A DNA stretch of 64,000 nucleotides from positions 79,501 to 143,500 of the forward strand of contig CACLYO010000001.1 in the NCBI GenBank assembly GCA_902611145.1, given 5' to 3'. Position numbers and translations under genes: made by a program. Below the pieces are notes generated by a model, which had not been told where the DNA came from, ran no database searches, and worked only from the letters and a program-made list of their open reading frames with translations. Shown here one piece after another: positions 1 to 64,000 of the stretch. The DNA is from an uncultured Pelagibacteraceae bacterium (GTDB taxonomy: Bacteria > Pseudomonadota > Alphaproteobacteria > Pelagibacterales > Pelagibacteraceae). The stretch's first letter is position 1; each line of letters opens with the position of its first letter.

Positions 1-109
1 TAATTAAAATATTCTGTTTTTTAAAAAAATTATCAAATTTTTTTAGTAATCTAATAATATTTAAACCTTCATTGAAAGTTGGTAGGACGTAAAAAATTTT
101 ATTTTTCAT
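1..109 (-). CDS. Glycosyltransferase family 2, N-terminal fragment (runs off window)
   Basis: Only the first 36 codons are inside the window; the gene continues beyond base 1. The reverse-strand reading begins ATG-Lys-Asn-Lys and quickly gives a beta strand ending in the motif VLPTFNEG, the usual nucleotide-binding start of GT-A fold family 2 glycosyltransferases (dolichyl-phosphate mannosyltransferase type). It overlaps the end of wecB by 11 bases on the same strand, so the two are likely co-transcribed. The acceptor and sugar cannot be inferred from this fragment. The family call rests on one short motif plus a surface-glycan neighbourhood. Confidence 0.6.
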   Translation of the reverse strand, partial: MKNKIFYVLPTFNEGLNIIRLLKKFDNFFKKQNILI

Positions 110-1175
110 TTTTTTTTATCAATATCTTTAAAATTTTTTTACTTACTGATTTACCATAAGGGTTACTCCATTTTTTTTTTGTTTTTATCATATTTAAAAT
201 ACCTTTTTTTATGTTCTTGGACTTATATCCAACCAATATATTAGATTTAATTAATAAAGTTTCTGGTCTTTCGGTATTTTTTCTTATAGTTACACAGGGC
301 CTATTTAAAATACAGGCTTCTTCCTGAATACCACCAGAGTCAGTTAATATTAGTTTTGAATTTTTTTGCAATGAAAGTGATTTAAAATAACTGCAAGGTC
401 TTATAATTATTAAATTTTCATAATTTTTTATTTTTAATTTAGCAATTTTTTTTTCTGTTCTTGGATGTATCGGAAAAATTATTTTAATATTTAAAAATTT
501 TGATACTTTTATAAGAGTTTTAACTATTTTTTTAAATCTATGAGCTTTATCAACAGTTTCTGGCCTGTGAAGAGTTAAAAAAAAATATTTTTTTAAATTG
601 TTAATTTTTTTTATTAAATGCTTATTATTTTTAATTGTATCAGAAATAGTATTACCAACTATATATATTTTATTTTTATCTATTTTTTCATTTATAAGAT
701 TTTTTTTTGCAATTTGCGTAGGAGCAAACAGTATATCGCTCAATTTATCAGCTGTAATTCTATTTATTTCTTCTGGCATTTTTTTGTCAAAAGATCTTAT
801 GCCAGCTTCTACATGAACAAGCTTTGATTGAATTTTATTCTTTATTTTTTTATAAGCCAAAGCTGATGCCAGAACAGAATTAGTATCACCCTGATTAATT
901 ATATAATCAGGATTAATTAATTTATACAGTTTAACTAACTTATTTACTGCTTTATTTAAAAAATTTTTATTATAATTTTTTTTGGTATTAATATTTAAAA
1001 AGTAGTTTGGTTTCACTCTTAAATCTTTAAAAAATTGCCCTTCCATATTAAATTTAAAATGTTGACCTGTATGTATTATTGAAATTTTAAGTTTTTTTTT
1101 TTTACATAATTTAATTAATGGAGATAGTTTTATTATCTCTGGTCTAGTTCCAAGCACGAAGCAAATATTTATCAT
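99..1175 (-). CDS. wecB: UDP-N-acetylglucosamine 2-epimerase (non-hydrolysing)
   Basis: Interconverts UDP-GlcNAc and UDP-ManNAc in the cytoplasm, feeding surface polysaccharide synthesis. The 358 residues are close to the usual family length. Visible motifs in order are GTRPEIIK (residues 9-16), HTGQH (35-39), QGDTN with Asp97, VHVEAGIRS with Glu123, PEEINR with Glu136, LTLHRPE with His203, then PIHPRT and TDSGGIQEE toward the C-terminus. These match the catalytic and UDP-binding residues known for E. coli WecB. It is divergent from the GDP-fucose synthase-like gene and followed by a glycosyltransferase, so it sits in a glycan cluster. All key residues are intact. Confidence 0.93.
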   Translation of the reverse strand: MINICFVLGTRPEIIKLSPLIKLCKKKKLKISIIHTGQHFKFNMEGQFFKDLRVKPNYFLNINTKKNYNKNFLNKAVNKLVKLYKLINPDYIINQGDTNSVLASALAYKKIKNKIQSKLVHVEAGIRSFDKKMPEEINRITADKLSDILFAPTQIAKKNLINEKIDKNKIYIVGNTISDTIKNNKHLIKKINNLKKYFFLTLHRPETVDKAHRFKKIVKTLIKVSKFLNIKIIFPIHPRTEKKIAKLKIKNYENLIIIRPCSYFKSLSLQKNSKLILTDSGGIQEEACILNRPCVTIRKNTERPETLLIKSNILVGYKSKNIKKGILNMIKTKKKWSNPYGKSVSKKILKILIKKNEK

Positions 1176-1249
1176 AAAAAAAATAATGATATATTATATA
1201 AGTTTTTTCTGGAGATTTATCTATATAATTGATAGTCATTATCAGAAAC
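1176..1249. promoter_or_regulatory. Divergent promoter region, wecB / fcl-like gene
   Basis: The 74-base gap between divergent genes has a perfect TATAAT at 1224-1229 on the plus strand, 20 bases before the fcl ATG. It also has a TATAAT on the minus strand at 1198-1193, about 17 bases before the wecB ATG. Neither has a good TTGACA at 16-18 bases. In such AT-rich sequence a chance TATAAT is quite possible, so confidence is modest. Confidence 0.4.
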
Positions 1250-2164
1250 ATGAAGATTTTTTTAGCAGGTCATAAAGGTTTAGTTGGTTCAGCAATTTTA
1301 AGAAAATTAAAACAAAAAAATTTTAAAAATATTATTACTGCTGATAGAAAAAAATTAGATTTACTTGATCAAAAAAAAGTTTATGATTTTTTAAAAAGGC
1401 ATAAACCAAATATAGTAATAATTGCTGCCGCAAAAGTGGGTGGAGTTTTAAATAATAGTAGACATGGAGCAGATTTTATTTATGAAAATTTACAAATACA
1501 AAATAATTTAATTCATGGTAGTTTTATTAATAAAGTAAAAAAACTTATTTTTCTTGGTTCTAGTTGTATATATCCAAAAAATTCAAAACTACCTATTAAA
1601 GAAGATTATTTACTAAATGGAAAATTAGAGGAAACAAATGAACCTTATGCCATATCTAAAATTGCAGGAATTAAAATGTGTGAAGCTTTTAACAAACAAT
1701 ATAATACGAATTACTTATGCTTAATGCCAGCTAACACATATGGTCCAAATGATAATTATAATCTTCTAGACTCACATTTTTTTCCAGCTTTAATTAGAAA
1801 AGCGCACGAGTGTAAGTTAAGAAATAAAAAAAGTATTGAAATTTGGGGCTCTGGTAAACCATTAAGGGAATTAATATTTGTAGATGATATCGCCGATGCA
1901 TGTATTTATTTTATGACAAAAAAAATTAAATATTCTTTAGTAAATATTGGTACTGGCAAGCATATGACAATTAAAAAATATATTAACTTTTTATTAAAGA
2001 AATTAAATTTAAAAGTTAAAATAAAATTTAATAAGTCTAGACCTGACGGTGTTTATAAGAAAGTATTAGACGTTAATAGAGCTAAAAAGTTAGGATGGAA
2101 AGCTAAAATAAATTTGGATAAGGGTTTTGATATTACTTACAGAAACTTTTTAAAGAAATACTAA
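1250..2164 (+). CDS. fcl: GDP-L-fucose synthase-like NAD(P)-dependent epimerase/reductase
   Basis: Predicted to convert GDP-4-keto-6-deoxymannose to GDP-L-fucose. It is an extended SDR: the Rossmann motif GHKGLVGS lies at residues 7-14, the catalytic serine region FLGSSCIYP at 101-109, and the Tyr-x3-Lys pair YAISK at 133-137. This is followed by the GDP-fucose synthase signature PANTYGPND and SHFFPALIRK. I chose ATG 1250 (304 residues) because an upstream TTG at 1229 adds only seven residues before the Rossmann strand. The next gene starts inside its stop (TAATG), indicating coupling. No GDP-mannose 4,6-dehydratase is in view; it could lie left of the window. A related GDP-colitose-type reductase is an alternative. 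Confidence 0.8.
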   Translation: MKIFLAGHKGLVGSAILRKLKQKNFKNIITADRKKLDLLDQKKVYDFLKRHKPNIVIIAAAKVGGVLNNSRHGADFIYENLQIQNNLIHGSFINKVKKLIFLGSSCIYPKNSKLPIKEDYLLNGKLEETNEPYAISKIAGIKMCEAFNKQYNTNYLCLMPANTYGPNDNYNLLDSHFFPALIRKAHECKLRNKKSIEIWGSGKPLRELIFVDDIADACIYFMTKKIKYSLVNIGTGKHMTIKKYINFLLKKLNLKVKIKFNKSRPDGVYKKVLDVNRAKKLGWKAKINLDKGFDITYRNFLKKY

Positions 2165-3045
2165 TGAAAAATATAATTGTAATAACGGGTGGAGCCGGTT
2201 TTGTTGGTTCAAATTTAGTTAGTTCGTTATTAAAAAAAACAAAATATAGAATTATTTCGATAGATAATTATAGTTCTGGTTCAAAAAAAAATCATATAAA
2301 AAATTCTAGAGTAAAGTATTTGAATTCTCATACAAAAAATATTGCAAATCTTTTAAAAAAACCCAAAAAAATACATACGATTTTTCATTTTGGAGAATTT
2401 GCAAGAATTTACCAAAGTTTTTTACAAATGGACAAATGTTTAGAATCAAATTCAATTGGAACAAATGCAGTTTTTAATTTTTGTTTAATTAACAAAATAA
2501 AACTTATTTATAGTGCTACATCAGCATCCTTGGGAAATAAAGGAAAAGATAAAAATCTATCTCCATATGCATTTACCAAAGCAAAAAATTTAGAATTGTT
2601 AGAAAATTTAAAAAAGTGGTTTAAATTTAAATTTGAAATAATTTATTTTTATAACGTTTATGGACCCAATCAAATTACAACAGGAAAGATGGCTACAGTA
2701 ATTGGTATATTTGAAAATAGTTATAAAAAAAAAAATTTTTTACCCGTTGTTAAACCTGGAACTCAATCAAGAAGATTTACACATATTGATGATACAATAA
2801 ATATTTGTTATATGGCTTGGAAAAAAAATTTATGTAGACATTACAGTATTTCTCATAAAAAAAGTTATACCATATATGAGGTTGCCAGAATGTTTAAAAA
2901 AAAAATAAAATTTTTACCAAAACGAGCTGGAGAAAGATACGCGTCTGCATTATCTAATATGAATCTTTCAAACCGAGTATACAAACACTTTGGAAAAAAA
3001 AAATTGAAAGATTATGTAAGTGAATTCATTGAAAAACAAAGATAA
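2164..3045 (+). CDS. NAD-dependent epimerase/dehydratase (UDP-glucose 4-epimerase-like)
   Basis: Nucleotide-sugar modifying extended SDR of 293 residues. The NAD motif GGAGFVGS is at residues 9-16, Asp34 ends the second beta strand (usual for NAD), SATSAS carries the catalytic serine/threonine near 118-122, and YAFTK gives Tyr135 and Lys139. FYNVYGPNQ follows, as in GalE and dTDP-glucose dehydratase relatives. The exact substrate is unclear: the FGEFARI segment differs from standard GalE. It is translationally coupled to the preceding gene (TAATG) and is the last protein gene before 5S rRNA. Confidence 0.8.
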   Translation: MKNIIVITGGAGFVGSNLVSSLLKKTKYRIISIDNYSSGSKKNHIKNSRVKYLNSHTKNIANLLKKPKKIHTIFHFGEFARIYQSFLQMDKCLESNSIGTNAVFNFCLINKIKLIYSATSASLGNKGKDKNLSPYAFTKAKNLELLENLKKWFKFKFEIIYFYNVYGPNQITTGKMATVIGIFENSYKKKNFLPVVKPGTQSRRFTHIDDTINICYMAWKKNLCRHYSISHKKSYTIYEVARMFKKKIKFLPKRAGERYASALSNMNLSNRVYKHFGKKKLKDYVSEFIEKQR

Positions 3046-3052
3046 TTTGCAA

Positions 3053-3080
3053 TTGCTTTTTTATTTTTTTTTAATATAAA
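3053..3080 (+). promoter_or_regulatory. Candidate promoter for 5S rRNA
   Basis: Only 39 bases separate the epimerase stop from the 5S gene. They contain TTGCTT (3053-3058) and TATAAA (3075-3080) with a 16-base spacer, placing a start site near the mature 5S 5' end. The -35 match is weak (3 of 6). A separate promoter is expected if the 5S is not co-transcribed with 16S-23S, but read-through from the sugar genes is also possible. Confidence 0.35.
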
Positions 3081-3084
3081 TTCC

Positions 3085-3203
3085 TTGCCTGGTGATTATT
3101 GCGAAGGTGTAATACCCGATCCCATTCCGAACTCGGAAGTCAAGCCCTTCTGCGCCGATGGTACTTTGTCTTAAGACATGGAAGAGTAGGACGTTGCCAG
3201 GCT
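3085..3203 (+). rRNA. rrf: 5S ribosomal RNA
   Basis: About 119 bases of recognisable 5S sequence, including the conserved CCCGATCCCATTCCGAACTC core and the GGAAGAGTAGGACG 3' region. The terminal helix pairs GCCTGG (3087-3092) with CCAGGC (3197-3202). No 16S, 23S or tRNA-Ile/Ala lies next to it; its upstream neighbours are nucleotide-sugar genes. This matches the published SAR11 arrangement in which hypervariable region 2 separates 5S from 16S-23S. End points are accurate to a few bases. Confidence 0.95.
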
Positions 3204-3981
3204 ACAAAAAAATACTTATCAAGTAAGTAATAAAATAATCAAAATTGTAAGTTCTCTTTTTTTTTAAAAAATAATAGAAATCATGTTGACATTTTCTTCT
3301 TTTCCAAAAATTTTTAGAAAAAATATTAAGATAAAGATCTCCTAAATTTCTATCATGTTTTCTCTTAAATGTGATTTGATCTAGTTGATTACTAACTTTA
3401 AAGTTAATTGAACAAAACAAAATCAATTGAACATCAATAGCTAAATATTTCCATTTATATGGATCAGATTTATTAAAAAAACTTTTAAGGATATTCTTTT
3501 TAATGGTTATTGAGCTTGTGCCATAAATTTGAGGCCAGTCAATTACTAGCTTTCTAAAAATATTATTTTTTTTGTATTTTTTAATTTTTAAGCTTATTTT
3601 TTTATCATTTTCATAAAGTAGAAAAGGAATATCTTGATTAAAAATAATATCACTACTTTTAATACATTCAGCCAATTTGTTTAATTTTTTATCTGAAAAT
3701 TTATCATCACCATCTAATAAACAAATATAATCACCTGATGCCTCTTTAAAACCTTGCTCAATTTTATGCATTTGATTCATTTCCGAGTGTTGAGAAGATT
3801 TTTCTATGTGAATATATTTAAAGTTTTTATGTAATTTAAACTTTTCTAAATTTAATTTTTTATCGGACGAATCTGCAACTATTACTTCAAAGTTCTCATA
3901 ATTTTGATTTAAGGTTGATAATATGCATTCATCAATATAATTAGCCTGGTTGTGACAATTAATTAATATACTGAACCTCAT
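3202..3981 (-). CDS. Glycosyltransferase family 2 protein
   Basis: A 259-residue GT-A glycosyltransferase. The N-terminus has the strand ending in INCHNQANYI, typical of family 2; VIVADSSD follows near residues 33-40, and the metal-binding acidic cluster is LLDGDD (Asp90, Asp92, Asp93). The rest is Lys-rich with no clear membrane segment. Donor and acceptor are unknown. It converges on 5S rRNA and its stop codon overlaps the last bases of the 5S gene. It is probably the outermost gene of the variable glycan region, now on the far side of 5S. Confidence 0.8.
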   Translation of the reverse strand: MRFSILINCHNQANYIDECILSTLNQNYENFEVIVADSSDKKLNLEKFKLHKNFKYIHIEKSSQHSEMNQMHKIEQGFKEASGDYICLLDGDDKFSDKKLNKLAECIKSSDIIFNQDIPFLLYENDKKISLKIKKYKKNNIFRKLVIDWPQIYGTSSITIKKNILKSFFNKSDPYKWKYLAIDVQLILFCSINFKVSNQLDQITFKRKHDRNLGDLYLNIFSKNFWKRRKCQHDFYYFLKKKRTYNFDYFITYLISIFL

Positions 3982-4074
3982 TTATTAAATTATTTAGCAT
4001 TTTTATTATTTAAGCAACGATTCTTTTATTGACCAAATAATATTAAATAAGTAAAAGTTCAAAAAAAAAATATA

Positions 4075-4200
4075 ATGAAAATCAAAAGTTCTTTAAAATC
4101 GTTAAAATCAAGAGATTTGAACTCTAAGTTAGTTAGAAGAAGGGGTAGAGTTTATATAATTAATAAAAAAAATCCAAAGTTTAAAGCTAGACAAAAATGA
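4075..4200 (+). CDS. rpmJ: 50S ribosomal protein L36 (bL36)
   Basis: A 41-residue basic protein beginning [14 protein letters not shown] and containing the near-invariant [15 protein letters not shown] block, so it is bL36. It has no Cys or His and is therefore the zinc-free form, usual in Alphaproteobacteria. A weak promoter, TTGACC (4029-4034) with TAAAAG 17 bases on, may drive it. The stop TGA overlaps the ATG of a tiny reading frame (ATGA), and the transhydrogenase operon follows closely. Confidence 0.95.
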
Positions 4201-4268
4201 TTTTGTTAGTAGCTGTCGCAGTTACTTTTTTTTATTTTCAGGTAATATTCTATTATTACAAGGTTTAG
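4197..4268 (+). CDS. Possible 23-residue membrane peptide between rpmJ and pntAA
   Basis: ATG at 4197 overlaps the rpmJ stop as ATGA. The frame runs 23 codons to TAG two bases before the pntAA ATG. The product ([16 protein letters not shown] followed by IFYYYKV) is almost wholly hydrophobic with one Lys near the end, so it could form a single membrane helix. Junction-to-junction coupling is what a real gene in this compact genome would show. Equally, a 23-codon frame may be chance, acting only as a leader for pntAA. I know of no named family for it. Confidence 0.35.
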
Positions 4269-4270
4269 TT

Positions 4271-5359
4271 ATGATAATAAGCTCAACTTCAGAAAATAAG
4301 GATATAGAAAAGAGAATAGCTATTACTCCTGAAATTACAAAAAAATATATAAATTTAGGATTTCAAATACAATTAATCAAAAATTATGGAACACATTTAG
4401 GATTGAATGATTCACAATTTAAAGATGCCGGTGCAAAAATTATTAACGATGAGAAAGAATTATTAAATAATTCAAACATAGTTGTTCAACTAAATTTGCC
4501 AAAAGATAATCAGCATACAATGATGAAGGAAAATCAGATACTAATTGGCACATTTAATGCCTATCAAAATAAAGAAGAAATAAAAAATTTTTCTTCAAAA
4601 AATATAAATGTTTTTTCTCTAGAATTACTTCCTAGGATTACTAGAGCTCAATCGATGGACATACTTTCGTCTCAAGCTAATTTGGCCGGTTATAAAGCTG
4701 TAATAGAATCTTTTGCTTATTTTGAAAAAGCAATACCAATGATGATGACAGCCGCTGGCACAGTACCTGCAGCAAAAGTTTTAGTTGTGGGGGCTGGTGT
4801 AGCTGGATTACAAGCAATTGCTACGGCTAAAAGAATGGGAGCAATTGTTTTTGCTACAGATGTAAGGATGACTTCTAAAGAACAAGTGGAAAGTTTAGGA
4901 GGAAAATTTTTGACTGTTGAAGGTTCAGAAAATCTTGAAACTGAAGGTGGCTATGCAAAGGAAGCCTCAGATGATTTTAAAAAAAAACAAGAAGAACTTT
5001 TAGCAGAAACTTTAAAAAAAATAGATATTGTTATTTGTACTGCCCTAATACCTGGAAAAAAAGCGCCGTTAATTATTAAAGAAAACATGATTAATAATAT
5101 GCAGTCAGGCTCTATAATATATGATTTAGCTGCGTCGCAGGGTGGTAATACATCTTTTACAGAGGCTGATAAGATAGTTAACAAAAATGGTGTAAAAATT
5201 ATGGGTGAAAAAAATGTCTTAAATAAACTTCCAGTATCGGCATCAAATCTTTACGCTAAAAATTTATTTAATTTTATTTCAAATCTTTATGATAAAGAAA
5301 ATAAAAAAATAAACATTAATATGGAAGATGAAATAATTAAAAATACATTGGTAAAATAA
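4271..5359 (+). CDS. pntAA: Proton-translocating NAD(P) transhydrogenase, alpha-1 subunit (domain I)
   Basis: NAD(H)-binding peripheral domain of the membrane transhydrogenase that uses proton motive force to make NADPH from NADH. The 362 residues cover the alanine dehydrogenase/PNT N-terminal domain and the Rossmann domain. RAQSMD (residues 125-130) is a PNT signature and GAGVAG (174-179) binds the dinucleotide. The gene ends after domain I, so this is the three-gene arrangement (alpha-1, alpha-2, beta) common in Alphaproteobacteria. A three-base gap to pntAB indicates one operon. Confidence 0.95.
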   Translation: MIISSTSENKDIEKRIAITPEITKKYINLGFQIQLIKNYGTHLGLNDSQFKDAGAKIINDEKELLNNSNIVVQLNLPKDNQHTMMKENQILIGTFNAYQNKEEIKNFSSKNINVFSLELLPRITRAQSMDILSSQANLAGYKAVIESFAYFEKAIPMMMTAAGTVPAAKVLVVGAGVAGLQAIATAKRMGAIVFATDVRMTSKEQVESLGGKFLTVEGSENLETEGGYAKEASDDFKKKQEELLAETLKKIDIVICTALIPGKKAPLIIKENMINNMQSGSIIYDLAASQGGNTSFTEADKIVNKNGVKIMGEKNVLNKLPVSASNLYAKNLFNFISNLYDKENKKININMEDEIIKNTLVK

Positions 5360-5362
5360 ATT

Positions 5363-5671
5363 ATGGAAATTGATCCTTTTATATTTAGATTGAGCATTTT
5401 TATATTGTCTATATTTATTGGATATTATGTTGTATGGAGTGTAACTCCTTCACTACACACACCATTAATGTCAGTAACTAATGCTATTTCATCGGTAATT
5501 ATAGTTGGAGCAATTATAGCATCTTTAGCAGGTAATTCAGAAACTATTTTTAATGTAGCAAATATTTTTGGTTTTTTAGCAATTCTTTTAGCAGCGGTAA
5601 ATATTTTTGGAGGATTTTTAGTAACACAAAGAATGCTCGCAATGTACAAAAAGAAAAAAAAGGATAAATAA
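5363..5671 (+). CDS. pntAB: NAD(P) transhydrogenase, alpha-2 subunit (membrane)
   Basis: A 102-residue membrane protein with about three to four hydrophobic helices. It contains the conserved segment SVTPSLHTPLMSVTNAISS near residues 26-44, typical of the PntA C-terminal membrane domain, and ends in a Lys-rich cytoplasmic tail. It forms part of the proton channel together with the membrane domain of PntB. It sits three bases after pntAA and two before pntB. Confidence 0.95.
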   Translation: MEIDPFIFRLSIFILSIFIGYYVVWSVTPSLHTPLMSVTNAISSVIIVGAIIASLAGNSETIFNVANIFGFLAILLAAVNIFGGFLVTQRMLAMYKKKKKDK

Positions 5672-5673
5672 GT

Positions 5674-7068
5674 ATGTCAGCGAATTTGTTAGCAATTTTT
5701 TATTTAATTTCAGGAATATTATTTATTTTAGCCCTTAGAGGACTTTCATCACCAGAAACATCAAGACAAGGAAATTTTTTTGGAATTATTGGAATGGCAA
5801 TTGCCATTATTGTTACTTTTATTGCTGTTGGAAATTTTTCAATAGGTTTTTTATACATTTTATTTTTTTTATTAATTGGTGGATCGCTTGGAGCATTTAT
5901 TGCCTTTAAAATACCTATGACTGCAATGCCTGAACTTGTAGCTGGATTTCATAGTTTAGTTGGTTTGGCAGCAGTTTTTGTTGCCATATCTGCATTTTTA
6001 AATCCTGAAGTTTTTAGTTTAGGATCGGTAGGAAATATTAAAATTGCAAGTTTAATAGAAATGTCTTTAGGAGCTTCAATTGGAGCAATAACATTTACCG
6101 GATCAATAATAGCTTTTTTAAAACTGCGAGGAATAATGTCTGGAAATCCAATAACTTTTACAGGACAACATTATCTTAACTTATTGCTAGGCTTATCAGT
6201 AGTAGTATTAATTTTTTATCTTTGCAAAATGCAGTCAGATAATTTGTTTTGGTTAATAATTATAATTTCTTTTTTACTGGGAATTTTATTAATTATACCA
6301 ATTGGAGGCGCTGATATGCCTGTTGTAATTTCAATGTTAAATTCATACTCAGGTTGGGCTGCTGCTGGAATAGGTTTTACTTTAGAAAATACGGCCCTAA
6401 TAATTACTGGTGCATTGGTTGGATCTTCGGGTGCAATTTTATCATATATTATGTGCAAGGGTATGAACCGTTCTTTCTTCAATGTAATTTTAGGAGGGTT
6501 TGGTGGAACAGATCAATCTTCATCTGTAAAAAATAAAGAACAAAAACCTGTAAAAAATGGTAATGCAGATGATGCTGCTTTTTTAATGAAAAATGCATCA
6601 TCAGTAATTATAGTTCCAGGTTATGGTATGGCAGTTGCTCAAGCTCAACACGCACTGAGAGAAATGGTAGATTCTCTTAAAAAAAATGGTGTAAAAGTAT
6701 CCTATGCAATTCATCCAGTTGCAGGAAGAATGCCAGGTCATATGAATGTATTATTAGCAGAAGCTAATGTGCCATACGATGAAGTATTTGAATTAGAAGA
6801 AATAAATAATGATTTTTCAAATTGTGATGTAGCATACGTAATTGGTGCAAATGATGTTACAAATCCTATAGCTAAAACAGATCCACAAAGCCCAATTTAT
6901 GGAATGCCAATTTTGGATGTTGAAAAATCAAAATCAGTTTTATTTGTAAAAAGAAGTCTTTCACCAGGCTATGCTGGTATTGATAATGATTTATTTTATA
7001 GAGAAAATACACTAATGTTATTTGCTGATGCAAAAAAAATGACTGAAGACATAACTAAAAATTTATAG
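5674..7068 (+). CDS. pntB: NAD(P) transhydrogenase, beta subunit
   Basis: 464 residues: an N-terminal membrane domain of about eight or nine helices and a C-terminal NADP(H)-binding domain III. Signatures include TAMPELVAGFHSLVGLAA near residue 90, IPIGGADMPVV, then in domain III VPGYGMAVAQAQ, GRMPGHMNVLLAEA and VIGANDVTNP. It completes the transhydrogenase and carries the proton-coupled NADPH release site. The following transaldolase starts nine bases later, so NADPH and pentose-phosphate functions are linked on one transcript. Confidence 0.96.
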   Translation: MSANLLAIFYLISGILFILALRGLSSPETSRQGNFFGIIGMAIAIIVTFIAVGNFSIGFLYILFFLLIGGSLGAFIAFKIPMTAMPELVAGFHSLVGLAAVFVAISAFLNPEVFSLGSVGNIKIASLIEMSLGASIGAITFTGSIIAFLKLRGIMSGNPITFTGQHYLNLLLGLSVVVLIFYLCKMQSDNLFWLIIIISFLLGILLIIPIGGADMPVVISMLNSYSGWAAAGIGFTLENTALIITGALVGSSGAILSYIMCKGMNRSFFNVILGGFGGTDQSSSVKNKEQKPVKNGNADDAAFLMKNASSVIIVPGYGMAVAQAQHALREMVDSLKKNGVKVSYAIHPVAGRMPGHMNVLLAEANVPYDEVFELEEINNDFSNCDVAYVIGANDVTNPIAKTDPQSPIYGMPILDVEKSKSVLFVKRSLSPGYAGIDNDLFYRENTLMLFADAKKMTEDITKNL

Positions 7069-7077
7069 GATAAAATT

Positions 7078-7776
7078 TTGAGTGTAAAAATTTTTTGTGA
7101 TATTGCTGAATTAAATCAAATTAAAAAATTTAATAAAAAGAAAATTGTAAAGGGCTTTACAACTAACCCTAGTTTAATGAGAAAAGCTGGAGCAAAAGAT
7201 TATAAACTTTACTCAAAAAAAATCCTCAAAATTTGTAATAAAAAACCAGTTTCACTTGAAGTTTTTGCAGATGATTATTTTGGCATGAAGGAGCAGGCAA
7301 AAAAAATAAATACTTTGGGAAAAAATGTTTATGTAAAAATACCAGTTATTAATTCAAAAGGACAATTCACTGGTAAAGTAATAAATGAACTGAATAACCT
7401 AAATATTAAACTCAATATAACTGCAGTTTATACAGCTTCTCAGACCAAAAAAATTTTGAAACAAATCAATAAAAAAACTAAAGTTATAATATCTATTTTT
7501 GCAGGAAGGTCTGCCGACACAGGTAAAGATCCAATCCCAGAGTTTAAAAAAAGTTTAAAATTAGCAAAAAAATTTAAAAATGTAGAAATTTTATGGGCAA
7601 GTGTTCGAGAACCTTATAATTATACTCAAGCAAAACAATTAGGTTGTCATATTATTACTATTCCACCTAATATTATTGAAAAAATTGCAAGTTTTGGGAA
7701 ATCTTTTGATAAATTAACACTAGAAACTGTAAGGACATTTTTAATTGATAGTAAAAAATCAAAATTTAAAATTTAA
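7078..7776 (+). CDS. tal: Transaldolase (TalC/FSA-like small type)
   Basis: Transfers a dihydroxyacetone unit in the non-oxidative pentose phosphate pathway. The 232 residues fit the short TalC-type family. FCDIAE near residue 6 supplies the conserved Asp, GFTTNPSLM (26-34) is the family signature, and VKIPV contains Schiff-base Lys87. SIFAGRSADTG follows. The start is TTG with an AGGA ribosome-binding site seven bases upstream; no in-frame ATG precedes the conserved region. Its 3' end overlaps the next gene by 32 bases. A fructose-6-phosphate aldolase activity cannot be excluded from sequence alone. Confidence 0.88.
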   Translation: MSVKIFCDIAELNQIKKFNKKKIVKGFTTNPSLMRKAGAKDYKLYSKKILKICNKKPVSLEVFADDYFGMKEQAKKINTLGKNVYVKIPVINSKGQFTGKVINELNNLNIKLNITAVYTASQTKKILKQINKKTKVIISIFAGRSADTGKDPIPEFKKSLKLAKKFKNVEILWASVREPYNYTQAKQLGCHIITIPPNIIEKIASFGKSFDKLTLETVRTFLIDSKKSKFKI

Positions 7777-9013
7777 TAACTTTTATATATTAGTTTTATT
7801 TTACCTTTCATTAATAATTGGATTTTATTTTGGTGAAGATCTAAACTATGGAGCTACACAAGATTGGTGGGGGACAAATTATCCAGTTATAAGAGATTTA
7901 TCTTTTGATCTAAAAAATACTTTACTTAATTATGAAGATTATGGACACAGACATTCTCCATTTTATTTAATTTTTTTAAGTTTTTTTCGCAAAATTGGAT
8001 TTTCATATGATTTAATAAGATTTTTTCATTTAAATATATCACTTTTTTTGGTTTATTTTTTTTACAAGTGTTTAATTTTAAAGTTTTCCAATACAGACAA
8101 AAAATTATTATTGATTTTATCTTTATGTATTTTTTTATCTCCTACATTTAGATCACTTGCAATTTGGCCTGATTCAAGAATTATTGGTCTTACCTTTTTT
8201 GTTTTATCAATTTACGAATTTCTGAAGTTTCAAAAAAAACCTTTAAAAAAATACTTGTTTAAAAATCTTATTTATTTAATCATTTCTTCTTATATAAGTC
8301 CAAATTTTTCTATATTTATAATTTATTTTTTCTATCACTATATGAAAAAAACAGATTTAAAAATTTTAACATTAATAATGTTTTTATCTATTATATCTGC
8401 ATTACCAGCATTTTATTATTTATTCGTATTAGAAGTTAATTTCTTAACAGCTGGGACGCCAGGACTTTATGAAAATCAAAGTATTGATTTAAATTTTAAT
8501 TTTTCAAATAAAATTTTAATTATAAGTAGTATTATACTTTTTCAACTAATTCCTTTTATTATTAGTAGAAATTTTACTTACGATTTTATAAAATCAATTA
8601 ACAAAAATTTACCAATTATAATAATAATTTTTTTAATAAATGTTATATTTTTTGACTATGTTCTAACATTTACTGGGGGTGGTTTTTTTTTTCAAATTTC
8701 AAATATTTTATTTCAAAATAATATATTTTTTTATTTTTTTAGTTTTTTATCATTACTATTATTAGCTTATTTTATTAGGAATAATATTAATAATTTTTTG
8801 ATATTTATTTGTTTAATCATTTCAAATGTTCAAAACACTATTTATCATAAATATTACGATCCTTTAATAATGATTTTGTTTTTTACAATTTTAAATACAG
8901 ATTTTAACAAAAGATTTTTCAGACAAAAATATAGTTTATTATATGTTTATGGATTTTACTTCGCATTTATATTTATGAGAGTTTTAAAAAATACTGGTTT
9001 TGTACAAATCTAA
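7745..9013 (+). CDS. Multispan membrane protein of unknown function (GT-C-like topology)
   Basis: I do not recognise this protein. It has 422 residues with about ten hydrophobic segments, very rich in Phe, Ile and Tyr. After the first helix comes a periplasmic-looking loop with an ED pair and then YGHRHSPFYLIFL before helix 2. An acidic first loop and a His-x-Pro-like motif at the start of helix 2 resemble the layout of GT-C glycosyltransferases, but similarity is too weak to name a family. The only plausible early start is TTG 7745, inside the transaldolase gene; the first internal Met is near residue 200. Co-transcription with pnt-tal is likely. Confidence 0.65.
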   Translation: MIVKNQNLKFNNFYILVLFYLSLIIGFYFGEDLNYGATQDWWGTNYPVIRDLSFDLKNTLLNYEDYGHRHSPFYLIFLSFFRKIGFSYDLIRFFHLNISLFLVYFFYKCLILKFSNTDKKLLLILSLCIFLSPTFRSLAIWPDSRIIGLTFFVLSIYEFLKFQKKPLKKYLFKNLIYLIISSYISPNFSIFIIYFFYHYMKKTDLKILTLIMFLSIISALPAFYYLFVLEVNFLTAGTPGLYENQSIDLNFNFSNKILIISSIILFQLIPFIISRNFTYDFIKSINKNLPIIIIIFLINVIFFDYVLTFTGGGFFFQISNILFQNNIFFYFFSFLSLLLLAYFIRNNINNFLIFICLIISNVQNTIYHKYYDPLIMILFFTILNTDFNKRFFRQKYSLLYVYGFYFAFIFMRVLKNTGFVQI

Positions 9014-9016
9014 AAT

Positions 9017-9093
<77 letters not shown>

Positions 9094-9096
9094 ATA

Positions 9097-9303
9097 TTAA
9101 ATTCTATTTTTAAGTTTATTAAGTTTTTTAACTCTCTTTATATTTTCTTGCAGGATTCTTTTTTTTTTCTCCGAAGGTTTTTCATAAGTATTTTTTAACT
9201 TAATAATTTTAAAAAAACCATCTCTTTGAAGTTTTCTTTTCAAAACTCTTAGAGCTTGTTCAACATTATTATCTTTGACTTCTATTTTAATAACTACCTC
9301 CAA
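9097..9303 (-). CDS. rpsU: 30S ribosomal protein S21 (bS21)
   Basis: A 68-residue basic protein. The core VKDNNVEQALRVLKRKLQRDG and YEKPSEKKKR are bS21 signatures. The start is unusual: the longest frame uses TTG at 9303, but a strong Shine-Dalgarno GGAGG (9301-9297) lies at or inside the first codons. The codon at ideal spacing after it is ATT (9291-9289), giving a protein starting at IKIEVKDNN, which suits the family better. There is no ATG anywhere near. bS21 helps mRNA-rRNA pairing at initiation. Confidence 0.92.
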   Translation of the reverse strand: MEVVIKIEVKDNNVEQALRVLKRKLQRDGFFKIIKLKNTYEKPSEKKKRILQENIKRVKKLNKLKNRI

Positions 9304-9358
9304 AAAATCGATTTAATAGCACTTTAATAATTTCTTGTCTATAGGATTTGAACATTGA

Positions 9359-9928
9359 TTAGTTGGTTTGTTTGGCTTTTTCTTTTTCCCTTTTTTCTCT
9401 TTTAATCCTTCTTTCAGCTTTTTCTAATGCCATGATTAAATCTTTTTGTGTAAATAAACTCATGGCAACTGGATCTTTAGGATTTAAACTATTATAATTC
9501 CAATAACTTTTATTTCTAATAGAGGTTACAGAATTTTTTGTAATACCAACGAGCTTAGCAATTTGGGAATCTTTAAGTTCAGAGTGTTGTTTAATTAACC
9601 ATAATGCAGAGTCAGGCTTATCTTGTCTTTTTGAAATTGGTACATATTTTTTAACTTTTTTTTCATCACCAGAAATTTCTATATCATTACTTTTAATTTG
9701 TAATAGTCTATTTTCGTCTTTTGCTGATAATTCGATTTCTTCTCTAGATAGTTGACCTGCAATTATTGGGTTATACGGTTTAATACCTTTTGCAACTTCA
9801 CCATCAGCAATTCCTTGAACCTCAACTTCATGTAGATTACAAAAATTTGCTATTTGTTTAAAAGTTAAAGTAGTATTTTCTACTAGCCAAACAGCTGTTG
9901 CTAATGGCATTAAAAGTCCGTTTGTCAT
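9359..9928 (-). CDS. trcR: Cell-cycle transcriptional regulator TrcR (DUF1013)
   Basis: 189 residues matching the alphaproteobacterial DUF1013/TrcR family from memory: the N-terminus carries PLATAVWLVENTTLTFKQIA and VQGIADGEVAKGI, the central region has SALWLIKQHSELKDSQIAKLVG followed by TSIRNKSYWN (a helix-turn-helix-like unit near residues 110-145), and the C-terminus is highly charged and coiled. In Caulobacter the family is linked to cell-cycle control; its role here is inferred. Its ATG overlaps the rpmE stop, so translation is coupled to ribosomal protein L31. Confidence 0.82.
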   Translation of the reverse strand: MTNGLLMPLATAVWLVENTTLTFKQIANFCNLHEVEVQGIADGEVAKGIKPYNPIIAGQLSREEIELSAKDENRLLQIKSNDIEISGDEKKVKKYVPISKRQDKPDSALWLIKQHSELKDSQIAKLVGITKNSVTSIRNKSYWNYNSLNPKDPVAMSLFTQKDLIMALEKAERRIKREKREKEKAKQTN

Positions 9929-10155
9929 TATTTTTTATTAGATCTAAAGTTTTGAAATTTTTTATTAAATTTACTTACTCTTCCTTTGTCTAGAAGTTTT
10001 TGTTTCCCCCCAGTCCATGCTGAATGGGATTTTGGATCAATTTCTAACTTTAAAGTATCACCCTCTGATCCCCATGTTGACATTGTTTCAAAATGACTAC
10101 CATCTGTCATTTCAACTTTTATTTTATGATAATGTGGATGAATGTCCTTTTTCAT
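9928..10155 (-). CDS. rpmE: 50S ribosomal protein L31 (bL31), zinc-free type
   Basis: A 75-residue ribosomal protein beginning [19 protein letters not shown], with [25 protein letters not shown] at the C-terminal side, the bL31 signature. It has no cysteine, so it is the Cys-lacking (C-) form. It is the first gene of a minus-strand pair with trcR, 35 bases downstream of suhB. Confidence 0.95.
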
Positions 10156-10190
10156 ATCGAGACTTATAACAAAAGAATTTTATAAAACAA

Positions 10191-10931
10191 TTAAAACTTA
10201 CTTAATTTTTCAAGCATTTTTTCATTAATATTTGGGCTTGAAGCAATTATTTCTAAATTTTCATTTTTTGTTAAATCAACTTCATTCAAAATACCTCCAG
10301 CTTCTTTTACTAGAATGAGTCCTGCTGCAATATCCCATAAATTAAGGTTTTCTTGAAAATATCCATCATATCTTCCGGCCGCAACATATGCCAAGTCTAA
10401 AGCAGCACTTCCTGATTTTCTATTATGAAGATCTGTGTCTTTAAATTTTTTTCCACTAGTTGCAAAAAGACATTTATTGATATCTTTTTTTTTAGAAACT
10501 CTTATCCTTTTATTATTTAAATATGATCCATTATTTTTTTCAGCATAAAACATTTCATTTTTAATAGGGTCAAAAATTAATCCTGATACAATTTCATTTT
10601 CAGATTGCAAAGCTATTGAAATTGCAAAATGAGGAATGCCATGTAAAAAATTTGAAGTTCCATCTATAGGATCAATAATCCAGATATTTTTGTTATCTTT
10701 GTTTTTTATTAAACCTGTTTCTTCACTTAAAATAGAAAAATTTTTTTTTGATTTTGTTAGTTCTTCTATAAGAATTTTTTCAACTTTAATATCGGTATTA
10801 GTAACAAAATCCAAAGGACCTTTAACAGATACTTGCAAGTTTTCTACTTCTCCAAAATCTCTTATTAAAAATTTTGAAGCTTTTTCACTTGCTTTAATCA
10901 TAATGTTGAGATTAGCTGAAATTGAATTCAT
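10191..10931 (-). CDS. suhB: Inositol monophosphatase family protein
   Basis: A 246-residue Mg2+-dependent sugar-phosphate phosphatase. Metal ligands are visible as SEETG (69-73, with Glu70) and DPIDGT (87-92), with the distal WDIAAG motif near residue 200. It probably dephosphorylates myo-inositol-1-phosphate or a related sugar phosphate. In other bacteria SuhB also acts in rRNA transcription and processing, which cannot be judged here. It lies five bases after efp, so it is the distal gene of the tkt operon. Confidence 0.88.
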   Translation of the reverse strand: MNSISANLNIMIKASEKASKFLIRDFGEVENLQVSVKGPLDFVTNTDIKVEKILIEELTKSKKNFSILSEETGLIKNKDNKNIWIIDPIDGTSNFLHGIPHFAISIALQSENEIVSGLIFDPIKNEMFYAEKNNGSYLNNKRIRVSKKKDINKCLFATSGKKFKDTDLHNRKSGSAALDLAYVAAGRYDGYFQENLNLWDIAAGLILVKEAGGILNEVDLTKNENLEIIASSPNINEKMLEKLSKF

Positions 10932-10936
10932 AAATC

Positions 10937-11497
10937 TTAAACTTTTTTAACGTATTCAATTGTTCTTGTATCGACAATTATTTTATCTCCATTTTCTATA
11001 AAGGGAGGCACTTGTATTTTTATACCATTATCTAGTATCGCAGGTTTATAAGATGAAGATACAGTTTGGCCTTTTAGAGCAACATCTGTAGATTCTATCG
11101 TACAAGTTACCTGATTTGGAAGCTGGAGATTTAGTGGATTTTCATTATAAAAACTTACTACTACTTCTAAATTTTCAGTAAGCATTTTTCCTTTGTCACC
11201 AACGATATTTTTTTTTATATTAATTTGTTCAAATGATTTTGGGTTAATAAAATAATAATCATTTTCATCTTCATACGAATAATTGAATTTTACTTCTTCA
11301 AGAGATGCTTTTTCAACATCATCATTTGATCTAAATCTTTCATTAAGTTTAGTATTTTTATTTAAACTTTTCATTTCTACTTGAGCAAAGGCTCCACCTT
11401 TTCCAGGTTTTACATGTTGTGTTTTTAAAACCTCCCATAAATCATCTTTGTATTCTAACAACATGCCAACTCTTATTTCGTTCGCAGATATTTTCAT
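10937..11497 (-). CDS. efp: Elongation factor P
   Basis: 186 residues, the normal length for this three-domain tRNA-mimicking factor that relieves ribosome stalling on polyproline. The loop KPGKGGAF places Lys33 at the site that is beta-lysylated in E. coli (Lys34). The C-terminal domain has KGQTVSSSYKPAILDNG and VPPFIENGDKI signatures. It overlaps the thiE stop by four bases (ATGA). I saw no epmA/epmB modification genes in the window. Confidence 0.96.
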   Translation of the reverse strand: MKISANEIRVGMLLEYKDDLWEVLKTQHVKPGKGGAFAQVEMKSLNKNTKLNERFRSNDDVEKASLEEVKFNYSYEDENDYYFINPKSFEQINIKKNIVGDKGKMLTENLEVVVSFYNENPLNLQLPNQVTCTIESTDVALKGQTVSSSYKPAILDNGIKIQVPPFIENGDKIIVDTRTIEYVKKV

Positions 11498-12117
11498 TTT
11501 AATTTTTTTATTGCATCCAATGGTTTATATTTTTTATTATTCCAAATGTAGCCTGAGATAGCTAAAAAGTTTGCTTTATTCAATAAAAGTTTTTTGTAAT
11601 TACTTAATTTTATTCCCCCTATTGCTACAATTGGTATATTTGTAATACTTTTTGCATAATTTAATAACTCCATATTAGCTTTAAATTTAATTTTTTTTGT
11701 TTTTGATGGAAAAAATGCTCCAATAGCTATGTAGTTAACACTATTATTTATAGCTTTTTTAATTAAATTGATTGAATTGTGACAAGTTATTCCAATAATT
11801 TTATTTTTTAAGATTTTTCTTGCTTTTAAAATACTCATATCTTTTTGTCCTAAATGACAACCATCAGAATTTAATATTTTTGCTAATTGAGGATCATCAT
11901 TAACTAAAAATTTAACATTATATTTTCCGCAAATTTTTTTAATTTTTTTTCCAATAAATATTTTTTTTTCCCATTTTTGTTTTTTAAGCCTCAGTTGAAA
12001 ATAGTTTACTTTTCTTGTTTTTAGGACCTGTTCTAGATCATAATAAAATAAATTATCTTTAATTCTATTAGGAGAAATTAAATAAATAAATTTTTTATTT
12101 ACTCTACTTTTTTTCAA
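11494..12117 (-). CDS. thiE: Thiamine-phosphate synthase
   Basis: Joins HMP-pyrophosphate and thiazole phosphate to make thiamine monophosphate. The 207-residue TIM-barrel protein shows QLRLKK near residue 37, FLVNDDPQLAK near 70, DGCHLGQKD near 85, GITCHN, IAIGAFFPSKTK and VAIGGI, the ordered ThiE motifs. The ATG lies 14 bases inside the fba gene, so it is translationally coupled in a glycolytic operon. No TPP riboswitch is visible upstream. Sequence is diverged and Lys-rich, but the motifs are complete. Confidence 0.88.
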   Translation of the reverse strand: MKKSRVNKKFIYLISPNRIKDNLFYYDLEQVLKTRKVNYFQLRLKKQKWEKKIFIGKKIKKICGKYNVKFLVNDDPQLAKILNSDGCHLGQKDMSILKARKILKNKIIGITCHNSINLIKKAINNSVNYIAIGAFFPSKTKKIKFKANMELLNYAKSITNIPIVAIGGIKLSNYKKLLLNKANFLAISGYIWNNKKYKPLDAIKKLK

Positions 12118-13114
12118 TATCTTCTGACCACTTTCCTTGAGATGCTAGTGAGCACATTTTTGCCCTATGATTAAAAGTATCTTGAGTACCTTTGATATTA
12201 TTAATATCTTTTGACCAAAATTTTAATGCACTTTGTTGTAATGCTCTTCCATAGGAATAAGTCATAATAAAATTAGTATCATTCATTAAATTTATACTAT
12301 TTAAGTTTTTTGCCGCCTCTTTTTCTGATTGACCACCTGATAAAAATGCTATCCCTGGTACTTCAGTTGGCACTGATCCCTTTAAGCATTTTAAAGTAAG
12401 TTCGGCAATTTTTTTAGTATCAATATTATTTTTAGAAGACGATCCTGACAAAATCATATTTGGTTTTAATATTGTTCCTTTTAAATCTACTTTGTGTTTT
12501 ATTAATTCTTCATAGCATTTTTTAATAACTTCTGATGTTTTGTTGAAACATTCTTCTGCACTATGTTCTCCATCCATTAATACTTCTGGTTCCACGATAG
12601 GAACCATTCCATTTTCTTGCACTAAAGCAGAGTATCTTGCTAATGCATGTGCATTTGAATAAATTGAAAGTTTACTAGGATAATCATTTGAAATTTTATA
12701 TACAGCCCTCCATTTAGTAAATCTTGCTCCTAGCTTGTAATATTCTTTTAATCTTTCTCTTAAACCATCTAAACCTTCTGTTATTTTTTCTTCAGGAGAA
12801 CCTGCCAAAACTTTTGCTCCTGTATCTACTTTTATTCCTGGAATAGCTCCAGATGATGAAATTAATTCTGGTATAGTTTTTTTAGAGTTTGAGTTTTGTT
12901 TAATTGTTTCATCATACAAAATTACCCCACCTATACATTTTTTCATACTTTCAGATGAAAAAAGTGTTTCTCTAAATAGCAACCTATTTTCTTTAGTTGA
13001 TTCAACATTTACAGACTTAAGTCTTTTGGTCATTGTTCCTGTGCTTTCATCTGCAGCTAGGATACCTTTTCCATTTGATAAAATTTTTAAAGCAATATTA
13101 TTTAATTCAGACAT
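12104..13114 (-). CDS. fba: Fructose-bisphosphate aldolase, class I
   Basis: Cleaves or forms fructose-1,6-bisphosphate through a Schiff base. The 336 residues match the metazoan-like class I family: GILAADESTGTMTKR (17-31), RFTKWRAVYK (131-140), IVEPEVLMDG (173-182) and GTILKPNM, with Schiff-base Lys217. The C-terminus has FLSGGQSE and FNHRAKMCSLA. It overlaps pgk by eight bases. Class I enzymes need no metal ion, a possible advantage in metal-poor seawater (inference). Confidence 0.95.
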   Translation of the reverse strand: MSELNNIALKILSNGKGILAADESTGTMTKRLKSVNVESTKENRLLFRETLFSSESMKKCIGGVILYDETIKQNSNSKKTIPELISSSGAIPGIKVDTGAKVLAGSPEEKITEGLDGLRERLKEYYKLGARFTKWRAVYKISNDYPSKLSIYSNAHALARYSALVQENGMVPIVEPEVLMDGEHSAEECFNKTSEVIKKCYEELIKHKVDLKGTILKPNMILSGSSSKNNIDTKKIAELTLKCLKGSVPTEVPGIAFLSGGQSEKEAAKNLNSINLMNDTNFIMTYSYGRALQQSALKFWSKDINNIKGTQDTFNHRAKMCSLASQGKWSEDIEKK

Positions 13115-14297
13115 TTTGATTTATTGCTTTTATAGCAGGTAGAGTTTTTCCTTCAAGATATTCTAAAAAAGCTCCACCAGCAGTTGAAACAAAAGTAAAT
13201 GAGTCAAATTTTTTAAATTTATTTATTGCAGCAACTGTCTCTCCCCCTCCAGCTACAGAGAAAATTTTGTCATTCTTTGTTTTTTTAGAAATTAATTTTA
13301 ATATTTTCTTTGTTCCATTTTGAAAATTTGGATTTTCAAAATATCCCGCAGGACCATTCCAAAGTATAGTTTTAGAGTTGTTAATAATTGTTTCAATCGA
13401 TGATATTGTCTTAGTTCCAATATCTAATATCATTTCATTTTCTTCTATTTGATTTATATTTTTTTCTTTTCCAATTCCATCTAAACTTTTTGATACAATA
13501 ACATCTGTAGGTATGGTGATTTCACAATTATATTTTTTTGAATTTTCTATAATTTCTTTAATTAAAGGACCACATTCATACTCACATATTGATTTTCCTA
13601 TATTAGTACCAGTATGTTTAAGCATTGTATTGGCCATCCCACCTACAATTACAATATTATTAAATTTTTTTATTAAATTATTAATAATTTTAATTTTTGT
13701 CGAAATTTTTGAACCTCCAATTATAAGTGAAACGGGCTTTTCAATTTCCGCGGTTATTTTTTTCAATGCACTAATTTCTTCAGTAATTTGTAGTCCAAAA
13801 TATGAAGGAATATATTTGGTGATTCCTTCAACAGAAGAGTGCGATCTATGAGAACAAGAGAAAGCATCATTTATATACACATCTCCTAAATCCGATATTT
13901 TTTTCGAAAATTTACTATCATTTAATTCTTCACCTTCATTAAATCGAATATTTTCTAGCATTATAATAGAGCCATTTGAAATTTTATTTATTTCCAAGGC
14001 TGTATTTTCACTTATAAGATCTTCGTTAAATAAAACTTCTCTATTTAATAAAGTAGATAATTTTTCTGAAATAGGTTTTAAAGACATTTCTTTAATCACC
14101 TTTCCTTTTGGTCTTCCGATATGAGATATAATTATAATTTTAGCTTGTTTTTCCAATAAAAGATTTATTGTTGGTATTATTTTTTCTATTCTTGAAATTT
14201 CAGTTATTGCCCCATTTTTCATTGGAACGTTTAAATCCACTCTTAATAAAACTTTTTTTCCTTTAAGATTTAGATTTTTATTTAAAATATTTTTCAT
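13107..14297 (-). CDS. pgk: Phosphoglycerate kinase
   Basis: Catalyses reversible phosphate transfer between 1,3-bisphosphoglycerate and ADP. The 396 residues are standard length. LLRVDLNVPM (16-25), ISHIGRPKG (58-66), LENIRFNEGEE and FSCSHRSHSSVEG mark the N-terminal substrate domain. LIIGGSKISTK, LWNGPAGYFE and SVAGGGETVAA mark the nucleotide domain. The alanine usually found in the VxGGAK motif is Ser here (GGSKIS), a conservative change. It follows gap by seven bases. Confidence 0.96.
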   Translation of the reverse strand: MKNILNKNLNLKGKKVLLRVDLNVPMKNGAITEISRIEKIIPTINLLLEKQAKIIIISHIGRPKGKVIKEMSLKPISEKLSTLLNREVLFNEDLISENTALEINKISNGSIIMLENIRFNEGEELNDSKFSKKISDLGDVYINDAFSCSHRSHSSVEGITKYIPSYFGLQITEEISALKKITAEIEKPVSLIIGGSKISTKIKIINNLIKKFNNIVIVGGMANTMLKHTGTNIGKSICEYECGPLIKEIIENSKKYNCEITIPTDVIVSKSLDGIGKEKNINQIEENEMILDIGTKTISSIETIINNSKTILWNGPAGYFENPNFQNGTKKILKLISKKTKNDKIFSVAGGGETVAAINKFKKFDSFTFVSTAGGAFLEYLEGKTLPAIKAINQNV

Positions 14298-14304
14298 AAA
14301 AAAA

Positions 14305-15309
14305 TTAAATTTTATGAATATATTTTACTAAATCACACATTCTATTTGAAAAGCCCCATTCATTATCATACCAGGCGGATATTTTACCCATATTTTTTCC
14401 AACTACAGAAGTTAGTGATGCATCGATAATCGCTGAAAATGAGTTATGGTTAAAATCAACTGATACTAATTTTTCTTTTGTAATAGCTAAAACACCTTTT
14501 AATGATTTTTTAGATTCATCTGAAAAACTTTTGTTAATTTTTTTAACAGATAAATCTTTTTTAGTACAAAAAACTAATTCAATTAAAGATACATTCGGTG
14601 TTGGAACTCTCATAGCAACACCTTCCAACTTTCCTTTTAATGAAGGAATAATATCTCCTATTGCTTTTGAGGCACCTGTGGAAGTTGGGACAATTGATTG
14701 ACTAGCAGATCTTGCTCTTCTTGGGTCTTTATGAGAATTATCTAATAATCGTTGATCAGTTGTAAAAGAATGAATGGTAGTCATAAAACCTTTTTCAATT
14801 TGATAGTTGTTATTAAGAACATTAGCTACAGGTGCTAAACAATTAGTAGTACATGAAGCCGCAGAAATAATTTTATCATCCTTCTTTAATGTATTTTCAT
14901 TAACACCATAAACTATGGTTTTATCTGCATTTTTACAGGGTGCGGAGACAATTACTTTCTTAGCTCCATTTTTTAGATGAGGTAAAAGTTTTTCTTTTGA
15001 GTTGAATTTTCCAGTACATTCAAAAACATAATCAACATCATATTTTTTCCAGTTTATATTTTCAATATTTGTTTCCTGGGAGAAAGAAATTTTTTGTTTT
15101 CCTATTGTGATATTTTTATTATCAAATTTAATTAGAGAATTAAATTTACCATGTATTGAATCATACTTAAGTAAATTTGAGCTAATTTCAGAATTGGTTC
15201 TATTATTGATATGTTTTATTTCAATATTATTATATTTTCCTTCAACAATTGATCTAATAACCATTCTTCCAATTCTACCAAGTCCATTAATACCTATTTT
15301 TATTTTCAT
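14305..15309 (-). CDS. gap: Glyceraldehyde-3-phosphate dehydrogenase (possibly NADP-preferring)
   Basis: 334-residue GAPDH. GINGLGRIGRMV (7-18) is the Rossmann motif, SAASCTTNC holds catalytic Cys153, and WYDNEWGFSNRM is C-terminal. The second beta strand ends HINNRT: aligned with E. coli GapA (AINDLL), the NAD-selecting Asp is Asn36 and the next residue is Arg37. Loss of that Asp is known in NADP-using gluconeogenic GapB, and an Arg there could bind the 2'-phosphate. An anabolic, NADPH-linked role is therefore inferred. It overlaps tkt by four bases and precedes pgk. Confidence 0.95.
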   Translation of the reverse strand: MKIKIGINGLGRIGRMVIRSIVEGKYNNIEIKHINNRTNSEISSNLLKYDSIHGKFNSLIKFDNKNITIGKQKISFSQETNIENINWKKYDVDYVFECTGKFNSKEKLLPHLKNGAKKVIVSAPCKNADKTIVYGVNENTLKKDDKIISAASCTTNCLAPVANVLNNNYQIEKGFMTTIHSFTTDQRLLDNSHKDPRRARSASQSIVPTSTGASKAIGDIIPSLKGKLEGVAMRVPTPNVSLIELVFCTKKDLSVKKINKSFSDESKKSLKGVLAITKEKLVSVDFNHNSFSAIIDASLTSVVGKNMGKISAWYDNEWGFSNRMCDLVKYIHKI

Positions 15310-17309
15310 ATTTTTTTTTTTATTTCTTTTACAATGTTGTCTACATTTAAACCAAAGTGATTATAAATATCTTTGTGGGGAGCACTTCTTCCAAAATCAT
15401 TAATACCAAAATTCATTCCATTAGATCCTGTATATTTTTTCCAAAATCCAGTTTCAGATGCTTCTATAGAAACCAAAAGTTCTGTTTCAGATAAAATTTG
15501 TTTTTTGTAAGTTTTATCTTGTTTGTCAAATAATTCTTGACATGGCATTGATATAACTTTTGAATAGATATTTTCTGTGGCTAATTTATGGCTAACTTCA
15601 CACGCTAAACTAGTTTCAGATCCACTAGACAATAATATTAGTTTAATGTTATCTCCAGTTCTCATAACTTCGTATGCTCCTTTAGAGCACTTATTAATTT
15701 TACTATATTCTTTCCTGACAGGGTTTATTTTTTGTCTGGACAAAGCAATCACACTTGGCGATTTATTATTTTCAAGTGCCAATTGCCAACACTCAAAAGT
15801 TTCAATTGTATCTGCGGGTCTAAAAACATTTAAATTAGGTATTGATCTTAAACTAGCTAATTGCTCAATTGGTTGATGAGTTGGACCATCTTCTCCAAGT
15901 CCAATCGAGTCATGGGTAAAAATATAAATTACTCTTTGCATCATCATCGCAGCTAATCTAATTGATGGTTTGCAATAATCACTAAAGATTAAAAATGTTC
16001 CACCATAAGGTATTAAGCCGCTATGCAAAGACAAACCATTCATAATACCGCACATTGCATGCTCTCTTACTCCGTAATGAATATAATTTCCTTTAAAATT
16101 TCCTGGCTTAATTATTTCATGTTTTTTAGTTTTAGTATTATTCGAACCAGCCAAATCAGATGACCCCCCAATTAAGTTTGGTAAAGATGTAATTAATTCT
16201 AAAAACATTTCAGATGATTTTCTGGTTGCAATAGGATTCAAGTTTTTTAAATAGTTTTTCATTGCTTTTTCAATTGATTGATTAATTTGATGCTTATGAT
16301 TTTTAAAACCAGGAGGATAATTATTTTTAAAATTTCTTGTTAATGACCATCCCAACCAACCAAGTTTCTTTATTTTTTTTTGATATTTGGATTCATCTTT
16401 TTCAGCATATGCAGACGCTTTTTCGCCAATTTTTTTCCACTCTTGTTTAATATCGTTTGGAATTTCGAAAGGTTTATAATCCCAATTTAGTTTTTTTCTA
16501 ACCAAATTAATTTCTTCCTCCCCAAGAGGACTTCCATGAGCTGATGCCTTTCCACTTTTGTTAGGAGAACCATAGCCAATTGTTGTTTTACATGAAATGG
16601 CAAAAGGTTTTTTTGCTTTTTGTGCTTTTTTAAGTGCTTTAAAAATTTGTTTTTCATCATGTCCATTTATATCTAGATAATCCCAACCATAGCTTTCAAA
16701 TCTTTTTTTTGTATTATCAGATACTGCTAAATTAGTTGGTCCATCTATTGATATTGAATTATTATCAAATAATAAAATAAGATTTTTTAATTTAAGATGA
16801 CCTGCAAAACTTAATGCTTCATGACTAATTCCCTCCATTAAACATCCATCCCCTGCTAAAACGTAAGTCTTATGATTTATAATTTCTTTACCTACTTTAT
16901 TTTTTAAAATTTCTTCTGCTAATGCAAAACCAACAGCATTTGCTATGCCTTGACCTAGTGGGCCAGTTGTTGTTTCAATTCCAGATCCTGAGTGATATTC
17001 AGGATGTCCTGCACAAATTGAATTTAGCTGCCTAAAATTTTTTATGTCTTCTAAAGAAATACTTTTATATCCTGTAAGATAAAGCAAAGAATAAAGTAGC
17101 ATCGAACCATGACCTGCGGAAAGAACGAATCTGTCACGATTTAACCAATTAGGATTTTTTGGATTAAATTTAAGGAAATTTCTAAAAAGGACAGTAGCAA
17201 CGTCAGCCATACCCATTGGCATACCTGGATGACCAGAATTTGCTTTTTCAACTGCATCAATTGAAAGAAATCTAATTGCATTCGATAAATCTTTATGTTG
17301 TGTGCTCAA
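15306..17309 (-). CDS. tkt: Transketolase
   Basis: Thiamine-diphosphate enzyme of the pentose phosphate pathway, 667 residues as expected. SGHPGMPMG (24-32) lies in the active site, GDGCLMEGISHEA is the Mg-ThDP motif, and GVREHAMCGIMNG plus DSIGLGEDGPTHQP belong to the pyrimidine domain. The start is TTG at 17309; MSTQHKDLSNAIR then aligns with the E. coli N-terminus and no ATG is available. It heads the minus-strand operon tkt-gap-pgk-fba-thiE-efp-suhB. Its cofactor demand gives a functional link to thiE. Confidence 0.96.
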   Translation of the reverse strand: MSTQHKDLSNAIRFLSIDAVEKANSGHPGMPMGMADVATVLFRNFLKFNPKNPNWLNRDRFVLSAGHGSMLLYSLLYLTGYKSISLEDIKNFRQLNSICAGHPEYHSGSGIETTTGPLGQGIANAVGFALAEEILKNKVGKEIINHKTYVLAGDGCLMEGISHEALSFAGHLKLKNLILLFDNNSISIDGPTNLAVSDNTKKRFESYGWDYLDINGHDEKQIFKALKKAQKAKKPFAISCKTTIGYGSPNKSGKASAHGSPLGEEEINLVRKKLNWDYKPFEIPNDIKQEWKKIGEKASAYAEKDESKYQKKIKKLGWLGWSLTRNFKNNYPPGFKNHKHQINQSIEKAMKNYLKNLNPIATRKSSEMFLELITSLPNLIGGSSDLAGSNNTKTKKHEIIKPGNFKGNYIHYGVREHAMCGIMNGLSLHSGLIPYGGTFLIFSDYCKPSIRLAAMMMQRVIYIFTHDSIGLGEDGPTHQPIEQLASLRSIPNLNVFRPADTIETFECWQLALENNKSPSVIALSRQKINPVRKEYSKINKCSKGAYEVMRTGDNIKLILLSSGSETSLACEVSHKLATENIYSKVISMPCQELFDKQDKTYKKQILSETELLVSIEASETGFWKKYTGSNGMNFGINDFGRSAPHKDIYNHFGLNVDNIVKEIKKKI

Positions 17310-17365
17310 TAATTATCCTATCTAGACTAAGAAGACTCAATTTAATATTATGAATATATATATAT

Positions 17366-17680
17366 ATGAAAACTTTCAGTGAAAAAGAAGAAAAACTTAA
17401 TTCTGCACTTGAGAAATTAAAAAACTTAAACTTTGTAAATCCTAAATTAAAAGAACACACTGATTATTTAGATAATAAAAAAAATCAATTAGAAATTGAA
17501 AAACTGCAATTAGAGGAAAAATATAGAATTTTACTTTCCGATTATGAGGAACTTAAGCAAAAAATTAAAGAAAAAAATCAAACCCAAAAAAATAGAGAAT
17601 TGAAGTTTAATGAAAAAATTGATGAATTAAATCAAGAAACAGATATTTTGATAGAGGAAATAGATAAATGGCAAATATAA
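17366..17680 (+). CDS. Coiled-coil protein, DUF4164-like, upstream of zapA
   Basis: A 104-residue soluble protein that is almost entirely predicted coiled coil, rich in Glu, Lys, Leu and Asn, with no enzyme motif. In Alphaproteobacteria a small coiled-coil protein of the DUF4164 type commonly sits between tkt and zapA, and position is the main support. It overlaps zapA by 13 bases, so the two are probably co-expressed, and a role with ZapA in division is a reasonable guess. The ATG follows an (AT)n run and has no clear Shine-Dalgarno. Confidence 0.75.
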   Translation: MKTFSEKEEKLNSALEKLKNLNFVNPKLKEHTDYLDNKKNQLEIEKLQLEEKYRILLSDYEELKQKIKEKNQTQKNRELKFNEKIDELNQETDILIEEIDKWQI

Positions 17681-18114
17681 ATGTTAAATTTAATGGCAAA
17701 GAGTTTCTTCTATCTTGTGACGATGGGCAAGAAGAACATTTAGAAGAGTTATCTTATAATCTAAATAAAAAATTTGAAGAATTAAAATCTGACCTAGGTA
17801 ATATTGGAGAAAATAAACTTTTACTAATTACTTCAATTAAAATAATGGATGAATATTTTGAGACAAATAAAAAAATAGAAGAAAAAAAATTAGAACTTGA
17901 AAATTTAAAAAGCAAATTTTTAGAGTTAAAAAATTTAGTTTATGAATACAAAGATAATAAAGAAGGTGAAATTAATAATTTAATTGAAAATCATAAAGAA
18001 TTAAAAGACGAGATAGAAAGCACAAAAAATAGTTATGAAAAAATTATTGATGATACTGCAAAACAAATAGATGAATTTGTTGAAAAAGTTAATCAAGAAA
18101 ATCCTGTCCAATAA
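17668..18114 (+). CDS. zapA: Cell division protein ZapA
   Basis: 148 residues. The N-terminal ZapA domain is visible as INVKFNGKEFLLSCDDGQEEHLEELS and the helix NKLLLITSIKIMDEYFE. The remaining 85 residues form a long coiled coil. ZapA crosslinks FtsZ filaments at midcell. The coiled-coil tail is longer than in the roughly 110-residue E. coli protein. It sits three bases before the 5-formyl-THF cyclo-ligase gene, leaving no room for the 6S RNA often found between these genes in proteobacteria. Confidence 0.85.
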   Translation: MANINVKFNGKEFLLSCDDGQEEHLEELSYNLNKKFEELKSDLGNIGENKLLLITSIKIMDEYFETNKKIEEKKLELENLKSKFLELKNLVYEYKDNKEGEINNLIENHKELKDEIESTKNSYEKIIDDTAKQIDEFVEKVNQENPVQ

Positions 18115-18117
18115 ATT

Positions 18118-18660
18118 GTGTTAAAAAATCAAATTAGAAAAAAAATTTTAAAAATAAGAAAAATTAAAAATTTAAAAAATATCCAAATAAGATTTAATAA
18201 AATTTTTAATATAATAAAAAAATTAAACTTAAAAGGAAAAATTATAGGCTGTTATTACCCAGTAAATTTTGAGGTTGATACAAAAGATTTGATGATCAAA
18301 TTACAGCAAAAAGGTTTTAAAATTAGTTTACCAGTTATTAAAAATAATTTTAATATGGATTTTTATAAATGGAATTTAAATGATCCACTATATTTAAACA
18401 AATATGGAATTCCAGAACCAGAAAGAAAGAAAAAAGTAAAACCAAATATACTTTTAATTCCATTGGTAGCTTTTGACAAAAAGTTAAATCGATTGGGTTA
18501 TGGTGGTGGATACTATGATCGATTGCTTAAAAAAATGAAAAATATTAATATAGTTAAAATTGGTTTGGCTTTATCGTGCCAAAAAGTAAATAAGATTCCA
18601 ACTGATAAATTTGATAGAAAATTAGATTATATAATTACTGAAAGAAATTTATATAAATGA
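18118..18660 (+). CDS. fthC: 5-formyltetrahydrofolate cyclo-ligase
   Basis: Converts 5-formyl-THF to 5,10-methenyl-THF with ATP. It has 180 residues and a GTG start. The N-terminal basic helix is followed by IIGCYYPVNFEVDT near residue 42, GIPEPE near 98, and the diagnostic VAFDKKLNRLGYGGGYYDRLL near 121-140. The zapA-fthC order is conserved in proteobacteria. The stop overlaps the next ATG (ATGA). Confidence 0.92.
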   Translation: MLKNQIRKKILKIRKIKNLKNIQIRFNKIFNIIKKLNLKGKIIGCYYPVNFEVDTKDLMIKLQQKGFKISLPVIKNNFNMDFYKWNLNDPLYLNKYGIPEPERKKKVKPNILLIPLVAFDKKLNRLGYGGGYYDRLLKKMKNINIVKIGLALSCQKVNKIPTDKFDRKLDYIITERNLYK

Positions 18661-19463
18661 GAATTTTGTTTTTAGGAGATATAGTAGGCCCTCCAGGTTG
18701 TGAGGCAATAAGAAAAAATTTACAAAATCAAATTGAAATAAATAAAATTAATTTCGTTGTTGTGAATGGTGAAAATTCAGCAGATCAAGGAGTTGGAATA
18801 ACAGAAAAAATTTCAAAAGATTTTTTTAACTGTGGCGTTGATGTTATCACAACTGGTAATCACGTTTGGGATCAAAAAGAAACTATTGATTACATAAATA
18901 ATGAAAAAAGATTATTAAGGCCTTATAATTTAATAAATCCATCACCTGGAAAAGGTTTTGAAATATTTAATTCGAAAAATGGTTATAAAGTTGCAGTATT
19001 AAACTTAATGGGAAATATTTTTATGAAAAAATGCGATGATGTTTTCAACGCAGCAAAAGATTTTATTTCTAAAAATAAACTAAAAAAAGATTTTGATTTT
19101 TTGATCGTTGACTTTCATGGAGAAATTACTAGTGAAAAAATGGCCATAGGTCATTTTTTTGATGGTAAGGCTTCTTTGGTAGTAGGAACACACACACATG
19201 TACCAACGAATGACGCTAGAATTTTGAATTTTGGAACTGCTTATCAAACAGATGCTGGAATGTGTGGTGATTATAATTCTGTAATCGGAATGAATAAAGA
19301 AAACTCATTAAATAAATTTTTTAAAAAAGATTCTAAAAAACATTTTCCGTCTAATGGAGAAGCAAGCTTATCTGGTGTAATAATTGATTGTGATATTGAA
19401 ACAGGTTTAGCAAAGAATATCAAAACGTTTATTTATGGAGGAGATTTAGCAAATACTCATTAA
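18657..19463 (+). CDS. YmdB/TIGR00282-family metallophosphoesterase
   Basis: 268 residues with the family pattern of a binuclear metal phosphodiesterase: LGDIVGPPG (6-14), NGENSADQGVGIT near 38-50, GNHVWDQKE near 66-74, VDFHGEITSEKMA near 151-163, and VGTHTHVPTND near 176-186. Relatives include Bacillus YmdB, a 2',3'-cyclic nucleotide phosphodiesterase that affects RNA turnover and biofilm choice. The substrate here is unknown. It is coupled to fthC upstream and four bases from yebC downstream. Confidence 0.85.
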   Translation: MRILFLGDIVGPPGCEAIRKNLQNQIEINKINFVVVNGENSADQGVGITEKISKDFFNCGVDVITTGNHVWDQKETIDYINNEKRLLRPYNLINPSPGKGFEIFNSKNGYKVAVLNLMGNIFMKKCDDVFNAAKDFISKNKLKKDFDFLIVDFHGEITSEKMAIGHFFDGKASLVVGTHTHVPTNDARILNFGTAYQTDAGMCGDYNSVIGMNKENSLNKFFKKDSKKHFPSNGEASLSGVIIDCDIETGLAKNIKTFIYGGDLANTH

Positions 19464-19467
19464 TTGT

Positions 19468-20193
19468 ATGGCAGGTCATTCTCATTGGGCAGGCATTAAA
19501 CATAAGAAAGGTAAGGCTGATAAACAAAGGTCAAAAATTTTTTCTAAACTTTCAAAGGAAATTACGGTTGCAGCTAAATTGGGTGATAAAGACCCTAATA
19601 TAAATGCAAGACTACGATCCGCAATTCAGGCTGCGAGATCAGCTAATATGCCGAAAGAAAATATTAATAGAGCTATTGATAAATCATCTACAAATATGGG
19701 GAAAAATTTTGAAAATATGAGATATGAAGGTTTTGGACCAGATAAAATAGCAGTGATAGTTGAAGCACTTACTGATAACAAAAATAGAACAGCTTCAAAA
19801 ATAAGAACTATTTTTCAAAAAAATGGAGGAAATTTAGGTACATTAGGATCAGCCTCACATAATTTTAACCAACTTGGAGTAATAAAAATTAATAAAAAAG
19901 AAATATCAGAAGAAAAAATTTTAGAATTAGCAATTGATTCTGGAGCCGATGAATGTATTACTAAAGAAGACTTTTATGAAATTCATTGTGAAAAAAGTGA
20001 AATTTATAATGTGAAAAAAAAGTTAGAATTAAAAATTAAAAACTTTATTTCTACTGGAATTGAATGGGTGCCATTAAATAGTGTAGAGATATCAAAAAAT
20101 AAACTAGAAACAACATCAGAATTTTTAGAAACTTTAGATAATGAAGAGGATGTACAAAATATTTATACAAATTTAAAAATAAGGAATAATTAA
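19468..20193 (+). CDS. yebC: YebC/PmpR-family protein (DNA-binding or translation factor)
   Basis: 241 residues with the signature start MAGHSHWAGIKHKKGKADK, then FSKLSKEITVAAKLG, NMPKENINRAIDK and YEGFGPDKIAVIVEALTDN. Traditionally called a transcriptional regulator; recent work on relatives supports a ribosome-rescue role at proline stretches. It is coupled to the RuvC-like gene by TAATG, as yebC-ruvC in many proteobacteria. Its C-terminal domain is diverged and Lys/Glu-rich. Confidence 0.93.
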   Translation: MAGHSHWAGIKHKKGKADKQRSKIFSKLSKEITVAAKLGDKDPNINARLRSAIQAARSANMPKENINRAIDKSSTNMGKNFENMRYEGFGPDKIAVIVEALTDNKNRTASKIRTIFQKNGGNLGTLGSASHNFNQLGVIKINKKEISEEKILELAIDSGADECITKEDFYEIHCEKSEIYNVKKKLELKIKNFISTGIEWVPLNSVEISKNKLETTSEFLETLDNEEDVQNIYTNLKIRNN

Positions 20194-20684
20194 TGTTAAT
20201 AATTGGAATTGATCCTGGAATTTCTGGTGCAATATGTTTTTTAAAAAATGGAAAAGTCATTGATGCTATTGAAATGCCAAGTATGGCTGATGGAAAAAAA
20301 AATAAAAAACAGGTTAACGGTTCACAAATATTTAATGAAATTTCAGTAAGAATCAAAGAAATTAATAAAGAAGATATTAAAGTTATTATCGAGCAAGTTT
20401 CTGCAATGCCAGGACAAGGAGTTACAAGTATGTTTAATTTTGGTCAATCATTTGGTATTTTGAAAGGAATTTGCTCAGCTATGAATTTATCAATGCATTT
20501 TGTAAGACCAGCCAAATGGAAGAAATATTTTAATCTTATTAAGTGTGAAAAAGACGCAAGTAGAACCAAAGCAATTGAGATTTTTCCTTATTTTTCAACA
20601 AATTTATCAAAAAAAAAAGATGCAAATAAAGCTGATGCAATACTAATTGCTAGCTATTTTTACGAAACTTATAGATCGGAATAG
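20193..20684 (+). CDS. ruvC: RuvC-like Holliday junction endonuclease (phage-type branch)
   Basis: 163 residues with an RNase H-like fold: IGIDPGISG (4-12) holds Asp7, IIEQVSAMPGQGVTSMFNFG holds Glu67, and KKDANKADAILIA holds Asp143 and Asp148, an acidic set expected for junction cleavage. The wording of the central motif is closer to phage/prophage resolvase relatives than to E. coli RuvC. It occupies the standard yebC-ruvC position, but ruvA, ruvB and ybgC, normally between here and tolQ, are absent. It may be a xenologous replacement of ancestral RuvC. Confidence 0.82.
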   Translation: MLIIGIDPGISGAICFLKNGKVIDAIEMPSMADGKKNKKQVNGSQIFNEISVRIKEINKEDIKVIIEQVSAMPGQGVTSMFNFGQSFGILKGICSAMNLSMHFVRPAKWKKYFNLIKCEKDASRTKAIEIFPYFSTNLSKKKDANKADAILIASYFYETYRSE

Positions 20685-20741
20685 GCCAATTTATTGATGT
20701 TAGACAAATTGATGACACAATTAAGTGTGAAATCTTTTTAA

Positions 20742-21416
20742 ATGGAAGCAGATATAACATCTCAAGCGGTTGGGTTAGCTAGTAGTGCAGATTTTTCAAT
20801 AATAAATTTATTTGTAAGAGCAGATATTATAGTTAAATCAGTTATTATTATTTTAATAGCTTGTTCAATTTATTCATGGGCAATAATAATAGAAAAAATT
20901 AAATTATTTAAAAAAATAAATATTTCTTCAGCAGAATTTGAAGATAAATTTTGGAAATCAAAGTCAGCTGAGTCTTTTTATAATAATATCCCTAAAAATA
21001 TTGAGGATCCGATGGCTTTAGTTTTTAAAGCATCAATGGAAGCGGCTTTTAAAACTAGATCTAAAACTCAATTAAATGAGAGACTTTCAAACATGCTTCA
21101 GATTAATATTGAAAAACAAATGGAAAAAATTGAAAAGAGTTATACTTTTTTAGCAACTGTAGGTTCAACTGCACCATTTATAGGTTTATTTGGAACAGTA
21201 TGGGGTATAATGAACTCTTTTCAATCAATAGCGATTTCAAGGAATACGAGCTTAGCAATAGTTGCGCCTGGAATAGCAGAAGCTTTGTTTGCAACTGCAT
21301 TAGGCTTACTTGCCGCTATACCCGCGGTTGTTGCCTATAATAAATTTAATAACGATTCTAAAAAGTATTTGCAAAAACTAGAAAATTTTTCAAAGAGATT
21401 TTTAACAATAATTTAA
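20742..21416 (+). CDS. tolQ: Tol-Pal system protein TolQ
   Basis: 224-residue inner-membrane proton-channel subunit of the ExbB/TolQ family. There are three membrane segments: one near residues 27-48, and two in the C-terminal half carrying TVGSTAPFIGLFGTVWGIMNSF and GIAEALFATALGLLAAIPAVVAYN. With TolR it uses proton motive force to drive TolA and outer-membrane constriction. It heads tolQ-tolR-tolA-tolB-pal-cpoB. Confidence 0.93.
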   Translation: MEADITSQAVGLASSADFSIINLFVRADIIVKSVIIILIACSIYSWAIIIEKIKLFKKINISSAEFEDKFWKSKSAESFYNNIPKNIEDPMALVFKASMEAAFKTRSKTQLNERLSNMLQINIEKQMEKIEKSYTFLATVGSTAPFIGLFGTVWGIMNSFQSIAISRNTSLAIVAPGIAEALFATALGLLAAIPAVVAYNKFNNDSKKYLQKLENFSKRFLTII

Positions 21417-21420
21417 AAAA

Positions 21421-21837
21421 ATGGCTTTTAATTTTAAAAGGTCTTCCAAAGAACCAATGAGTGAAATCAATGTTACTCCATTTGTTGATGTAATGTTGGT
21501 TCTTTTGATAATTTTTATGGTAACTGCACCATTGTTAACAGTTGGAGTGCAGGTTGATTTACCAGAAAGTTCAGCTGATTCATTACCAGAAGAACAAGAG
21601 CCACTAACTTTATCAATTAACTCCAAAGGAGAAATATTTATTCAAGAGTCTAAAGTTGAGTATGATAAAATTATTGCAAAAATTTTAGCTGTATCTAAAA
21701 ACAGAACGGATACTAGAATATATGTTAGAGGTGATAAAACTATAAATTATGGTCGAGTGTTAGAAATAATGGGTATGCTTTCAGGTTCTGGCTTTACTAA
21801 AGTTGCATTAATTTCTGAACCATACAAAGAAAGGTAA
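21421..21837 (+). CDS. tolR: Tol-Pal system protein TolR
   Basis: 138-residue ExbD/TolR protein. The N-terminal SEINVTPFVDVMLVLLIIFMV contains the essential membrane Asp (PFVDVML); the periplasmic domain follows, ending GFTKVALISEP. It starts four bases after tolQ. The AAAGG within its last codons probably serves as ribosome-binding site for tolA. Confidence 0.93.
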   Translation: MAFNFKRSSKEPMSEINVTPFVDVMLVLLIIFMVTAPLLTVGVQVDLPESSADSLPEEQEPLTLSINSKGEIFIQESKVEYDKIIAKILAVSKNRTDTRIYVRGDKTINYGRVLEIMGMLSGSGFTKVALISEPYKER

Positions 21838-21841
21838 TAAC

Positions 21842-22654
21842 CTGACTAGAAGCATTTTTATTTCTTCAGGTTTTCATTTTATTATGATTTTTATAACTGC
21901 TTTAAGCCTTCCTTTTTTAGCAAAGAAACCAATTGATTTACCTCCAATCGTATCAGTTGAATTAATTCAGATTAGTGAAAAAACAAATATTCCATTTGCA
22001 CCAAAAGCAAAAAAAATTATTGAAAAAGTTAAAAAAAAAGAAAAAGAAAAAATAACTTCAGAACAGGCACCACCAAAAAAAGTCAAAAAGGAAAAACCAG
22101 ACGCAGTTCCTTTGCCAGATGAAAAAATTGAAAAAGTTAAAAAAATTGAAGAAAAAAAACAAAATCCAGAAAAACTTGATGAAAAAATAAAACAAGTTTC
22201 AGAGTTTGAAAAAAAAGAATTATTTGATCCAAATAATATTGCAGCTTTAATTGATAAATCAAAAGAAGAAACGGCTGAAACAACAAAGAAAATAAGTAAA
22301 ATTACTCAATCTCAAGATAGAAATGTAGATGCTTTAGGTCTTACATTAAGCGAGGAAGATGCTTTAAAGGCACAAATTTTTGGTTGCTGGAGCATTCCTT
22401 TGGGATTACCATATAATGAAAATTTATTGGTTCGTATAAAATTACAATTGAAGCCAGATGGAACAGTTGTTAAATCAGAAATACTGGATCATGCAAGAAT
22501 GAATAAACCTGGCCAGGGATTTTATAAAGTTTTGGCTGAGAGTGCGTTAAGAGCAGTAAAATTATGCCAGCCACTAAGAGTGCCAGCAAAAGGTTATGAA
22601 AGATGGAAAGAGTTACAGTTGAATTTTGATGCAAGAGAAATGTTGGAAGGATAA
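21842..22654 (+). CDS. tolA: TolA-like / TonB C-terminal domain protein, probable CTG start
   Basis: Links the inner-membrane TolQR motor to Pal/TolB. The first ATG is at 21884, but the frame is open upstream. Starting at CTG 21842 adds [14 protein letters not shown], restoring the Ser-x3-His motif (S8, H12) known to be needed in TolA/TonB anchors. AAGG (21831-21834) lies seven bases before that CTG. Residues 45-130 are Lys/Glu/Pro-rich and probably extended; the C-terminal 90 residues form a TonB/TolA-like domain ([22 protein letters not shown]). It is coupled to tolB by TAATG. The start is inference; the gene call is firm. Confidence 0.82.
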
Positions 22655-23997
22655 TGAGATATTTAAATTTTTTAGTGTTATTATTGGTTTTAATTCCAAT
22701 TAAGGCTATCGCTTTAATTGAAGTTGATATAACAAGAGGTAATTTAAATCCATTACCAATAGCAGTATCGCCTCTATCGACAGATAATAAATCTAACAAA
22801 ACTTTAAAAGAAATTTTAAAAAAAGAAAATATAGGATCTGAAATATCCATTGTTGTAGAGAACAATTTAAAAACCTCAGGGTTATTTAATCCATTAAATA
22901 AAGATGCTTTTTTACAAGAACCTGATATTGCACATCTAAAACCAAGATTTGAAGATTGGTCATTAATTAAAGCCCAGGCTTTAATTACTGGAAAAGTTAC
23001 TTATCAAGATGAAAAATTAAGAGTTGAATTTAGACTTTGGGATGTTCTTGCAGCAAAAGAAATGATGGCATTAGCTTTTACAACAGTACCTAGTAATTGG
23101 AGAAGAGTTGGTCATATTATAACAGATAAAGTTTATGAACGCTTAACGGGTGAAAAAGGTTATTTTGATACTAGAATTATTTATGTTGCTGAAGAAGGGC
23201 CAAAAGTAAAAAGAATAAAAAAGTTAGCAATAATGGATCAAGATGGATTTAATACTAAATATTTAACATTAGGTAATGAATTAGTTTTAACTCCAAGATT
23301 TAATCCAACTAATCAAATGGTAACATATCTTTCATATTTTAGAAATATGCCCAGAGTATATTTACTAGATATTGAAACAGGTGTTCAAGAAGTAGTTGGA
23401 GATTTTCCCGGAATGACTTTTGCACCAAGATTTTCTCCAGATGGAAAAAAAATAATTATGAGTTTTGCTATGGATGGGAATTCAGACATTTATACAATGG
23501 ATTTAGAAAATAGAGTTGTTGAAAGAATAACTAATCATCCATCTATAGACACGTCACCATCTTATTCACCCGATGGAAAGTATATTTGTTTCAATTCCGA
23601 TAGAAGCCGTTATCAACAAATTTATATAATGAAAAGTGATGGATCGAATGTAAAAAGAATTTCTTTTGGAAAAGGACTTTATGGTACACCTGTTTGGTCT
23701 CCAAGAGGTGATCTAATAGCTTTTACAAAACTTCATAAAGGAAAGTTTTACATTGGTGTTATGCGAACAGATGGATCTGGAGAAAGATTATTAACTGAAA
23801 ATTATTATCAAGAAGCTCCTTCATGGTCTCCTAATGGAAGAGTGTTAATTTTTTACAGAGAAACAAAGTCAGATTCTGAAGGAAAGGGTTTTTCTGCAAA
23901 ATTATGGTCTATAGACCTGACAGGCTATAATGAACGTTTAGTCAACACAGAATCTGATGCTTCTGACCCATCTTGGTCGTCTTTATTAAGTAATTAG
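22654..23997 (+). CDS. tolB: Tol-Pal system beta-propeller protein TolB
   Basis: 447-residue periplasmic protein with a Sec signal peptide ending near [10 protein letters not shown]. An N-terminal domain (to about residue 165) is followed by a six-bladed WD40-like propeller with repeats such as [43 protein letters not shown] and [13 protein letters not shown]. It binds Pal and regulates the trans-envelope link. Length and repeat count are normal. Confidence 0.95.
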
Positions 23998-24086
23998 AGG
24001 TATTTAATTACAAAATAGTTGATTTTTTAACTTGAAAGATTTATCTAGGTGTGGAAAACTTAAAATAATCAATTGAAGGAGCAGTG

Positions 24087-24563
24087 ATGAATTTAAGCAA
24101 GATTTTTAAGAATGCATTATTAATAATGCTAGCAAGTTTAGTACTTACAGCCTGTGCAACCAAGAAAGTCCAAAATCAGATGCAGGGTGATGTTTATACA
24201 GGAACTGATACCGTAAAATATTTGGCATCAGGTGTTGCGGACAGAGTATTTTTTGCAACTAATGAATCAGTTTTAACTACTGCTTCTAGAGATACTTTAA
24301 GAAAGCAAGCAGAATGGTTAAGAAAGAATTCAAAAATTAATGTTGTATTAGAAGGTCATGCAGACGAAAGAGGAACTAGAGAATATAACTTAGCTCTAGG
24401 CGAGAGAAGAGCAAATGCAGCTAAAGACTATCTAATGACATATGGAATTTCTGCAAACAGAATTTCAGTAATCAGTTATGGTAAAGAGAGGCCAGTAGAT
24501 TCTGGATCAAATCCACTAGCTTGGTCTAAAAATAGAAGATCAGTAACTGTTAAAGCAAATTAA
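24087..24563 (+). CDS. pal: Peptidoglycan-associated lipoprotein Pal
   Basis: 158-residue outer-membrane lipoprotein. The signal peptide ends in lipobox LTAC with the acylated Cys near residue 23. The OmpA-like domain has VFFATNESVLT, VVLEGHADERGTREYNLALGERRA and the Asp/Arg pair that binds meso-DAP. I chose ATG 24087 over an adjacent GTG because AAGGA (24076-24080) is then six bases upstream. An 89-base gap from tolB may hold a separate promoter. A strong terminator follows. Confidence 0.95.
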   Translation: MNLSKIFKNALLIMLASLVLTACATKKVQNQMQGDVYTGTDTVKYLASGVADRVFFATNESVLTTASRDTLRKQAEWLRKNSKINVVLEGHADERGTREYNLALGERRANAAKDYLMTYGISANRISVISYGKERPVDSGSNPLAWSKNRRSVTVKAN

Positions 24564-24577
24564 TCTAATTAAAATTT

Positions 24578-24616
24578 AAAGACCCTGGATATAAAATACC
24601 CAGGGTCTTTTTTTTG
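24578..24616 (+). terminator. Rho-independent terminator after pal
   Basis: GACCCTGG (24581-24588) pairs perfectly with CCAGGGTC (24600-24607) around an 11-base loop, extended by two A-T pairs and followed by a run of eight T (24608-24615). This is one of only two GC-rich intrinsic terminators I could see in the window. Confidence 0.9.
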
Positions 24617-24644
24617 CCATCATTATAAATATTAATTGTTATTA

Positions 24645-25628
24645 ATGCTTAAATATCAGAAATATTTGTTATTAATTATTTTATTTTTTGTTAGTTTCTT
24701 TAAATTTAATGTTTTGGCCGATGGTCACAATGTTATTGAAATTTTAGAAATTATTCAAAAAGATTTAAAAACTTTAGAAAAGGCAGTTTATTCAAATTCA
24801 TCTTCTACTAGTTTAGGAAATGAATCTATCGAGATGGATCAAAATTCAGAAGAGGTGTTAACAAGACATTTATTAAAATTATCTGAAATTGAAAATCAGT
24901 TTCAAGAATTAACTAACAAGTTTGAAGAAATTAATTTTAAATTAGATAAACTTTCAAATAGACTTTCAAAAGTACAAGCAGATAATCAAATTAGATTCCA
25001 AGAGTTAGAAAGTAATTCAGAAACTAACATAAACGACACAAAAGTTTCATCTTTACAAAAAAAAGATGAGAAAGAAATTTTACCAGGATCCTCTCAACCA
25101 CAAGATCTTGGATCAATTTCTTATAAAGATAATGAAACAAAACTTGAAAATCAACAGTTACAATCTATTGAAACAACAAATACTGTAGTGACTGAAACTT
25201 TTGTTTCTGAAGAAAAAATTTTACCAGATACAAATCCAAAAAAACAATATGAGTTTGCAACCAGCTTTTTAAAAAATGGAGATTACAATACTGCGGAAAG
25301 AGCATTTAGAGAATTTGTTGAAACAAATCCAGATGATGAATTAGCTGGAAATGCACAGTATTGGTATGCAGAAACATTTAGAATTAGACAACTATACACA
25401 GATGCAGCCTCAGCTTATTTAGAAGGATATCAAAAATATCCAAAGAGTCAGAAGGCTCCTATAAATTTACTTAAACTTGGTGTATCATTAGTACAGATAG
25501 GAGAAAAAGATCAAGGTTGTTTGATGATAACTGGTGTAAAAAAACAATATCCAAAAGCAAATCAATCTGTTCTTCAAAAAGCAATATATGAAGAAAAAAA
25601 GTTTGAGTGCAAAAAGCAAGAATCATAA
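24645..25628 (+). CDS. cpoB: Tol-Pal associated periplasmic TPR protein CpoB/YbgF
   Basis: 327 residues from ATG 24645; a TTG nine bases earlier is less likely. A signal peptide with a Leu/Ile/Phe core ends at VLADGHN. Residues 45-120 are coiled coil, a Ser/Gln/Glu-rich linker follows, and the C-terminal 125 residues carry three TPR units (QYEFATSFLKNGDYNTAERAF, GNAQYWYAETF and onward). This is the domain order of YbgF/CpoB, which coordinates peptidoglycan synthesis with outer-membrane constriction. It lies after the pal terminator, so it needs its own promoter. Its 3' end overlaps tilS by 41 bases. Confidence 0.88.
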   Translation: MLKYQKYLLLIILFFVSFFKFNVLADGHNVIEILEIIQKDLKTLEKAVYSNSSSTSLGNESIEMDQNSEEVLTRHLLKLSEIENQFQELTNKFEEINFKLDKLSNRLSKVQADNQIRFQELESNSETNINDTKVSSLQKKDEKEILPGSSQPQDLGSISYKDNETKLENQQLQSIETTNTVVTETFVSEEKILPDTNPKKQYEFATSFLKNGDYNTAERAFREFVETNPDDELAGNAQYWYAETFRIRQLYTDAASAYLEGYQKYPKSQKAPINLLKLGVSLVQIGEKDQGCLMITGVKKQYPKANQSVLQKAIYEEKKFECKKQES

Positions 25629-26616
25629 AACTGTTACTATTTTCTTAAAAGATAAATTTATCAATTCTATCTACAAACAATTTGAGAAAAATCTAGTTCC
25701 AGAAAATGGATACATCGTAGCTGTCTCTGGAGGTCCCGATAGTCTGGCACTTGCATACTTTGCCAAGTGTTTTTCCCAATTAAAAAAAGTAAATTTTTAT
25801 TATTATTTGGTTGATCATAGATTACGAAAAGAATCTTCTGAAGAAGCAAAAAAAACGTTAGATTTATTAAAAAAAATTAATGTGAAATGTAAAGTATTAA
25901 TTTGGCAAGGTAAAAAACCAAAGTCAAATATTCAGTCAATAGCAAGATTTAACAGATATTCCTTGTTGATCAAAGAATGCAAAAAGAGAAATTTAAATAA
26001 TATTTTATTAGGTCATCAAAATGATGATTTGAATGAAAATTTTTTAATAAGAATGATGAGAGGAAGTGGTTTAAAAGGATTAGTTTCAATGGATAAAATT
26101 TCTGAAAATAATGATATTAAATTTTTAAGACCTTTGCTAAATATTGAAAAAAATAAGCTAAAAATAGTTTCTTTAAAAGTATTTAAATCTTTTATTAAAG
26201 ATTCATCGAATGTTAATGAAAATTTTAAAAGAATAAGAGTGAGGAATTTAATTAAAAATTTAGAAAAAGAAGGATTTGATAAAAAAAAATTTAATTTAAC
26301 AATAAATAATTTAAAAAGTGCAAACAAGGCATTAGAATTTTATGCAAAAAGAAATGTATTAGAAAATTCATTTTTTAATTCAGAAAAACATAATATTATT
26401 TTAAACAAAGATTTTTTTGTTCAGCCAAATGAAATTATTTTAAGATCTATTATAAAAGTTATTCAGACAATTAGTCGCAACTATTACCCCCCTAGAGGCA
26501 AGAGTGTAAAAAATCTTATTATTGAAATTAAGTCTAAAAAAAGCAAAAGAAAGTTCACTCTTGGGGGATGTATATTTGAAAAAATCAATGAAACTGTAAT
26601 AATTTCTAAAGAATAA
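25588..26616 (+). CDS. tilS: tRNA(Ile)-lysidine synthase
   Basis: ATP-dependent enzyme that converts C34 of the CAU tRNA-Ile to lysidine so that it reads AUA, important in an AT-rich genome. The PP-loop SGGPDS is at residues 47-52, followed by DHRLRKES, LGHQNDDLNENFLIRMMRGSGLKGL and LRPLL. The C-terminal substrate domain is Lys-rich and short (342 residues in total against about 430 in E. coli). The start may be the upstream ATG 25588 or the in-frame TTG 25603; both overlap cpoB. Confidence 0.92.
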   Translation: MKKKSLSAKSKNHKTVTIFLKDKFINSIYKQFEKNLVPENGYIVAVSGGPDSLALAYFAKCFSQLKKVNFYYYLVDHRLRKESSEEAKKTLDLLKKINVKCKVLIWQGKKPKSNIQSIARFNRYSLLIKECKKRNLNNILLGHQNDDLNENFLIRMMRGSGLKGLVSMDKISENNDIKFLRPLLNIEKNKLKIVSLKVFKSFIKDSSNVNENFKRIRVRNLIKNLEKEGFDKKKFNLTINNLKSANKALEFYAKRNVLENSFFNSEKHNIILNKDFFVQPNEIILRSIIKVIQTISRNYYPPRGKSVKNLIIEIKSKKSKRKFTLGGCIFEKINETVIISKE

Positions 26617-26684
26617 ACCTAAATATATGAATAACTGCATAAATACGTACTTGTTTAATTAAGAATAATTCTTATCTTATACAT

Positions 26685-28577
26685 ATGAATTTTAAAAATT
26701 TAGCAATGTGGGCCATCATAGTTTTTTTGACTATAGGTTTATACAATATGTTCAAAAATCCACATAACGCAGTGAATGCTAAAGACCGTATAAATTTTTC
26801 CAAATTTTTATCTGAAGTGGATAATGGTAGAGTTGTTCAGGTTGAAATTAAAGGAAATAATATTGAAGGAGTTTTATCTGATGGAAATAAATTTACTACA
26901 TATGCACCAAATGATCCAAATTTAATTGAAAAACTTTCTGAAAAAGGAGTTACTATTTCTGCTGCTCCTTTAGATGAAAAAATGCCATCGCTCTTTGGTG
27001 TTTTACTTTCATGGTTTCCAATGCTTTTGTTAATTGCTGTTTGGATTTTTTTCATGAGACAGATGCAAGGTGGAAAAGGTGGAGCCATGGGTTTTGGAAG
27101 ATCTAAAGCTAAAATGATGAATGAACTTAAGGGCAAAGTTACATTTAATGATGTTGCTGGAGTTGAAGAAGCTAAAGAAGAAGTAGAAGAAGTAGTAGAA
27201 TTTTTAAAAGATCCAAAAAAATTTAGCCGACTGGGAGGAAAAATTCCAAGAGGTTGTTTATTAGTTGGTGCTCCTGGTACTGGTAAAACTTTATTAGCAA
27301 GAGCAATAGCTGGTGAAGCAGGTGTGCCTTTTTTTACAATATCAGGATCTGATTTTGTTGAAATGTTTGTTGGCGTAGGAGCTTCAAGAGTAAGAGATAT
27401 GTTTGAGCAAGGCAAAAAACATTCACCGTGTATTATTTTTATAGATGAAATTGATGCAGTTGGAAGAAGTAGAGGTGCGGGATTAGGTGGTGGTAATGAT
27501 GAGAGGGAACAAACATTAAACCAATTGCTTGTTGAAATGGATGGCTTTGACACTAATGAAGGTGTAATTATTATAGCAGCTACAAATAGACCCGATGTTT
27601 TAGATCCCGCTTTGTTAAGACCAGGAAGATTTGATAGACAAGTAGTTGTTTCACTTCCAGATATAATTGGTAGAGAAAAAATATTAAAAGTACATGCTAA
27701 AAAAATATCTATGGCACCTGATATTAATTTAAGAACAGTTGCACGAGGAACCCCAGGATTTTCTGGAGCTGACTTAGCAAACTTAGTTAATGAATCAGCG
27801 TTATTAGCAGCAAGAAAAAATAAAAGAATTGTTACAAATCAAGAGTTTGAGGAAGCAAAAGATAAAGTAATGATGGGAGCAGAAAGAAGATCTATGGTAA
27901 TGACTGAAGAAGAGAAGAGATTAACAGCATACCATGAAGCAGGACACGCAATAGTGACAATAAATGAAAAAGCTGCTTACCCTATTCATAAAGCAACAAT
28001 AATTCCAAGAGGTAGAGCTTTAGGTATGGTTATGCAACTACCAGAAAAAGATGAAGTTTCTCAAACTAGAGAACAACTACATGCTCAAATGGCAATTGCA
28101 ATGGGAGGAAGAGTTGCAGAAGAATTAATTTTTGGAGATGATAAAGTAACTACTGGTGCTGCTAGCGATATTGAACAAGCAACGAAAAGAGCAAGAGCAA
28201 TGGTTATGAGAGCAGGTCTTAGTAAAGAATTAGGTCCAGTTGCGTATGGAGAAAATGAAGAAGAAGTATTTTTAGGACGTTCTGTTGCAAGGCAACAAAA
28301 TATGTCAGAAGAAACTGCAAAAAAAGTTGATTCTGAAATAAGAAAATTCGTTGAAAAAGGCTATGAAAGAGCAAAAAAAGTATTAAATGAAAAAATTGAT
28401 GATTTACACAAACTGGCAAAAGCATTGCTTGTTTATGAAACACTAACAGGAGGCGAAATAGAAGACTTAATCAATAAAAATATTTACCCAGCCAGTAAGG
28501 AAGATCTAAAAGTTGAAGATGATAACTCAAGCTCTGCTCTTGGATCTATTGGATTAAAACCAAAAATCGTTCACTAG
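26685..28577 (+). CDS. ftsH: ATP-dependent zinc metalloprotease FtsH
   Basis: 630-residue membrane-anchored AAA+ protease. Transmembrane helices lie near residues 6-22 and 104-124 with the periplasmic domain between. Walker A GAPGTGKT is at 195-202, Walker B IIFIDEID at 250-257, the second region of homology [20 protein letters not shown] follows, and the zinc site HEAGH is at 417-421. Upstream, AAGAAT-A-ATTCTT (26661-26673) is a perfect inverted repeat ending 11 bases before the ATG. It leads folP-glmM-thiD-purA with very short gaps. Confidence 0.98.
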
Positions 28578-28583
28578 TTTGTA

Positions 28584-29636
28584 ATGAAAAAATATTACAC
28601 TAGAGCGTGTAATTTTTATTATGGTGATGAATCAATAAAAAAAGTTAAAAATAAAAATTCCATACCTTTAAATAATAATAAATTTATATCTTTTGATACA
28701 TTAGAAATAATAACAAGAGATAGTAAAAGAAAAATTCATATAAAAGATATAAGTTTAGAAAACAAAGAATTAAAAAAAAAAATTAAAAAAGATTTAAATT
28801 TAATTAAAAAAAAGAAACTTTTTAAAAAATTAAATTTTTCTAATTACCCTATATTCATGGGAATTATAAATTTAACTCCTGATAGTTTTTCCGATGGTGG
28901 AAAATATAATAAAAAAAATGGAGGTTTTGATCATGCTAAATATTTAATTAAAAAAGGATGTAAAATTATAGATATTGGTGGAGAGTCCACAAGACCTGGG
29001 TCTAAAGAAGTAAAAAAAAAAATAGAGTGGAAAAGAATTAAAGAAACTTTAAAAAAAATTAAAAAATTAAATAATTTTATTTCTTTAGATACTAGAAAAA
29101 GCTGGATAATGGAGAAAGGAATTAATTATAAAGTAAATTTGATTAATGATATTTCTGGATTAAATTATGATTCTAATACAATCAATGTTCTTAAAAAAAC
29201 AAATATTCCTTTTGTAATACATCATATTCAAGGAACTCCTCAAACTATGCAAAAAAATCCAAAATATAAAAATGTTCTTTTAGATATTTATGATTTTTTT
29301 GAGAGAAAAATTAATGAAATCAGAGATAAAGGCATTAAGCATAATAATATTATTTTAGATCCTGGAATTGGATTTGGTAAAAACTTGAAACATAATATTA
29401 TCTTAATACGTAATATTTCTCTTTTCCATTCACTTGGATTTCCTATAATGTTAGGGCTTTCAAGAAAAAAATTTATTAAAGATTTATCTGGAAATAATGA
29501 TAGCAAGGAAAGGTTAGGTGGGACTATATCATCTGGTTTGTATGCAATGATGCAAGGAGTTCAAATAATGAGAGTTCATAATATTAACGAAGTAAATCAA
29601 AGCATCAAGGTTTTTAAAACATTAAATTTTAAATAA
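28584..29636 (+). CDS. folP: Dihydropteroate synthase
   Basis: Condenses pterin pyrophosphate with p-aminobenzoate in folate synthesis. The catalytic TIM barrel begins at about residue 90 with FMGIINLTPDSFSDGGKY, then GCKIIDIGGESTRPGS, LINDISGL, and C-terminal GLSRKKFI. The roughly 85-residue Lys-rich N-terminal extension makes it longer than the 280-residue norm; similar extensions occur in other Alphaproteobacteria. The stop overlaps glmM (TAATG). Confidence 0.93.
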   Translation: MKKYYTRACNFYYGDESIKKVKNKNSIPLNNNKFISFDTLEIITRDSKRKIHIKDISLENKELKKKIKKDLNLIKKKKLFKKLNFSNYPIFMGIINLTPDSFSDGGKYNKKNGGFDHAKYLIKKGCKIIDIGGESTRPGSKEVKKKIEWKRIKETLKKIKKLNNFISLDTRKSWIMEKGINYKVNLINDISGLNYDSNTINVLKKTNIPFVIHHIQGTPQTMQKNPKYKNVLLDIYDFFERKINEIRDKGIKHNNIILDPGIGFGKNLKHNIILIRNISLFHSLGFPIMLGLSRKKFIKDLSGNNDSKERLGGTISSGLYAMMQGVQIMRVHNINEVNQSIKVFKTLNFK

Positions 29637-30970
29637 TGCCCAATAAATATTTTGGTACCGATGGAATAAGAGGAAGAGTAAATGAAGGAAATATTAATGG
29701 AGAAATGTTTTTTAAATTTGGTTTGGCAGCAGGTACATATTTTAAGAATCTAAAAAAAACAAAACAAACTGCAATTATTGCTAAAGACACTAGATTGTCT
29801 GGCTATACATTGGAGCCAGCTTTAGTTTCTGGTTTAGCATCTGCTGGAATGCATGTTTACACTTTAGGACCTTTGCCAACCAATGGTCTTGCAATGTTAA
29901 CCAAAAAGATGAAAGCAAATATGGGTATAATGATAACTGCCTCACACAACCCATATTACGATAATGGGTTGAAACTGTTTGGCCCAGATGGACTTAAATT
30001 ATCTGATAAAATTGAAAAAAAAATTGAAAAATTGATAGAATCAAAAATAAATAAAAATTTATCAAAACCAGAAATTCTTGGAAGAGTAAAAAGATTAGAA
30101 GATGCTAATGACAGATATATAAAAATTTTAAAAAAAAATTTTCCAAATAACTTTAGTTTGAAAGGAATAAAAATTGCTATAGATTGTGCAAATGGAGCAG
30201 GATATAAATCAGGACCAAAACTTTTAAAATCATTAGGAGCAAAAGTATATGAGATTGGTACATCTCCCAATGGTTTAAACATTAATGATAGGTGTGGATC
30301 AACTTGTCCTAATAAAATTAAATATTTTGTTAAAAAACACAAAGTAAATTTAGGCATATCTTTAGATGGAGATGCAGATAGAGTTATTTTGTGTGATGAA
30401 AAAGGTAATATAATTGATGGAGATCAAATAATTGCAATGTTAGCAAACAGATGGAAAATAAAAAAAATCCTAAAAGGAGGAGTTGTTGGTACTTTAATGT
30501 CCAACTATGAATTACAAAATTACTTCAGAGAGCAAAAAACAAAATTTGTAAGAGCAAATGTTGGAGATAGATATGTTAAAGAAAGTATGCAAAAAAATAG
30601 ATTTAATCTAGGAGGAGAGCAATCAGGTCATATTATATTAGGAAAATTTGCAACAACAGGCGATGGGCTTCTAGTAGCATTAGAAGTTTTGTTTTCAATG
30701 AGAAAAGGGAAAAAAGCTAGCGAGTTATTAAATGTTTTTGAACCTATGCCTCAAATTTTAGAAAGTATCCTTGTAAGAAACAAAAATATAATGAATAAAT
30801 TAAAATGTAAAAAGGCAATTAAAAAAGCTAATAAACTAATGGGAAGAAATGGAAGGCTTTTAGTCAGAAAATCTGGTACAGAACCAAAGATTAGAATTAT
30901 GGGAGAGTCACATAATAAAAATTTGATTATAAAATGTATAAAAATAATTAAAAAATCAATAAAACATTGA
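29636..30970 (+). CDS. glmM: Phosphoglucosamine mutase
   Basis: Interconverts glucosamine-6-P and glucosamine-1-P for peptidoglycan and lipopolysaccharide precursors. 444 residues: FGTDGIRGRV at the start, the phosphoserine loop ITASHNPYYDNG near 101-112, the metal loop LDGDADRV near 243-250, sugar loop GGEQSGHI, and phosphate loop RKSGTEPKIRIM at the C-terminus. folP-glmM adjacency is typical. The stop overlaps the TTG start of thiD. Confidence 0.96.
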   Translation: MPNKYFGTDGIRGRVNEGNINGEMFFKFGLAAGTYFKNLKKTKQTAIIAKDTRLSGYTLEPALVSGLASAGMHVYTLGPLPTNGLAMLTKKMKANMGIMITASHNPYYDNGLKLFGPDGLKLSDKIEKKIEKLIESKINKNLSKPEILGRVKRLEDANDRYIKILKKNFPNNFSLKGIKIAIDCANGAGYKSGPKLLKSLGAKVYEIGTSPNGLNINDRCGSTCPNKIKYFVKKHKVNLGISLDGDADRVILCDEKGNIIDGDQIIAMLANRWKIKKILKGGVVGTLMSNYELQNYFREQKTKFVRANVGDRYVKESMQKNRFNLGGEQSGHIILGKFATTGDGLLVALEVLFSMRKGKKASELLNVFEPMPQILESILVRNKNIMNKLKCKKAIKKANKLMGRNGRLLVRKSGTEPKIRIMGESHNKNLIIKCIKIIKKSIKH

Positions 30971-31779
30971 AACCTAAGTCTAAAATTTTAATAATTGCAG
31001 GATCTGACTCTTCTGGAGGCGCAGGTATACAAGCAGATATTAAAACTGTTACTGCACTTGGATCATATGCTATGACTGCGATAACTGCTGTAACTTCACA
31101 GAACACTACTGGTGTAAAATCTATTATAGCTATACCACCAAGAGAAATATCAAAGCAAATAGAATTTACCTCAAAAGATATTAAACCCCATGCAATTAAA
31201 ATTGGAATGCTTCATTCAACTGAAGTTATTAATGCAGTATTAAAGTCTTTAAGTAAAATAAGTATAAAAAAAATTATTTTAGATCCCGTGATGGTTGCCA
31301 AAGGAGGAACTAAATTAATTGATAAGAATTCAATTAAAATTTTAAAATTAAAATTAATAAAAAAAGTTAGCTTAATTACACCAAATATTCCAGAAGTAGA
31401 AATTTTGACAAAAAAAAAAATTTCTTCAGTAGAAGATATGATCTGTGCTGGAAGAATTTTAATCAGTTTAGGAGCAAAAAATGTATTAATAAAAGGAGGA
31501 CATCTTAAATCAAGAATTATGTATGACATTTTTTTAAGTAAAAATGAAATATCAGCTTTTAAAAACAAAAAAATTAATACAAAAAATACACATGGTACTG
31601 GATGTACACTATCTACTGCTATTGCCACATATTATTCATGTGGAAAAACGTTAAAGAAATCTTGTGAGATGGCGATTAAGTATGTTAACCATTCGATAGG
31701 TTCGGGACCAAAGTATGGTAGAGGTCATGGGCCAATAAATCATTTAAGTACAATAAATATAAATAAAAAATTTAGATGA
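30967..31779 (+). CDS. thiD: Hydroxymethylpyrimidine / phosphomethylpyrimidine kinase
   Basis: Phosphorylates HMP and HMP-P for thiamine synthesis. 270-residue ribokinase-like fold: [17 protein letters not shown] near residues 11-27, DPVMVAKGG near 103, [11 protein letters not shown] near 138, and the anion-hole/catalytic motif [13 protein letters not shown] near 206-218. The start is TTG overlapping the glmM stop (TTGA). It would process HMP taken up from outside, consistent with the reported HMP requirement of SAR11 cells. Confidence 0.92.
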
Positions 31780-33068
31780 AAAATGTAGCTGTTGTTGGAT
31801 CTCAGTGGGGTGACGAAGGTAAAGGAAAAATTGTTGACTGGTTATCAAGTGAAGCGGATGTTGTAATCAGATTTCAAGGAGGACATAACGCAGGTCATAC
31901 TTTAGTTATAGATGGTGTTACATATAAGTTAAGATTATTACCATCAGGTATAGTAAGAAAAAATAAAATATCCATTATTGGTAACGGTGTTGTAGTTGAT
32001 CCGTGGGCATTACTCGACGAAATTCAAGAAATTAAATCTAAAGGAGTTGAGGTAACACAAAAAAATTTAATTATATCTGAAGCTGCAAACTTAATTTTAC
32101 CGTTTCATAGAGAAATGGATGAAATAAGAGAAGATGCAGCTGGAAAGGCTAAGATTGGAACAACAAGAAGAGGAATTGGGCCAGCATATGAAGATAAAGT
32201 AGGCAGAAGATCAATAAGAGTAATGGATTTAGTTTCAGAAAATAATCTGAACAATAGACTAGAAACAGTATTGATGCATCACAATGCAATCAGAAAAGGT
32301 CTTGGTAAAGATATTTATAAAAAAGAAAATTTAATTAAAGACTTGATTAAAATAGCTCCTGAAATTTTAAAATATTCACAGCCAGTTTGGAAAAAAATTG
32401 ATGAATTTAAATCGCAAGAAAAAAAAATATTATTTGAGGGAGCTCAAGGAATTTTACTTGATGTTGATCATGGAACTTATCCATTTGTGACTTCTTCAAA
32501 CACAGTAGCAGCAGCAGCTGCGACAGGTTCAGGTTGTGGTCCAAATTCTGTAAATTATGTATTAGGAATTACTAAAGCATATACTACAAGAGTAGGCGAA
32601 GGTCCTTTCCCAACTGAATTGACAGATAAAATAGGCGAAGAACTTGGAACTAGAGGAAAAGAATTTGGAACTGTTACTAGTCGTAAAAGAAGATGTGGAT
32701 GGTTTGATGGTGTTTTAGTAAGACAAACAATTAAAATTTCTGGAATTGATGGAATTGCTTTAACAAAATTAGATGTATTAGATGAACTTGATGAGATTAA
32801 AATGTGTATTGCTTATGAGCTTGATGGAAAAAAAATTGACTATTTACCAGCAGCTGTTGATGATCAATTAAAAGTAAAGCCAGTTTACAAGACTTTTAAA
32901 GGTTGGAAATCCTCAACTAAAGGTATTAAAAAATTTGATGATCTTCCAAATAATGCAAAAAATTATATAAATGTATTAGAAAAATTTGTAGAATCTAAAA
33001 TATCTAGCATTTCAACTAGTCCAGAAAGAAATGATACAATATTAATTGAAGATCCTTTTAAAATTTAG
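31776..33068 (+). CDS. purA: Adenylosuccinate synthetase
   Basis: First committed step of AMP synthesis from IMP, using GTP and aspartate. 430 residues: [16 protein letters not shown] (5-20), GGHNAGHT near 37-44, [14 protein letters not shown] near 128-141, [22 protein letters not shown] near 220-241, and [11 protein letters not shown] near 300. All phosphate-loop and IMP-binding elements are intact. It overlaps the thiD stop (ATGA) and shares its stop position with rpoH on the opposite strand. Confidence 0.97.
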
Positions 33069-33955
33069 TTTACTGGTAAAAGATTTTTTGATCTAGCTGA
33101 ATTTAACATATGCTTTTGAAGTTTTTCAAATGCTTTGTTTTCTATTTGTCTTATTCTCTCTCTACTAATATTAAATTTTTTACTTAAGTCTTCTAATGTC
33201 ACTGGTTCTTCAGCAAGTCTTCTTGAATAAAGAATATCTTTTTCTCTTTTATTTAGTATTTTTACAGAATCTTGTAAAAGGTCTTTTCTCTGTTTCATTT
33301 CTTCTTGTTGAGAAAATTTAAGTTCTTGATCCATTTCCTTATCAACTAACCAATCTTGCCACTCATCTCCATCTTCTCCAATGGGAGAGTTTAAGGAATG
33401 TTCTTTTCCTAAAAGACGCCTGTTCATTGAAATAACTTCTTCTTCATTAACATTAAGTCTACTAGCTATATTTTTTACATGTTCATCTTTTAAATCACCC
33501 TCAGATTTTGGAGCAATTTGATTTTTTAATTTTTTTAAATTAAAAAAAAGTTTTTTTTGTGCGGTTGTGGTACCAATTTTTACTAAACTCCAAGATCTTA
33601 ATATATATTCTTGTATTGAAGCTTTAATCCACCACATTGCATATGTTGCTAATCTAAATCCTTTTTCAGGTTCAAATTTTTTAACAGCTTGCATAAGACC
33701 AATATTACCCTCAGAAATCATTTCATTTAAAGGAAGACCATAACCTTTATAACCCATTGCTATTTTTGCAACCAATCTTAAGTGGCTAGTTACTAATTTT
33801 TCAGCTGATTTAATATTTCCAGTAGATTTCCAATTTTTTGCCAACATATATTCTTCTTCAGAATCAAGCATTGGAAATTTTTTAATTTGTTCTAAGTATA
33901 AACCTAACCCTCCTTCATTTGAGAGAATAGGAAATTTCATAGTTTTTGTATTCAT
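33065..33955 (-). CDS. rpoH: RNA polymerase sigma-32 factor RpoH
   Basis: 296-residue heat-shock-type sigma factor. Region 2 appears as [39 protein letters not shown], and it is followed by [17 protein letters not shown], the RpoH box that separates it from RpoD. Region 4 has the DNA-binding helix [27 protein letters not shown]11 genomes carry very few sigma factors, so this is probably one of two. It lies 42 bases after rluD on the same strand. Confidence 0.95.
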
Positions 33956-33997
33956 AATGGTATTTATTTAATAAACTTTTTTAATAATACAATGATA

Positions 33998-34978
33998 TTA
34001 TTTATTAGTTTTTCTTAGCTTTTTTAACACTATGTTTAAATCTTGTGGCAAATTTGAGGTAAATTCTAATTTTCTTCCGGTAATAGGATGAACAAAGCCT
34101 ATAGTTTTTGCATGCAAAAACTGTCTATCAAGATGTAATATAGATTTTTCTAAATCAGAATCTATATTTTTAAATTTTTTAAATTTTTTTTTGTATTTTT
34201 TGTCACCTAAAATATTGTTGCCTTTATAACTCATGTGAACTCTAATTTGATGAGTTCTGCCTGTTTCAAGTTTGCACTCAACAAAACTAAATGTTGGAGT
34301 TTTTTCATTTTCAAAAACTTCAAGTGTTTTGTAATTTGTAATTGCTTTTTTTCCTCTTGATATTCCAACTTCCATTAACTGTCTATTTTTAGAACTTCTA
34401 GTAATCAATGTTTCAATTTTTCCAGATTGTGGTTTTAGTTTGCCCCATATTAATGCTTGATAAGTTCTATTGATTGAATGTTGCTTAAATTGTTTTGATA
34501 AATTTTCATGTGTAAGATTATTTTTTGCTATTACAACTAATCCCGATGTATCTTTATCTATTCTATGAACTATTCCAGGTCTTACTTCGTCGCCAATATT
34601 TGATAAATTTTTACTATCATAATACATTAATGCATTAACCAAAGTTTTATCATACTCCCCAGCACCTGGATGCATTGATATTTTAGATGGCTTGTTCACA
34701 ATTAATAAATTTTCATCCTCATATACAATATCCAGTTTTAAGTTATAGGGTTTTAAAAAAACCTTTTTTGCTTTTGGTATTTCAATCTCAATATTATCAT
34801 TTGTATTGATTTTTTTTGCAGGATTATCAATAGTTTTATTATTTATTTTTAATTTTTTATTTATAATTAAATTTTTGATCCTAGTTCTGCTTATATCTTT
34901 TTTGTTAATTGATATAAATTGATCTACTCTTTGACCGTTTTCATAATCTTTAACAATTAAATTAATGATATTTTTCAT
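33998..34978 (-). CDS. rluD: 23S rRNA pseudouridine synthase, RluA family
   Basis: 326 residues: an N-terminal S4 RNA-binding domain (residues 15-65, RVDQFISINKKDISRTRIKNLI) and the catalytic domain with GIVHRIDKDTSGL, containing the essential Asp of the HRLDKxTSG motif. ALIWGKLKPQSGKIET and RTHQIRVHM follow. The S4 domain and length favour RluD (23S positions 1911/1915/1917) over RluA or RluC, but assignment within the family is not certain. Confidence 0.85.
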   Translation of the reverse strand: MKNIINLIVKDYENGQRVDQFISINKKDISRTRIKNLIINKKLKINNKTIDNPAKKINTNDNIEIEIPKAKKVFLKPYNLKLDIVYEDENLLIVNKPSKISMHPGAGEYDKTLVNALMYYDSKNLSNIGDEVRPGIVHRIDKDTSGLVVIAKNNLTHENLSKQFKQHSINRTYQALIWGKLKPQSGKIETLITRSSKNRQLMEVGISRGKKAITNYKTLEVFENEKTPTFSFVECKLETGRTHQIRVHMSYKGNNILGDKKYKKKFKKFKNIDSDLEKSILHLDRQFLHAKTIGFVHPITGRKLEFTSNLPQDLNIVLKKLRKTNK

Positions 34979-35001
34979 AAATTATAATATTAATACTATA
35001 T

Positions 35002-35078
35002 GCGCTTGTAGCTCAACTGGATAGAGCGCCTGACTTCGGATCAGGAGGTTCTGGGTTCGACTCCTAGCAGGCGCACCA
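35002..35078 (+). tRNA. tRNA-Arg (UCG)
   Basis: A 77-nt cloverleaf beginning GCGCTTGTAGCTCAACTGG. The acceptor stem GCGCTTG pairs with CAGGCGC, the anticodon stem CCTGA/TCAGG encloses loop CTTCGGA (anticodon TCG), the T arm is GGGTTCGACTCC, and CCA is encoded. It lies between rluD and the convergent ABC permease gene, whose stop is one base away. Confidence 0.95.
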
Positions 35079-35079
35079 T

Positions 35080-35871
35080 TTATTCGCCAATATTGATTAA
35101 TGTTCCTTTTTTGCGTGCTTTACTAAAAGAATAGTAAAACAAAGAAATTGCTATGAATAAATATAATCCATTTAAATAAAATGCTTTAAAAATATTTTCT
35201 ACATTTACATATCCATTCATTAATATATTTCTTGCTTCTTCAAAAATATAAACAAGTGGAAGCAAGTATGCAATTTTTTGAAAAATTTCAGGCAATATTT
35301 CCACAGGATAATAAATACAACCAAATGGAGCTAGTAAAAACATAGTTGACCATGCAATATTTTCAAAAGATGGTCCAAATCTTAGCAAACCTGAAGAAAC
35401 AAGTATACCCAAGGTTATTCCAAATATGTAAAGACTTAAAAATAAAAAAAATAAACTAAAACCAAGATTCAATAAAGAAATTCCAAAAAGTGGAGATGTT
35501 AATAAAATTGCAGGCACCAAACCAATAAGCGATCTAATTAAGGCTGTAAATATTAATGAAATTAAAATTTCGCTTTTTTTAATAGGGGTAATAAATAAAT
35601 TTGTAAAATTTCTACTCCATATTTCTTCAAGAAATAACATATTAAAACCAATACTTGTTCTAAATAAAAAATCATAAAGGATTGCACATGTTAATATTAC
35701 GCCAACAGTATTACTATAGTAAGAACTATAAGTTGAGAAAAAAAGGGAAATAAACCCCCATAAAGTTATTTGTATTGTAGGCCAGTATATTAAATCTAAA
35801 ATTCTAGGAAAGGATCTAGTTATTAAAAAAAAATGTCTTAAAAAAAGTCCATACATTCTAATAAAATTCAT
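35080..35871 (-). CDS. ABC-2 type transporter permease
   Basis: 263 residues with six predicted membrane helices in the ABC-2 pattern (NodJ/drug-export-like). The N-terminus is an amphipathic region leading into IYWPTIQITLWGFISLFF. There is no signal peptide or substrate-binding gene nearby, so export is more likely than import. It follows the ATPase gene by one base, forming a two-gene exporter. The substrate is unknown. Confidence 0.82.
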   Translation of the reverse strand: MNFIRMYGLFLRHFFLITRSFPRILDLIYWPTIQITLWGFISLFFSTYSSYYSNTVGVILTCAILYDFLFRTSIGFNMLFLEEIWSRNFTNLFITPIKKSEILISLIFTALIRSLIGLVPAILLTSPLFGISLLNLGFSLFFLFLSLYIFGITLGILVSSGLLRFGPSFENIAWSTMFLLAPFGCIYYPVEILPEIFQKIAYLLPLVYIFEEARNILMNGYVNVENIFKAFYLNGLYLFIAISLFYYSFSKARKKGTLINIGE

Positions 35872-35872
35872 T

Positions 35873-36595
35873 TTAATTTCTTACAAGTTTTAAAAAAACT
35901 TCCTCTAAGTTTTGTCTTCCATGTTTTTTGATTAAATCTTTTGGTTTACCCTCATCAATAATCGAACCATTCTTCATCATCATAATTGAGGAGCATAACC
36001 TCGTTACTTCATCCATGTTGTGAGAAGCTAATAAAATAGATACTTTATTTTCTTTTTTGTAATTTTCTAAAAAAGTTCTAACAAAATCTCCTATTTCAGG
36101 ATCCAAGGATGCTGTAGGTTCATCTAGGAGCAATACATTTGGATCATTGATTATTGCTTTTGCTAAACTTATTCTATTTTTTTGTCCAGAAGATAGTTCG
36201 CCAGTTATTCTGTTTAGTAGGTTTTCTAATCTTAATTTATTTACTAAATAATCAATTTTTTCATTTAGATTTTTAACAGAATATAGTTTGCCATATACAA
36301 TTAAATTTTGCTTTACAGTTAGCTTTTTAGGTAATTCAATATAAGGAGAAATAAAATTAATTTTTTGGAGAATATCATATCTATATTTTTCTATCTTTAA
36401 TCCGTTAATTAATACTTCCCCACTACTAGGCTTAAGAAGTCCTAATATCATTCCAATAGTTGTAGTTTTTCCTGAGCCATTAGGTCCAAGCAATCCCACT
36501 ATTTCATTTTCTTTAATCTCAAAATTAATATTTTTGACAGCTTCTTTTGATCCGTAAGATTTTTTTAAATTTATTACTTTTATAGAATTTTGCAT
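35873..36595 (-). CDS. ABC transporter ATP-binding protein (exporter type)
   Basis: 240 residues. Walker A GPNGSGKTT lies near residues 38-46, the ABC signature LSSGQKNRISLAKA near 135-148, Walker B VLLLDEPTASLDPE near 155-168, and the H-loop LLASHNMDEV near 190. It belongs to the CcmA/NodI-like family that pairs with ABC-2 permeases. It partners the gene just downstream; two bases separate it from tsaC upstream. Confidence 0.9.
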   Translation of the reverse strand: MQNSIKVINLKKSYGSKEAVKNINFEIKENEIVGLLGPNGSGKTTTIGMILGLLKPSSGEVLINGLKIEKYRYDILQKINFISPYIELPKKLTVKQNLIVYGKLYSVKNLNEKIDYLVNKLRLENLLNRITGELSSGQKNRISLAKAIINDPNVLLLDEPTASLDPEIGDFVRTFLENYKKENKVSILLASHNMDEVTRLCSSIMMMKNGSIIDEGKPKDLIKKHGRQNLEEVFLKLVRN

Positions 36596-36597
36596 TA

Positions 36598-37524
36598 TTA
36601 TGTTGATGCTCTTTTCAATCTATCATTGATTGCTTCACCAAAACCTATGTTTGGAATTTTTTCTACTGCAATACTTTTATAATTTTTATTTTTAATTTTT
36701 CTTAAAATTTTGTACAAATTTTTTGCTGCTTGTTTTAAATTTTTTGTTTTACTAAGATAATAATAACTTTTAGAGGTTTTTTTTCTTTTTTTAATAAGAA
36801 TAAATGCCTCACCAAATTTAGGTTTTAAAATATTCAATCTTATTGGTATTCCAGGGGAATAATGTAATTTTGATTGTCCTGGAACAATAATTTTATCTAT
36901 TTTATTATATTGAACATTTCTTTTTAAAATATAGTTTATCCTGGATCTTTCCATCCCTCCTAGCCTTAAAATTTTTGGTCTACCTACCAAACTAATAATG
37001 GTTGATTCTAATCCAATTTTGCATCTACCACCATTTAGAATAAACTTAATTTTTTTTCCAAATTCTTCAATAACGTCTTTTTTTGAGATAGGACTTATTT
37101 TAGTCGAAATATTTGCACTAGGCGCAGCCAAAGGATAACTTAATAATTTTAAAAGTTTTTTTGTTAAAGGGTGACTAGGGAATCTGATTGCTAAAGTTTT
37201 TTTATTATTAGTAACATTTTTAGAAATTTTACTATCTTTTTTTAATTTTAAAACAAATGTAATTGGACCCGGACAAAATTTTTTATATAGTTTATAAAAA
37301 TGATTGTTTACATAGCAATCATTTTTAAGTGTTTTGAGACTGTCATAATGAACAATCAGAGGATTTTTTTTGTGCCTTTTTTTCAATATAAATATTTTTG
37401 AAGTAGCTTTGTTAGAATAAGCGTTTCCAGCAAGCCCATATACAGTTTCTGTAGGTATTGCTACACACTCATTTTTATCTAAATAATATTTAGATTTTTT
37501 AATATTTGAAAGATTGTTTTTCAT
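36598..37524 (-). CDS. tsaC: L-threonylcarbamoyladenylate synthase (Sua5 type)
   Basis: Makes threonylcarbamoyl-AMP for the universal t6A37 tRNA modification. The YrdC/TsaC core shows IPTETVYGLAGNA (23-35), KKRHKKNPLIVH (48-59), CPGPITFVLK, IRFPSHPLT and APSANIS. The protein continues to 308 residues with a C-terminal Sua5-like domain (YSPGIPIRL, then GFGEAINDRLKRA), so it is the long Sua5 form rather than the 190-residue E. coli TsaC. It is divergent from xseB with only 20 bases between start codons. Confidence 0.92.
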   Translation of the reverse strand: MKNNLSNIKKSKYYLDKNECVAIPTETVYGLAGNAYSNKATSKIFILKKRHKKNPLIVHYDSLKTLKNDCYVNNHFYKLYKKFCPGPITFVLKLKKDSKISKNVTNNKKTLAIRFPSHPLTKKLLKLLSYPLAAPSANISTKISPISKKDVIEEFGKKIKFILNGGRCKIGLESTIISLVGRPKILRLGGMERSRINYILKRNVQYNKIDKIIVPGQSKLHYSPGIPIRLNILKPKFGEAFILIKKRKKTSKSYYYLSKTKNLKQAAKNLYKILRKIKNKNYKSIAVEKIPNIGFGEAINDRLKRAST

Positions 37525-37544
37525 GTATTAATACCAACTATTAT

Positions 37545-37799
37545 ATGAAAGATAAAAATTTACTAGATGATATTAAAAACAAATCCTTAAATGAACTTAC
37601 AGAACTAGCTAATAATATAATAGAAAAACTTGAAAATGAAAAAAATTTAGAATTATTAATAAACGATTATCAAAAACTAATAAAATTAAATAATTTAATT
37701 GAGAAAAAATTTCAGAACACATCAAGAGAAATATCTCAGGAAACTAGAAATAAAATTAATTCAATTTTGAATAAAAAAAATGGAAAAAAAACTAAATAA
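37545..37799 (+). CDS. xseB: Exodeoxyribonuclease VII small subunit
   Basis: 84 residues from ATG 37545, the usual size. An upstream TTG in the same frame would lie inside tsaC and add 13 unrelated residues, so I reject it. The sequence has the XseB pattern SLNELTELANNIIEKLEN followed by a charged helical tail. It overlaps ispA by 20 bases, the standard xseB-ispA-dxs cluster. The large subunit gene is not in the window. Confidence 0.82.
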   Translation: MKDKNLLDDIKNKSLNELTELANNIIEKLENEKNLELLINDYQKLIKLNNLIEKKFQNTSREISQETRNKINSILNKKNGKKTK

Positions 37800-38649
37800 A
37801 GTTGCAAAGGATATAAATCAATTCCTTTTAAAATTTTTATTAAATCAAAAAAGAACTGATTTAATAAAATCAATGAAATATGGTTTACTTCCAGGAGGTA
37901 AGAAAATTAGGTCAAAATTAATTATAGATGTAGGAAAAATTTTTAAAATAAATTATAAAAACCTTATTTATTTAAGTGCAGCTGTAGAATGTATACATGC
38001 ATATTCGTTAATTCACGATGACCTGCCATGTATGGATAATGATAATCTTAGAAGAGGAAAATTATCAACTCATAAAAAATTTGGTGAATCAACAGCAATT
38101 CTTGCTGGTAATTCATTATTAACAATCGCATTTGAGATTTTAAGCCAAAAAAAATTTAATATTAATGACAAAGTTAAAATCAAAATAATTAATTTAATTT
38201 CTAAAAGTTCTGGACACTCTGGAATAGCAGGGGGACAGTATTCTGATTTAAATTTTGAACATAGAAAAATTCCTTTAAATAAAATTATTGATATGCAAAT
38301 AAAAAAAACTGGTAAATTATTTAGTTTTTGTTGTATGGCTCCAGTTATAATTTCTAAAAAAAATAAATATCTTAGTAGTTTTAATAAGTTAGGCTCAGAT
38401 ATTGGTTTATTATTTCAAATAGCTGATGATTTAATTGATTATAAAGGTAATACAAAAAAAGTAGGGAAAAAAACAAAAAAAGATATTAAAAGAGGGAAAG
38501 CAACTTTAATTAGTTTACTAGGCTATAAAAATACTATTAAATATGGAGATAAAATAAAATTAAATATTTACAAAAAAATTAAAAAATTTGGAAAAGAAGC
38601 AGATGATTTAAGAAATACTGTTAATTTTATTTTAGAAAGATCGAAGTGA
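37780..38649 (+). CDS. ispA: Short-chain polyprenyl (farnesyl) diphosphate synthase
   Basis: 289 residues. The first aspartate-rich motif is DDLPCMD (80-86), followed by NDNLRRG; the second is [12 protein letters not shown] near 209-220. GGKKIRSK (39-46) binds pyrophosphate. The spaced DDx4D motif and position between xseB and dxs identify the IspA type, making C15 farnesyl (or C20) diphosphate for quinones, undecaprenol and, potentially, retinal precursors. The stop overlaps the dxs GTG. Confidence 0.93.
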
Positions 38650-40559
38650 ATAAACAATACAAATTTTTAGAGAACATTAATTTTCCATCAGATATCAGAA
38701 AACTTTCTGAGTCAGATTTAAAAATTTTGGCTGATGAAGTTAGAGCAGAAATGATTGATGCAGTGTCAGTTACTGGAGGACATTTAGGTGCTGGTTTAGG
38801 AGTTGTTGAACTTACTGTTGCTTTACACTATGTATTTAATACACCAAATGATAAATTAATTTGGGACGTTGGCCATCAAACTTATCCACATAAAATATTA
38901 ACTGGAAGAAAAGATAAAATAAGAAGTTTAAGAAAAGGAGGTGGATTATCAGGATTTACAAAAAGATCTGAAAGTGAATATGATCCTTTTGGAGCAGCAC
39001 ATAGTTCAACTTCTATATCATCTGCTTTAGGCATAGCTACAGCAAATAAATTATCAAATAAATCAGATGATGTAATTGCAGTAATAGGTGATGGAGCAAT
39101 GAGTGCTGGAATGGCTTATGAGGCAATCAATAATGCGGGTGCAAGTAAAACTAAAATAATTGTAATTTTAAATGATAATGACATGTCTATTGCAAAACCA
39201 GTTGGTGCAATGCGGGCATATCTAGCAAAAATTTTATCAGGAAAATTATATTTTAACTTTAGGGAAACAATAAAATTAATAATATCAGCTTTTTCAAAAA
39301 GATTTAGTAATAAAGCTGGTAAAGCTGAGGATTTTTTAAGAAGCGCTGTTTCAGGTGGTACTTTATTTAGTTCGATGGGTTTTTATTATATGGGCCCAAT
39401 TGATGGACATGACATAAATGATTTAGTCTCTTTACTAAAAAATGCTAAGGAAATAAATCATGATGGTCCTATCATGATTCATATAAAAACAAAAAAAGGC
39501 AAAGGTTATAAATTTGCAGAAAAATCAGAAGATAAGTTTCATGGCGTAACAAAATTTAATGTAAACACTGGAGTTCAAGAAAAAACTAAATCAAATATAC
39601 CTGCATATACTAAAGTTTTTGCAAATACTTTATTAAAACATGCTGAAAAAGACAGTAAAATTATTGGAATAACCGCTGCAATGCCTTCAGGAACAGGAAT
39701 GGATATTTTTGGAAAAAAATTTCCATTAAGAATGTTTGATGTTGGAATAGCTGAACAGCATGCAGTAACATTTGCTGCTGGTTTAGCAACTGAAGGTTAT
39801 AAACCATTTGCAGCAATATATTCTACTTTTTTACAAAGAGCCTACGATCAAGTAGTACATGACGTTGCTATTCAAAGCTTACCAGTAAGATTTGCAATTG
39901 ATAGAGCAGGATTAGTGGGCGCTGACGGGCCAACACACGCAGGTTCTTTTGATATAACCTATCTAGCAACCTTACCAAATTTTGTTGTTATGGCAGCAAG
40001 CGATGAGGCAGAACTTGTGAGAATGATAAATACTTCAGTAGATATTAATGACAAACCTTCTGCTTTTAGATACCCAAGAGGAAACGGTATTGGAGTCGAA
40101 ATACCAAATATTAGTGAAAAATTAGAAATTGGAAAAGGTAGAATTATTAAAGAAGGAAAACAGGTTGCAATTCTAAACTTTGGTGCAAGATTAAACGAAT
40201 GTTTGATTGCATGTGAAAACTTAAAAAAAAAGGGTATTAACCTAACTTTATTTGATGCACGATTTGCCAAACCTTTAGATAAAAATACAATTTGGCAATT
40301 AGCAAGAGATCATGAAACAATCATTTCCATAGAAGAAGGTTCAATTGGTGGTTTTGGATCACATGTTTCACAGTATTTATTTGATAATAATTTAATCGAT
40401 AATAATTTAAAATTTAGATCAATGATATTACCAGATAGATTTATAGATCATGATAAACCAGAACAAATGTATAAATATGCCGGTTTAGATGCTAGCAGCA
40501 TTGAGTCAAAGATTCTTGATACTTTAAATTCTAAAATAGTAATTAAAAAATCAAATTAA
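38646..40559 (+). CDS. dxs: 1-deoxy-D-xylulose-5-phosphate synthase
   Basis: First step of the MEP isoprenoid pathway: ThDP-dependent condensation of pyruvate and glyceraldehyde-3-P. 637 residues. [10 protein letters not shown] (43-52) and [14 protein letters not shown] are N-terminal motifs, [14 protein letters not shown] (147-160) binds Mg-ThDP, and [13 protein letters not shown] plus [15 protein letters not shown] lie in the pyrimidine domain. The start is GTG overlapping the ispA stop. It shares a four-base TTAA with the convergent aroC stop. Confidence 0.97.
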
Positions 40560-41641
40560 CTATTACATTGAGCAGCGTTCATTAAGTAGTGATCTAATAA
40601 TACACAGTGCATCATTGCTTCTCCAATAGGCACTGCTCTAATGCCCACACATGGATCGTGTCTACCTCTAACAGAAATAGATGTATTCTTTCCAAATTTA
40701 TCGATTGTTTTTCTTGATGAAAGAATAGATGAGGTTGGTTTAACAGCAAATGAAATAACTATATCTTGACCTGAAGAAATACCACCAAGAATTCCTCCTG
40801 CATTATTTGATTTAAAATTGGTTTTTTTTCCTTTTTGCATAATTTCATCAGAATTTTGTTCACCAGTAAGTTGGGCAGAGTTCATTCCTGATCCAATATT
40901 TACACCTTTGACCGCATTAATACTCATCATAGCTGCAGCTAAATCCATATCTAATTTAGAATAAATTGGAGCTCCCAAACCGATTGGAACACCCTTAGCT
41001 CTAACTTCTATAATTGCTCCACATGAAGATCCTGATTTTCTTATACTCAACAAATATTTTTCCCAAAGTTTAACAATTGATTTATCTGGACAAAAAAATG
41101 GATTTTTTGAAATAAATTTTTCATCCCATTTTTTAGTATCGCATCCTAGAATTCCTAGTTGAGTTACAGCTCCCACAACTTTGTATTTAATTCCTAATTT
41201 ATTTTGTAATATTTTTTTTGCTATTGCACCAGCTGCAACTCTTGAAGCAGTTTCTCTAGCAGATTGTCTTCCACCACCTCTATAATCTCTTATTCCATAT
41301 TTTTTGAAATATGTGTAATCAGCATGGCCAGGTCTAAATTTATTTTTAATTGTTTCATAATCTCTAGATCTCATATCTTTGTTATAAATTATCATTGAGA
41401 TTGGAGTACCAGTTGTTTTTCCTTCAAACACTCCTGACAATATATTTACTTTATCGTCTTCTTTCCTTTGAGTTGTAAATTTTGATTGACCTGGTCTTCT
41501 CTTATTTAGTTCAATTTGGATGTCTTTTTCTGTAATTTTTATATTTGGAGGACAACCATCGACCACACATCCTATTGCAGGTCCATGAGATTCACCCCAA
41601 GTAGTGAAACGAAATATCTTTCCAAAAGTATTAAATGACAT
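40556..41641 (-). CDS. aroC: Chorismate synthase
   Basis: FMN-dependent last step of the shikimate pathway. From the internal ATG at 41641 the protein is 361 residues and begins [20 protein letters not shown], the classical N-terminus; a longer frame from 41683 would add 14 residues with no family support. [33 protein letters not shown] and [15 protein letters not shown] are intact. It is divergent from pdxH with 33 bases between. Confidence 0.96.
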
Positions 41642-41674
41642 TAAATATATTATATAAGTTATTTTGTTGAAATT

Positions 41675-42301
41675 ATGAATCAAAAAAACTCATTAGGTAT
41701 AGATTTATGCTTCCAGGATTTAAATAATCCAATAGATCTATTTGGACAGTGGTTTAACGAAGCAAAAAAAACCGAAATTAATGATCCAAATGCTCTTAGT
41801 TTAGCAACTGTTGGAAAAAATGGAATTCCATCTGTAAGAATGGTTTTACTAAAAGATTTTAATAGTGATGGATTTGTTTTCTATACAAATCTTAATAGTC
41901 GAAAGAGTGAAGAGATAAAATCTAACGCAAATGCATCAATGTGTTTTCATTGGAAATCTTTATTAAGACAAGTTAGAATAACTGGAGAAATATCAAATGT
42001 TTCTGATACTGATGCTGATAAATATTATAATAGCAGATCATATGGAAGTAGAATAGGGGCATGGGCTTCAAACCAAAGTAGTATTTTAAAGTCTAGAGAT
42101 GAGTTGTTAAAGTCTATTGAAGAATTTAAAAAAAAATATCCAAATGAAAATAATGTACCACGACCAAAACATTGGTCGGGATGGAATTTAACTCCGCACG
42201 AAATTGAATTTTGGTTAGACGGTAAAAACCGAATACACGAAAGATTGCGTTATACCAAAAAAAATAATAACGATTGGGAAAAAAATCTTTTAAATCCTTA
42301 A
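41675..42301 (+). CDS. pdxH: Pyridoxamine/pyridoxine 5'-phosphate oxidase
   Basis: FMN oxidase producing pyridoxal phosphate. 208 residues: [26 protein letters not shown] near residues 46-71 binds [12 protein letters not shown] follows, and the C-terminal [30 protein letters not shown] is the PdxH signature. Its start lies 33 bases from the divergent aroC start. Its stop shares TTAA with ispB. Confidence 0.95.
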
Positions 42302-43311
42302 TAAGATCTTTCTAAACTAAAAGAAGTAAGATTTTTTAAAATTTCTTTTTCTTTGGACTCATCAAAAATAATTAGAGAATTAGAAGCAAGATTTATAAAA
42401 TATTCAGCTTTTGAGTAGCAGTCAGAAATAATATTATAATTTTTAATCATTAATAAAACTTTTTTTAATTCATCTTCATTTCTTTGATTTTTTTCAAACA
42501 ATTTTTTTAATTCATTTCGCTCTTTTACGTTAGCTTTTTGATATAGAAGAATAATTGGCAATGTTATTTTTCCCTCATAAAAATCATTACCTATTTTTTT
42601 TCCAAAGAATTTAAGTTCTGAATTGTAATCCAAAGAATCATCTGCTATTTGAAAAGTAAGCCCAAGATTTTTTCCATAAAATTCTAAAGCTTCTTTGATT
42701 TTACTTTCTTTATTTGCTAAAATAGAACCAACTTTGGTTGCGGCCGCGAAAAGAGAAGCAGTCTTCGCAGAAATGATTTTTAAATATGTTTCTTCAAGCA
42801 TATCTATTTCACCTTTATGTTGTAGTTGTAAAACTTCACCTTGTGAAATTTCCGCAGAGGTAGCGGACAGAAGTTTTAAAATTTCTAGATTTCCATCCTC
42901 AACCATCATTTCAAAACATCTACTTAACAAATAGTCTCCAACTAGAATTGATGATTGGTTTCCCCAAATACTATTTAAAGTTTTTTTCCCTCTTCTAATA
43001 TCACTATTATCAATAACATCATCATGCATAAGTGTAGCTGCATGAATTAATTCAACACAAGCAGCTAAATTAACATCTCTACTACCTTTAGAATATCCAC
43101 AAATTTTAGCTGACCCTAAAGTAAGAAGTGCCCTAAGTCTTTTTCCCCCTGTTCTTAGATGATAACTTGTCATCTCATCAACTAGACTAACTTTGCTGGA
43201 TAACTTTGATTTAATCTTTTCTTCAACTAGTATTAATTTTTCATCAACTGAATTTTTGAGTTCTAAATATGAATTATTTATTCGTTTTTTTAAATGAACA
43301 ACTGTTCCCAT
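42298..43311 (-). CDS. ispB: Long-chain polyprenyl (octa/decaprenyl) diphosphate synthase
   Basis: 337 residues of the trans-prenyltransferase family. TGGKRLRALL (54-63), first Asp motif DDVID (97-101) with DIRRGKKT after it, and second motif FQIADDSLDY. Compared with the short-chain enzyme at 37780, it has the compact DDxxD form and small residues (AAT) just before it, as in long-chain synthases that make the ubiquinone tail. Chain length (C40 or C50) cannot be read directly. Confidence 0.92.
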   Translation of the reverse strand: MGTVVHLKKRINNSYLELKNSVDEKLILVEEKIKSKLSSKVSLVDEMTSYHLRTGGKRLRALLTLGSAKICGYSKGSRDVNLAACVELIHAATLMHDDVIDNSDIRRGKKTLNSIWGNQSSILVGDYLLSRCFEMMVEDGNLEILKLLSATSAEISQGEVLQLQHKGEIDMLEETYLKIISAKTASLFAAATKVGSILANKESKIKEALEFYGKNLGLTFQIADDSLDYNSELKFFGKKIGNDFYEGKITLPIILLYQKANVKERNELKKLFEKNQRNEDELKKVLLMIKNYNIISDCYSKAEYFINLASNSLIIFDESKEKEILKNLTSFSLERSY

Positions 43312-43353
43312 CCAGTTAAACTAGTATAATTAAAGGAATATCATACTTATCAA

Positions 43354-43381
43354 TTGACGCACCTCAAACTTCAACTATAAG
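43354..43381 (+). promoter_or_regulatory. Sigma-70-like promoter before the SohB/SppA-like gene
   Basis: TTGACG (43354-43359) and TATAAG (43376-43381) are each one base from consensus, with a 16-base spacer. The expected start near 43388 gives a 5' UTR of about 34 bases before ATG 43422. It lies in a 110-base gap between divergent genes ispB and the protease, one of the longer gaps here. Confidence 0.55.
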
Positions 43382-43421
43382 GAGACTTTATATTAAATCA
43401 AAAATTTTATAAGCAGTATTT

Positions 43422-44228
43422 ATGTTTTCTTTTTTTAAAAAAAAAAAAATTGTTCCACATATTAAACTAAATGGAGTTATTGGGAATGTAGGCAAGTTCA
43501 AGCAAGGCATTGATTTTGCCGGCCAGGAAGAAATTATTAAAAAAGCTTTTTCAATAAAAAAATCTCCGGCTGTTGCTATATCTATTAATTCACCCGGCGG
43601 ATCTCCTGTACAATCACACCTTATTCATGACTTTATAAGAAGCCAAGCTAAGAAGAACAAAAAGAAAGTAATTATTTTTATGGAAGACGTAGCTGCTTCT
43701 GGAGGGTATTTAATTGCGTGCGCTGGTGATGAAATCTATGCAAATCAAAGTTCAATAGTAGGCTCTATTGGAGTTATTTATTCTTCATTTGGTTTTAAAG
43801 AATTAATTCAAAAAATTGGAGTTCAAAGAAGAGTATACACCGCAGGAAAAAATAAAAGTACTTTAGATCCATTTATGGATGAAAAACAAGAGGATATTGA
43901 GAGACTTAAAAATATTCAATTAGAATTACATAAAGACTTTATAGATGTTGTAGAAAAAAGTAGATCAAAGAAATTAAAAAAAGACAAAGGTATAGAATTA
44001 TTTTCTGGTGAGTTTTGGTCGGGTAGAAAATCTTTAGAATTAGGTTTGATAGATGGAATTGGAACAGCTGATCAAATTTTAAGAGAAAAATTTGGTGATG
44101 ATGTAAATATTAAAAAATTTGAAAAATCGAAAGGTTGGCTAGCAAAAAAACTTTCATCAGAAAGCCACGCAGATCAAGTAATTAGTATTTTAGAGGAAAG
44201 ATCTATCTGGCAAAGATATGGCTTCTAA
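43422..44228 (+). CDS. S49-family peptidase (SohB/SppA-like)
   Basis: 268-residue serine protease of the signal-peptide-peptidase A family. [12 protein letters not shown] (54-65) forms the oxyanion region, DVAASGGY contains nucleophile Ser93, and KNKSTLDPF contains candidate general base Lys145. There is no clear N-terminal membrane helix, only FSFFKKKK, so it may be peripheral, unlike classical SppA. It overlaps glyQ by 11 bases. Confidence 0.85.
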
Positions 44229-45102
44229 AATAAAAACTAAAAAACCTAAATTTCAGTCTTTTCAAGATACAATTTTTAATCTGCAGAAATATTGGAGCAA
44301 GCAAGGATGTGTAGTTTTACAACCTTATGATATAGAAGTTGGAGCTGGAACTTTTCACCCCGCAACTACATTAAGATCTTTAGGAGCCAAACCATGGAAG
44401 GCTGCATACGTGCAACCATCAAGAAGACCAACGGATGGAAGGTATGGAGATAATCCAAATAGACTTCAACATTATTATCAATTTCAAGTTTTAATTAAAC
44501 CTTCACCAAAAAATATAAAAAAACTTTATTTAAACAGTTTGGCAAAAATTGGAATTAATCACAAAGATCACGATATTAGATTTGTTGAAGATGATTGGGA
44601 AAGTCCTACTTTAGGTGCAGCTGGATTAGGTTGGGAAGTATGGTGTGATGGTATGGAAATTACTCAATTTACTTATTTTCAACAAATGGCTGGATTCGAA
44701 TGTAAACCAGTTTCAGTTGAACTTACTTATGGTCTTGAGAGAATTTGTATGTTTACACAGCAAAAGAAAAATGTGTTTGATCTTTCGTGGAACAATGAAG
44801 GAATAAAATACAAAGATGTTTTTCACCAAGCAGAAAAAGAATTTTCAGCATATAATTTTGAACATGCGAATACAGATAATTTATTTAAAATTTTTGACAT
44901 GTTAGAATTAGAAGCAAAATCTTTAACAGAAAAAAAGATATCTTTACCTGCATACGATCAATGTTTAAAGGCAAGTCATGTTTTTAATATTTTAGATGCT
45001 AGGGGAGTAATAAGTGTTGCTCAAAGAGCAGAATATATTGGAAGAATAAGAGATATAACCAAGGGTGTTGCCGAGGTTTGGTTGAACAATCAAACAGAAT
45101 AA
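44218..45102 (+). CDS. glyQ: Glycine-tRNA ligase alpha subunit
   Basis: 294-residue catalytic subunit of the bacterial alpha2-beta2 Gly[20 protein letters not shown] near the start, then [50 protein letters not shown] and [14 protein letters not shown] give the class II core with motifs 1-3. The stop overlaps glyS (TAATG), giving equimolar expression. Confidence 0.98.
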
Positions 45103-47168
45103 TGTCTGAATTTTTTTTAGAGATTTTTAGTGAAGAAATACCAGCAAATTTACAAAGAGCAGCTCGTATAAGTCTTTTAGAAAATTTTACTAAATTATTT
45201 GAGGAAAAAAAAATTTCTTTTAAAAAAAACTTATCCTATTCTGTACCTAATAGATTAATTATCTTTTTTGATGGTTTGCAAAAAGAAATAATTCAAGACA
45301 AAGAAGAAATTAGAGGACCTAGCACAAATGCTCCAGAAAAAGCTCTCGAGGGTTTTTTAAGATCTAATCAACTTAGCAAAGATCAGATTTTCAAAAAACA
45401 AATCGAAAAAGGTGAATTTTATTTTTTTAACAAACCAGAAAAAAAAATAAAAACCTGTGATGTTTTGAAGGAAAATACTGAATTTTTGCTTGATAAAATT
45501 CAATGGAAAAAATCGATGAGATGGGGAGAGCATGATCTTAGTTGGGCAAGGCCATTAAAGTCCATAATGGCAATTTTTGATAATAAAACAGTAGTTTTTA
45601 AATATCATCATCTTGAAAGCTCAAACACTACTTATATAGACAAAGAATTTGAGGATAAAAAAAAGATATTTAAAACTTTCAAAATTTATAAAAACTATTT
45701 TAAAAGTCTAGGCATTATAATAGATAATAATCAAAGAAAAGATTTTATTGAAAATGAACTTATAAAAATTTCTAAAAGAAAAAATATTAAAATAGAAATT
45801 AATAAAAAACTTTTGCAAGAAGTTACCGATTTAGTTGAACAGCCAAATATTTTATCTTGCAAATTTGATAAAAAATTTTTAGATATTCCTCAAGAAATAT
45901 TGATTATTACAATGCAACATCACCAAAAATATTTTCATACATTTGACAAGAAGGGAAATATTACGAATGAATTTTTTGTAGTAGCAAATAATAAAGATAA
46001 AAGAGGTTATATCAAATCTGGAAACGAGAGAGTTATAGAAGCAAGACTAAGTGATGCTGCCTTTTTCTGGAAGAAAAATAAGGGATATAATTTAGTTAAG
46101 CAAATATCAAAACTTAAAACAATGAAGTACTTTAAAGGACTTGGAACATACTTTGATAAAATTCAGAGAATGAGAAAACTTTCTGGAATGATTTCTGATG
46201 AATTGTTAATTAGCAAAGAGAAGATAGAATTATCAAGTTCAATTTGTAAAGTTGACTTAACTTCAGACTTAGTAGGAGAATTTCCAGAACTACAAGGAAC
46301 TATGGGTGGATATTTTGCAGAGGCTCAAGGATTTGAAAAGGATATTGCCTTAGCAATAAGTGAACATTATTTACCGAATGGCCTAGAAAGTAAAGTTCCA
46401 AAAAAACCATACAGCATAGCTTTATCTCTTACTGATAAATTAGATACAGTAGTTGGATTTTTTGGAATAAATGAAAAACCTACCAGCTCGAAAGATCCAT
46501 TTGCTCTGAGAAGAGCAGCGCTTGGAATAATTAGATTGATAATTGAAAATAATAAAGAACTTAAATTAGTAGATTTAATTAATTATTCGCTTTTATTATA
46601 TCATGAACAAGATTTTAAACTTGAAAATCATTTAGCAAAAAAAGAATTGATTCATTTTTTATTAGATAGATTAAAATATTATATGAAAGAGAAAAATATT
46701 AGGTCAGATATTATAAGTGCAAGCCTTGATTCATTTAGCATAGATCACATAACTAAAATTTATAAAAAATCTTTTGCATTAAATAAAATTATAAATAAAG
46801 AAGCTGGAATAAATATAATTAGTAGTTATAAGCGTGCGTCTAATATTTTAGAAAGTGAAATAAAAGATCAAGAACTAGAACTTTCAGAATCAACTGATCC
46901 TGCAATATTTAAAAATGATTATGAAAAAAACTTATATAAAAAAATTAAAGAATTAAGTAAATATTTTGCCAAAATCAATAAAGATGAAAATTATGATCAA
47001 ACCTTAAATAATTTAACTTCTGCAAAAGGACCAATATTTGATTTTTTTGACAATATTATTGTTAATGATGAAGATAAAGTAATTAGAAAAAATCGATTGG
47101 AACTTCTTCAAATGTTATGTAAAACGTTCGAAAATTATATAAATTTTTCAAAAATTGAGAGCATTTAG
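45102..47168 (+). CDS. glyS: Glycine-tRNA ligase beta subunit
   Basis: 688 residues from ATG 45102, which overlaps the glyQ stop. The start [18 protein letters not shown] is the family signature (LLEIGTEELP-like), so an in-frame upstream start is rejected. The HD-type central region shows QHHQKYFHTFD, then EARLSDAAFFWKKN, and AEAQGFEKDIALAISEHYLP. It provides tRNA recognition. GTG of ppdK overlaps its TAG stop. Confidence 0.97.
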   Translation: MSEFFLEIFSEEIPANLQRAARISLLENFTKLFEEKKISFKKNLSYSVPNRLIIFFDGLQKEIIQDKEEIRGPSTNAPEKALEGFLRSNQLSKDQIFKKQIEKGEFYFFNKPEKKIKTCDVLKENTEFLLDKIQWKKSMRWGEHDLSWARPLKSIMAIFDNKTVVFKYHHLESSNTTYIDKEFEDKKKIFKTFKIYKNYFKSLGIIIDNNQRKDFIENELIKISKRKNIKIEINKKLLQEVTDLVEQPNILSCKFDKKFLDIPQEILIITMQHHQKYFHTFDKKGNITNEFFVVANNKDKRGYIKSGNERVIEARLSDAAFFWKKNKGYNLVKQISKLKTMKYFKGLGTYFDKIQRMRKLSGMISDELLISKEKIELSSSICKVDLTSDLVGEFPELQGTMGGYFAEAQGFEKDIALAISEHYLPNGLESKVPKKPYSIALSLTDKLDTVVGFFGINEKPTSSKDPFALRRAALGIIRLIIENNKELKLVDLINYSLLLYHEQDFKLENHLAKKELIHFLLDRLKYYMKEKNIRSDIISASLDSFSIDHITKIYKKSFALNKIINKEAGINIISSYKRASNILESEIKDQELELSESTDPAIFKNDYEKNLYKKIKELSKYFAKINKDENYDQTLNNLTSAKGPIFDFFDNIIVNDEDKVIRKNRLELLQMLCKTFENYINFSKIESI

Positions 47169-49825
47169 TGAGTAAACTAATTTTAAATTTTAAATCTAAA
47201 AAATCAAAGAAAATAAAAAACCCTAAAAACTTTTTAGGAGGCAAAGGTGCTAACCTTTCTCAGATGGGCAGAATGGGCTTGCCAGTTCCACCTGGATTTA
47301 CAATTTCAACAAAAGTTTGCGATTTATTTTATAAAAATAAAAAAAAATTAAGCCCTAAAATTTTGAATGATATTAAAAAAGAGTTAAAAAATCTCGAAAA
47401 AGAAACTGGTAATAAATTTGGAGATTTAAAAAAACCTTTATTGATATCAGTAAGATCTGGAGCAAGAGTTTCTATGCCAGGAATGATGGATACAATTTTA
47501 AATCTTGGTTTAAATGACAAAACTGTTCTAGCTTTAGCAGGCAAAACATCAAATATGAGATTTGCTAAAGATAGCTATAGAAGATTTATTCAGATGTATA
47601 GTAGTGTAGTTATGGGTGTGGATAATTACAATTTTGAAGAATTGATTGAAAATTATAAATTATCAAAAGAAGTATTACTTGACACAGAGTTAGATGAAAA
47701 TGATTGGGACGCTTTAATTCGAGATTTTAAAAATGTAGTTAAAAATAAAACAAAAAAAAATTTTCCACAGAATGTTTTTGACCAATTGTATGGAGCTATT
47801 AGTGCTGTATTTTTATCATGGGAAAGTCATAGAGCTAAAGTTTATAGAAAATTAAACCAGATACCATCTGAATGGGGTACAGCTGTTAATATTCAATCAA
47901 TGGTATTTGGTAATATGGGAAATGATTGTGCTACAGGTGTTGTATTTACAAGAAATCCTTCAGATGGAAAAAAAGAAATTTATGGTGAGTATTTAATAAA
48001 TGCACAAGGTGAAGACGTAGTAGCAGGAATTAGAACACCACAAAATATTACTAAAAAAGCAAGATTAAAATCTGGAGCAAAAGAATTATCATTGGAAGAG
48101 TCTATGCCAAAGGTATTTAAAGAGCTTAAAAAAATATTACAAACTTTAGAAAGTCATTATAAAGATATGCAAGATGTAGAATTTACTGTAGAAAAAAAAA
48201 AATTATGGATGTTGCAAACAAGGTCAGGAAAAAGAACATCTAAATCAGCAGTAAAAATAGCTGTTGATATGGTGAAAGAAAAATTAATTTCAAAAAAAGA
48301 AGCGATTTTAAAAATTGATCCAAATTCACTAGATACTTTACTCCATCCAACCTTGAATGAAAAAAGTAACATTAAAGTAATAGCAAAAGGCCTTCCTGCT
48401 TCTCCAGGAGCAGTAAGTGGTAAAGTTGTTTTTTCTTCTAATGAAGCTGAAAGATTAAATGGTATGATGCAGAATACTATTTTGGTCAGAATTGAAACTT
48501 CTCCAGAGGATATACACGGTATGCACGCAGCAAAAGGAATTTTAACCTCAAGGGGTGGAATGACAAGTCATGCTGCTGTAGTTGCCAGAGGCATGGGCCG
48601 ACCATGCGTTTCTGGATCAAGCGAAATTGAGATTAATTATGAAAAAAAAATATTTAAAGCTTCAAAAGTTGAAATTAAAGAAGGAGATATAATTACAATT
48701 GATGGATCAACGGGTAGAATTATTTTAGGAGAAGTGCCGACTGTTAAACCAGAAATTTCTGGAGATTTTTCAAAGTTAATGGTATGGGCAGACAATTATA
48801 GAAAACTCAAAGTAAGAACTAACTCTGAAACACCACTTGATACAAAAACAGCAAGAGACTTTGGTGCAGAAGGTATAGGTCTTTGTAGAACAGAGCATAT
48901 GTTTTTTGATGAAGACAGAATTCTGTCAGTAAGAGAAATGATTTTATCTAAAACAATAGAAGATAGAAGCCAAGCACTTGCAAAACTTTTACCACATCAA
49001 AAAAACGATTTTATTGAAATTTTTAAAATTATGAATGGTTTACCAGTTACTGTAAGGTTATTAGACCCACCATTGCATGAATTTTTGCCTAAAAATGCAA
49101 AAGAAATAAAAAGTGTATCTGATGCTCTAGAGCTCTCTGCTAACGAAGTAGAATTAAGAATTGGAGAACTTCATGAGCATAATCCTATGCTTGGCCACAG
49201 GGGATGCAGATTAGGAATTTCTTTTCCAGAAATTTATGAAATGCAATGCAGAGCAATTTTTGAAGCATTAGTTGAATGTAAGAAAAAAAAATATAAATCA
49301 ATAATACCAGAAATAATGATTCCTTTAGTTTCAACAGAGGCAGAGATTGAAATAATGAAAAATTTGGTAAATCGAATTGCTAATAAAGTCCAAAAAGAAA
49401 ATAAAATCAAAATTGACTATTTGGTTGGAACAATGATTGAATTACCTAGAGCAGCTCTTAAGGCAGGAGATATTGCAAAACATGCTGATTTCTTTAGCTT
49501 TGGAACAAATGATTTAACACAAACTACATTTGGAATTAGCAGGGACGACAGTGGAAAATTTTTAAATGATTATATTGAAAATAAGATATTTGACGTTGAT
49601 CCATTCATTTCTATTGATGAAGGAGTAGGAGATTTAATAGAAATTGCGACACTAAAAGGCAAAAAACAAAATAAAAAAATAAAACTAGGAATTTGTGGTG
49701 AACATGGTGGAGATCCAAAAAGTATTAGTTTTTGTTCTAAGACAGGATTGGATTATGTTTCTTGTTCTCCTTATAGAGTTCCAGTTGCAAGATTAGCAGC
49801 AGCTCAAGCTCAACTTAAGAAATAA
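47168..49825 (+). CDS. ppdK: Pyruvate, phosphate dikinase
   Basis: 885-residue enzyme interconverting pyruvate, ATP and Pi with PEP, AMP and PPi. The N-terminal ATP-grasp domain begins LGGKGANLSQM and includes SVRSGARVSMPGMMDT. The swivelling phosphohistidine domain has GGMTSHAAVVARGMGRPCVSG. The C-terminal PEP/pyruvate barrel has GAEGIGLCRTEHMFF, SFGTNDLTQTTFGISRDD and LGICGEHGGD with the catalytic Cys. The reversible PPi-linked reaction serves gluconeogenesis. glyQ-glyS-ppdK order is typical of Alphaproteobacteria. GTG start. Confidence 0.97.
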   Translation: MSKLILNFKSKKSKKIKNPKNFLGGKGANLSQMGRMGLPVPPGFTISTKVCDLFYKNKKKLSPKILNDIKKELKNLEKETGNKFGDLKKPLLISVRSGARVSMPGMMDTILNLGLNDKTVLALAGKTSNMRFAKDSYRRFIQMYSSVVMGVDNYNFEELIENYKLSKEVLLDTELDENDWDALIRDFKNVVKNKTKKNFPQNVFDQLYGAISAVFLSWESHRAKVYRKLNQIPSEWGTAVNIQSMVFGNMGNDCATGVVFTRNPSDGKKEIYGEYLINAQGEDVVAGIRTPQNITKKARLKSGAKELSLEESMPKVFKELKKILQTLESHYKDMQDVEFTVEKKKLWMLQTRSGKRTSKSAVKIAVDMVKEKLISKKEAILKIDPNSLDTLLHPTLNEKSNIKVIAKGLPASPGAVSGKVVFSSNEAERLNGMMQNTILVRIETSPEDIHGMHAAKGILTSRGGMTSHAAVVARGMGRPCVSGSSEIEINYEKKIFKASKVEIKEGDIITIDGSTGRIILGEVPTVKPEISGDFSKLMVWADNYRKLKVRTNSETPLDTKTARDFGAEGIGLCRTEHMFFDEDRILSVREMILSKTIEDRSQALAKLLPHQKNDFIEIFKIMNGLPVTVRLLDPPLHEFLPKNAKEIKSVSDALELSANEVELRIGELHEHNPMLGHRGCRLGISFPEIYEMQCRAIFEALVECKKKKYKSIIPEIMIPLVSTEAEIEIMKNLVNRIANKVQKENKIKIDYLVGTMIELPRAALKAGDIAKHADFFSFGTNDLTQTTFGISRDDSGKFLNDYIENKIFDVDPFISIDEGVGDLIEIATLKGKKQNKKIKLGICGEHGGDPKSISFCSKTGLDYVSCSPYRVPVARLAAAQAQLKK

Positions 49826-49837
49826 AAACACGGGGTA

Positions 49838-49862
49838 TCAGGTTCAAATCTTGGGACTTTCT
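49838..49862 (+). other. Possible tRNA 3'-half remnant (T-arm-like)
   Basis: Between the convergent ends of ppdK and nadC, TCAGG-TTCAAAT-CTTGG folds as a five-pair T arm (two G-U-type pairs) with a perfect TTCAAAT loop. Seven bases resembling a 3' acceptor strand (GACTTTC) follow. There is no 5' half and no CCA. It is possibly the scar of a lost tRNA or an old integration site. Such short motifs also arise by chance. Confidence 0.3.
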
Positions 49863-49867
49863 AAGTT

Positions 49868-50695
49868 TTAAATCTCCAAACTGAGGTCAACAGCTGTAAC
49901 ACTATGAGTTAATTCGCCTATAGAGATTCTCCTTACACCTGTTGAAGCTATTTTTTTAATATTAAAAATATTTATATTTCCAGATGCTTCAGTTTGATAT
50001 TTTTTTCCAACCAATTTTAAACCTTTTTTTAAATTCTTAATATTCATATTATCAAATAAAATTGCATCAAATTTTAAATCCATTATTTTTTTTAATTGAT
50101 TTAAATTGTCAATCTCAACAGTAATTCTTTTTCTATTCTTTTTTGCACTTGTAATTAATTTTCTTAAATTAGAACTTGCGATATGATTATCTTTTATCAA
50201 ATATTCATCACTTAAATTAAATCTATGATTTAAACCCCCTCCCAAACTAACAGAATATTTTTGAAGCACTCTAAGACCAGGTATAGTTTTTCTAGTGCAA
50301 CAAATTTTAGTTTTTTTTCCTACTTTTTGGACAAAATTATTTGTTTTAGTTGCTATTCCTGAAACGTGAGACAGAAAATTTAAAGCTACTCTTTCGCCAA
50401 TCAATATATTTTTAATATTTCCTTCTATAACTGCAATAAGATCTCTTTTTTTTATTTTAGATCCTTCTCTTTTTTTAATTTTAAAAGATATTTTTTTATC
50501 AATTAATTTAAAAGTTTGTTTAGCTAAATCTAATCCTCCAATAATTCCTGTTGAATTTGATATTATTTTCACTTTTAGTATTTTATTATTTTTTAAAAGT
50601 TTAGAGGTAATATCTCCATTTGGAAAAAGATCTTCCCTTAAGGCATCTTTGCAAACTTTTAAAATATATTTTTTTGATAATTTGACTTGAGTCAC
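49868..50695 (-). CDS. nadC: Nicotinate-nucleotide diphosphorylase (quinolinate phosphoribosyltransferase)
   Basis: 275 residues: LREDLFPNGDITS near residue 18, ALNFLSHVSGIAT near 103, CCTRKTIPGLRVLQKYSVSLGGGLNHRFNLSDEYLIKDNH spanning about 130-170 as several adjoining motifs, then TVEIDN, ILFDNM and EASGNI. It converts quinolinate to nicotinate mononucleotide in NAD synthesis. It lies five bases after nadA. Confidence 0.94.
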   Translation of the reverse strand: MTQVKLSKKYILKVCKDALREDLFPNGDITSKLLKNNKILKVKIISNSTGIIGGLDLAKQTFKLIDKKISFKIKKREGSKIKKRDLIAVIEGNIKNILIGERVALNFLSHVSGIATKTNNFVQKVGKKTKICCTRKTIPGLRVLQKYSVSLGGGLNHRFNLSDEYLIKDNHIASSNLRKLITSAKKNRKRITVEIDNLNQLKKIMDLKFDAILFDNMNIKNLKKGLKLVGKKYQTEASGNINIFNIKKIASTGVRRISIGELTHSVTAVDLSLEI

Positions 50696-50700
50696 AGATT

Positions 50701-51690
50701 TTATCTGCCTATTTCTGCCATTCTCTCAACTGATTTTCTAGCTTTTTCTATTGTTTCATCGCTCATTAAAATTTCATTAGTTTCATTTTCTAAACATTCT
50801 AAAATTTTTGGAAGAGTAATTTTTTTCATATGAGGACATAGATTGCAGGGTCTAATAAATTTTACTTTTGGATTATCAATTTGAACATTATCACTCATTG
50901 AACATTCAGTAACCATCATTACTTTTTCTGGCTGATTATCTTTTACATATTTAATCATCCCACTTGTGGATCCAGCAAAATCACTGGCTTTAATTACATC
51001 TGGTGGGCACTCTGGATGTGCAATAATTTTAATTCCTGGATTATTTTTTCTGATTTCATTTATTTCCTGATCATTAAATTGTTCATGCACTTCACATGTG
51101 CCTTTCCATGAAATTATCTCTACATCAGTTTGTGAAGCAACATATTTTGCTAAAAAATCATCAGGTAAAAATATAACTTTTTTAACACCTAAAGACTTTA
51201 CAATTTTTACTGCATTAGCTGATGTGCAACAAACATCTGTTTCAGCTTTTACATCGGCTGATGTATTTACATAGGATACTACAGGTACACCTGGATATTT
51301 TTTTTTTAAATTTCTAACATCTTCACCATTAATTGAGGATGATAATGAACAACCAGCTCTCATATCTGGAAGCAAAACTTTTTTTTCTGGACTCATCAAT
51401 TTTGCAGTTTCAGCCATAAAATGAACACCACACATAACAATTATATCAGCTTTTGTTTTTGCAGCTTCAACAGCTAATGCAAGTGAATCAGCAGAAAAAT
51501 CAGAAATTCCATGATAAATTTCTGGAGTTTGGTAATTGTGAGCAAGTATTACAGCATTTTTTTCTTTTTTTAATTTATTGATTTTATGAATATATGGAGC
51601 GTGAGTTGACCATTCAATTTCAGGCATAACTTGAGAAATTTTTTGATAAATAGGGTCAGTTGCTTTTCTTATTTCAGCAGTAAATTCCAT
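50701..51690 (-). CDS. nadA: Quinolinate synthase NadA
   Basis: [4Fe-4S] enzyme condensing iminoaspartate with dihydroxyacetone phosphate. 329 residues: ILAHNYQTPEIY near 48, VMCGVHFMAETAKLMSP, PDMRAGCSLSSS, VCCTSANAV, HPECPPDV and CNLCPHMKKIT. The conserved cysteines for the cluster are present. L-aspartate oxidase (nadB), often between nadA and nadC, is missing here, so the iminoaspartate source must be elsewhere. Confidence 0.95.
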   Translation of the reverse strand: MEFTAEIRKATDPIYQKISQVMPEIEWSTHAPYIHKINKLKKEKNAVILAHNYQTPEIYHGISDFSADSLALAVEAAKTKADIIVMCGVHFMAETAKLMSPEKKVLLPDMRAGCSLSSSINGEDVRNLKKKYPGVPVVSYVNTSADVKAETDVCCTSANAVKIVKSLGVKKVIFLPDDFLAKYVASQTDVEIISWKGTCEVHEQFNDQEINEIRKNNPGIKIIAHPECPPDVIKASDFAGSTSGMIKYVKDNQPEKVMMVTECSMSDNVQIDNPKVKFIRPCNLCPHMKKITLPKILECLENETNEILMSDETIEKARKSVERMAEIGR

Positions 51691-51745
51691 AACTTAAATC
51701 TATCAACTTGAAAGATAATTGTCATTCAATTAATCTGTCGCATAA

Positions 51746-51831
51746 GCGGCCATGCTGAAACTGGTAGACAGGCACGGTTGAGGGCCGTGTGGGCCTAGCC
51801 CATGAGAGTTCGAGTCTCTCTGGCCGCACCA
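51746..51831 (+). tRNA. tRNA-Leu (GAG)
   Basis: An 86-nt class II tRNA. The acceptor GCGGCCA pairs with TGGCCGC, the anticodon stem CACGG/CCGTG encloses loop TTGAGGG (anticodon GAG), a variable arm follows, and the T arm is GAGTTCGAGTCTC; CCA is encoded. A glycan gene island begins seven bases beyond its 3' end. Confidence 0.95.
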
Positions 51832-51837
51832 AAAATA

Positions 51838-52467
51838 CTATTTTTTTGGTTTTGGTGAATAAATATTTTTTAAAATATTTTTTATAGTAAATAATCGATT
51901 TTTAATTTTATTTTCTTCATTTAGTTGATTATTTTTCTTCCTAAGAATAGCCATACCTGAACCTAAAAAATCTATGTTAAGAGAAAGATTTTCTTTATTA
52001 GAATTATAAATTTCTAATAATTTGTTAAAAGTTAGCCTATTAATTCTTTCAACAAAATCATTATCCTTTTCACCACCTTTCACGTATGGCAACCAAACCA
52101 CATCATCTATGATAATAATACCATTAAGCTTTAAAAATTTAAAATAATGATAAAAAACTTTTCTTACATGGTTTGGCTCATGAAGTGAATCGATAAATAA
52201 AACATCAAAATTAAACTTTAAGTATTTATCTACGTATTCAAAATTGTCATCAGATGAATGTATAAAAGTCCATCTGGGATTTTTTATGACTTTAGAACAG
52301 TCATCTATATCAATTGAGGTTAAATGTCCATCATTCTTCTCACAAATATTAATAAACATTTTTGTTGAATTTCCTTTTTGAACCCCAAGTTCTAAGATAT
52401 TAAGCTTGGGTATATTAAATATGATTTCTTTTATCTTATTTAATTTTTCTTGTTCGTAAGGTTTCAT
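51838..52467 (-). CDS. Class I SAM-dependent methyltransferase
   Basis: 209 residues with a Rossmann-like methyltransferase core: LNILELGVQKGNST near residues 23-36 binds SAM, LTSIDIDD near 50-57 is motif II, VLFIDSLHEPNHVRKVFYHYFKFL near 89-112 and GIIIIDDVVWLPY near 115-127. It resembles the Methyltransf_24/cephalosporin-hydroxylase-like group often found in glycan loci. The target is unknown, possibly a sugar residue. It is coupled to the glycosyltransferase upstream by a one-base overlap. Confidence 0.78.
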   Translation of the reverse strand: MKPYEQEKLNKIKEIIFNIPKLNILELGVQKGNSTKMFINICEKNDGHLTSIDIDDCSKVIKNPRWTFIHSSDDNFEYVDKYLKFNFDVLFIDSLHEPNHVRKVFYHYFKFLKLNGIIIIDDVVWLPYVKGGEKDNDFVERINRLTFNKLLEIYNSNKENLSLNIDFLGSGMAILRKKNNQLNEENKIKNRLFTIKNILKNIYSPKPKK

Positions 52468-53492
52468 TATTTTTCTTCAAATCTATTATATTTTTTGGTT
52501 AAAAAAAAATCAAAACATCCTAAACTAAATCCAAAAACTTTATTCTTTTCTCTTTTTCTAAAAATCATTAGTATAAAAAAGAATGGTATTCTTAAAATAA
52601 AATAAGGATATCCAATTAATTTATCATAAAAAGAACCTATTTTTTTTATTAATAATAAAAAACCAATTGTTTCATTATAACTTCTTCTATACCAACCAGA
52701 TATATTTGAGCTAGTAGCTATTTTATGGAATGTATAAATATCTAAATTAACGGCAAGTTTTCCAAATTTTTTAAGCCTAAATGATAGTTCCGTATCTTCT
52801 GGCCCTAAAAAAAATTCTTCATCTCCATAACCTGACAATTTAAGAATATTAGCTCTATAAAACGAACAACAACCACTTATTGCATCAGTATTTATAATTC
52901 CTTTTAAATTTTTATTATCTAAAATTCTTTTTTTTTTAAGATTCATAGTTTTTTGAAATTTCAAATAAGACCAATTAATTTTCATTCCAGCCCACCAGAC
53001 TGTATTTCTTAAATAGGCGTGTTTAATTTTTGGAGACGCGGCCACTATATTTTTATTATTTTCTAAAATTTCAACCATGCCTTTAAAATAATTTTTTGTA
53101 ATTATGAAGTCACAGTCTACACGAGCTATATAATCATAATTTTGCTCCTCAGAGAATTTATAACCGATGTTTAATCCCGCGGTAAGACCAAGATTAGTTT
53201 TATTTTTGATTAAATAAATTTTTTTTTCTCCAATACTTGGAATTTTAAAGTTTTTATCTACCTCCAAAATATCAATTTTTTTATTAGAATTAAATTCAAA
53301 TTCATCATCTTCAATTTTAATTTTATTTTTTGACCAATTATAAATTTTTTCTAGATGAGATTTATCAGAGTTATTGTCAATTAAAATTATATCAAAATTT
53401 TTATAGTCATTTTGGTAGATACTTTCTAGACACCCAATAGTGCTTTCCCAATCGTTCCAAGTAAGAACGTTTACAGCTATATTTTTACTCAT
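52467..53492 (-). CDS. Glycosyltransferase family 2 (rhamnosyltransferase-like)
   Basis: 341 residues. AVNVLTWND near residue 6, IILIDNNSDK (35-44), the acceptor-loop motif NKTNLGLTAGLNIGY (97-111) and metal-binding DCD (Asp126, Asp128). The distal GPEDTELSFRLKKFG is typical of GT2 transferases. Hydrophobic residues near 295-315 suggest membrane association. It is divergent from a nucleotidyltransferase, so it is part of the tRNA-Leu mini-island. Donor sugar unknown. Confidence 0.85.
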   Translation of the reverse strand: MSKNIAVNVLTWNDWESTIGCLESIYQNDYKNFDIILIDNNSDKSHLEKIYNWSKNKIKIEDDEFEFNSNKKIDILEVDKNFKIPSIGEKKIYLIKNKTNLGLTAGLNIGYKFSEEQNYDYIARVDCDFIITKNYFKGMVEILENNKNIVAASPKIKHAYLRNTVWWAGMKINWSYLKFQKTMNLKKKRILDNKNLKGIINTDAISGCCSFYRANILKLSGYGDEEFFLGPEDTELSFRLKKFGKLAVNLDIYTFHKIATSSNISGWYRRSYNETIGFLLLIKKIGSFYDKLIGYPYFILRIPFFFILMIFRKREKNKVFGFSLGCFDFFLTKKYNRFEEK

Positions 53493-53584
53493 TATTTTAT
53501 TTTATTAGTATAGCAAATTAAGATAAATAAAAATTAATATATGATATTTTACATAGTATTTGATATGTGTTAACCCGATATTTT

Positions 53585-54349
53585 ATGAAGACGAAAAATA
53601 AACTAATTTCAGTTGTGGTTTTAGTTGGAGGCTCTGGTTCAAGATTTTCGTCAATAAATGAATTTCCCAAACAATTATCAAAATTAAATAATGAATTTAT
53701 ACTTATGCATATCATAAATAACTTTAGAAAATATGGTCTAAATCATTTTATTTTTCCTTTAGGTTTTAAAAAAAATTTTTTTTCTAAATTTTTCTATTCA
53801 AAAAAAAATATATCTAAATACAAATTTAATATTTTAAAGAAAAAATTTAAAATTAAAGATTTAAATTCAAACAAAATTAATATTTCCTTATTTGATGCAG
53901 GAAAAAGCACAAATAAATTATCAAGAATTTATAAATCTTTGAATTATATTATCAATAATGATTTTTTAGTTGCTTATGGTGATGATTTATCAAATATAAA
54001 TCTTAACCAAACATTTAAAAAATTTTATAAATATAAAAGAAAAAAAGCAATTGTTTCAATTTTTAGAAAAAAATCTCAGTATGGACATGTAATTGTTGAT
54101 AGAAAAGGAATAGTAAAAAAATTTTTAGAAAAACCTCCTCATCAATACCCAGTTAATATTGGAAATTATTTACTTACATCAAGCTTAATTCGAAAATATA
54201 GAAAAACAAAACATGAACTTGAAAATAATTTTTTACCAATTTTGGCTAAGCGTAAACTTTTACTTAGCTATGAGCATAAAGGTTATTTTTATAGCATAAA
54301 TGACAAGAAAGAATTAATAATTGCCAAAAAAAAACTAAAAAAATTTTAA
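53585..54349 (+). CDS. Sugar-1-phosphate nucleotidyltransferase (RfbF-like)
   Basis: 254 residues from ATG 53585. VVLVGGSGSRF (11-21) is the nucleotidyltransferase loop and Lys29 the usual catalytic lysine. LVAYGDDLSNINL gives the metal-binding Asp, and VKKFLEKP with NIGNYLL marks the sugar site. Together with the next gene it resembles the pair glucose-1-phosphate cytidylyltransferase/CDP-glucose dehydratase, but it is very diverged and Lys/Asn-rich, so the nucleotide is not certain. It is coupled downstream by TAATG. Confidence 0.72.
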   Translation: MKTKNKLISVVVLVGGSGSRFSSINEFPKQLSKLNNEFILMHIINNFRKYGLNHFIFPLGFKKNFFSKFFYSKKNISKYKFNILKKKFKIKDLNSNKINISLFDAGKSTNKLSRIYKSLNYIINNDFLVAYGDDLSNINLNQTFKKFYKYKRKKAIVSIFRKKSQYGHVIVDRKGIVKKFLEKPPHQYPVNIGNYLLTSSLIRKYRKTKHELENNFLPILAKRKLLLSYEHKGYFYSINDKKELIIAKKKLKKF

Positions 54350-55314
54350 TGAAAAAGAATATACTTATTACCGGAGGCATGGGGTTATTAGGAAAACCTT
54401 TAGTAAAATTCTTAAGTAAAAAAAAATTTAAAATATTCGTTTTAGATAAATCAAAAAATAAGAAACGAAATAAATTAATAAGCAAAAATATTGCTAGTTT
54501 TGTTTATGGTAACTTTCAAAACAAAATTTTATTAAAAAAAATAATTAAAAATAAAAAAATAAAAATTATTTTTCACACAGGTGCAATAACTCAAGTCCTT
54601 CAAGGACTTAGAGATCCTTATGGCACTTATAAAAATAATATCATGGGTACTGTCAATATATTAGAGTGCATAAGGGAAATAGATCCATCAATCCTCTTTG
54701 TTTACAGTTCATCTGATAAGGCTTATGGTGAAGTTAAAGATAAAAACTATCTAGAAAATGATAATTTATCATCGATATATCCTTACGATTTATCTAAAAC
54801 ATGTTCTGACTTAATTTGCCAATCTTATTTTACTGTTTATAAATTAAATGTTGCAATCGTAAGATGTGGAAATTTATTTGGCCCTGGAGATTTTAATTTA
54901 AACAGGATAATTCCAGAAACAATTATTTCATTAATTAATAACAAAAGAATAAAAATTCGATCTTCAGGAAAACTAGTAAGAGATTATTTGTATGTAGATG
55001 ATGCTGTTAATGCATACTATATGATTATGAAAACTTTGGAAAAGTATAAAAATAAAAAGTTACTGATTTATAATGTTGGCTCAAAATATAACTTATCAGT
55101 TCTTCAATTAGTTAATTTAATCTTAGATTTGATGAAAAAAAAACATTTAAAACCTATTATTATGAATAAATCAAAACAAGAAATTAATTTTCAAAAATTA
55201 AACGATACTAAGATTAAAAGAGACCTTGGTTGGAAGCAAAAAGTATCTTTGAAAAGTGGGTTATTTAAGACGATTAGATGGTACCAAGATAATTATAAGT
55301 TATTTAAAAAATAA
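54349..55314 (+). CDS. Extended SDR, CDP-glucose 4,6-dehydratase-like
   Basis: 321 residues. TGGMGLLGKP (8-17) is the NAD motif, FHTGAITQV (75-83), RDPYGTYKNNIMGTVN (88-103), SSSDKAYGE (120-128) and YDLSK with Tyr146 and Lys150. The SDKAYGE wording and RDP-x-TY-x-N-x-MGT block are characteristic of CDP-glucose 4,6-dehydratases (RfbG). Paired with the nucleotidyltransferase, this suggests a CDP-6-deoxy-4-keto sugar branch. A GDP- or UDP-sugar dehydratase remains possible. It converges on ygfZ with four bases between. Confidence 0.75.
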   Translation: MKKNILITGGMGLLGKPLVKFLSKKKFKIFVLDKSKNKKRNKLISKNIASFVYGNFQNKILLKKIIKNKKIKIIFHTGAITQVLQGLRDPYGTYKNNIMGTVNILECIREIDPSILFVYSSSDKAYGEVKDKNYLENDNLSSIYPYDLSKTCSDLICQSYFTVYKLNVAIVRCGNLFGPGDFNLNRIIPETIISLINNKRIKIRSSGKLVRDYLYVDDAVNAYYMIMKTLEKYKNKKLLIYNVGSKYNLSVLQLVNLILDLMKKKHLKPIIMNKSKQEINFQKLNDTKIKRDLGWKQKVSLKSGLFKTIRWYQDNYKLFKK

Positions 55315-55318
55315 TTTT

Positions 55319-56209
55319 CTAATTTTTAATCCAGCTTGGTTTTATTATTTTTATTTTAGAAGAACCACATGTGTATTCTTTTGAAAAATCAATACTATCA
55401 TTTTTAAATTTAATTAATCCAAAAGGATAATTATTATTAATTAAAATTTTGCCAATATCTTCATCATTTATGTAAATATTTTCATCGACTTCAACTTTTC
55501 CTTGAACTGTCTGTATAGGCATTATTCTTTTCGTAAGTTTGTTTCTAAGTTTAATTCTTGCTGTATTTTCTTGTCCAACATAACATCCTTTTTTAAAATC
55601 TAAACCATTCAGTTCATCAAAATTACATTCAATTCCAAAAAGTTTATTTTGTAGTTTGTTTGTATCAAGCTGAGGAATTCCTAACTTATGACTGAAATTA
55701 TAATATTCATCACTTTCAGATGATTTTAATTCTAGTTTTTTTACTGATAGATAAAGCTTTTCTAAATTAACAACTAATCTTGCTCCCAATTCTTTGTTTC
55801 TTGGGTCTAAAAATATTGGATCTTCCCTATACTTAATTGTAAATCCAGCTTCATCTCTAGAACTTGCTATCGATAAAAATTTTTCTCTACTTATTGCAGC
55901 GACAACAAATTCATTACTTAAATTTAAAATTTCAACCTTAGATCTTAATTTATACAAATTTAAGTGTTCGTATAATTGATTTATTTGTTTTTTATTACAA
56001 TCTATAAAATAACCTTTTTTATGTTTTAATACGATAAAATCAAAAAGGTATTTTCCTTGAGGTGTAAGCAAAGAAGCATAACAGCTAAAAATATCCGTTA
56101 CCTTGTGGATATCATTTGAAATGATATTTTGTAAAAATTCTTTAACATCATCGCCTTGAATGTAAAGTAAACCTCTATCTTCAAGAATATATATTTTATT
56201 TTTTTTCAT
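55319..56209 (-). CDS. ygfZ: Folate-binding protein YgfZ (GcvT-like)
   Basis: 296 residues of the GcvT/YgfZ superfamily: YIQGDDVKEFLQNIISNDI near 16-34, YASLLTPQGKYLFDF near 44-58, and the diagnostic KGCYVGQENTAR (207-218) with conserved Cys209. YgfZ uses tetrahydrofolate in iron-sulfur cluster assembly and repair. It lacks the aminomethyltransferase catalytic set, so it is not GcvT. It is divergent from pyrC. Confidence 0.9.
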   Translation of the reverse strand: MKKNKIYILEDRGLLYIQGDDVKEFLQNIISNDIHKVTDIFSCYASLLTPQGKYLFDFIVLKHKKGYFIDCNKKQINQLYEHLNLYKLRSKVEILNLSNEFVVAAISREKFLSIASSRDEAGFTIKYREDPIFLDPRNKELGARLVVNLEKLYLSVKKLELKSSESDEYYNFSHKLGIPQLDTNKLQNKLFGIECNFDELNGLDFKKGCYVGQENTARIKLRNKLTKRIMPIQTVQGKVEVDENIYINDEDIGKILINNNYPFGLIKFKNDSIDFSKEYTCGSSKIKIIKPSWIKN

Positions 56210-56211
56210 AA

Positions 56212-56238
56212 TTGATTATTAATTATTTATAATATAAT
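56212..56238 (+). promoter_or_regulatory. Candidate promoter for pyrC
   Basis: TTGATT (56212-56217) with a perfect TATAAT (56233-56238) 15 bases on, ending 14 bases before the ATG. The spacer is short by two bases and the region is nearly pure A/T, so chance matches are likely. Confidence 0.35.
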
Positions 56239-56252
56239 TACTTTTTTAATAA

Positions 56253-57560
56253 ATGTTAGATTTAATAATTAAAAACGGCTCATGTTACATAGATAAAGAT
56301 CTTAAGAATCAAGATATTGCAGTCAAAGATGGTAAAATAGTTGAAATAGGAAAAATAAGTGATGAGGTAAAAGAAATTTTCGACGCAAAAAACTTAACAG
56401 TTTTACCTGGATGTATAGACACTCAGACTCATTTTCGGGAGCCAGGATCAACTGATACTGAAGATCTTCACTCAGGCAGTAGAGCAGCTATTGCAGGTGG
56501 AATAACTGGTGTTTTTGAGATGCCTAATACCAATCCTCCAACTTCTAATAAGGTAGAATTTCAAAAAAAATTAGATCTTGCAAAAAATAGAATGTATTGC
56601 AATTATGCTTTTTATTTTGGTGCAACAGCGGATAATGGAGATGAATTAGCTAATATTAAAAGTTTAGAGGGCTGTTGTGGAATTAAACTTTTTGCAGGTT
56701 CTTCGACAGGCAACCTACTAGTTGCAAAAGAAGAAGATATTGAAAAAGTATTTCAAAGCAGTTCTAAAGTTGTTGCAGTTCATTCAGAAGATGAGGCAAT
56801 TTTAATTAAGAATAAAAAATTGATTAAAGATGGAGATGTTCATTCTCATCCAATTTGGAGAAGTGAAGAATGTGCAATTTCTTCAACTAGAAGGATTGTA
56901 AAAATAGCTGAGCGATATAAAAAAAAAGCACACATCCTTCATATTACAACAAAGCAAGAAATCGATTTTTTATCACAACATAAAGGTGACATTACATTTG
57001 AAATAACTCCTCAACATTTAACTATATATGCACCTGATTGTTATAATAAACTTGGCACATATTCTCAAATGAATCCTCCAATAAGAGACAAGTCTCATTA
57101 TGATAGATTATGGTATGCAGTTAAAAATAATTATAATGATACAATTGGTTCTGATCACGCTCCTCATTTAAAAAAAAATAAAGAAAAGATTTATCCAAAT
57201 TCACCATCAGGAATGCCTGGGGTTCAAACTCTTGTACCAGTTATGTTAAATCATATTAATGAGGGAAGATTATCTCTAGAACAATTTATGAATTTTGTTT
57301 GTGAAAATCCAGTGAGAATTTTTGGCATAAAAAATAAAGGTTTTATTAAAAAGGGCTTTGATGCAGATTTCACAATCGTAGATTTAAATAAAGTTATTGA
57401 AATTAAAAATGAGAATATTCAAAGCAAATGTGGGTGGTCTCCATTTAATGGATACAAATTCAAAGGTAAACCTGTTGCAACAATTGTTAATGGTGAAGTT
57501 AAAATGAAAGATGGAAAAATATTAGGAGAGCCAAAAGGTCAGCCAATAGTTTTTAAATAA
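56253..57560 (+). CDS. pyrC: Dihydroorotase (class I)
   Basis: 435-residue amidohydrolase of pyrimidine synthesis. The HxH metal motif lies in DTQTHFREPGSTD near residue 56, followed by GGITGVFEMPNTNPPT, CGIKLFAGSSTG, HSED, HILHIT, FEITPQHL and GSDHAPHLKK. Length and the FREPG wording place it in class I, with relatives that carry lysine-bridged or single-metal centres. It converges on an SMR gene with an eight-base overlap. Confidence 0.92.
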   Translation: MLDLIIKNGSCYIDKDLKNQDIAVKDGKIVEIGKISDEVKEIFDAKNLTVLPGCIDTQTHFREPGSTDTEDLHSGSRAAIAGGITGVFEMPNTNPPTSNKVEFQKKLDLAKNRMYCNYAFYFGATADNGDELANIKSLEGCCGIKLFAGSSTGNLLVAKEEDIEKVFQSSSKVVAVHSEDEAILIKNKKLIKDGDVHSHPIWRSEECAISSTRRIVKIAERYKKKAHILHITTKQEIDFLSQHKGDITFEITPQHLTIYAPDCYNKLGTYSQMNPPIRDKSHYDRLWYAVKNNYNDTIGSDHAPHLKKNKEKIYPNSPSGMPGVQTLVPVMLNHINEGRLSLEQFMNFVCENPVRIFGIKNKGFIKKGFDADFTIVDLNKVIEIKNENIQSKCGWSPFNGYKFKGKPVATIVNGEVKMKDGKILGEPKGQPIVFK

Positions 57561-57885
57561 GTTTTGAAGAATAGGCATTAACTAAAATTACACCAATAAC
57601 AATTAAGAATAATCCCAAAATAGCTTGCCAACTTAGACTTTGTTTGAAAAAAATATAGCCGAGTATTGCAATTGTAAATACACCAAGCCCACTCCAGGTA
57701 GCATAAACAATAGCTATAGGAAGTTTATGCACTACAAATGTTAACAAATAAAATGCAGATAAATAGCAAATAGCAAGTATTGATGTAGGAATTAATTTAG
57801 TAAAATTTTGTGTTACAGGCAGCAACATTGTGCCCGTTACTTCAAAAATTATTGCACCAAACAAAAATAAATATGTTTTAATCAT
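57553..57885 (-). CDS. Small multidrug resistance (SMR/EmrE) family transporter
   Basis: 110 residues with four membrane helices. The essential glutamate is visible in IIFEVTGTM (Glu15), and YATWSGLGVFTIAILGY in helix 3 is the SMR signature. It would act as a dimeric proton antiporter for cationic compounds, polyamines or guanidinium; the true substrate is unknown. It stands alone between pyrC and the acyl-CoA synthetase. Confidence 0.9.
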   Translation of the reverse strand: MIKTYLFLFGAIIFEVTGTMLLPVTQNFTKLIPTSILAICYLSAFYLLTFVVHKLPIAIVYATWSGLGVFTIAILGYIFFKQSLSWQAILGLFLIVIGVILVNAYSSKLI

Positions 57886-57927
57886 TAATATTTTTTACAA
57901 AAAAATATATCTTGCTCAATTTATAAA

Positions 57928-59826
57928 CTATCCTTTTAAAATATTATTTTTAATTAAATCTTCCTTTATTTCAACCAGTATAGCTGGATCATCAATTGTT
58001 GCTGGCATTTTATATTCTTCTTTATCAGCTATTTTTCTAACAGTTCCTCTTAAAATTTTTCCTGATCTTGTTTTTGGTAATCTTTTTACAACAATAGCAG
58101 TTTTAAAAGCTGCAACTGGGCCAACTTTATCTCTGACCATTTGAATACATTCTTTAGATATTGTTTCATTGTCCTTTTTAACACCAGCTTTGAGTGCTAT
58201 TAAACCAATTGGCAATTGTCCTTTTAATTTATCAGCAATACCAATAACAGCACATTCTGCAACTGACTGATGTTCTGACAAAACTTCTTCAATAGCTCCA
58301 GTAGACAATCTGTGTCCTGCAACATTAATTATATCATCTGTTCTAGACATGATCCAAACATAACCATCATCATCTATGTGCCCCGCATCGTAGGTTTGGT
58401 AATAACCCTCATAGTTTGACATGTATGTTTTTTTGTATCTTTCATCAGCATTCCATAGTGTTGGAAAAGTTCCTGGAGGCAAAGGTAGTTTAACTACAAT
58501 ATCACCCATTTCATTTGGTTTAGCTAAAGTTTGATCTGGTTTAATAATTTTTACATCATAACCAGGAACAGCTTTGCAAGCTGAACCATATTTGGTTTTC
58601 ATCATTTCTATTCCTGTGCAATTTGAACTAATTGCCCAGCTAGTTTCAGTTTGCCACCAATGATCAATTACAGGAACTTTAAGTAAAGACTCCGCCCACT
58701 TAATTGTATCTGGATCTGCTCTTTCACCTGCGAGGAATAATGACTCAAATTTGCTAAGATCATATTTTGTAAAAAATTTTCCTTCGGGATCTTCTTTTTT
58801 AATTGCTCTAAATGCTGTTGGGGCAGTAAAAAGAGATTTTACTTTATAGTCTGATATTATTTTCCAGAATGCACCTGCATCGGGTGTGCCAACAGGTTTT
58901 CCTTCAAATAAAACTGTAGTACATCCTTTGAACAATGGAGCATAAACAATATATGAGTGACCTACTATCCAACCAATATCACTAGCAGACCACCAAACAT
59001 CATCAATATCAATATTGTAAATATTTTTCATTGTCCATTTAAGAGCAACTATATGTCCCCCCACATCCCTAACAATACCTTTTGGGATTCCTGTGGTACC
59101 TGAGGTATATAAGATATAAGAAAATTCATTTGAATTAATTTCTATACAATCAACATCGTTTGCATTAGACAATGATTCATCCCAGCTAATTTCTTTTGGA
59201 GGATTCAGCTTAACTTCATTACCAGATCTTTGAAAAAGTATAACCTTTTCTGGTTTGTGCAAAGCAAGCTGAAGTGCTTTATCTACTAATGGTTTATACT
59301 CTACTGTTCTTCCTGGTTCGAATCCACATGATGCAGTGATTAAAAGTTTTGCTTTACTATCATCAATTCTGCTTGCAAGTTCATTTGATGCAAAGCCTCC
59401 AAATACTACAGAATGTATCGCTCCAATTCTTCCACATGCAAGCATCGCAATTACAGCCTCAGGTATCATAGGCATGTATATAATAACTCGATCTCCTTTG
59501 TTTATGCCTTGATTTTTTAGAGCACCTGCAAATTTTGATACTTTGTCTCTTAGTTCTTTATAAGTGAATTTTTTTTTATTACCTGTGATAGGACTATCGT
59601 ATATTAGAGCAAGCTTCTCGCCTCTACCCTCATCTATATGGAGGTCTAAAGCATTATAACAAGTGTTTGTCACACCATCGGAAAACCATTTGTAAAATGG
59701 TGGCTTATCTTTTTTTAATATTTGTGTTGGTTTTTTAAACCAAAATATATCTTCAGATATTTTTTGCCAAAACTCTTCAGGTTTTTTAATTGATTCTTCG
59801 TATATTTTCTCAAAATCATTTTTCAT
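57928..59826 (-). CDS. prpE: Propionyl-CoA synthetase-like acyl-CoA synthetase
   Basis: 632 residues from ATG 59826; a longer frame to 59871 adds basic residues with no family match. The sequence follows PrpE closely: FYKWFSDGVTNTCYNALD near 44-61, YMPMIPEAVIAMLACGRIGAIHSVVFGGFASNE in several adjoining motifs, YTSGTTGIPKG (AMP-binding loop), DIGWIVGHSYIVYAPL, INVAGHRLSTGAIEE, and the catalytic Lys in PKTRSGKIL. It forms acyl-CoA from propionate or acetate. It is divergent from proteorhodopsin, with 205 bases between. Acetate use (Acs) cannot be excluded. Confidence 0.87.
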   Translation of the reverse strand: MKNDFEKIYEESIKKPEEFWQKISEDIFWFKKPTQILKKDKPPFYKWFSDGVTNTCYNALDLHIDEGRGEKLALIYDSPITGNKKKFTYKELRDKVSKFAGALKNQGINKGDRVIIYMPMIPEAVIAMLACGRIGAIHSVVFGGFASNELASRIDDSKAKLLITASCGFEPGRTVEYKPLVDKALQLALHKPEKVILFQRSGNEVKLNPPKEISWDESLSNANDVDCIEINSNEFSYILYTSGTTGIPKGIVRDVGGHIVALKWTMKNIYNIDIDDVWWSASDIGWIVGHSYIVYAPLFKGCTTVLFEGKPVGTPDAGAFWKIISDYKVKSLFTAPTAFRAIKKEDPEGKFFTKYDLSKFESLFLAGERADPDTIKWAESLLKVPVIDHWWQTETSWAISSNCTGIEMMKTKYGSACKAVPGYDVKIIKPDQTLAKPNEMGDIVVKLPLPPGTFPTLWNADERYKKTYMSNYEGYYQTYDAGHIDDDGYVWIMSRTDDIINVAGHRLSTGAIEEVLSEHQSVAECAVIGIADKLKGQLPIGLIALKAGVKKDNETISKECIQMVRDKVGPVAAFKTAIVVKRLPKTRSGKILRGTVRKIADKEEYKMPATIDDPAILVEIKEDLIKNNILKG

Positions 59827-59942
59827 AAATTCGACTCGATTTTTTTGCTTTTTTCGGCTTTGAAGGATCATTAAATTTCAAAAAGTAAGTAAAATCAATA
59901 CTTATTAAGCGAAAAAAACTCTTCAATTAACTATCTATATTT

Positions 59943-60025
59943 GGTAATTAACCGCTTAACTTAGCAGTAGGTAATTACTGCTATAGTTTATATAAACTAT
60001 AAAAGAGACTAACTTAAAGAGGGAG
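59943..60025 (+). promoter_or_regulatory. Proteorhodopsin control region: hairpin, palindrome, RBS
   Basis: TAGCAGTA (59962-59969) pairs with TACTGCTA (59976-59983) around a six-base loop. Sharing base 59983, an 18-base perfect palindrome ATAGTTTATATAAACTAT fills 59983-60000. GGTAATTA is repeated at 59943-59950 and 59970-59977. A purine-rich ribosome-binding site GAGGGAG (60019-60025) lies six bases before the ATG. A TATAAA at 59998-60003 could be a -10, but no matching -35 is evident. The elements are seen; function as operator or RNA structure is inference. Confidence 0.55.
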
Positions 60026-60031
60026 TTTTTT

Positions 60032-60796
60032 ATGAGAACACTAAAAACGTTAGCTTTAGCTTTATTTGCTCTTATTGGAGTAACTACAGCGGCTAATGCA
60101 GCAACAGCCTTTTTAGCTACGGATGATTTCGTTGGTATTTCGTTCTGGCTAATATCAATGGGTATGTTAGCGGCTACAGCGTTTTTCTTTATGGAGCAAG
60201 CCAATGTAGGCACTCAGTGGAGAAAATCAGTAAATGTAGCTGGACTTGTAACTGGTATTGCATTTATCCATTACATGTATATGAGAGCAGTTTGGGTTGA
60301 AACAGGAGATACACCAACTGTTTACAGATACATTGACTGGTTAATAACTGTACCACTTCAGTTAATAGAATTTTATTTAATTCTAGCGGCAGTCAAGAAA
60401 GTTCCAACTGGAATATTCTGGAGAATCTTAATGGGTTCTTTAGTAATGTTAGTAGGTGGATATTGTGGAGAAGCTGGATTTATCGCGCCAATGCTTGGTT
60501 TCATTATCGGTATGGCAGGATGGATTTACATTCTTTATGAAATCTTTTCAGGTGAGGCAGGTAAAACTGTTGCGAGATCTGGAAACAAATCACTTGCAAC
60601 AGCGTTTGGTGCTTTAAGAATGATCGTTACAGTTGGTTGGGCAATTTACCCACTAGGTTATGTATTTGGTTACTTAACAGGTGGAATAGATGCTAACTCA
60701 CTTAACGTAATTTACAACTTAGCAGACTTTGTTAATAAGATCGCATTCGGTGTTATAATTTGGTCTTGCGCAGTTGCTAACTCTTCTAGAAGATAA
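60032..60796 (+). CDS. Proteorhodopsin (light-driven proton pump, blue-tuned by sequence)
   Basis: 254-residue retinal protein with a signal peptide (cleavage near ANA-AT) and seven helices. Residues sit at a constant +5 offset from reference proteorhodopsin: His80 (H75), proton acceptor Asp102 (D97), spectral tuning Gln110 (position 105), proton donor Glu113 (E108), Schiff-base Lys236 (K231). Asp/Glu at acceptor and donor indicate a proton pump; Gln at 105 is the blue-absorbing form. It has an unusually good ribosome-binding site and its own terminator. No retinal-forming blh or carotenoid gene is in the window. Confidence 0.98.
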   Translation: MRTLKTLALALFALIGVTTAANAATAFLATDDFVGISFWLISMGMLAATAFFFMEQANVGTQWRKSVNVAGLVTGIAFIHYMYMRAVWVETGDTPTVYRYIDWLITVPLQLIEFYLILAAVKKVPTGIFWRILMGSLVMLVGGYCGEAGFIAPMLGFIIGMAGWIYILYEIFSGEAGKTVARSGNKSLATAFGALRMIVTVGWAIYPLGYVFGYLTGGIDANSLNVIYNLADFVNKIAFGVIIWSCAVANSSRR

Positions 60797-60820
60797 TTTT
60801 AAAAGAGTTTAAAATAATTA

Positions 60821-62201
<1,381 letters not shown>

Positions 62202-62209
<8 letters not shown>

Positions 62210-62828
62210 ACTTTTTACTGCTGATACTCCAAATGGTAAAAAAATCTCAATTATGCTGGAAGAAATTGGTTATGAATATAAAGTAACTAAAATTGATCTT
62301 TCTAAAGACGAACAATTTAAACCTGATTTTAAAAAAATTAGTCCTTTTAGTAAAATCCCAGTGATTACTGATCATGAAAATAAAGAAAGTGTATTTGAGT
62401 CTGGAGCTATACTTATTTATTTGGGTGAAAAAAGTAATAAATTTTATGAAAAAAATAATAGATTAATAATTAATCAATGGTTGATGGCGCAAATGGGTTT
62501 AATAGGCCCACTGATTGGACAGCATCATCAATTTCACCATTTTAATCCCGGCAAAAGTAAATTTGGCGAAGAAAGATATTTTAAGATAGCTATAAAACTT
62601 TACGAGGACCTTGATAAAAGACTAAGTGATTCAAAATTTCTAGCTGGAGAAAATTATACAATTGCAGATATTGCTACCTGGCCTTGGATTGCTAGACATG
62701 AGTGGCATGACATAGGTCTTAAAAATTTCAAAAATTTAACAAAATGGTATTTAGAAATAGCCAAACGAGATGCTGTAATTAAAGGATATGATTTAATGAA
62801 TAGTGGATCAGTTATTCCTAAACCTTAA
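62202..62828 (+). CDS. Glutathione S-transferase family protein
   Basis: 208 residues from GTG 62202, which has GGAG six bases upstream; a TTG at 62190 would sit on that ribosome-binding site. The thioredoxin-fold N-terminal domain shows FTADTPNGKKISIMLEEIG, SPFSKIPVI and ESGAILIYLGEK; the helical domain has GPLIGQHHQFHHF and NYTIADIATWPWIARHEW. The TPNG wording is that of YghU/YfcG (Nu class) enzymes with disulfide-bond reductase activity. It is coupled to the FNR. Confidence 0.9.
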
Positions 62829-63241
62829 TCGTCAGCATAAACTCTTTCCTCTTTTTCATGTTTTTCTTGTGCTGCGATACATAAAGTGGCAATCGGTCTT
62901 GCCATTAATCTTTTAAGACCAATTGGTTCGGCGGTCTCTTCACAAAAACCATACGTTCCATCTTTAATTCTTGTTAATGCGGATTCAATTTTAGAAATTA
63001 ATTTAATTTGTCTATTAATAGCTCTCATTTCAACATTTTTTTCAGTGTAAGAGCTTGCTTGGTCTACAATATCAGCAGAAGTACTATTGTCATCTAATGA
63101 ACTATTATAAAGAGCTTCATTATTTGTTCTAACTAAATCTTTTTTCCATTCGGTAAGTTTTTTTTTAAAATAAACTTTATGTTTTTCACACATATACTTT
63201 TCAGATTCTTTTGGTACGTAAGTTTTTGATATCTTGACCAT
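62825..63241 (-). CDS. dksA: RNA polymerase-binding regulator DksA
   Basis: 138 residues from ATG 63241. A coiled-coil with DNSTSADIVDQASSYTEKNVEMRAINRQ contains the acidic tip, followed by the zinc-finger region YGFCEETAEPIGLKRLMARPIATLCIAAQE. Only two Cys remain of the four zinc ligands, as common in Alphaproteobacteria. A longer frame to 63277 is rejected because a strong promoter lies within it. DksA with ppGpp resets rRNA and amino-acid promoters. Confidence 0.92.
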   Translation of the reverse strand: MVKISKTYVPKESEKYMCEKHKVYFKKKLTEWKKDLVRTNNEALYNSSLDDNSTSADIVDQASSYTEKNVEMRAINRQIKLISKIESALTRIKDGTYGFCEETAEPIGLKRLMARPIATLCIAAQEKHEKEERVYADD

Positions 63242-63263
63242 ATCTTTGATTTTTTGCGTCCGG

Positions 63264-63291
63264 AGTATATTCAGCAAATAGATAGTGTCAA
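63264..63291 (-). promoter_or_regulatory. Sigma-70-like promoter of dksA
   Basis: On the minus strand a perfect TTGACA (63291-63286) and TATACT (63269-63264) are separated by 16 bases. The start site expected near 63257 gives a short leader of about 16 bases to ATG 63241. This is the best promoter match I found in the window. Confidence 0.65.
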
Positions 63292-63320
63292 GTAAGCTTT
63301 AATTGTATAAATTCAGAGAA

Positions 63321-64000
63321 ATGCTATTTTATAAAAAAAAAATATTAAATATTTTTTACATTTTTTTGACAACCCATCTGGTCGTATGGACAATTGTTCC
63401 ATCATTAACTAATCATAATTTGCCCCTAGATACTATCGAAGCTTTAGCATGGGGAAGCAATTTAGATTGGGGATTTAATAAACATCCACCAATGAGTGCA
63501 TTTGTAGCTGGTATCTTTTTTTACTTTTTTGGAGCTCAAGATTGGGCTTATTATTTATTAAGCCAAATTTGTGTTATTATTTCTTTTATTGCAGTTTTTA
63601 AGTTTGCGGAAGATTTTTTTAAAAACAAAACTCTTTGTTTATTATCAGTTCTATTACTTGAAGGGATTTATTTTTATAATTTCACCACTCCTGAATTTAA
63701 CGTGAATGTTTGTTTGATGCCTTTCTGGTCATTAACAGTTTTATATATATGGAAAGCATATAAAGATAATAAAATTATCGATTGGTTTTTGGCAGGATTA
63801 TTTTCTGGATTTGGTTTTTTATCAAAATACCTATTTATTTATTTAGGAGTAGGAGTAGATATTTTTTTAATTTATATGATTTATAAAAAGAAACTTGATC
63901 TTAAATGTTTAGTATCGTTGGTTCCTTTTCTAATAGTTTTGTTTCCACATTTAATTTGGTTAGCTGAAAATAATTATATGACTATTACATATGGAATAGA
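63321..64000 (+). CDS. GT39/ArnT-like membrane glycosyltransferase, N-terminal part (runs off window)
   Basis: At least 226 residues from ATG 63321, open at the window end. After the first helix, the loop PLDTIEALAWG carries the acidic pair expected for the GT-C catalytic site, then NKHPPMSAFVAGIFFYFFG starts helix 2 with the His-Pro-Pro motif of PMT/ArnT-type polyprenyl-phosphate-sugar transferases. At least six more hydrophobic segments follow. Donor would be an undecaprenyl-phosphate sugar; acceptor unknown. It is divergent from dksA. Confidence 0.78.
   Translation, partial: MLFYKKKILNIFYIFLTTHLVVWTIVPSLTNHNLPLDTIEALAWGSNLDWGFNKHPPMSAFVAGIFFYFFGAQDWAYYLLSQICVIISFIAVFKFAEDFFKNKTLCLLSVLLLEGIYFYNFTTPEFNVNVCLMPFWSLTVLYIWKAYKDNKIIDWFLAGLFSGFGFLSKYLFIYLGVGVDIFLIYMIYKKKLDLKCLVSLVPFLIVLFPHLIWLAENNYMTITYGI

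Follow-up and report, generated by a model that had tools for sequence, protein, structure and literature searches.

A predicted 5′ leader RNA with a covarying hairpin precedes the proteorhodopsin gene in SAR11 bacteria

The 74 nt upstream of the proteorhodopsin gene in the DNA analyzed here, a 64,000-nt stretch (the window) from an uncultured Pelagibacteraceae bacterium, very probably form the 5′ leader RNA of this gene and contain a hairpin (hairpin 1) close to the predicted 5′ end. The gene is an open reading frame of 254 amino acids on the plus strand (60032..60796; Pfam PF01036, E = 1.3e-49), and the closest relatives of the window are titled Pelagibacteraceae or Pelagibacterales, which identifies a SAR11 genome. 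A proteorhodopsin match is present in 158 of 201 genomes of the same genus, the window's own genome counted. An acetyl-CoA-synthetase-like gene is oriented divergently from the proteorhodopsin reading frame. On the 3′ side, a pattern scan picked out a putative intrinsic terminator, a stem of 13 pairs with a T run (60820..60851, plus strand), which suggests a proteorhodopsin transcript of about 0.9 kb. This stem scores on both strands and lies 24 nt ahead of the start codon of a 2Fe-2S ferredoxin gene, which is followed by a gene for a pyridine nucleotide-disulphide oxidoreductase. Some SAR11 genomes encode a second rhodopsin with 43-44% identity (G225:C22, G220:C3, G285:C4), perhaps the flotillin-associated paralog named in a 2023 paper.

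The initial annotation had drawn attention to the symmetry of this region. The 8-bp hairpin (arms TAGCAGTA and TACTGCTA at 59962-59969 and 59976-59983), the 18-bp palindrome ATAGTTTATATAAACTAT at 59983-60000 with base 59983 common to the hairpin, the direct repeat of GGTAATTA (copies at 59943 and 59970, spacing 27), and the strong ribosome site GAGGGAG ahead of the ATG at 60032 are all present as described, and the palindrome is in full a perfect one of 20 bp (59982-60001). The view that such symmetry is unique in the window was right for a palindrome touching a hairpin, which occurs only once (mean of 0.1 and maximum of 1 in 40 dinucleotide shuffles), but not for the palindrome itself, as a second perfect 20-bp palindrome, AGTTTTTGCATGCAAAAACT, lies at 34103-34122. 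The latter is located inside a minus-strand open reading frame (33998-34978) that, judged by eye, looks like a pseudouridine synthase gene, and it is probably due to chance. Overall, the window has 3 palindromes of at least 18 bp (shuffle mean, 1.5), 9 of at least 16 bp (4.5), and 77 hairpins of at least 8 pairs (43.5), and the fold of the window leader has a z score of -3.1, with 2 of 200 shuffles equally good. Because these values are only moderately unusual, the chance argument from the window sequence alone is modest; the decisive evidence for the leader element is comparative and does not come from the single sequence.

For the comparison, 200 leaders were gathered from those matches that most resemble the window's protein (whole-genome searches gave at most 30 loci each, and a contig collection gave 80) and from 60 hand-picked places; they represent a non-random sample of SAR11. 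Before identical leaders were merged, the 200 included the window's own leader and, where two collections hold the same genome, that genome twice. Without one short leader (L094), 163 were distinct over 100 nt, and the palindrome arms GTTTA..TAAAC are kept in 158 of these. The five leaders lacking them (L009, L053, L121, L163, and L193) have palindromes of only 6 bp in four cases and a 14-bp palindrome, TTTTAAATTTAAAA, in one case, identified from its sequence as L193. Of the 158 leaders, 157 gave a parsed hairpin 1, and the one without a parsed loop was left out.

The transcript of the window should start near A59958 (predicted start 59958..59958, plus strand), behind an extended -10 element and upstream of both hairpins described below. 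The resulting leader RNA (59958..60031, plus strand) is predicted from its fold, from homology, and from a covariance model, R1, which matches it with an E value of 2e-11 in the window's genome. The homology is with HTCC7211, onto which in-situ 5′ ends were mapped by Hou et al. 2016 (PMC5069720); bacteriorhodopsin is the 10th among the start sites and is listed in Table 2 of that paper at 529616-530457. In genome G235, taken as HTCC7211 from matching coordinates, the rhodopsin reading frame ends exactly at 530457, and position 529616 is an A that follows TATTTA, an extended -10, by 7 nt and precedes the ATG by 74 nt. The listed 3′ end coincides with the end of the reading frame in 15 of 17 genes checked from Table 2, and in the two exceptions, atpE and acpP, a neighboring reading frame had been picked by the script. 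The listed 5′ end lies 0-34 nt before an ATG in 15 of the 16 genes other than the pump gene (acpP by eye). Since the 3′ ends match reading frames and the 5′ ends are close to ATGs, the 5′ column of the table behaves as mapped starts. In these 17 highly transcribed HTCC7211 genes, the listed leaders measure 0-34 nt in 15 cases and 74 nt for proteorhodopsin; for atpE (ATP synthase subunit c; L229, G235:C1:434300-435200) the listed in-situ 5′ end is inside the reading frame of the upstream gene, well ahead of where atpE begins.

The arrangement in the window matches that in HTCC7211, with a -10 followed by an A and again 74 nt to the ATG. Its predicted extended -10, TG-G-TAATTA (59942..59950, plus strand; hexamer TAATTA at 59945-59950), was recognized by the pattern TTTGNTA and by homology with HTCC7211. 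A putative -35-like element, CTTCAA (59921..59926, plus strand), lies 18 nt ahead of the -10, is by eye kept in relatives, and resembles the -35 regions ahead of HTCC7211 5′ ends. TTTGNTA is found upstream of hairpin 1 in 136 of the 157 leaders, and all but one of the 21 leaders without it are from other genera. At the predicted start, no more than 77 of the 136 leaders have an A and 49 have a C, so that the true start may be about one base away. The GGTAATTA repeat was rejected as a functional pair and is regarded as a coincidence, because the first copy is part of the -10 and the second, which lies in hairpin 1, is absent from close relatives such as L002 and L036.

Folded by itself, hairpin 1 (59962..59983, plus strand) forms 9 pairs, 59962-59970 with 59975-59983, around a GUAA loop. 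When the complete leader is folded, 7 pairs remain (59964-59970 with 59975-59981), and bases 59982-59983 go to the palindrome. Hairpin 1 begins 4 nt after A59958 and adjoins the palindrome, hairpin 2. Among the 157 leaders hairpin 1 has a median of 9 pairs and a mean z score of -3.24 against shuffles, with 85% of the leaders below -2. Between 9 and 13 nt separate the -10 from the first pair in 135 of 136 leaders; with the start, which is published for HTCC7211 only, set at the 8th nt after the -10, the hairpin would lie 2-6 nt from the 5′ end in 135 of 136. At its other side, the last pair ends 0-2 nt before the A of TAGTTTA in 141 of the 157 leaders. The letters of the hairpin are hypervariable, with 103 distinct 11-nt 3′ ends among the 157 leaders, and the pairing is kept. 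When the arms were swapped between these leaders, the mean energy changed from -9.64 kcal/mol for cognate arms to -3.80 kcal/mol for all swapped pairs and to -3.20 kcal/mol for diverged swaps (at least 5 of 10 differences, n = 4656), of which 0.4% reached the cognate median.

For pair counts the leaders were split by the register of hairpin 1, and the counts cover the two largest equal-length groups, with 31 and 32 distinct sequences. This grouping used each sequence's own predicted fold and thus leans toward pairing, to which the swap test and the wobble control are less exposed. In the 31-sequence alignment, 87.1% of the cells were paired versus 62.6% in shuffles, and the covariation score was 0.746 versus 0.257, a score reached by none of 500 shuffles. 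Two-sided changes were found in 89 cells, which count related sequences and not independent events, versus 28.2 in shuffles; the number of pairs showing them, 8 of 11, was ordinary (7.4 in shuffles, 211 of 500 reaching 8). The covariation signal was lost when the partner was slid by 1-3 columns, and RNAalifold predicted the stem of hairpin 1 unaided on this set, with 9 pairs of which 8 had two-sided changes. The 32-sequence alignment showed two-sided changes in 8 of 8 pairs (3.5 in shuffles), and none of 500 shuffles reached any of the five measures; in a full-leader alignment of 31 sequences, two-sided changes were again present in 8 of 8 pairs. On the alignment of all 63 leaders RNAalifold missed hairpin 1 because loop lengths shift its stem, and it predicted only hairpin 2, without two-sided changes.

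The type of mismatch distinguishes the strands. In the 31- and 32-sequence groups, respectively, there were 51 and 23 G-T cells (shuffle means, 65.2 and 42.1), 3 and 0 A-C cells (24.8 and 14.6), and 17 and 11 other mismatches (79.4 and 23.2), where the counts leave out the outermost pair of the 31-sequence group and the controls shuffle the 3′ letters. A-C was purged like the other mismatches and G-U much less, which in total left 74 G-U cells versus 3 A-C cells. The sense fold was more stable than the antisense fold in 144 of the 157 leaders, compared to 55% of 2936 swapped constructs. Because G-U is tolerated and A-C is purged, we assign hairpin 1 to sense-strand RNA, and the comparison shows a predicted pairing in this RNA that is maintained whatever its letters.

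Hairpin 2 (59982..60001, plus strand) is the perfect 20-bp palindrome TATAGTTTATATAAACTATA, recognized by fold, palindrome scan, and leader comparison. It is nearly invariant in the 63 aligned leaders and shows almost no covariation, with six pairs invariant in the full-leader alignment of 31 sequences. Its mean predicted pair probability is 0.65 over 146 leaders and 0.49 in the window. A search expression with fixed arms and any 2-6 A/T letters between them matched 153 distinct leaders, those in which the arms are intact, and the center was self-complementary in all 153, taking one of five forms (AATT in 81 leaders, TA in 61, TATA in 8, ATAT in 2, and TTAA in 1), and the spacing of GTTTA and TAAAC among relatives is 2 or 4 nt. 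Directly outside the arms, the first outer pair is A-T in 142 of the 153 leaders, G-T in 9, T-A in 1, T-T in 1, and A-C in none; the change from A-T to G-T but never to A-C is again a sign of the mRNA strand. One position farther out, the second outer pair is T-A in 146 leaders, C-A in 4, A-A in 2, G-A in 1, and never G-T, which gives no support for RNA pairing at this position. By comparison of the leaders, the predicted hairpin 2 is shown to be maintained as a perfect A/U-rich palindrome.

The letters of the leader differ between SAR11 clades, and some clades are without the element. From other genera, 27 loci were collected, 22 of them with a recognized ribosome site (L199, L201, L206, L214, and L223 were left out; L263 and L264 are outside the analysis, and L207 and L208 carry an identical leader). 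In 14 of the 22 leaders there is a perfect palindrome of 16-20 bp just before the ribosome site, in each case containing TTTGTTTAAACAAA and usually behind a separate GC-containing hairpin; in 8 the palindrome has 12 bp or less. Many of the loci L207-L226 show the same layout in different letters, with a GC-containing hairpin and then a palindrome such as TTTTTGTTTAAACAAAAA before the ribosome site. In family f2, a palindrome of 14-20 bp (TAATTTTATAAAATTA and variants) is present in 17 of 18 leaders. In these 17 of the 18 loci (L245-L262), perfect A/T palindromes (TAATTTTATAAAATTA, TAATTTATAAATTA, TAATTTTTAAAAATTA) adjoin the ribosome site just before AGGGGA. In several of them a -10 resembling GATAAT or AATAAT stands some 6-7 nt ahead of the palindrome, and there the f2 proteorhodopsin transcript may begin with the hairpin. 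Two findings speak against the structured-leader reading: the f2 leaders fold no better than shuffles (z scores from -0.75 to +1.83), and the element is missing or degenerate in genera g3, g6, g10, and g13, with few loci each, and in all but one of the g5 loci. When the R1 model was applied to 14 genomes, it found the proteorhodopsin leader in 12 with E values from 3.6e-21 to 0.002, other matches having E values of 0.036 and worse, and it gave no convincing match in the g9 and f2 genomes among the 150 candidates scored per genome of about 1600-2600 at first look. Among six proteorhodopsin relatives from other alphaproteobacterial families, no ATG was found in two; in two others, palindromes of 12 bp lie no farther than about 20 nt from the chosen ATG, and L286 carries a palindrome of 18 bp at 97 nt upstream.

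As to function, we lean slightly toward a leader that, with its pair of hairpins, serves as a 5′ stabilizer of a constitutive proteorhodopsin mRNA; for the stabilizing function taken by itself, we consider the chances to be even. The RNA would start near 59958 with about 4 unpaired nt, followed by hairpin 1 and directly by hairpin 2, probably stacked on it, and then by an A-rich stretch and the strong ribosome site, possibly within a weak third hairpin. The two hairpins would shield the 5′ end from pyrophosphate removal and from RNase E entry, and the constitutive message would thereby be long-lived and well translated, as with the ompA 5′ leader of Escherichia coli. The ompA leader and other 5′-terminal stem-loops stabilize mRNA. 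Like the SAR11 leader, the ompA leader belongs to an abundant membrane-protein mRNA and has hairpins at the 5′ end with a strong ribosome site after them, and, as in the ompA host, RNase E and RppH are present in the SAR11 lineage (models for RNase E/G and RppH passed their cut-offs in all 7 SAR11 genomes searched). The ompA leader is longer, and it differs from the SAR11 leader, in which hairpin 2 is a perfect A/U-rich palindrome and hairpin 1 lies 2-6 nt from the predicted 5′ end. The likeness is one of layout, and stabilization in SAR11 is what we infer from it. In E. coli, the hairpin limit for protection of the 5′ end is 2-4 unpaired nt, and given about 4 (2-6) unpaired 5′ nt in SAR11, a block of RppH may be only partial. 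Because the letters are hypervariable while shape and position are fixed, a physical barrier is favored over a ligand pocket. The low predicted pair probability and near lack of covariation of hairpin 2, together with the leaders that have no intact arms, weigh against the stabilizer. According to reviews, 5′ hairpins and strong ribosome sites act as stabilizers, and RppH is hindered by a hairpin at the 5′ end; the B. subtilis enzyme requires two or more unpaired 5′ nt, with a preference for at least three, and some mRNAs are not stabilized by a sequestered 5′ end. In Steindler et al. 2011 (PMC3090418), proteorhodopsin of Ca. P. ubique is described as constitutive, present in relatively large amounts, and unchanged by light, which suits a stabilizer better than a switch.

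Alternatively, the hairpins or a weak hairpin 3 might hold the ribosome site in place or cover part of it, or an RNA-binding protein might act at the conserved hairpin 2, so that translation follows the energy state. We regard such translational control as possible but rather unlikely. It would account for the region of the ribosome-binding site GAGGGAG (60019..60025, plus strand), which, like hairpin 2, is nearly invariant in the 63 aligned leaders including that of the window. The candidate hairpin 3 (60003..60031, plus strand) would pair 60003-60010 (AAGAGACT) with 60024-60031 (AGTTTTTT) and hold the ribosome site mostly in its loop. Its pairing is kept in relatives with few two-sided changes; 75 of 81 distinct 3′ segments allow a helix of 7-8 pairs, a count that leans toward pairing because the script sought the best helix, and in genera g2 and g4 its base has G-C in place of A-U. 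The mean predicted unpaired probability of GGGAG over 146 leaders is 0.43. Translational control is less easily reconciled with the lack of conserved letters in hairpin 1, with constitutive expression unchanged by light (PMC3090418), and with the predicted openness of the ribosome site, which in the window leader stays at 0.40 from 4 to 37°C; the flat value also led us to reject an RNA thermometer for this leader. A conserved alternative fold was not seen in an unsystematic look.

The initial annotation had proposed either an operator or a structured 5′ leader. The predicted start upstream of both hairpins, the covariation of hairpin 1, and its strand-specific wobble favor the leader, and the alignment of leaders yielded compensatory changes in hairpin 1 and no conserved half-sites at fixed spacing. 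A DNA operator, in which a dimeric regulator would bind the palindrome and either repress or assist transcription, is improbable. It would explain why the center is self-complementary in 153 of 153 leaders, which a 4-nt RNA loop would not need, and it fits the C-A, A-A, and G-A variants without G-T at the second outer pair. However, the arm spacing varies by 2 bp, the palindrome is spelled differently in other clades (TTTTTGTTTAAACAAAAA, TAATTTTATAAAATTA), hairpin 1 lacks conserved letters and by the wobble test is RNA, and the first outer pair changed from A-T to G-T nine times and never to A-C, as RNA would. Moreover, G000 and 12 of 13 other genomes each carry a single exact copy of the palindrome motif, in every case a short way ahead of the proteorhodopsin match, and G201 (genus g2) has none; no second copy exists in the 14 genomes searched with no mismatches allowed, and thus no regulon for the exact motif. 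A reversed control pattern had one match in G000 and in 7 of the 13 genomes, which puts the chance expectation at about one hit in each genome; the point of the search is that there are no extra copies and that the copy found is always at this leader.

Somewhat less probable still is the idea that two proteorhodopsin mRNAs pair loop to loop via hairpin 2 and dimerize, or that the palindrome doubles as an RNA hairpin and a DNA dyad. If true, hairpin 2 would be an mRNA dimerization site coupling message abundance to decay or membrane localization of the light pump; we know of no bacterial example of control by such mRNA dimerization. We give little credit to a riboswitch or transcription attenuator, which would likewise place a structured leader ahead of one gene and for which a pattern scan scores hairpin 1 as terminator-like, but hairpin 1 has no conserved core, no U run follows it (TAGTTTA does in all 63 sequences of the two alignments), and Rfam gave only six sub-threshold matches at 59700-60300 of the window and none at the gathering score in 7 loci. 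Least credible is a functionless by-product of template switching in replication, which in principle explains perfect palindromes and coordinated arm changes but predicts neither the strand-specific tolerance of G-U over A-C nor the fixed placement directly behind the promoter (135 of 136 leaders) nor the persistence across genera.

Cis elements of the same group of organisms had also been found by covariation by Meyer et al. 2009 (PMC2704228), whose abstract and one section describe SAR11 structured RNAs at rpsB, rpsL, and ffh, a methionine-associated riboswitch, and four weaker motifs. As in the proteorhodopsin leader, one of the weaker motifs combines a stem that never changes with a second, variable stem in series; the motifs described there are at other genes, however, and a word search found no "rhodopsin" in the main text of that paper or in the text searched of the 104-motif paper. 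The leader of the SAR11 glcB glycine riboswitch (PMC5069720) is also a long structured leader in a short-leader organism, but it is a ligand-binding RNA, whereas proteorhodopsin hairpin 1 is without conserved letters. The element was not found described in the largely open articles, taken without their supplements, on proteorhodopsin leaders, structured RNAs, and start sites of SAR11/Pelagibacter. It seems to be a previously undescribed leader element.

The SAR11 proteorhodopsin gene ranks among the most common genes for light harvesting in the ocean. The leader provides a concrete, portable RNA element for reporters, and the covariance model may serve to look for it in metatranscriptomes. A covarying leader in a streamlined genome suggests direct selection on the amount or lifetime of the proteorhodopsin message, and the leader probably protects or tunes an abundant message.
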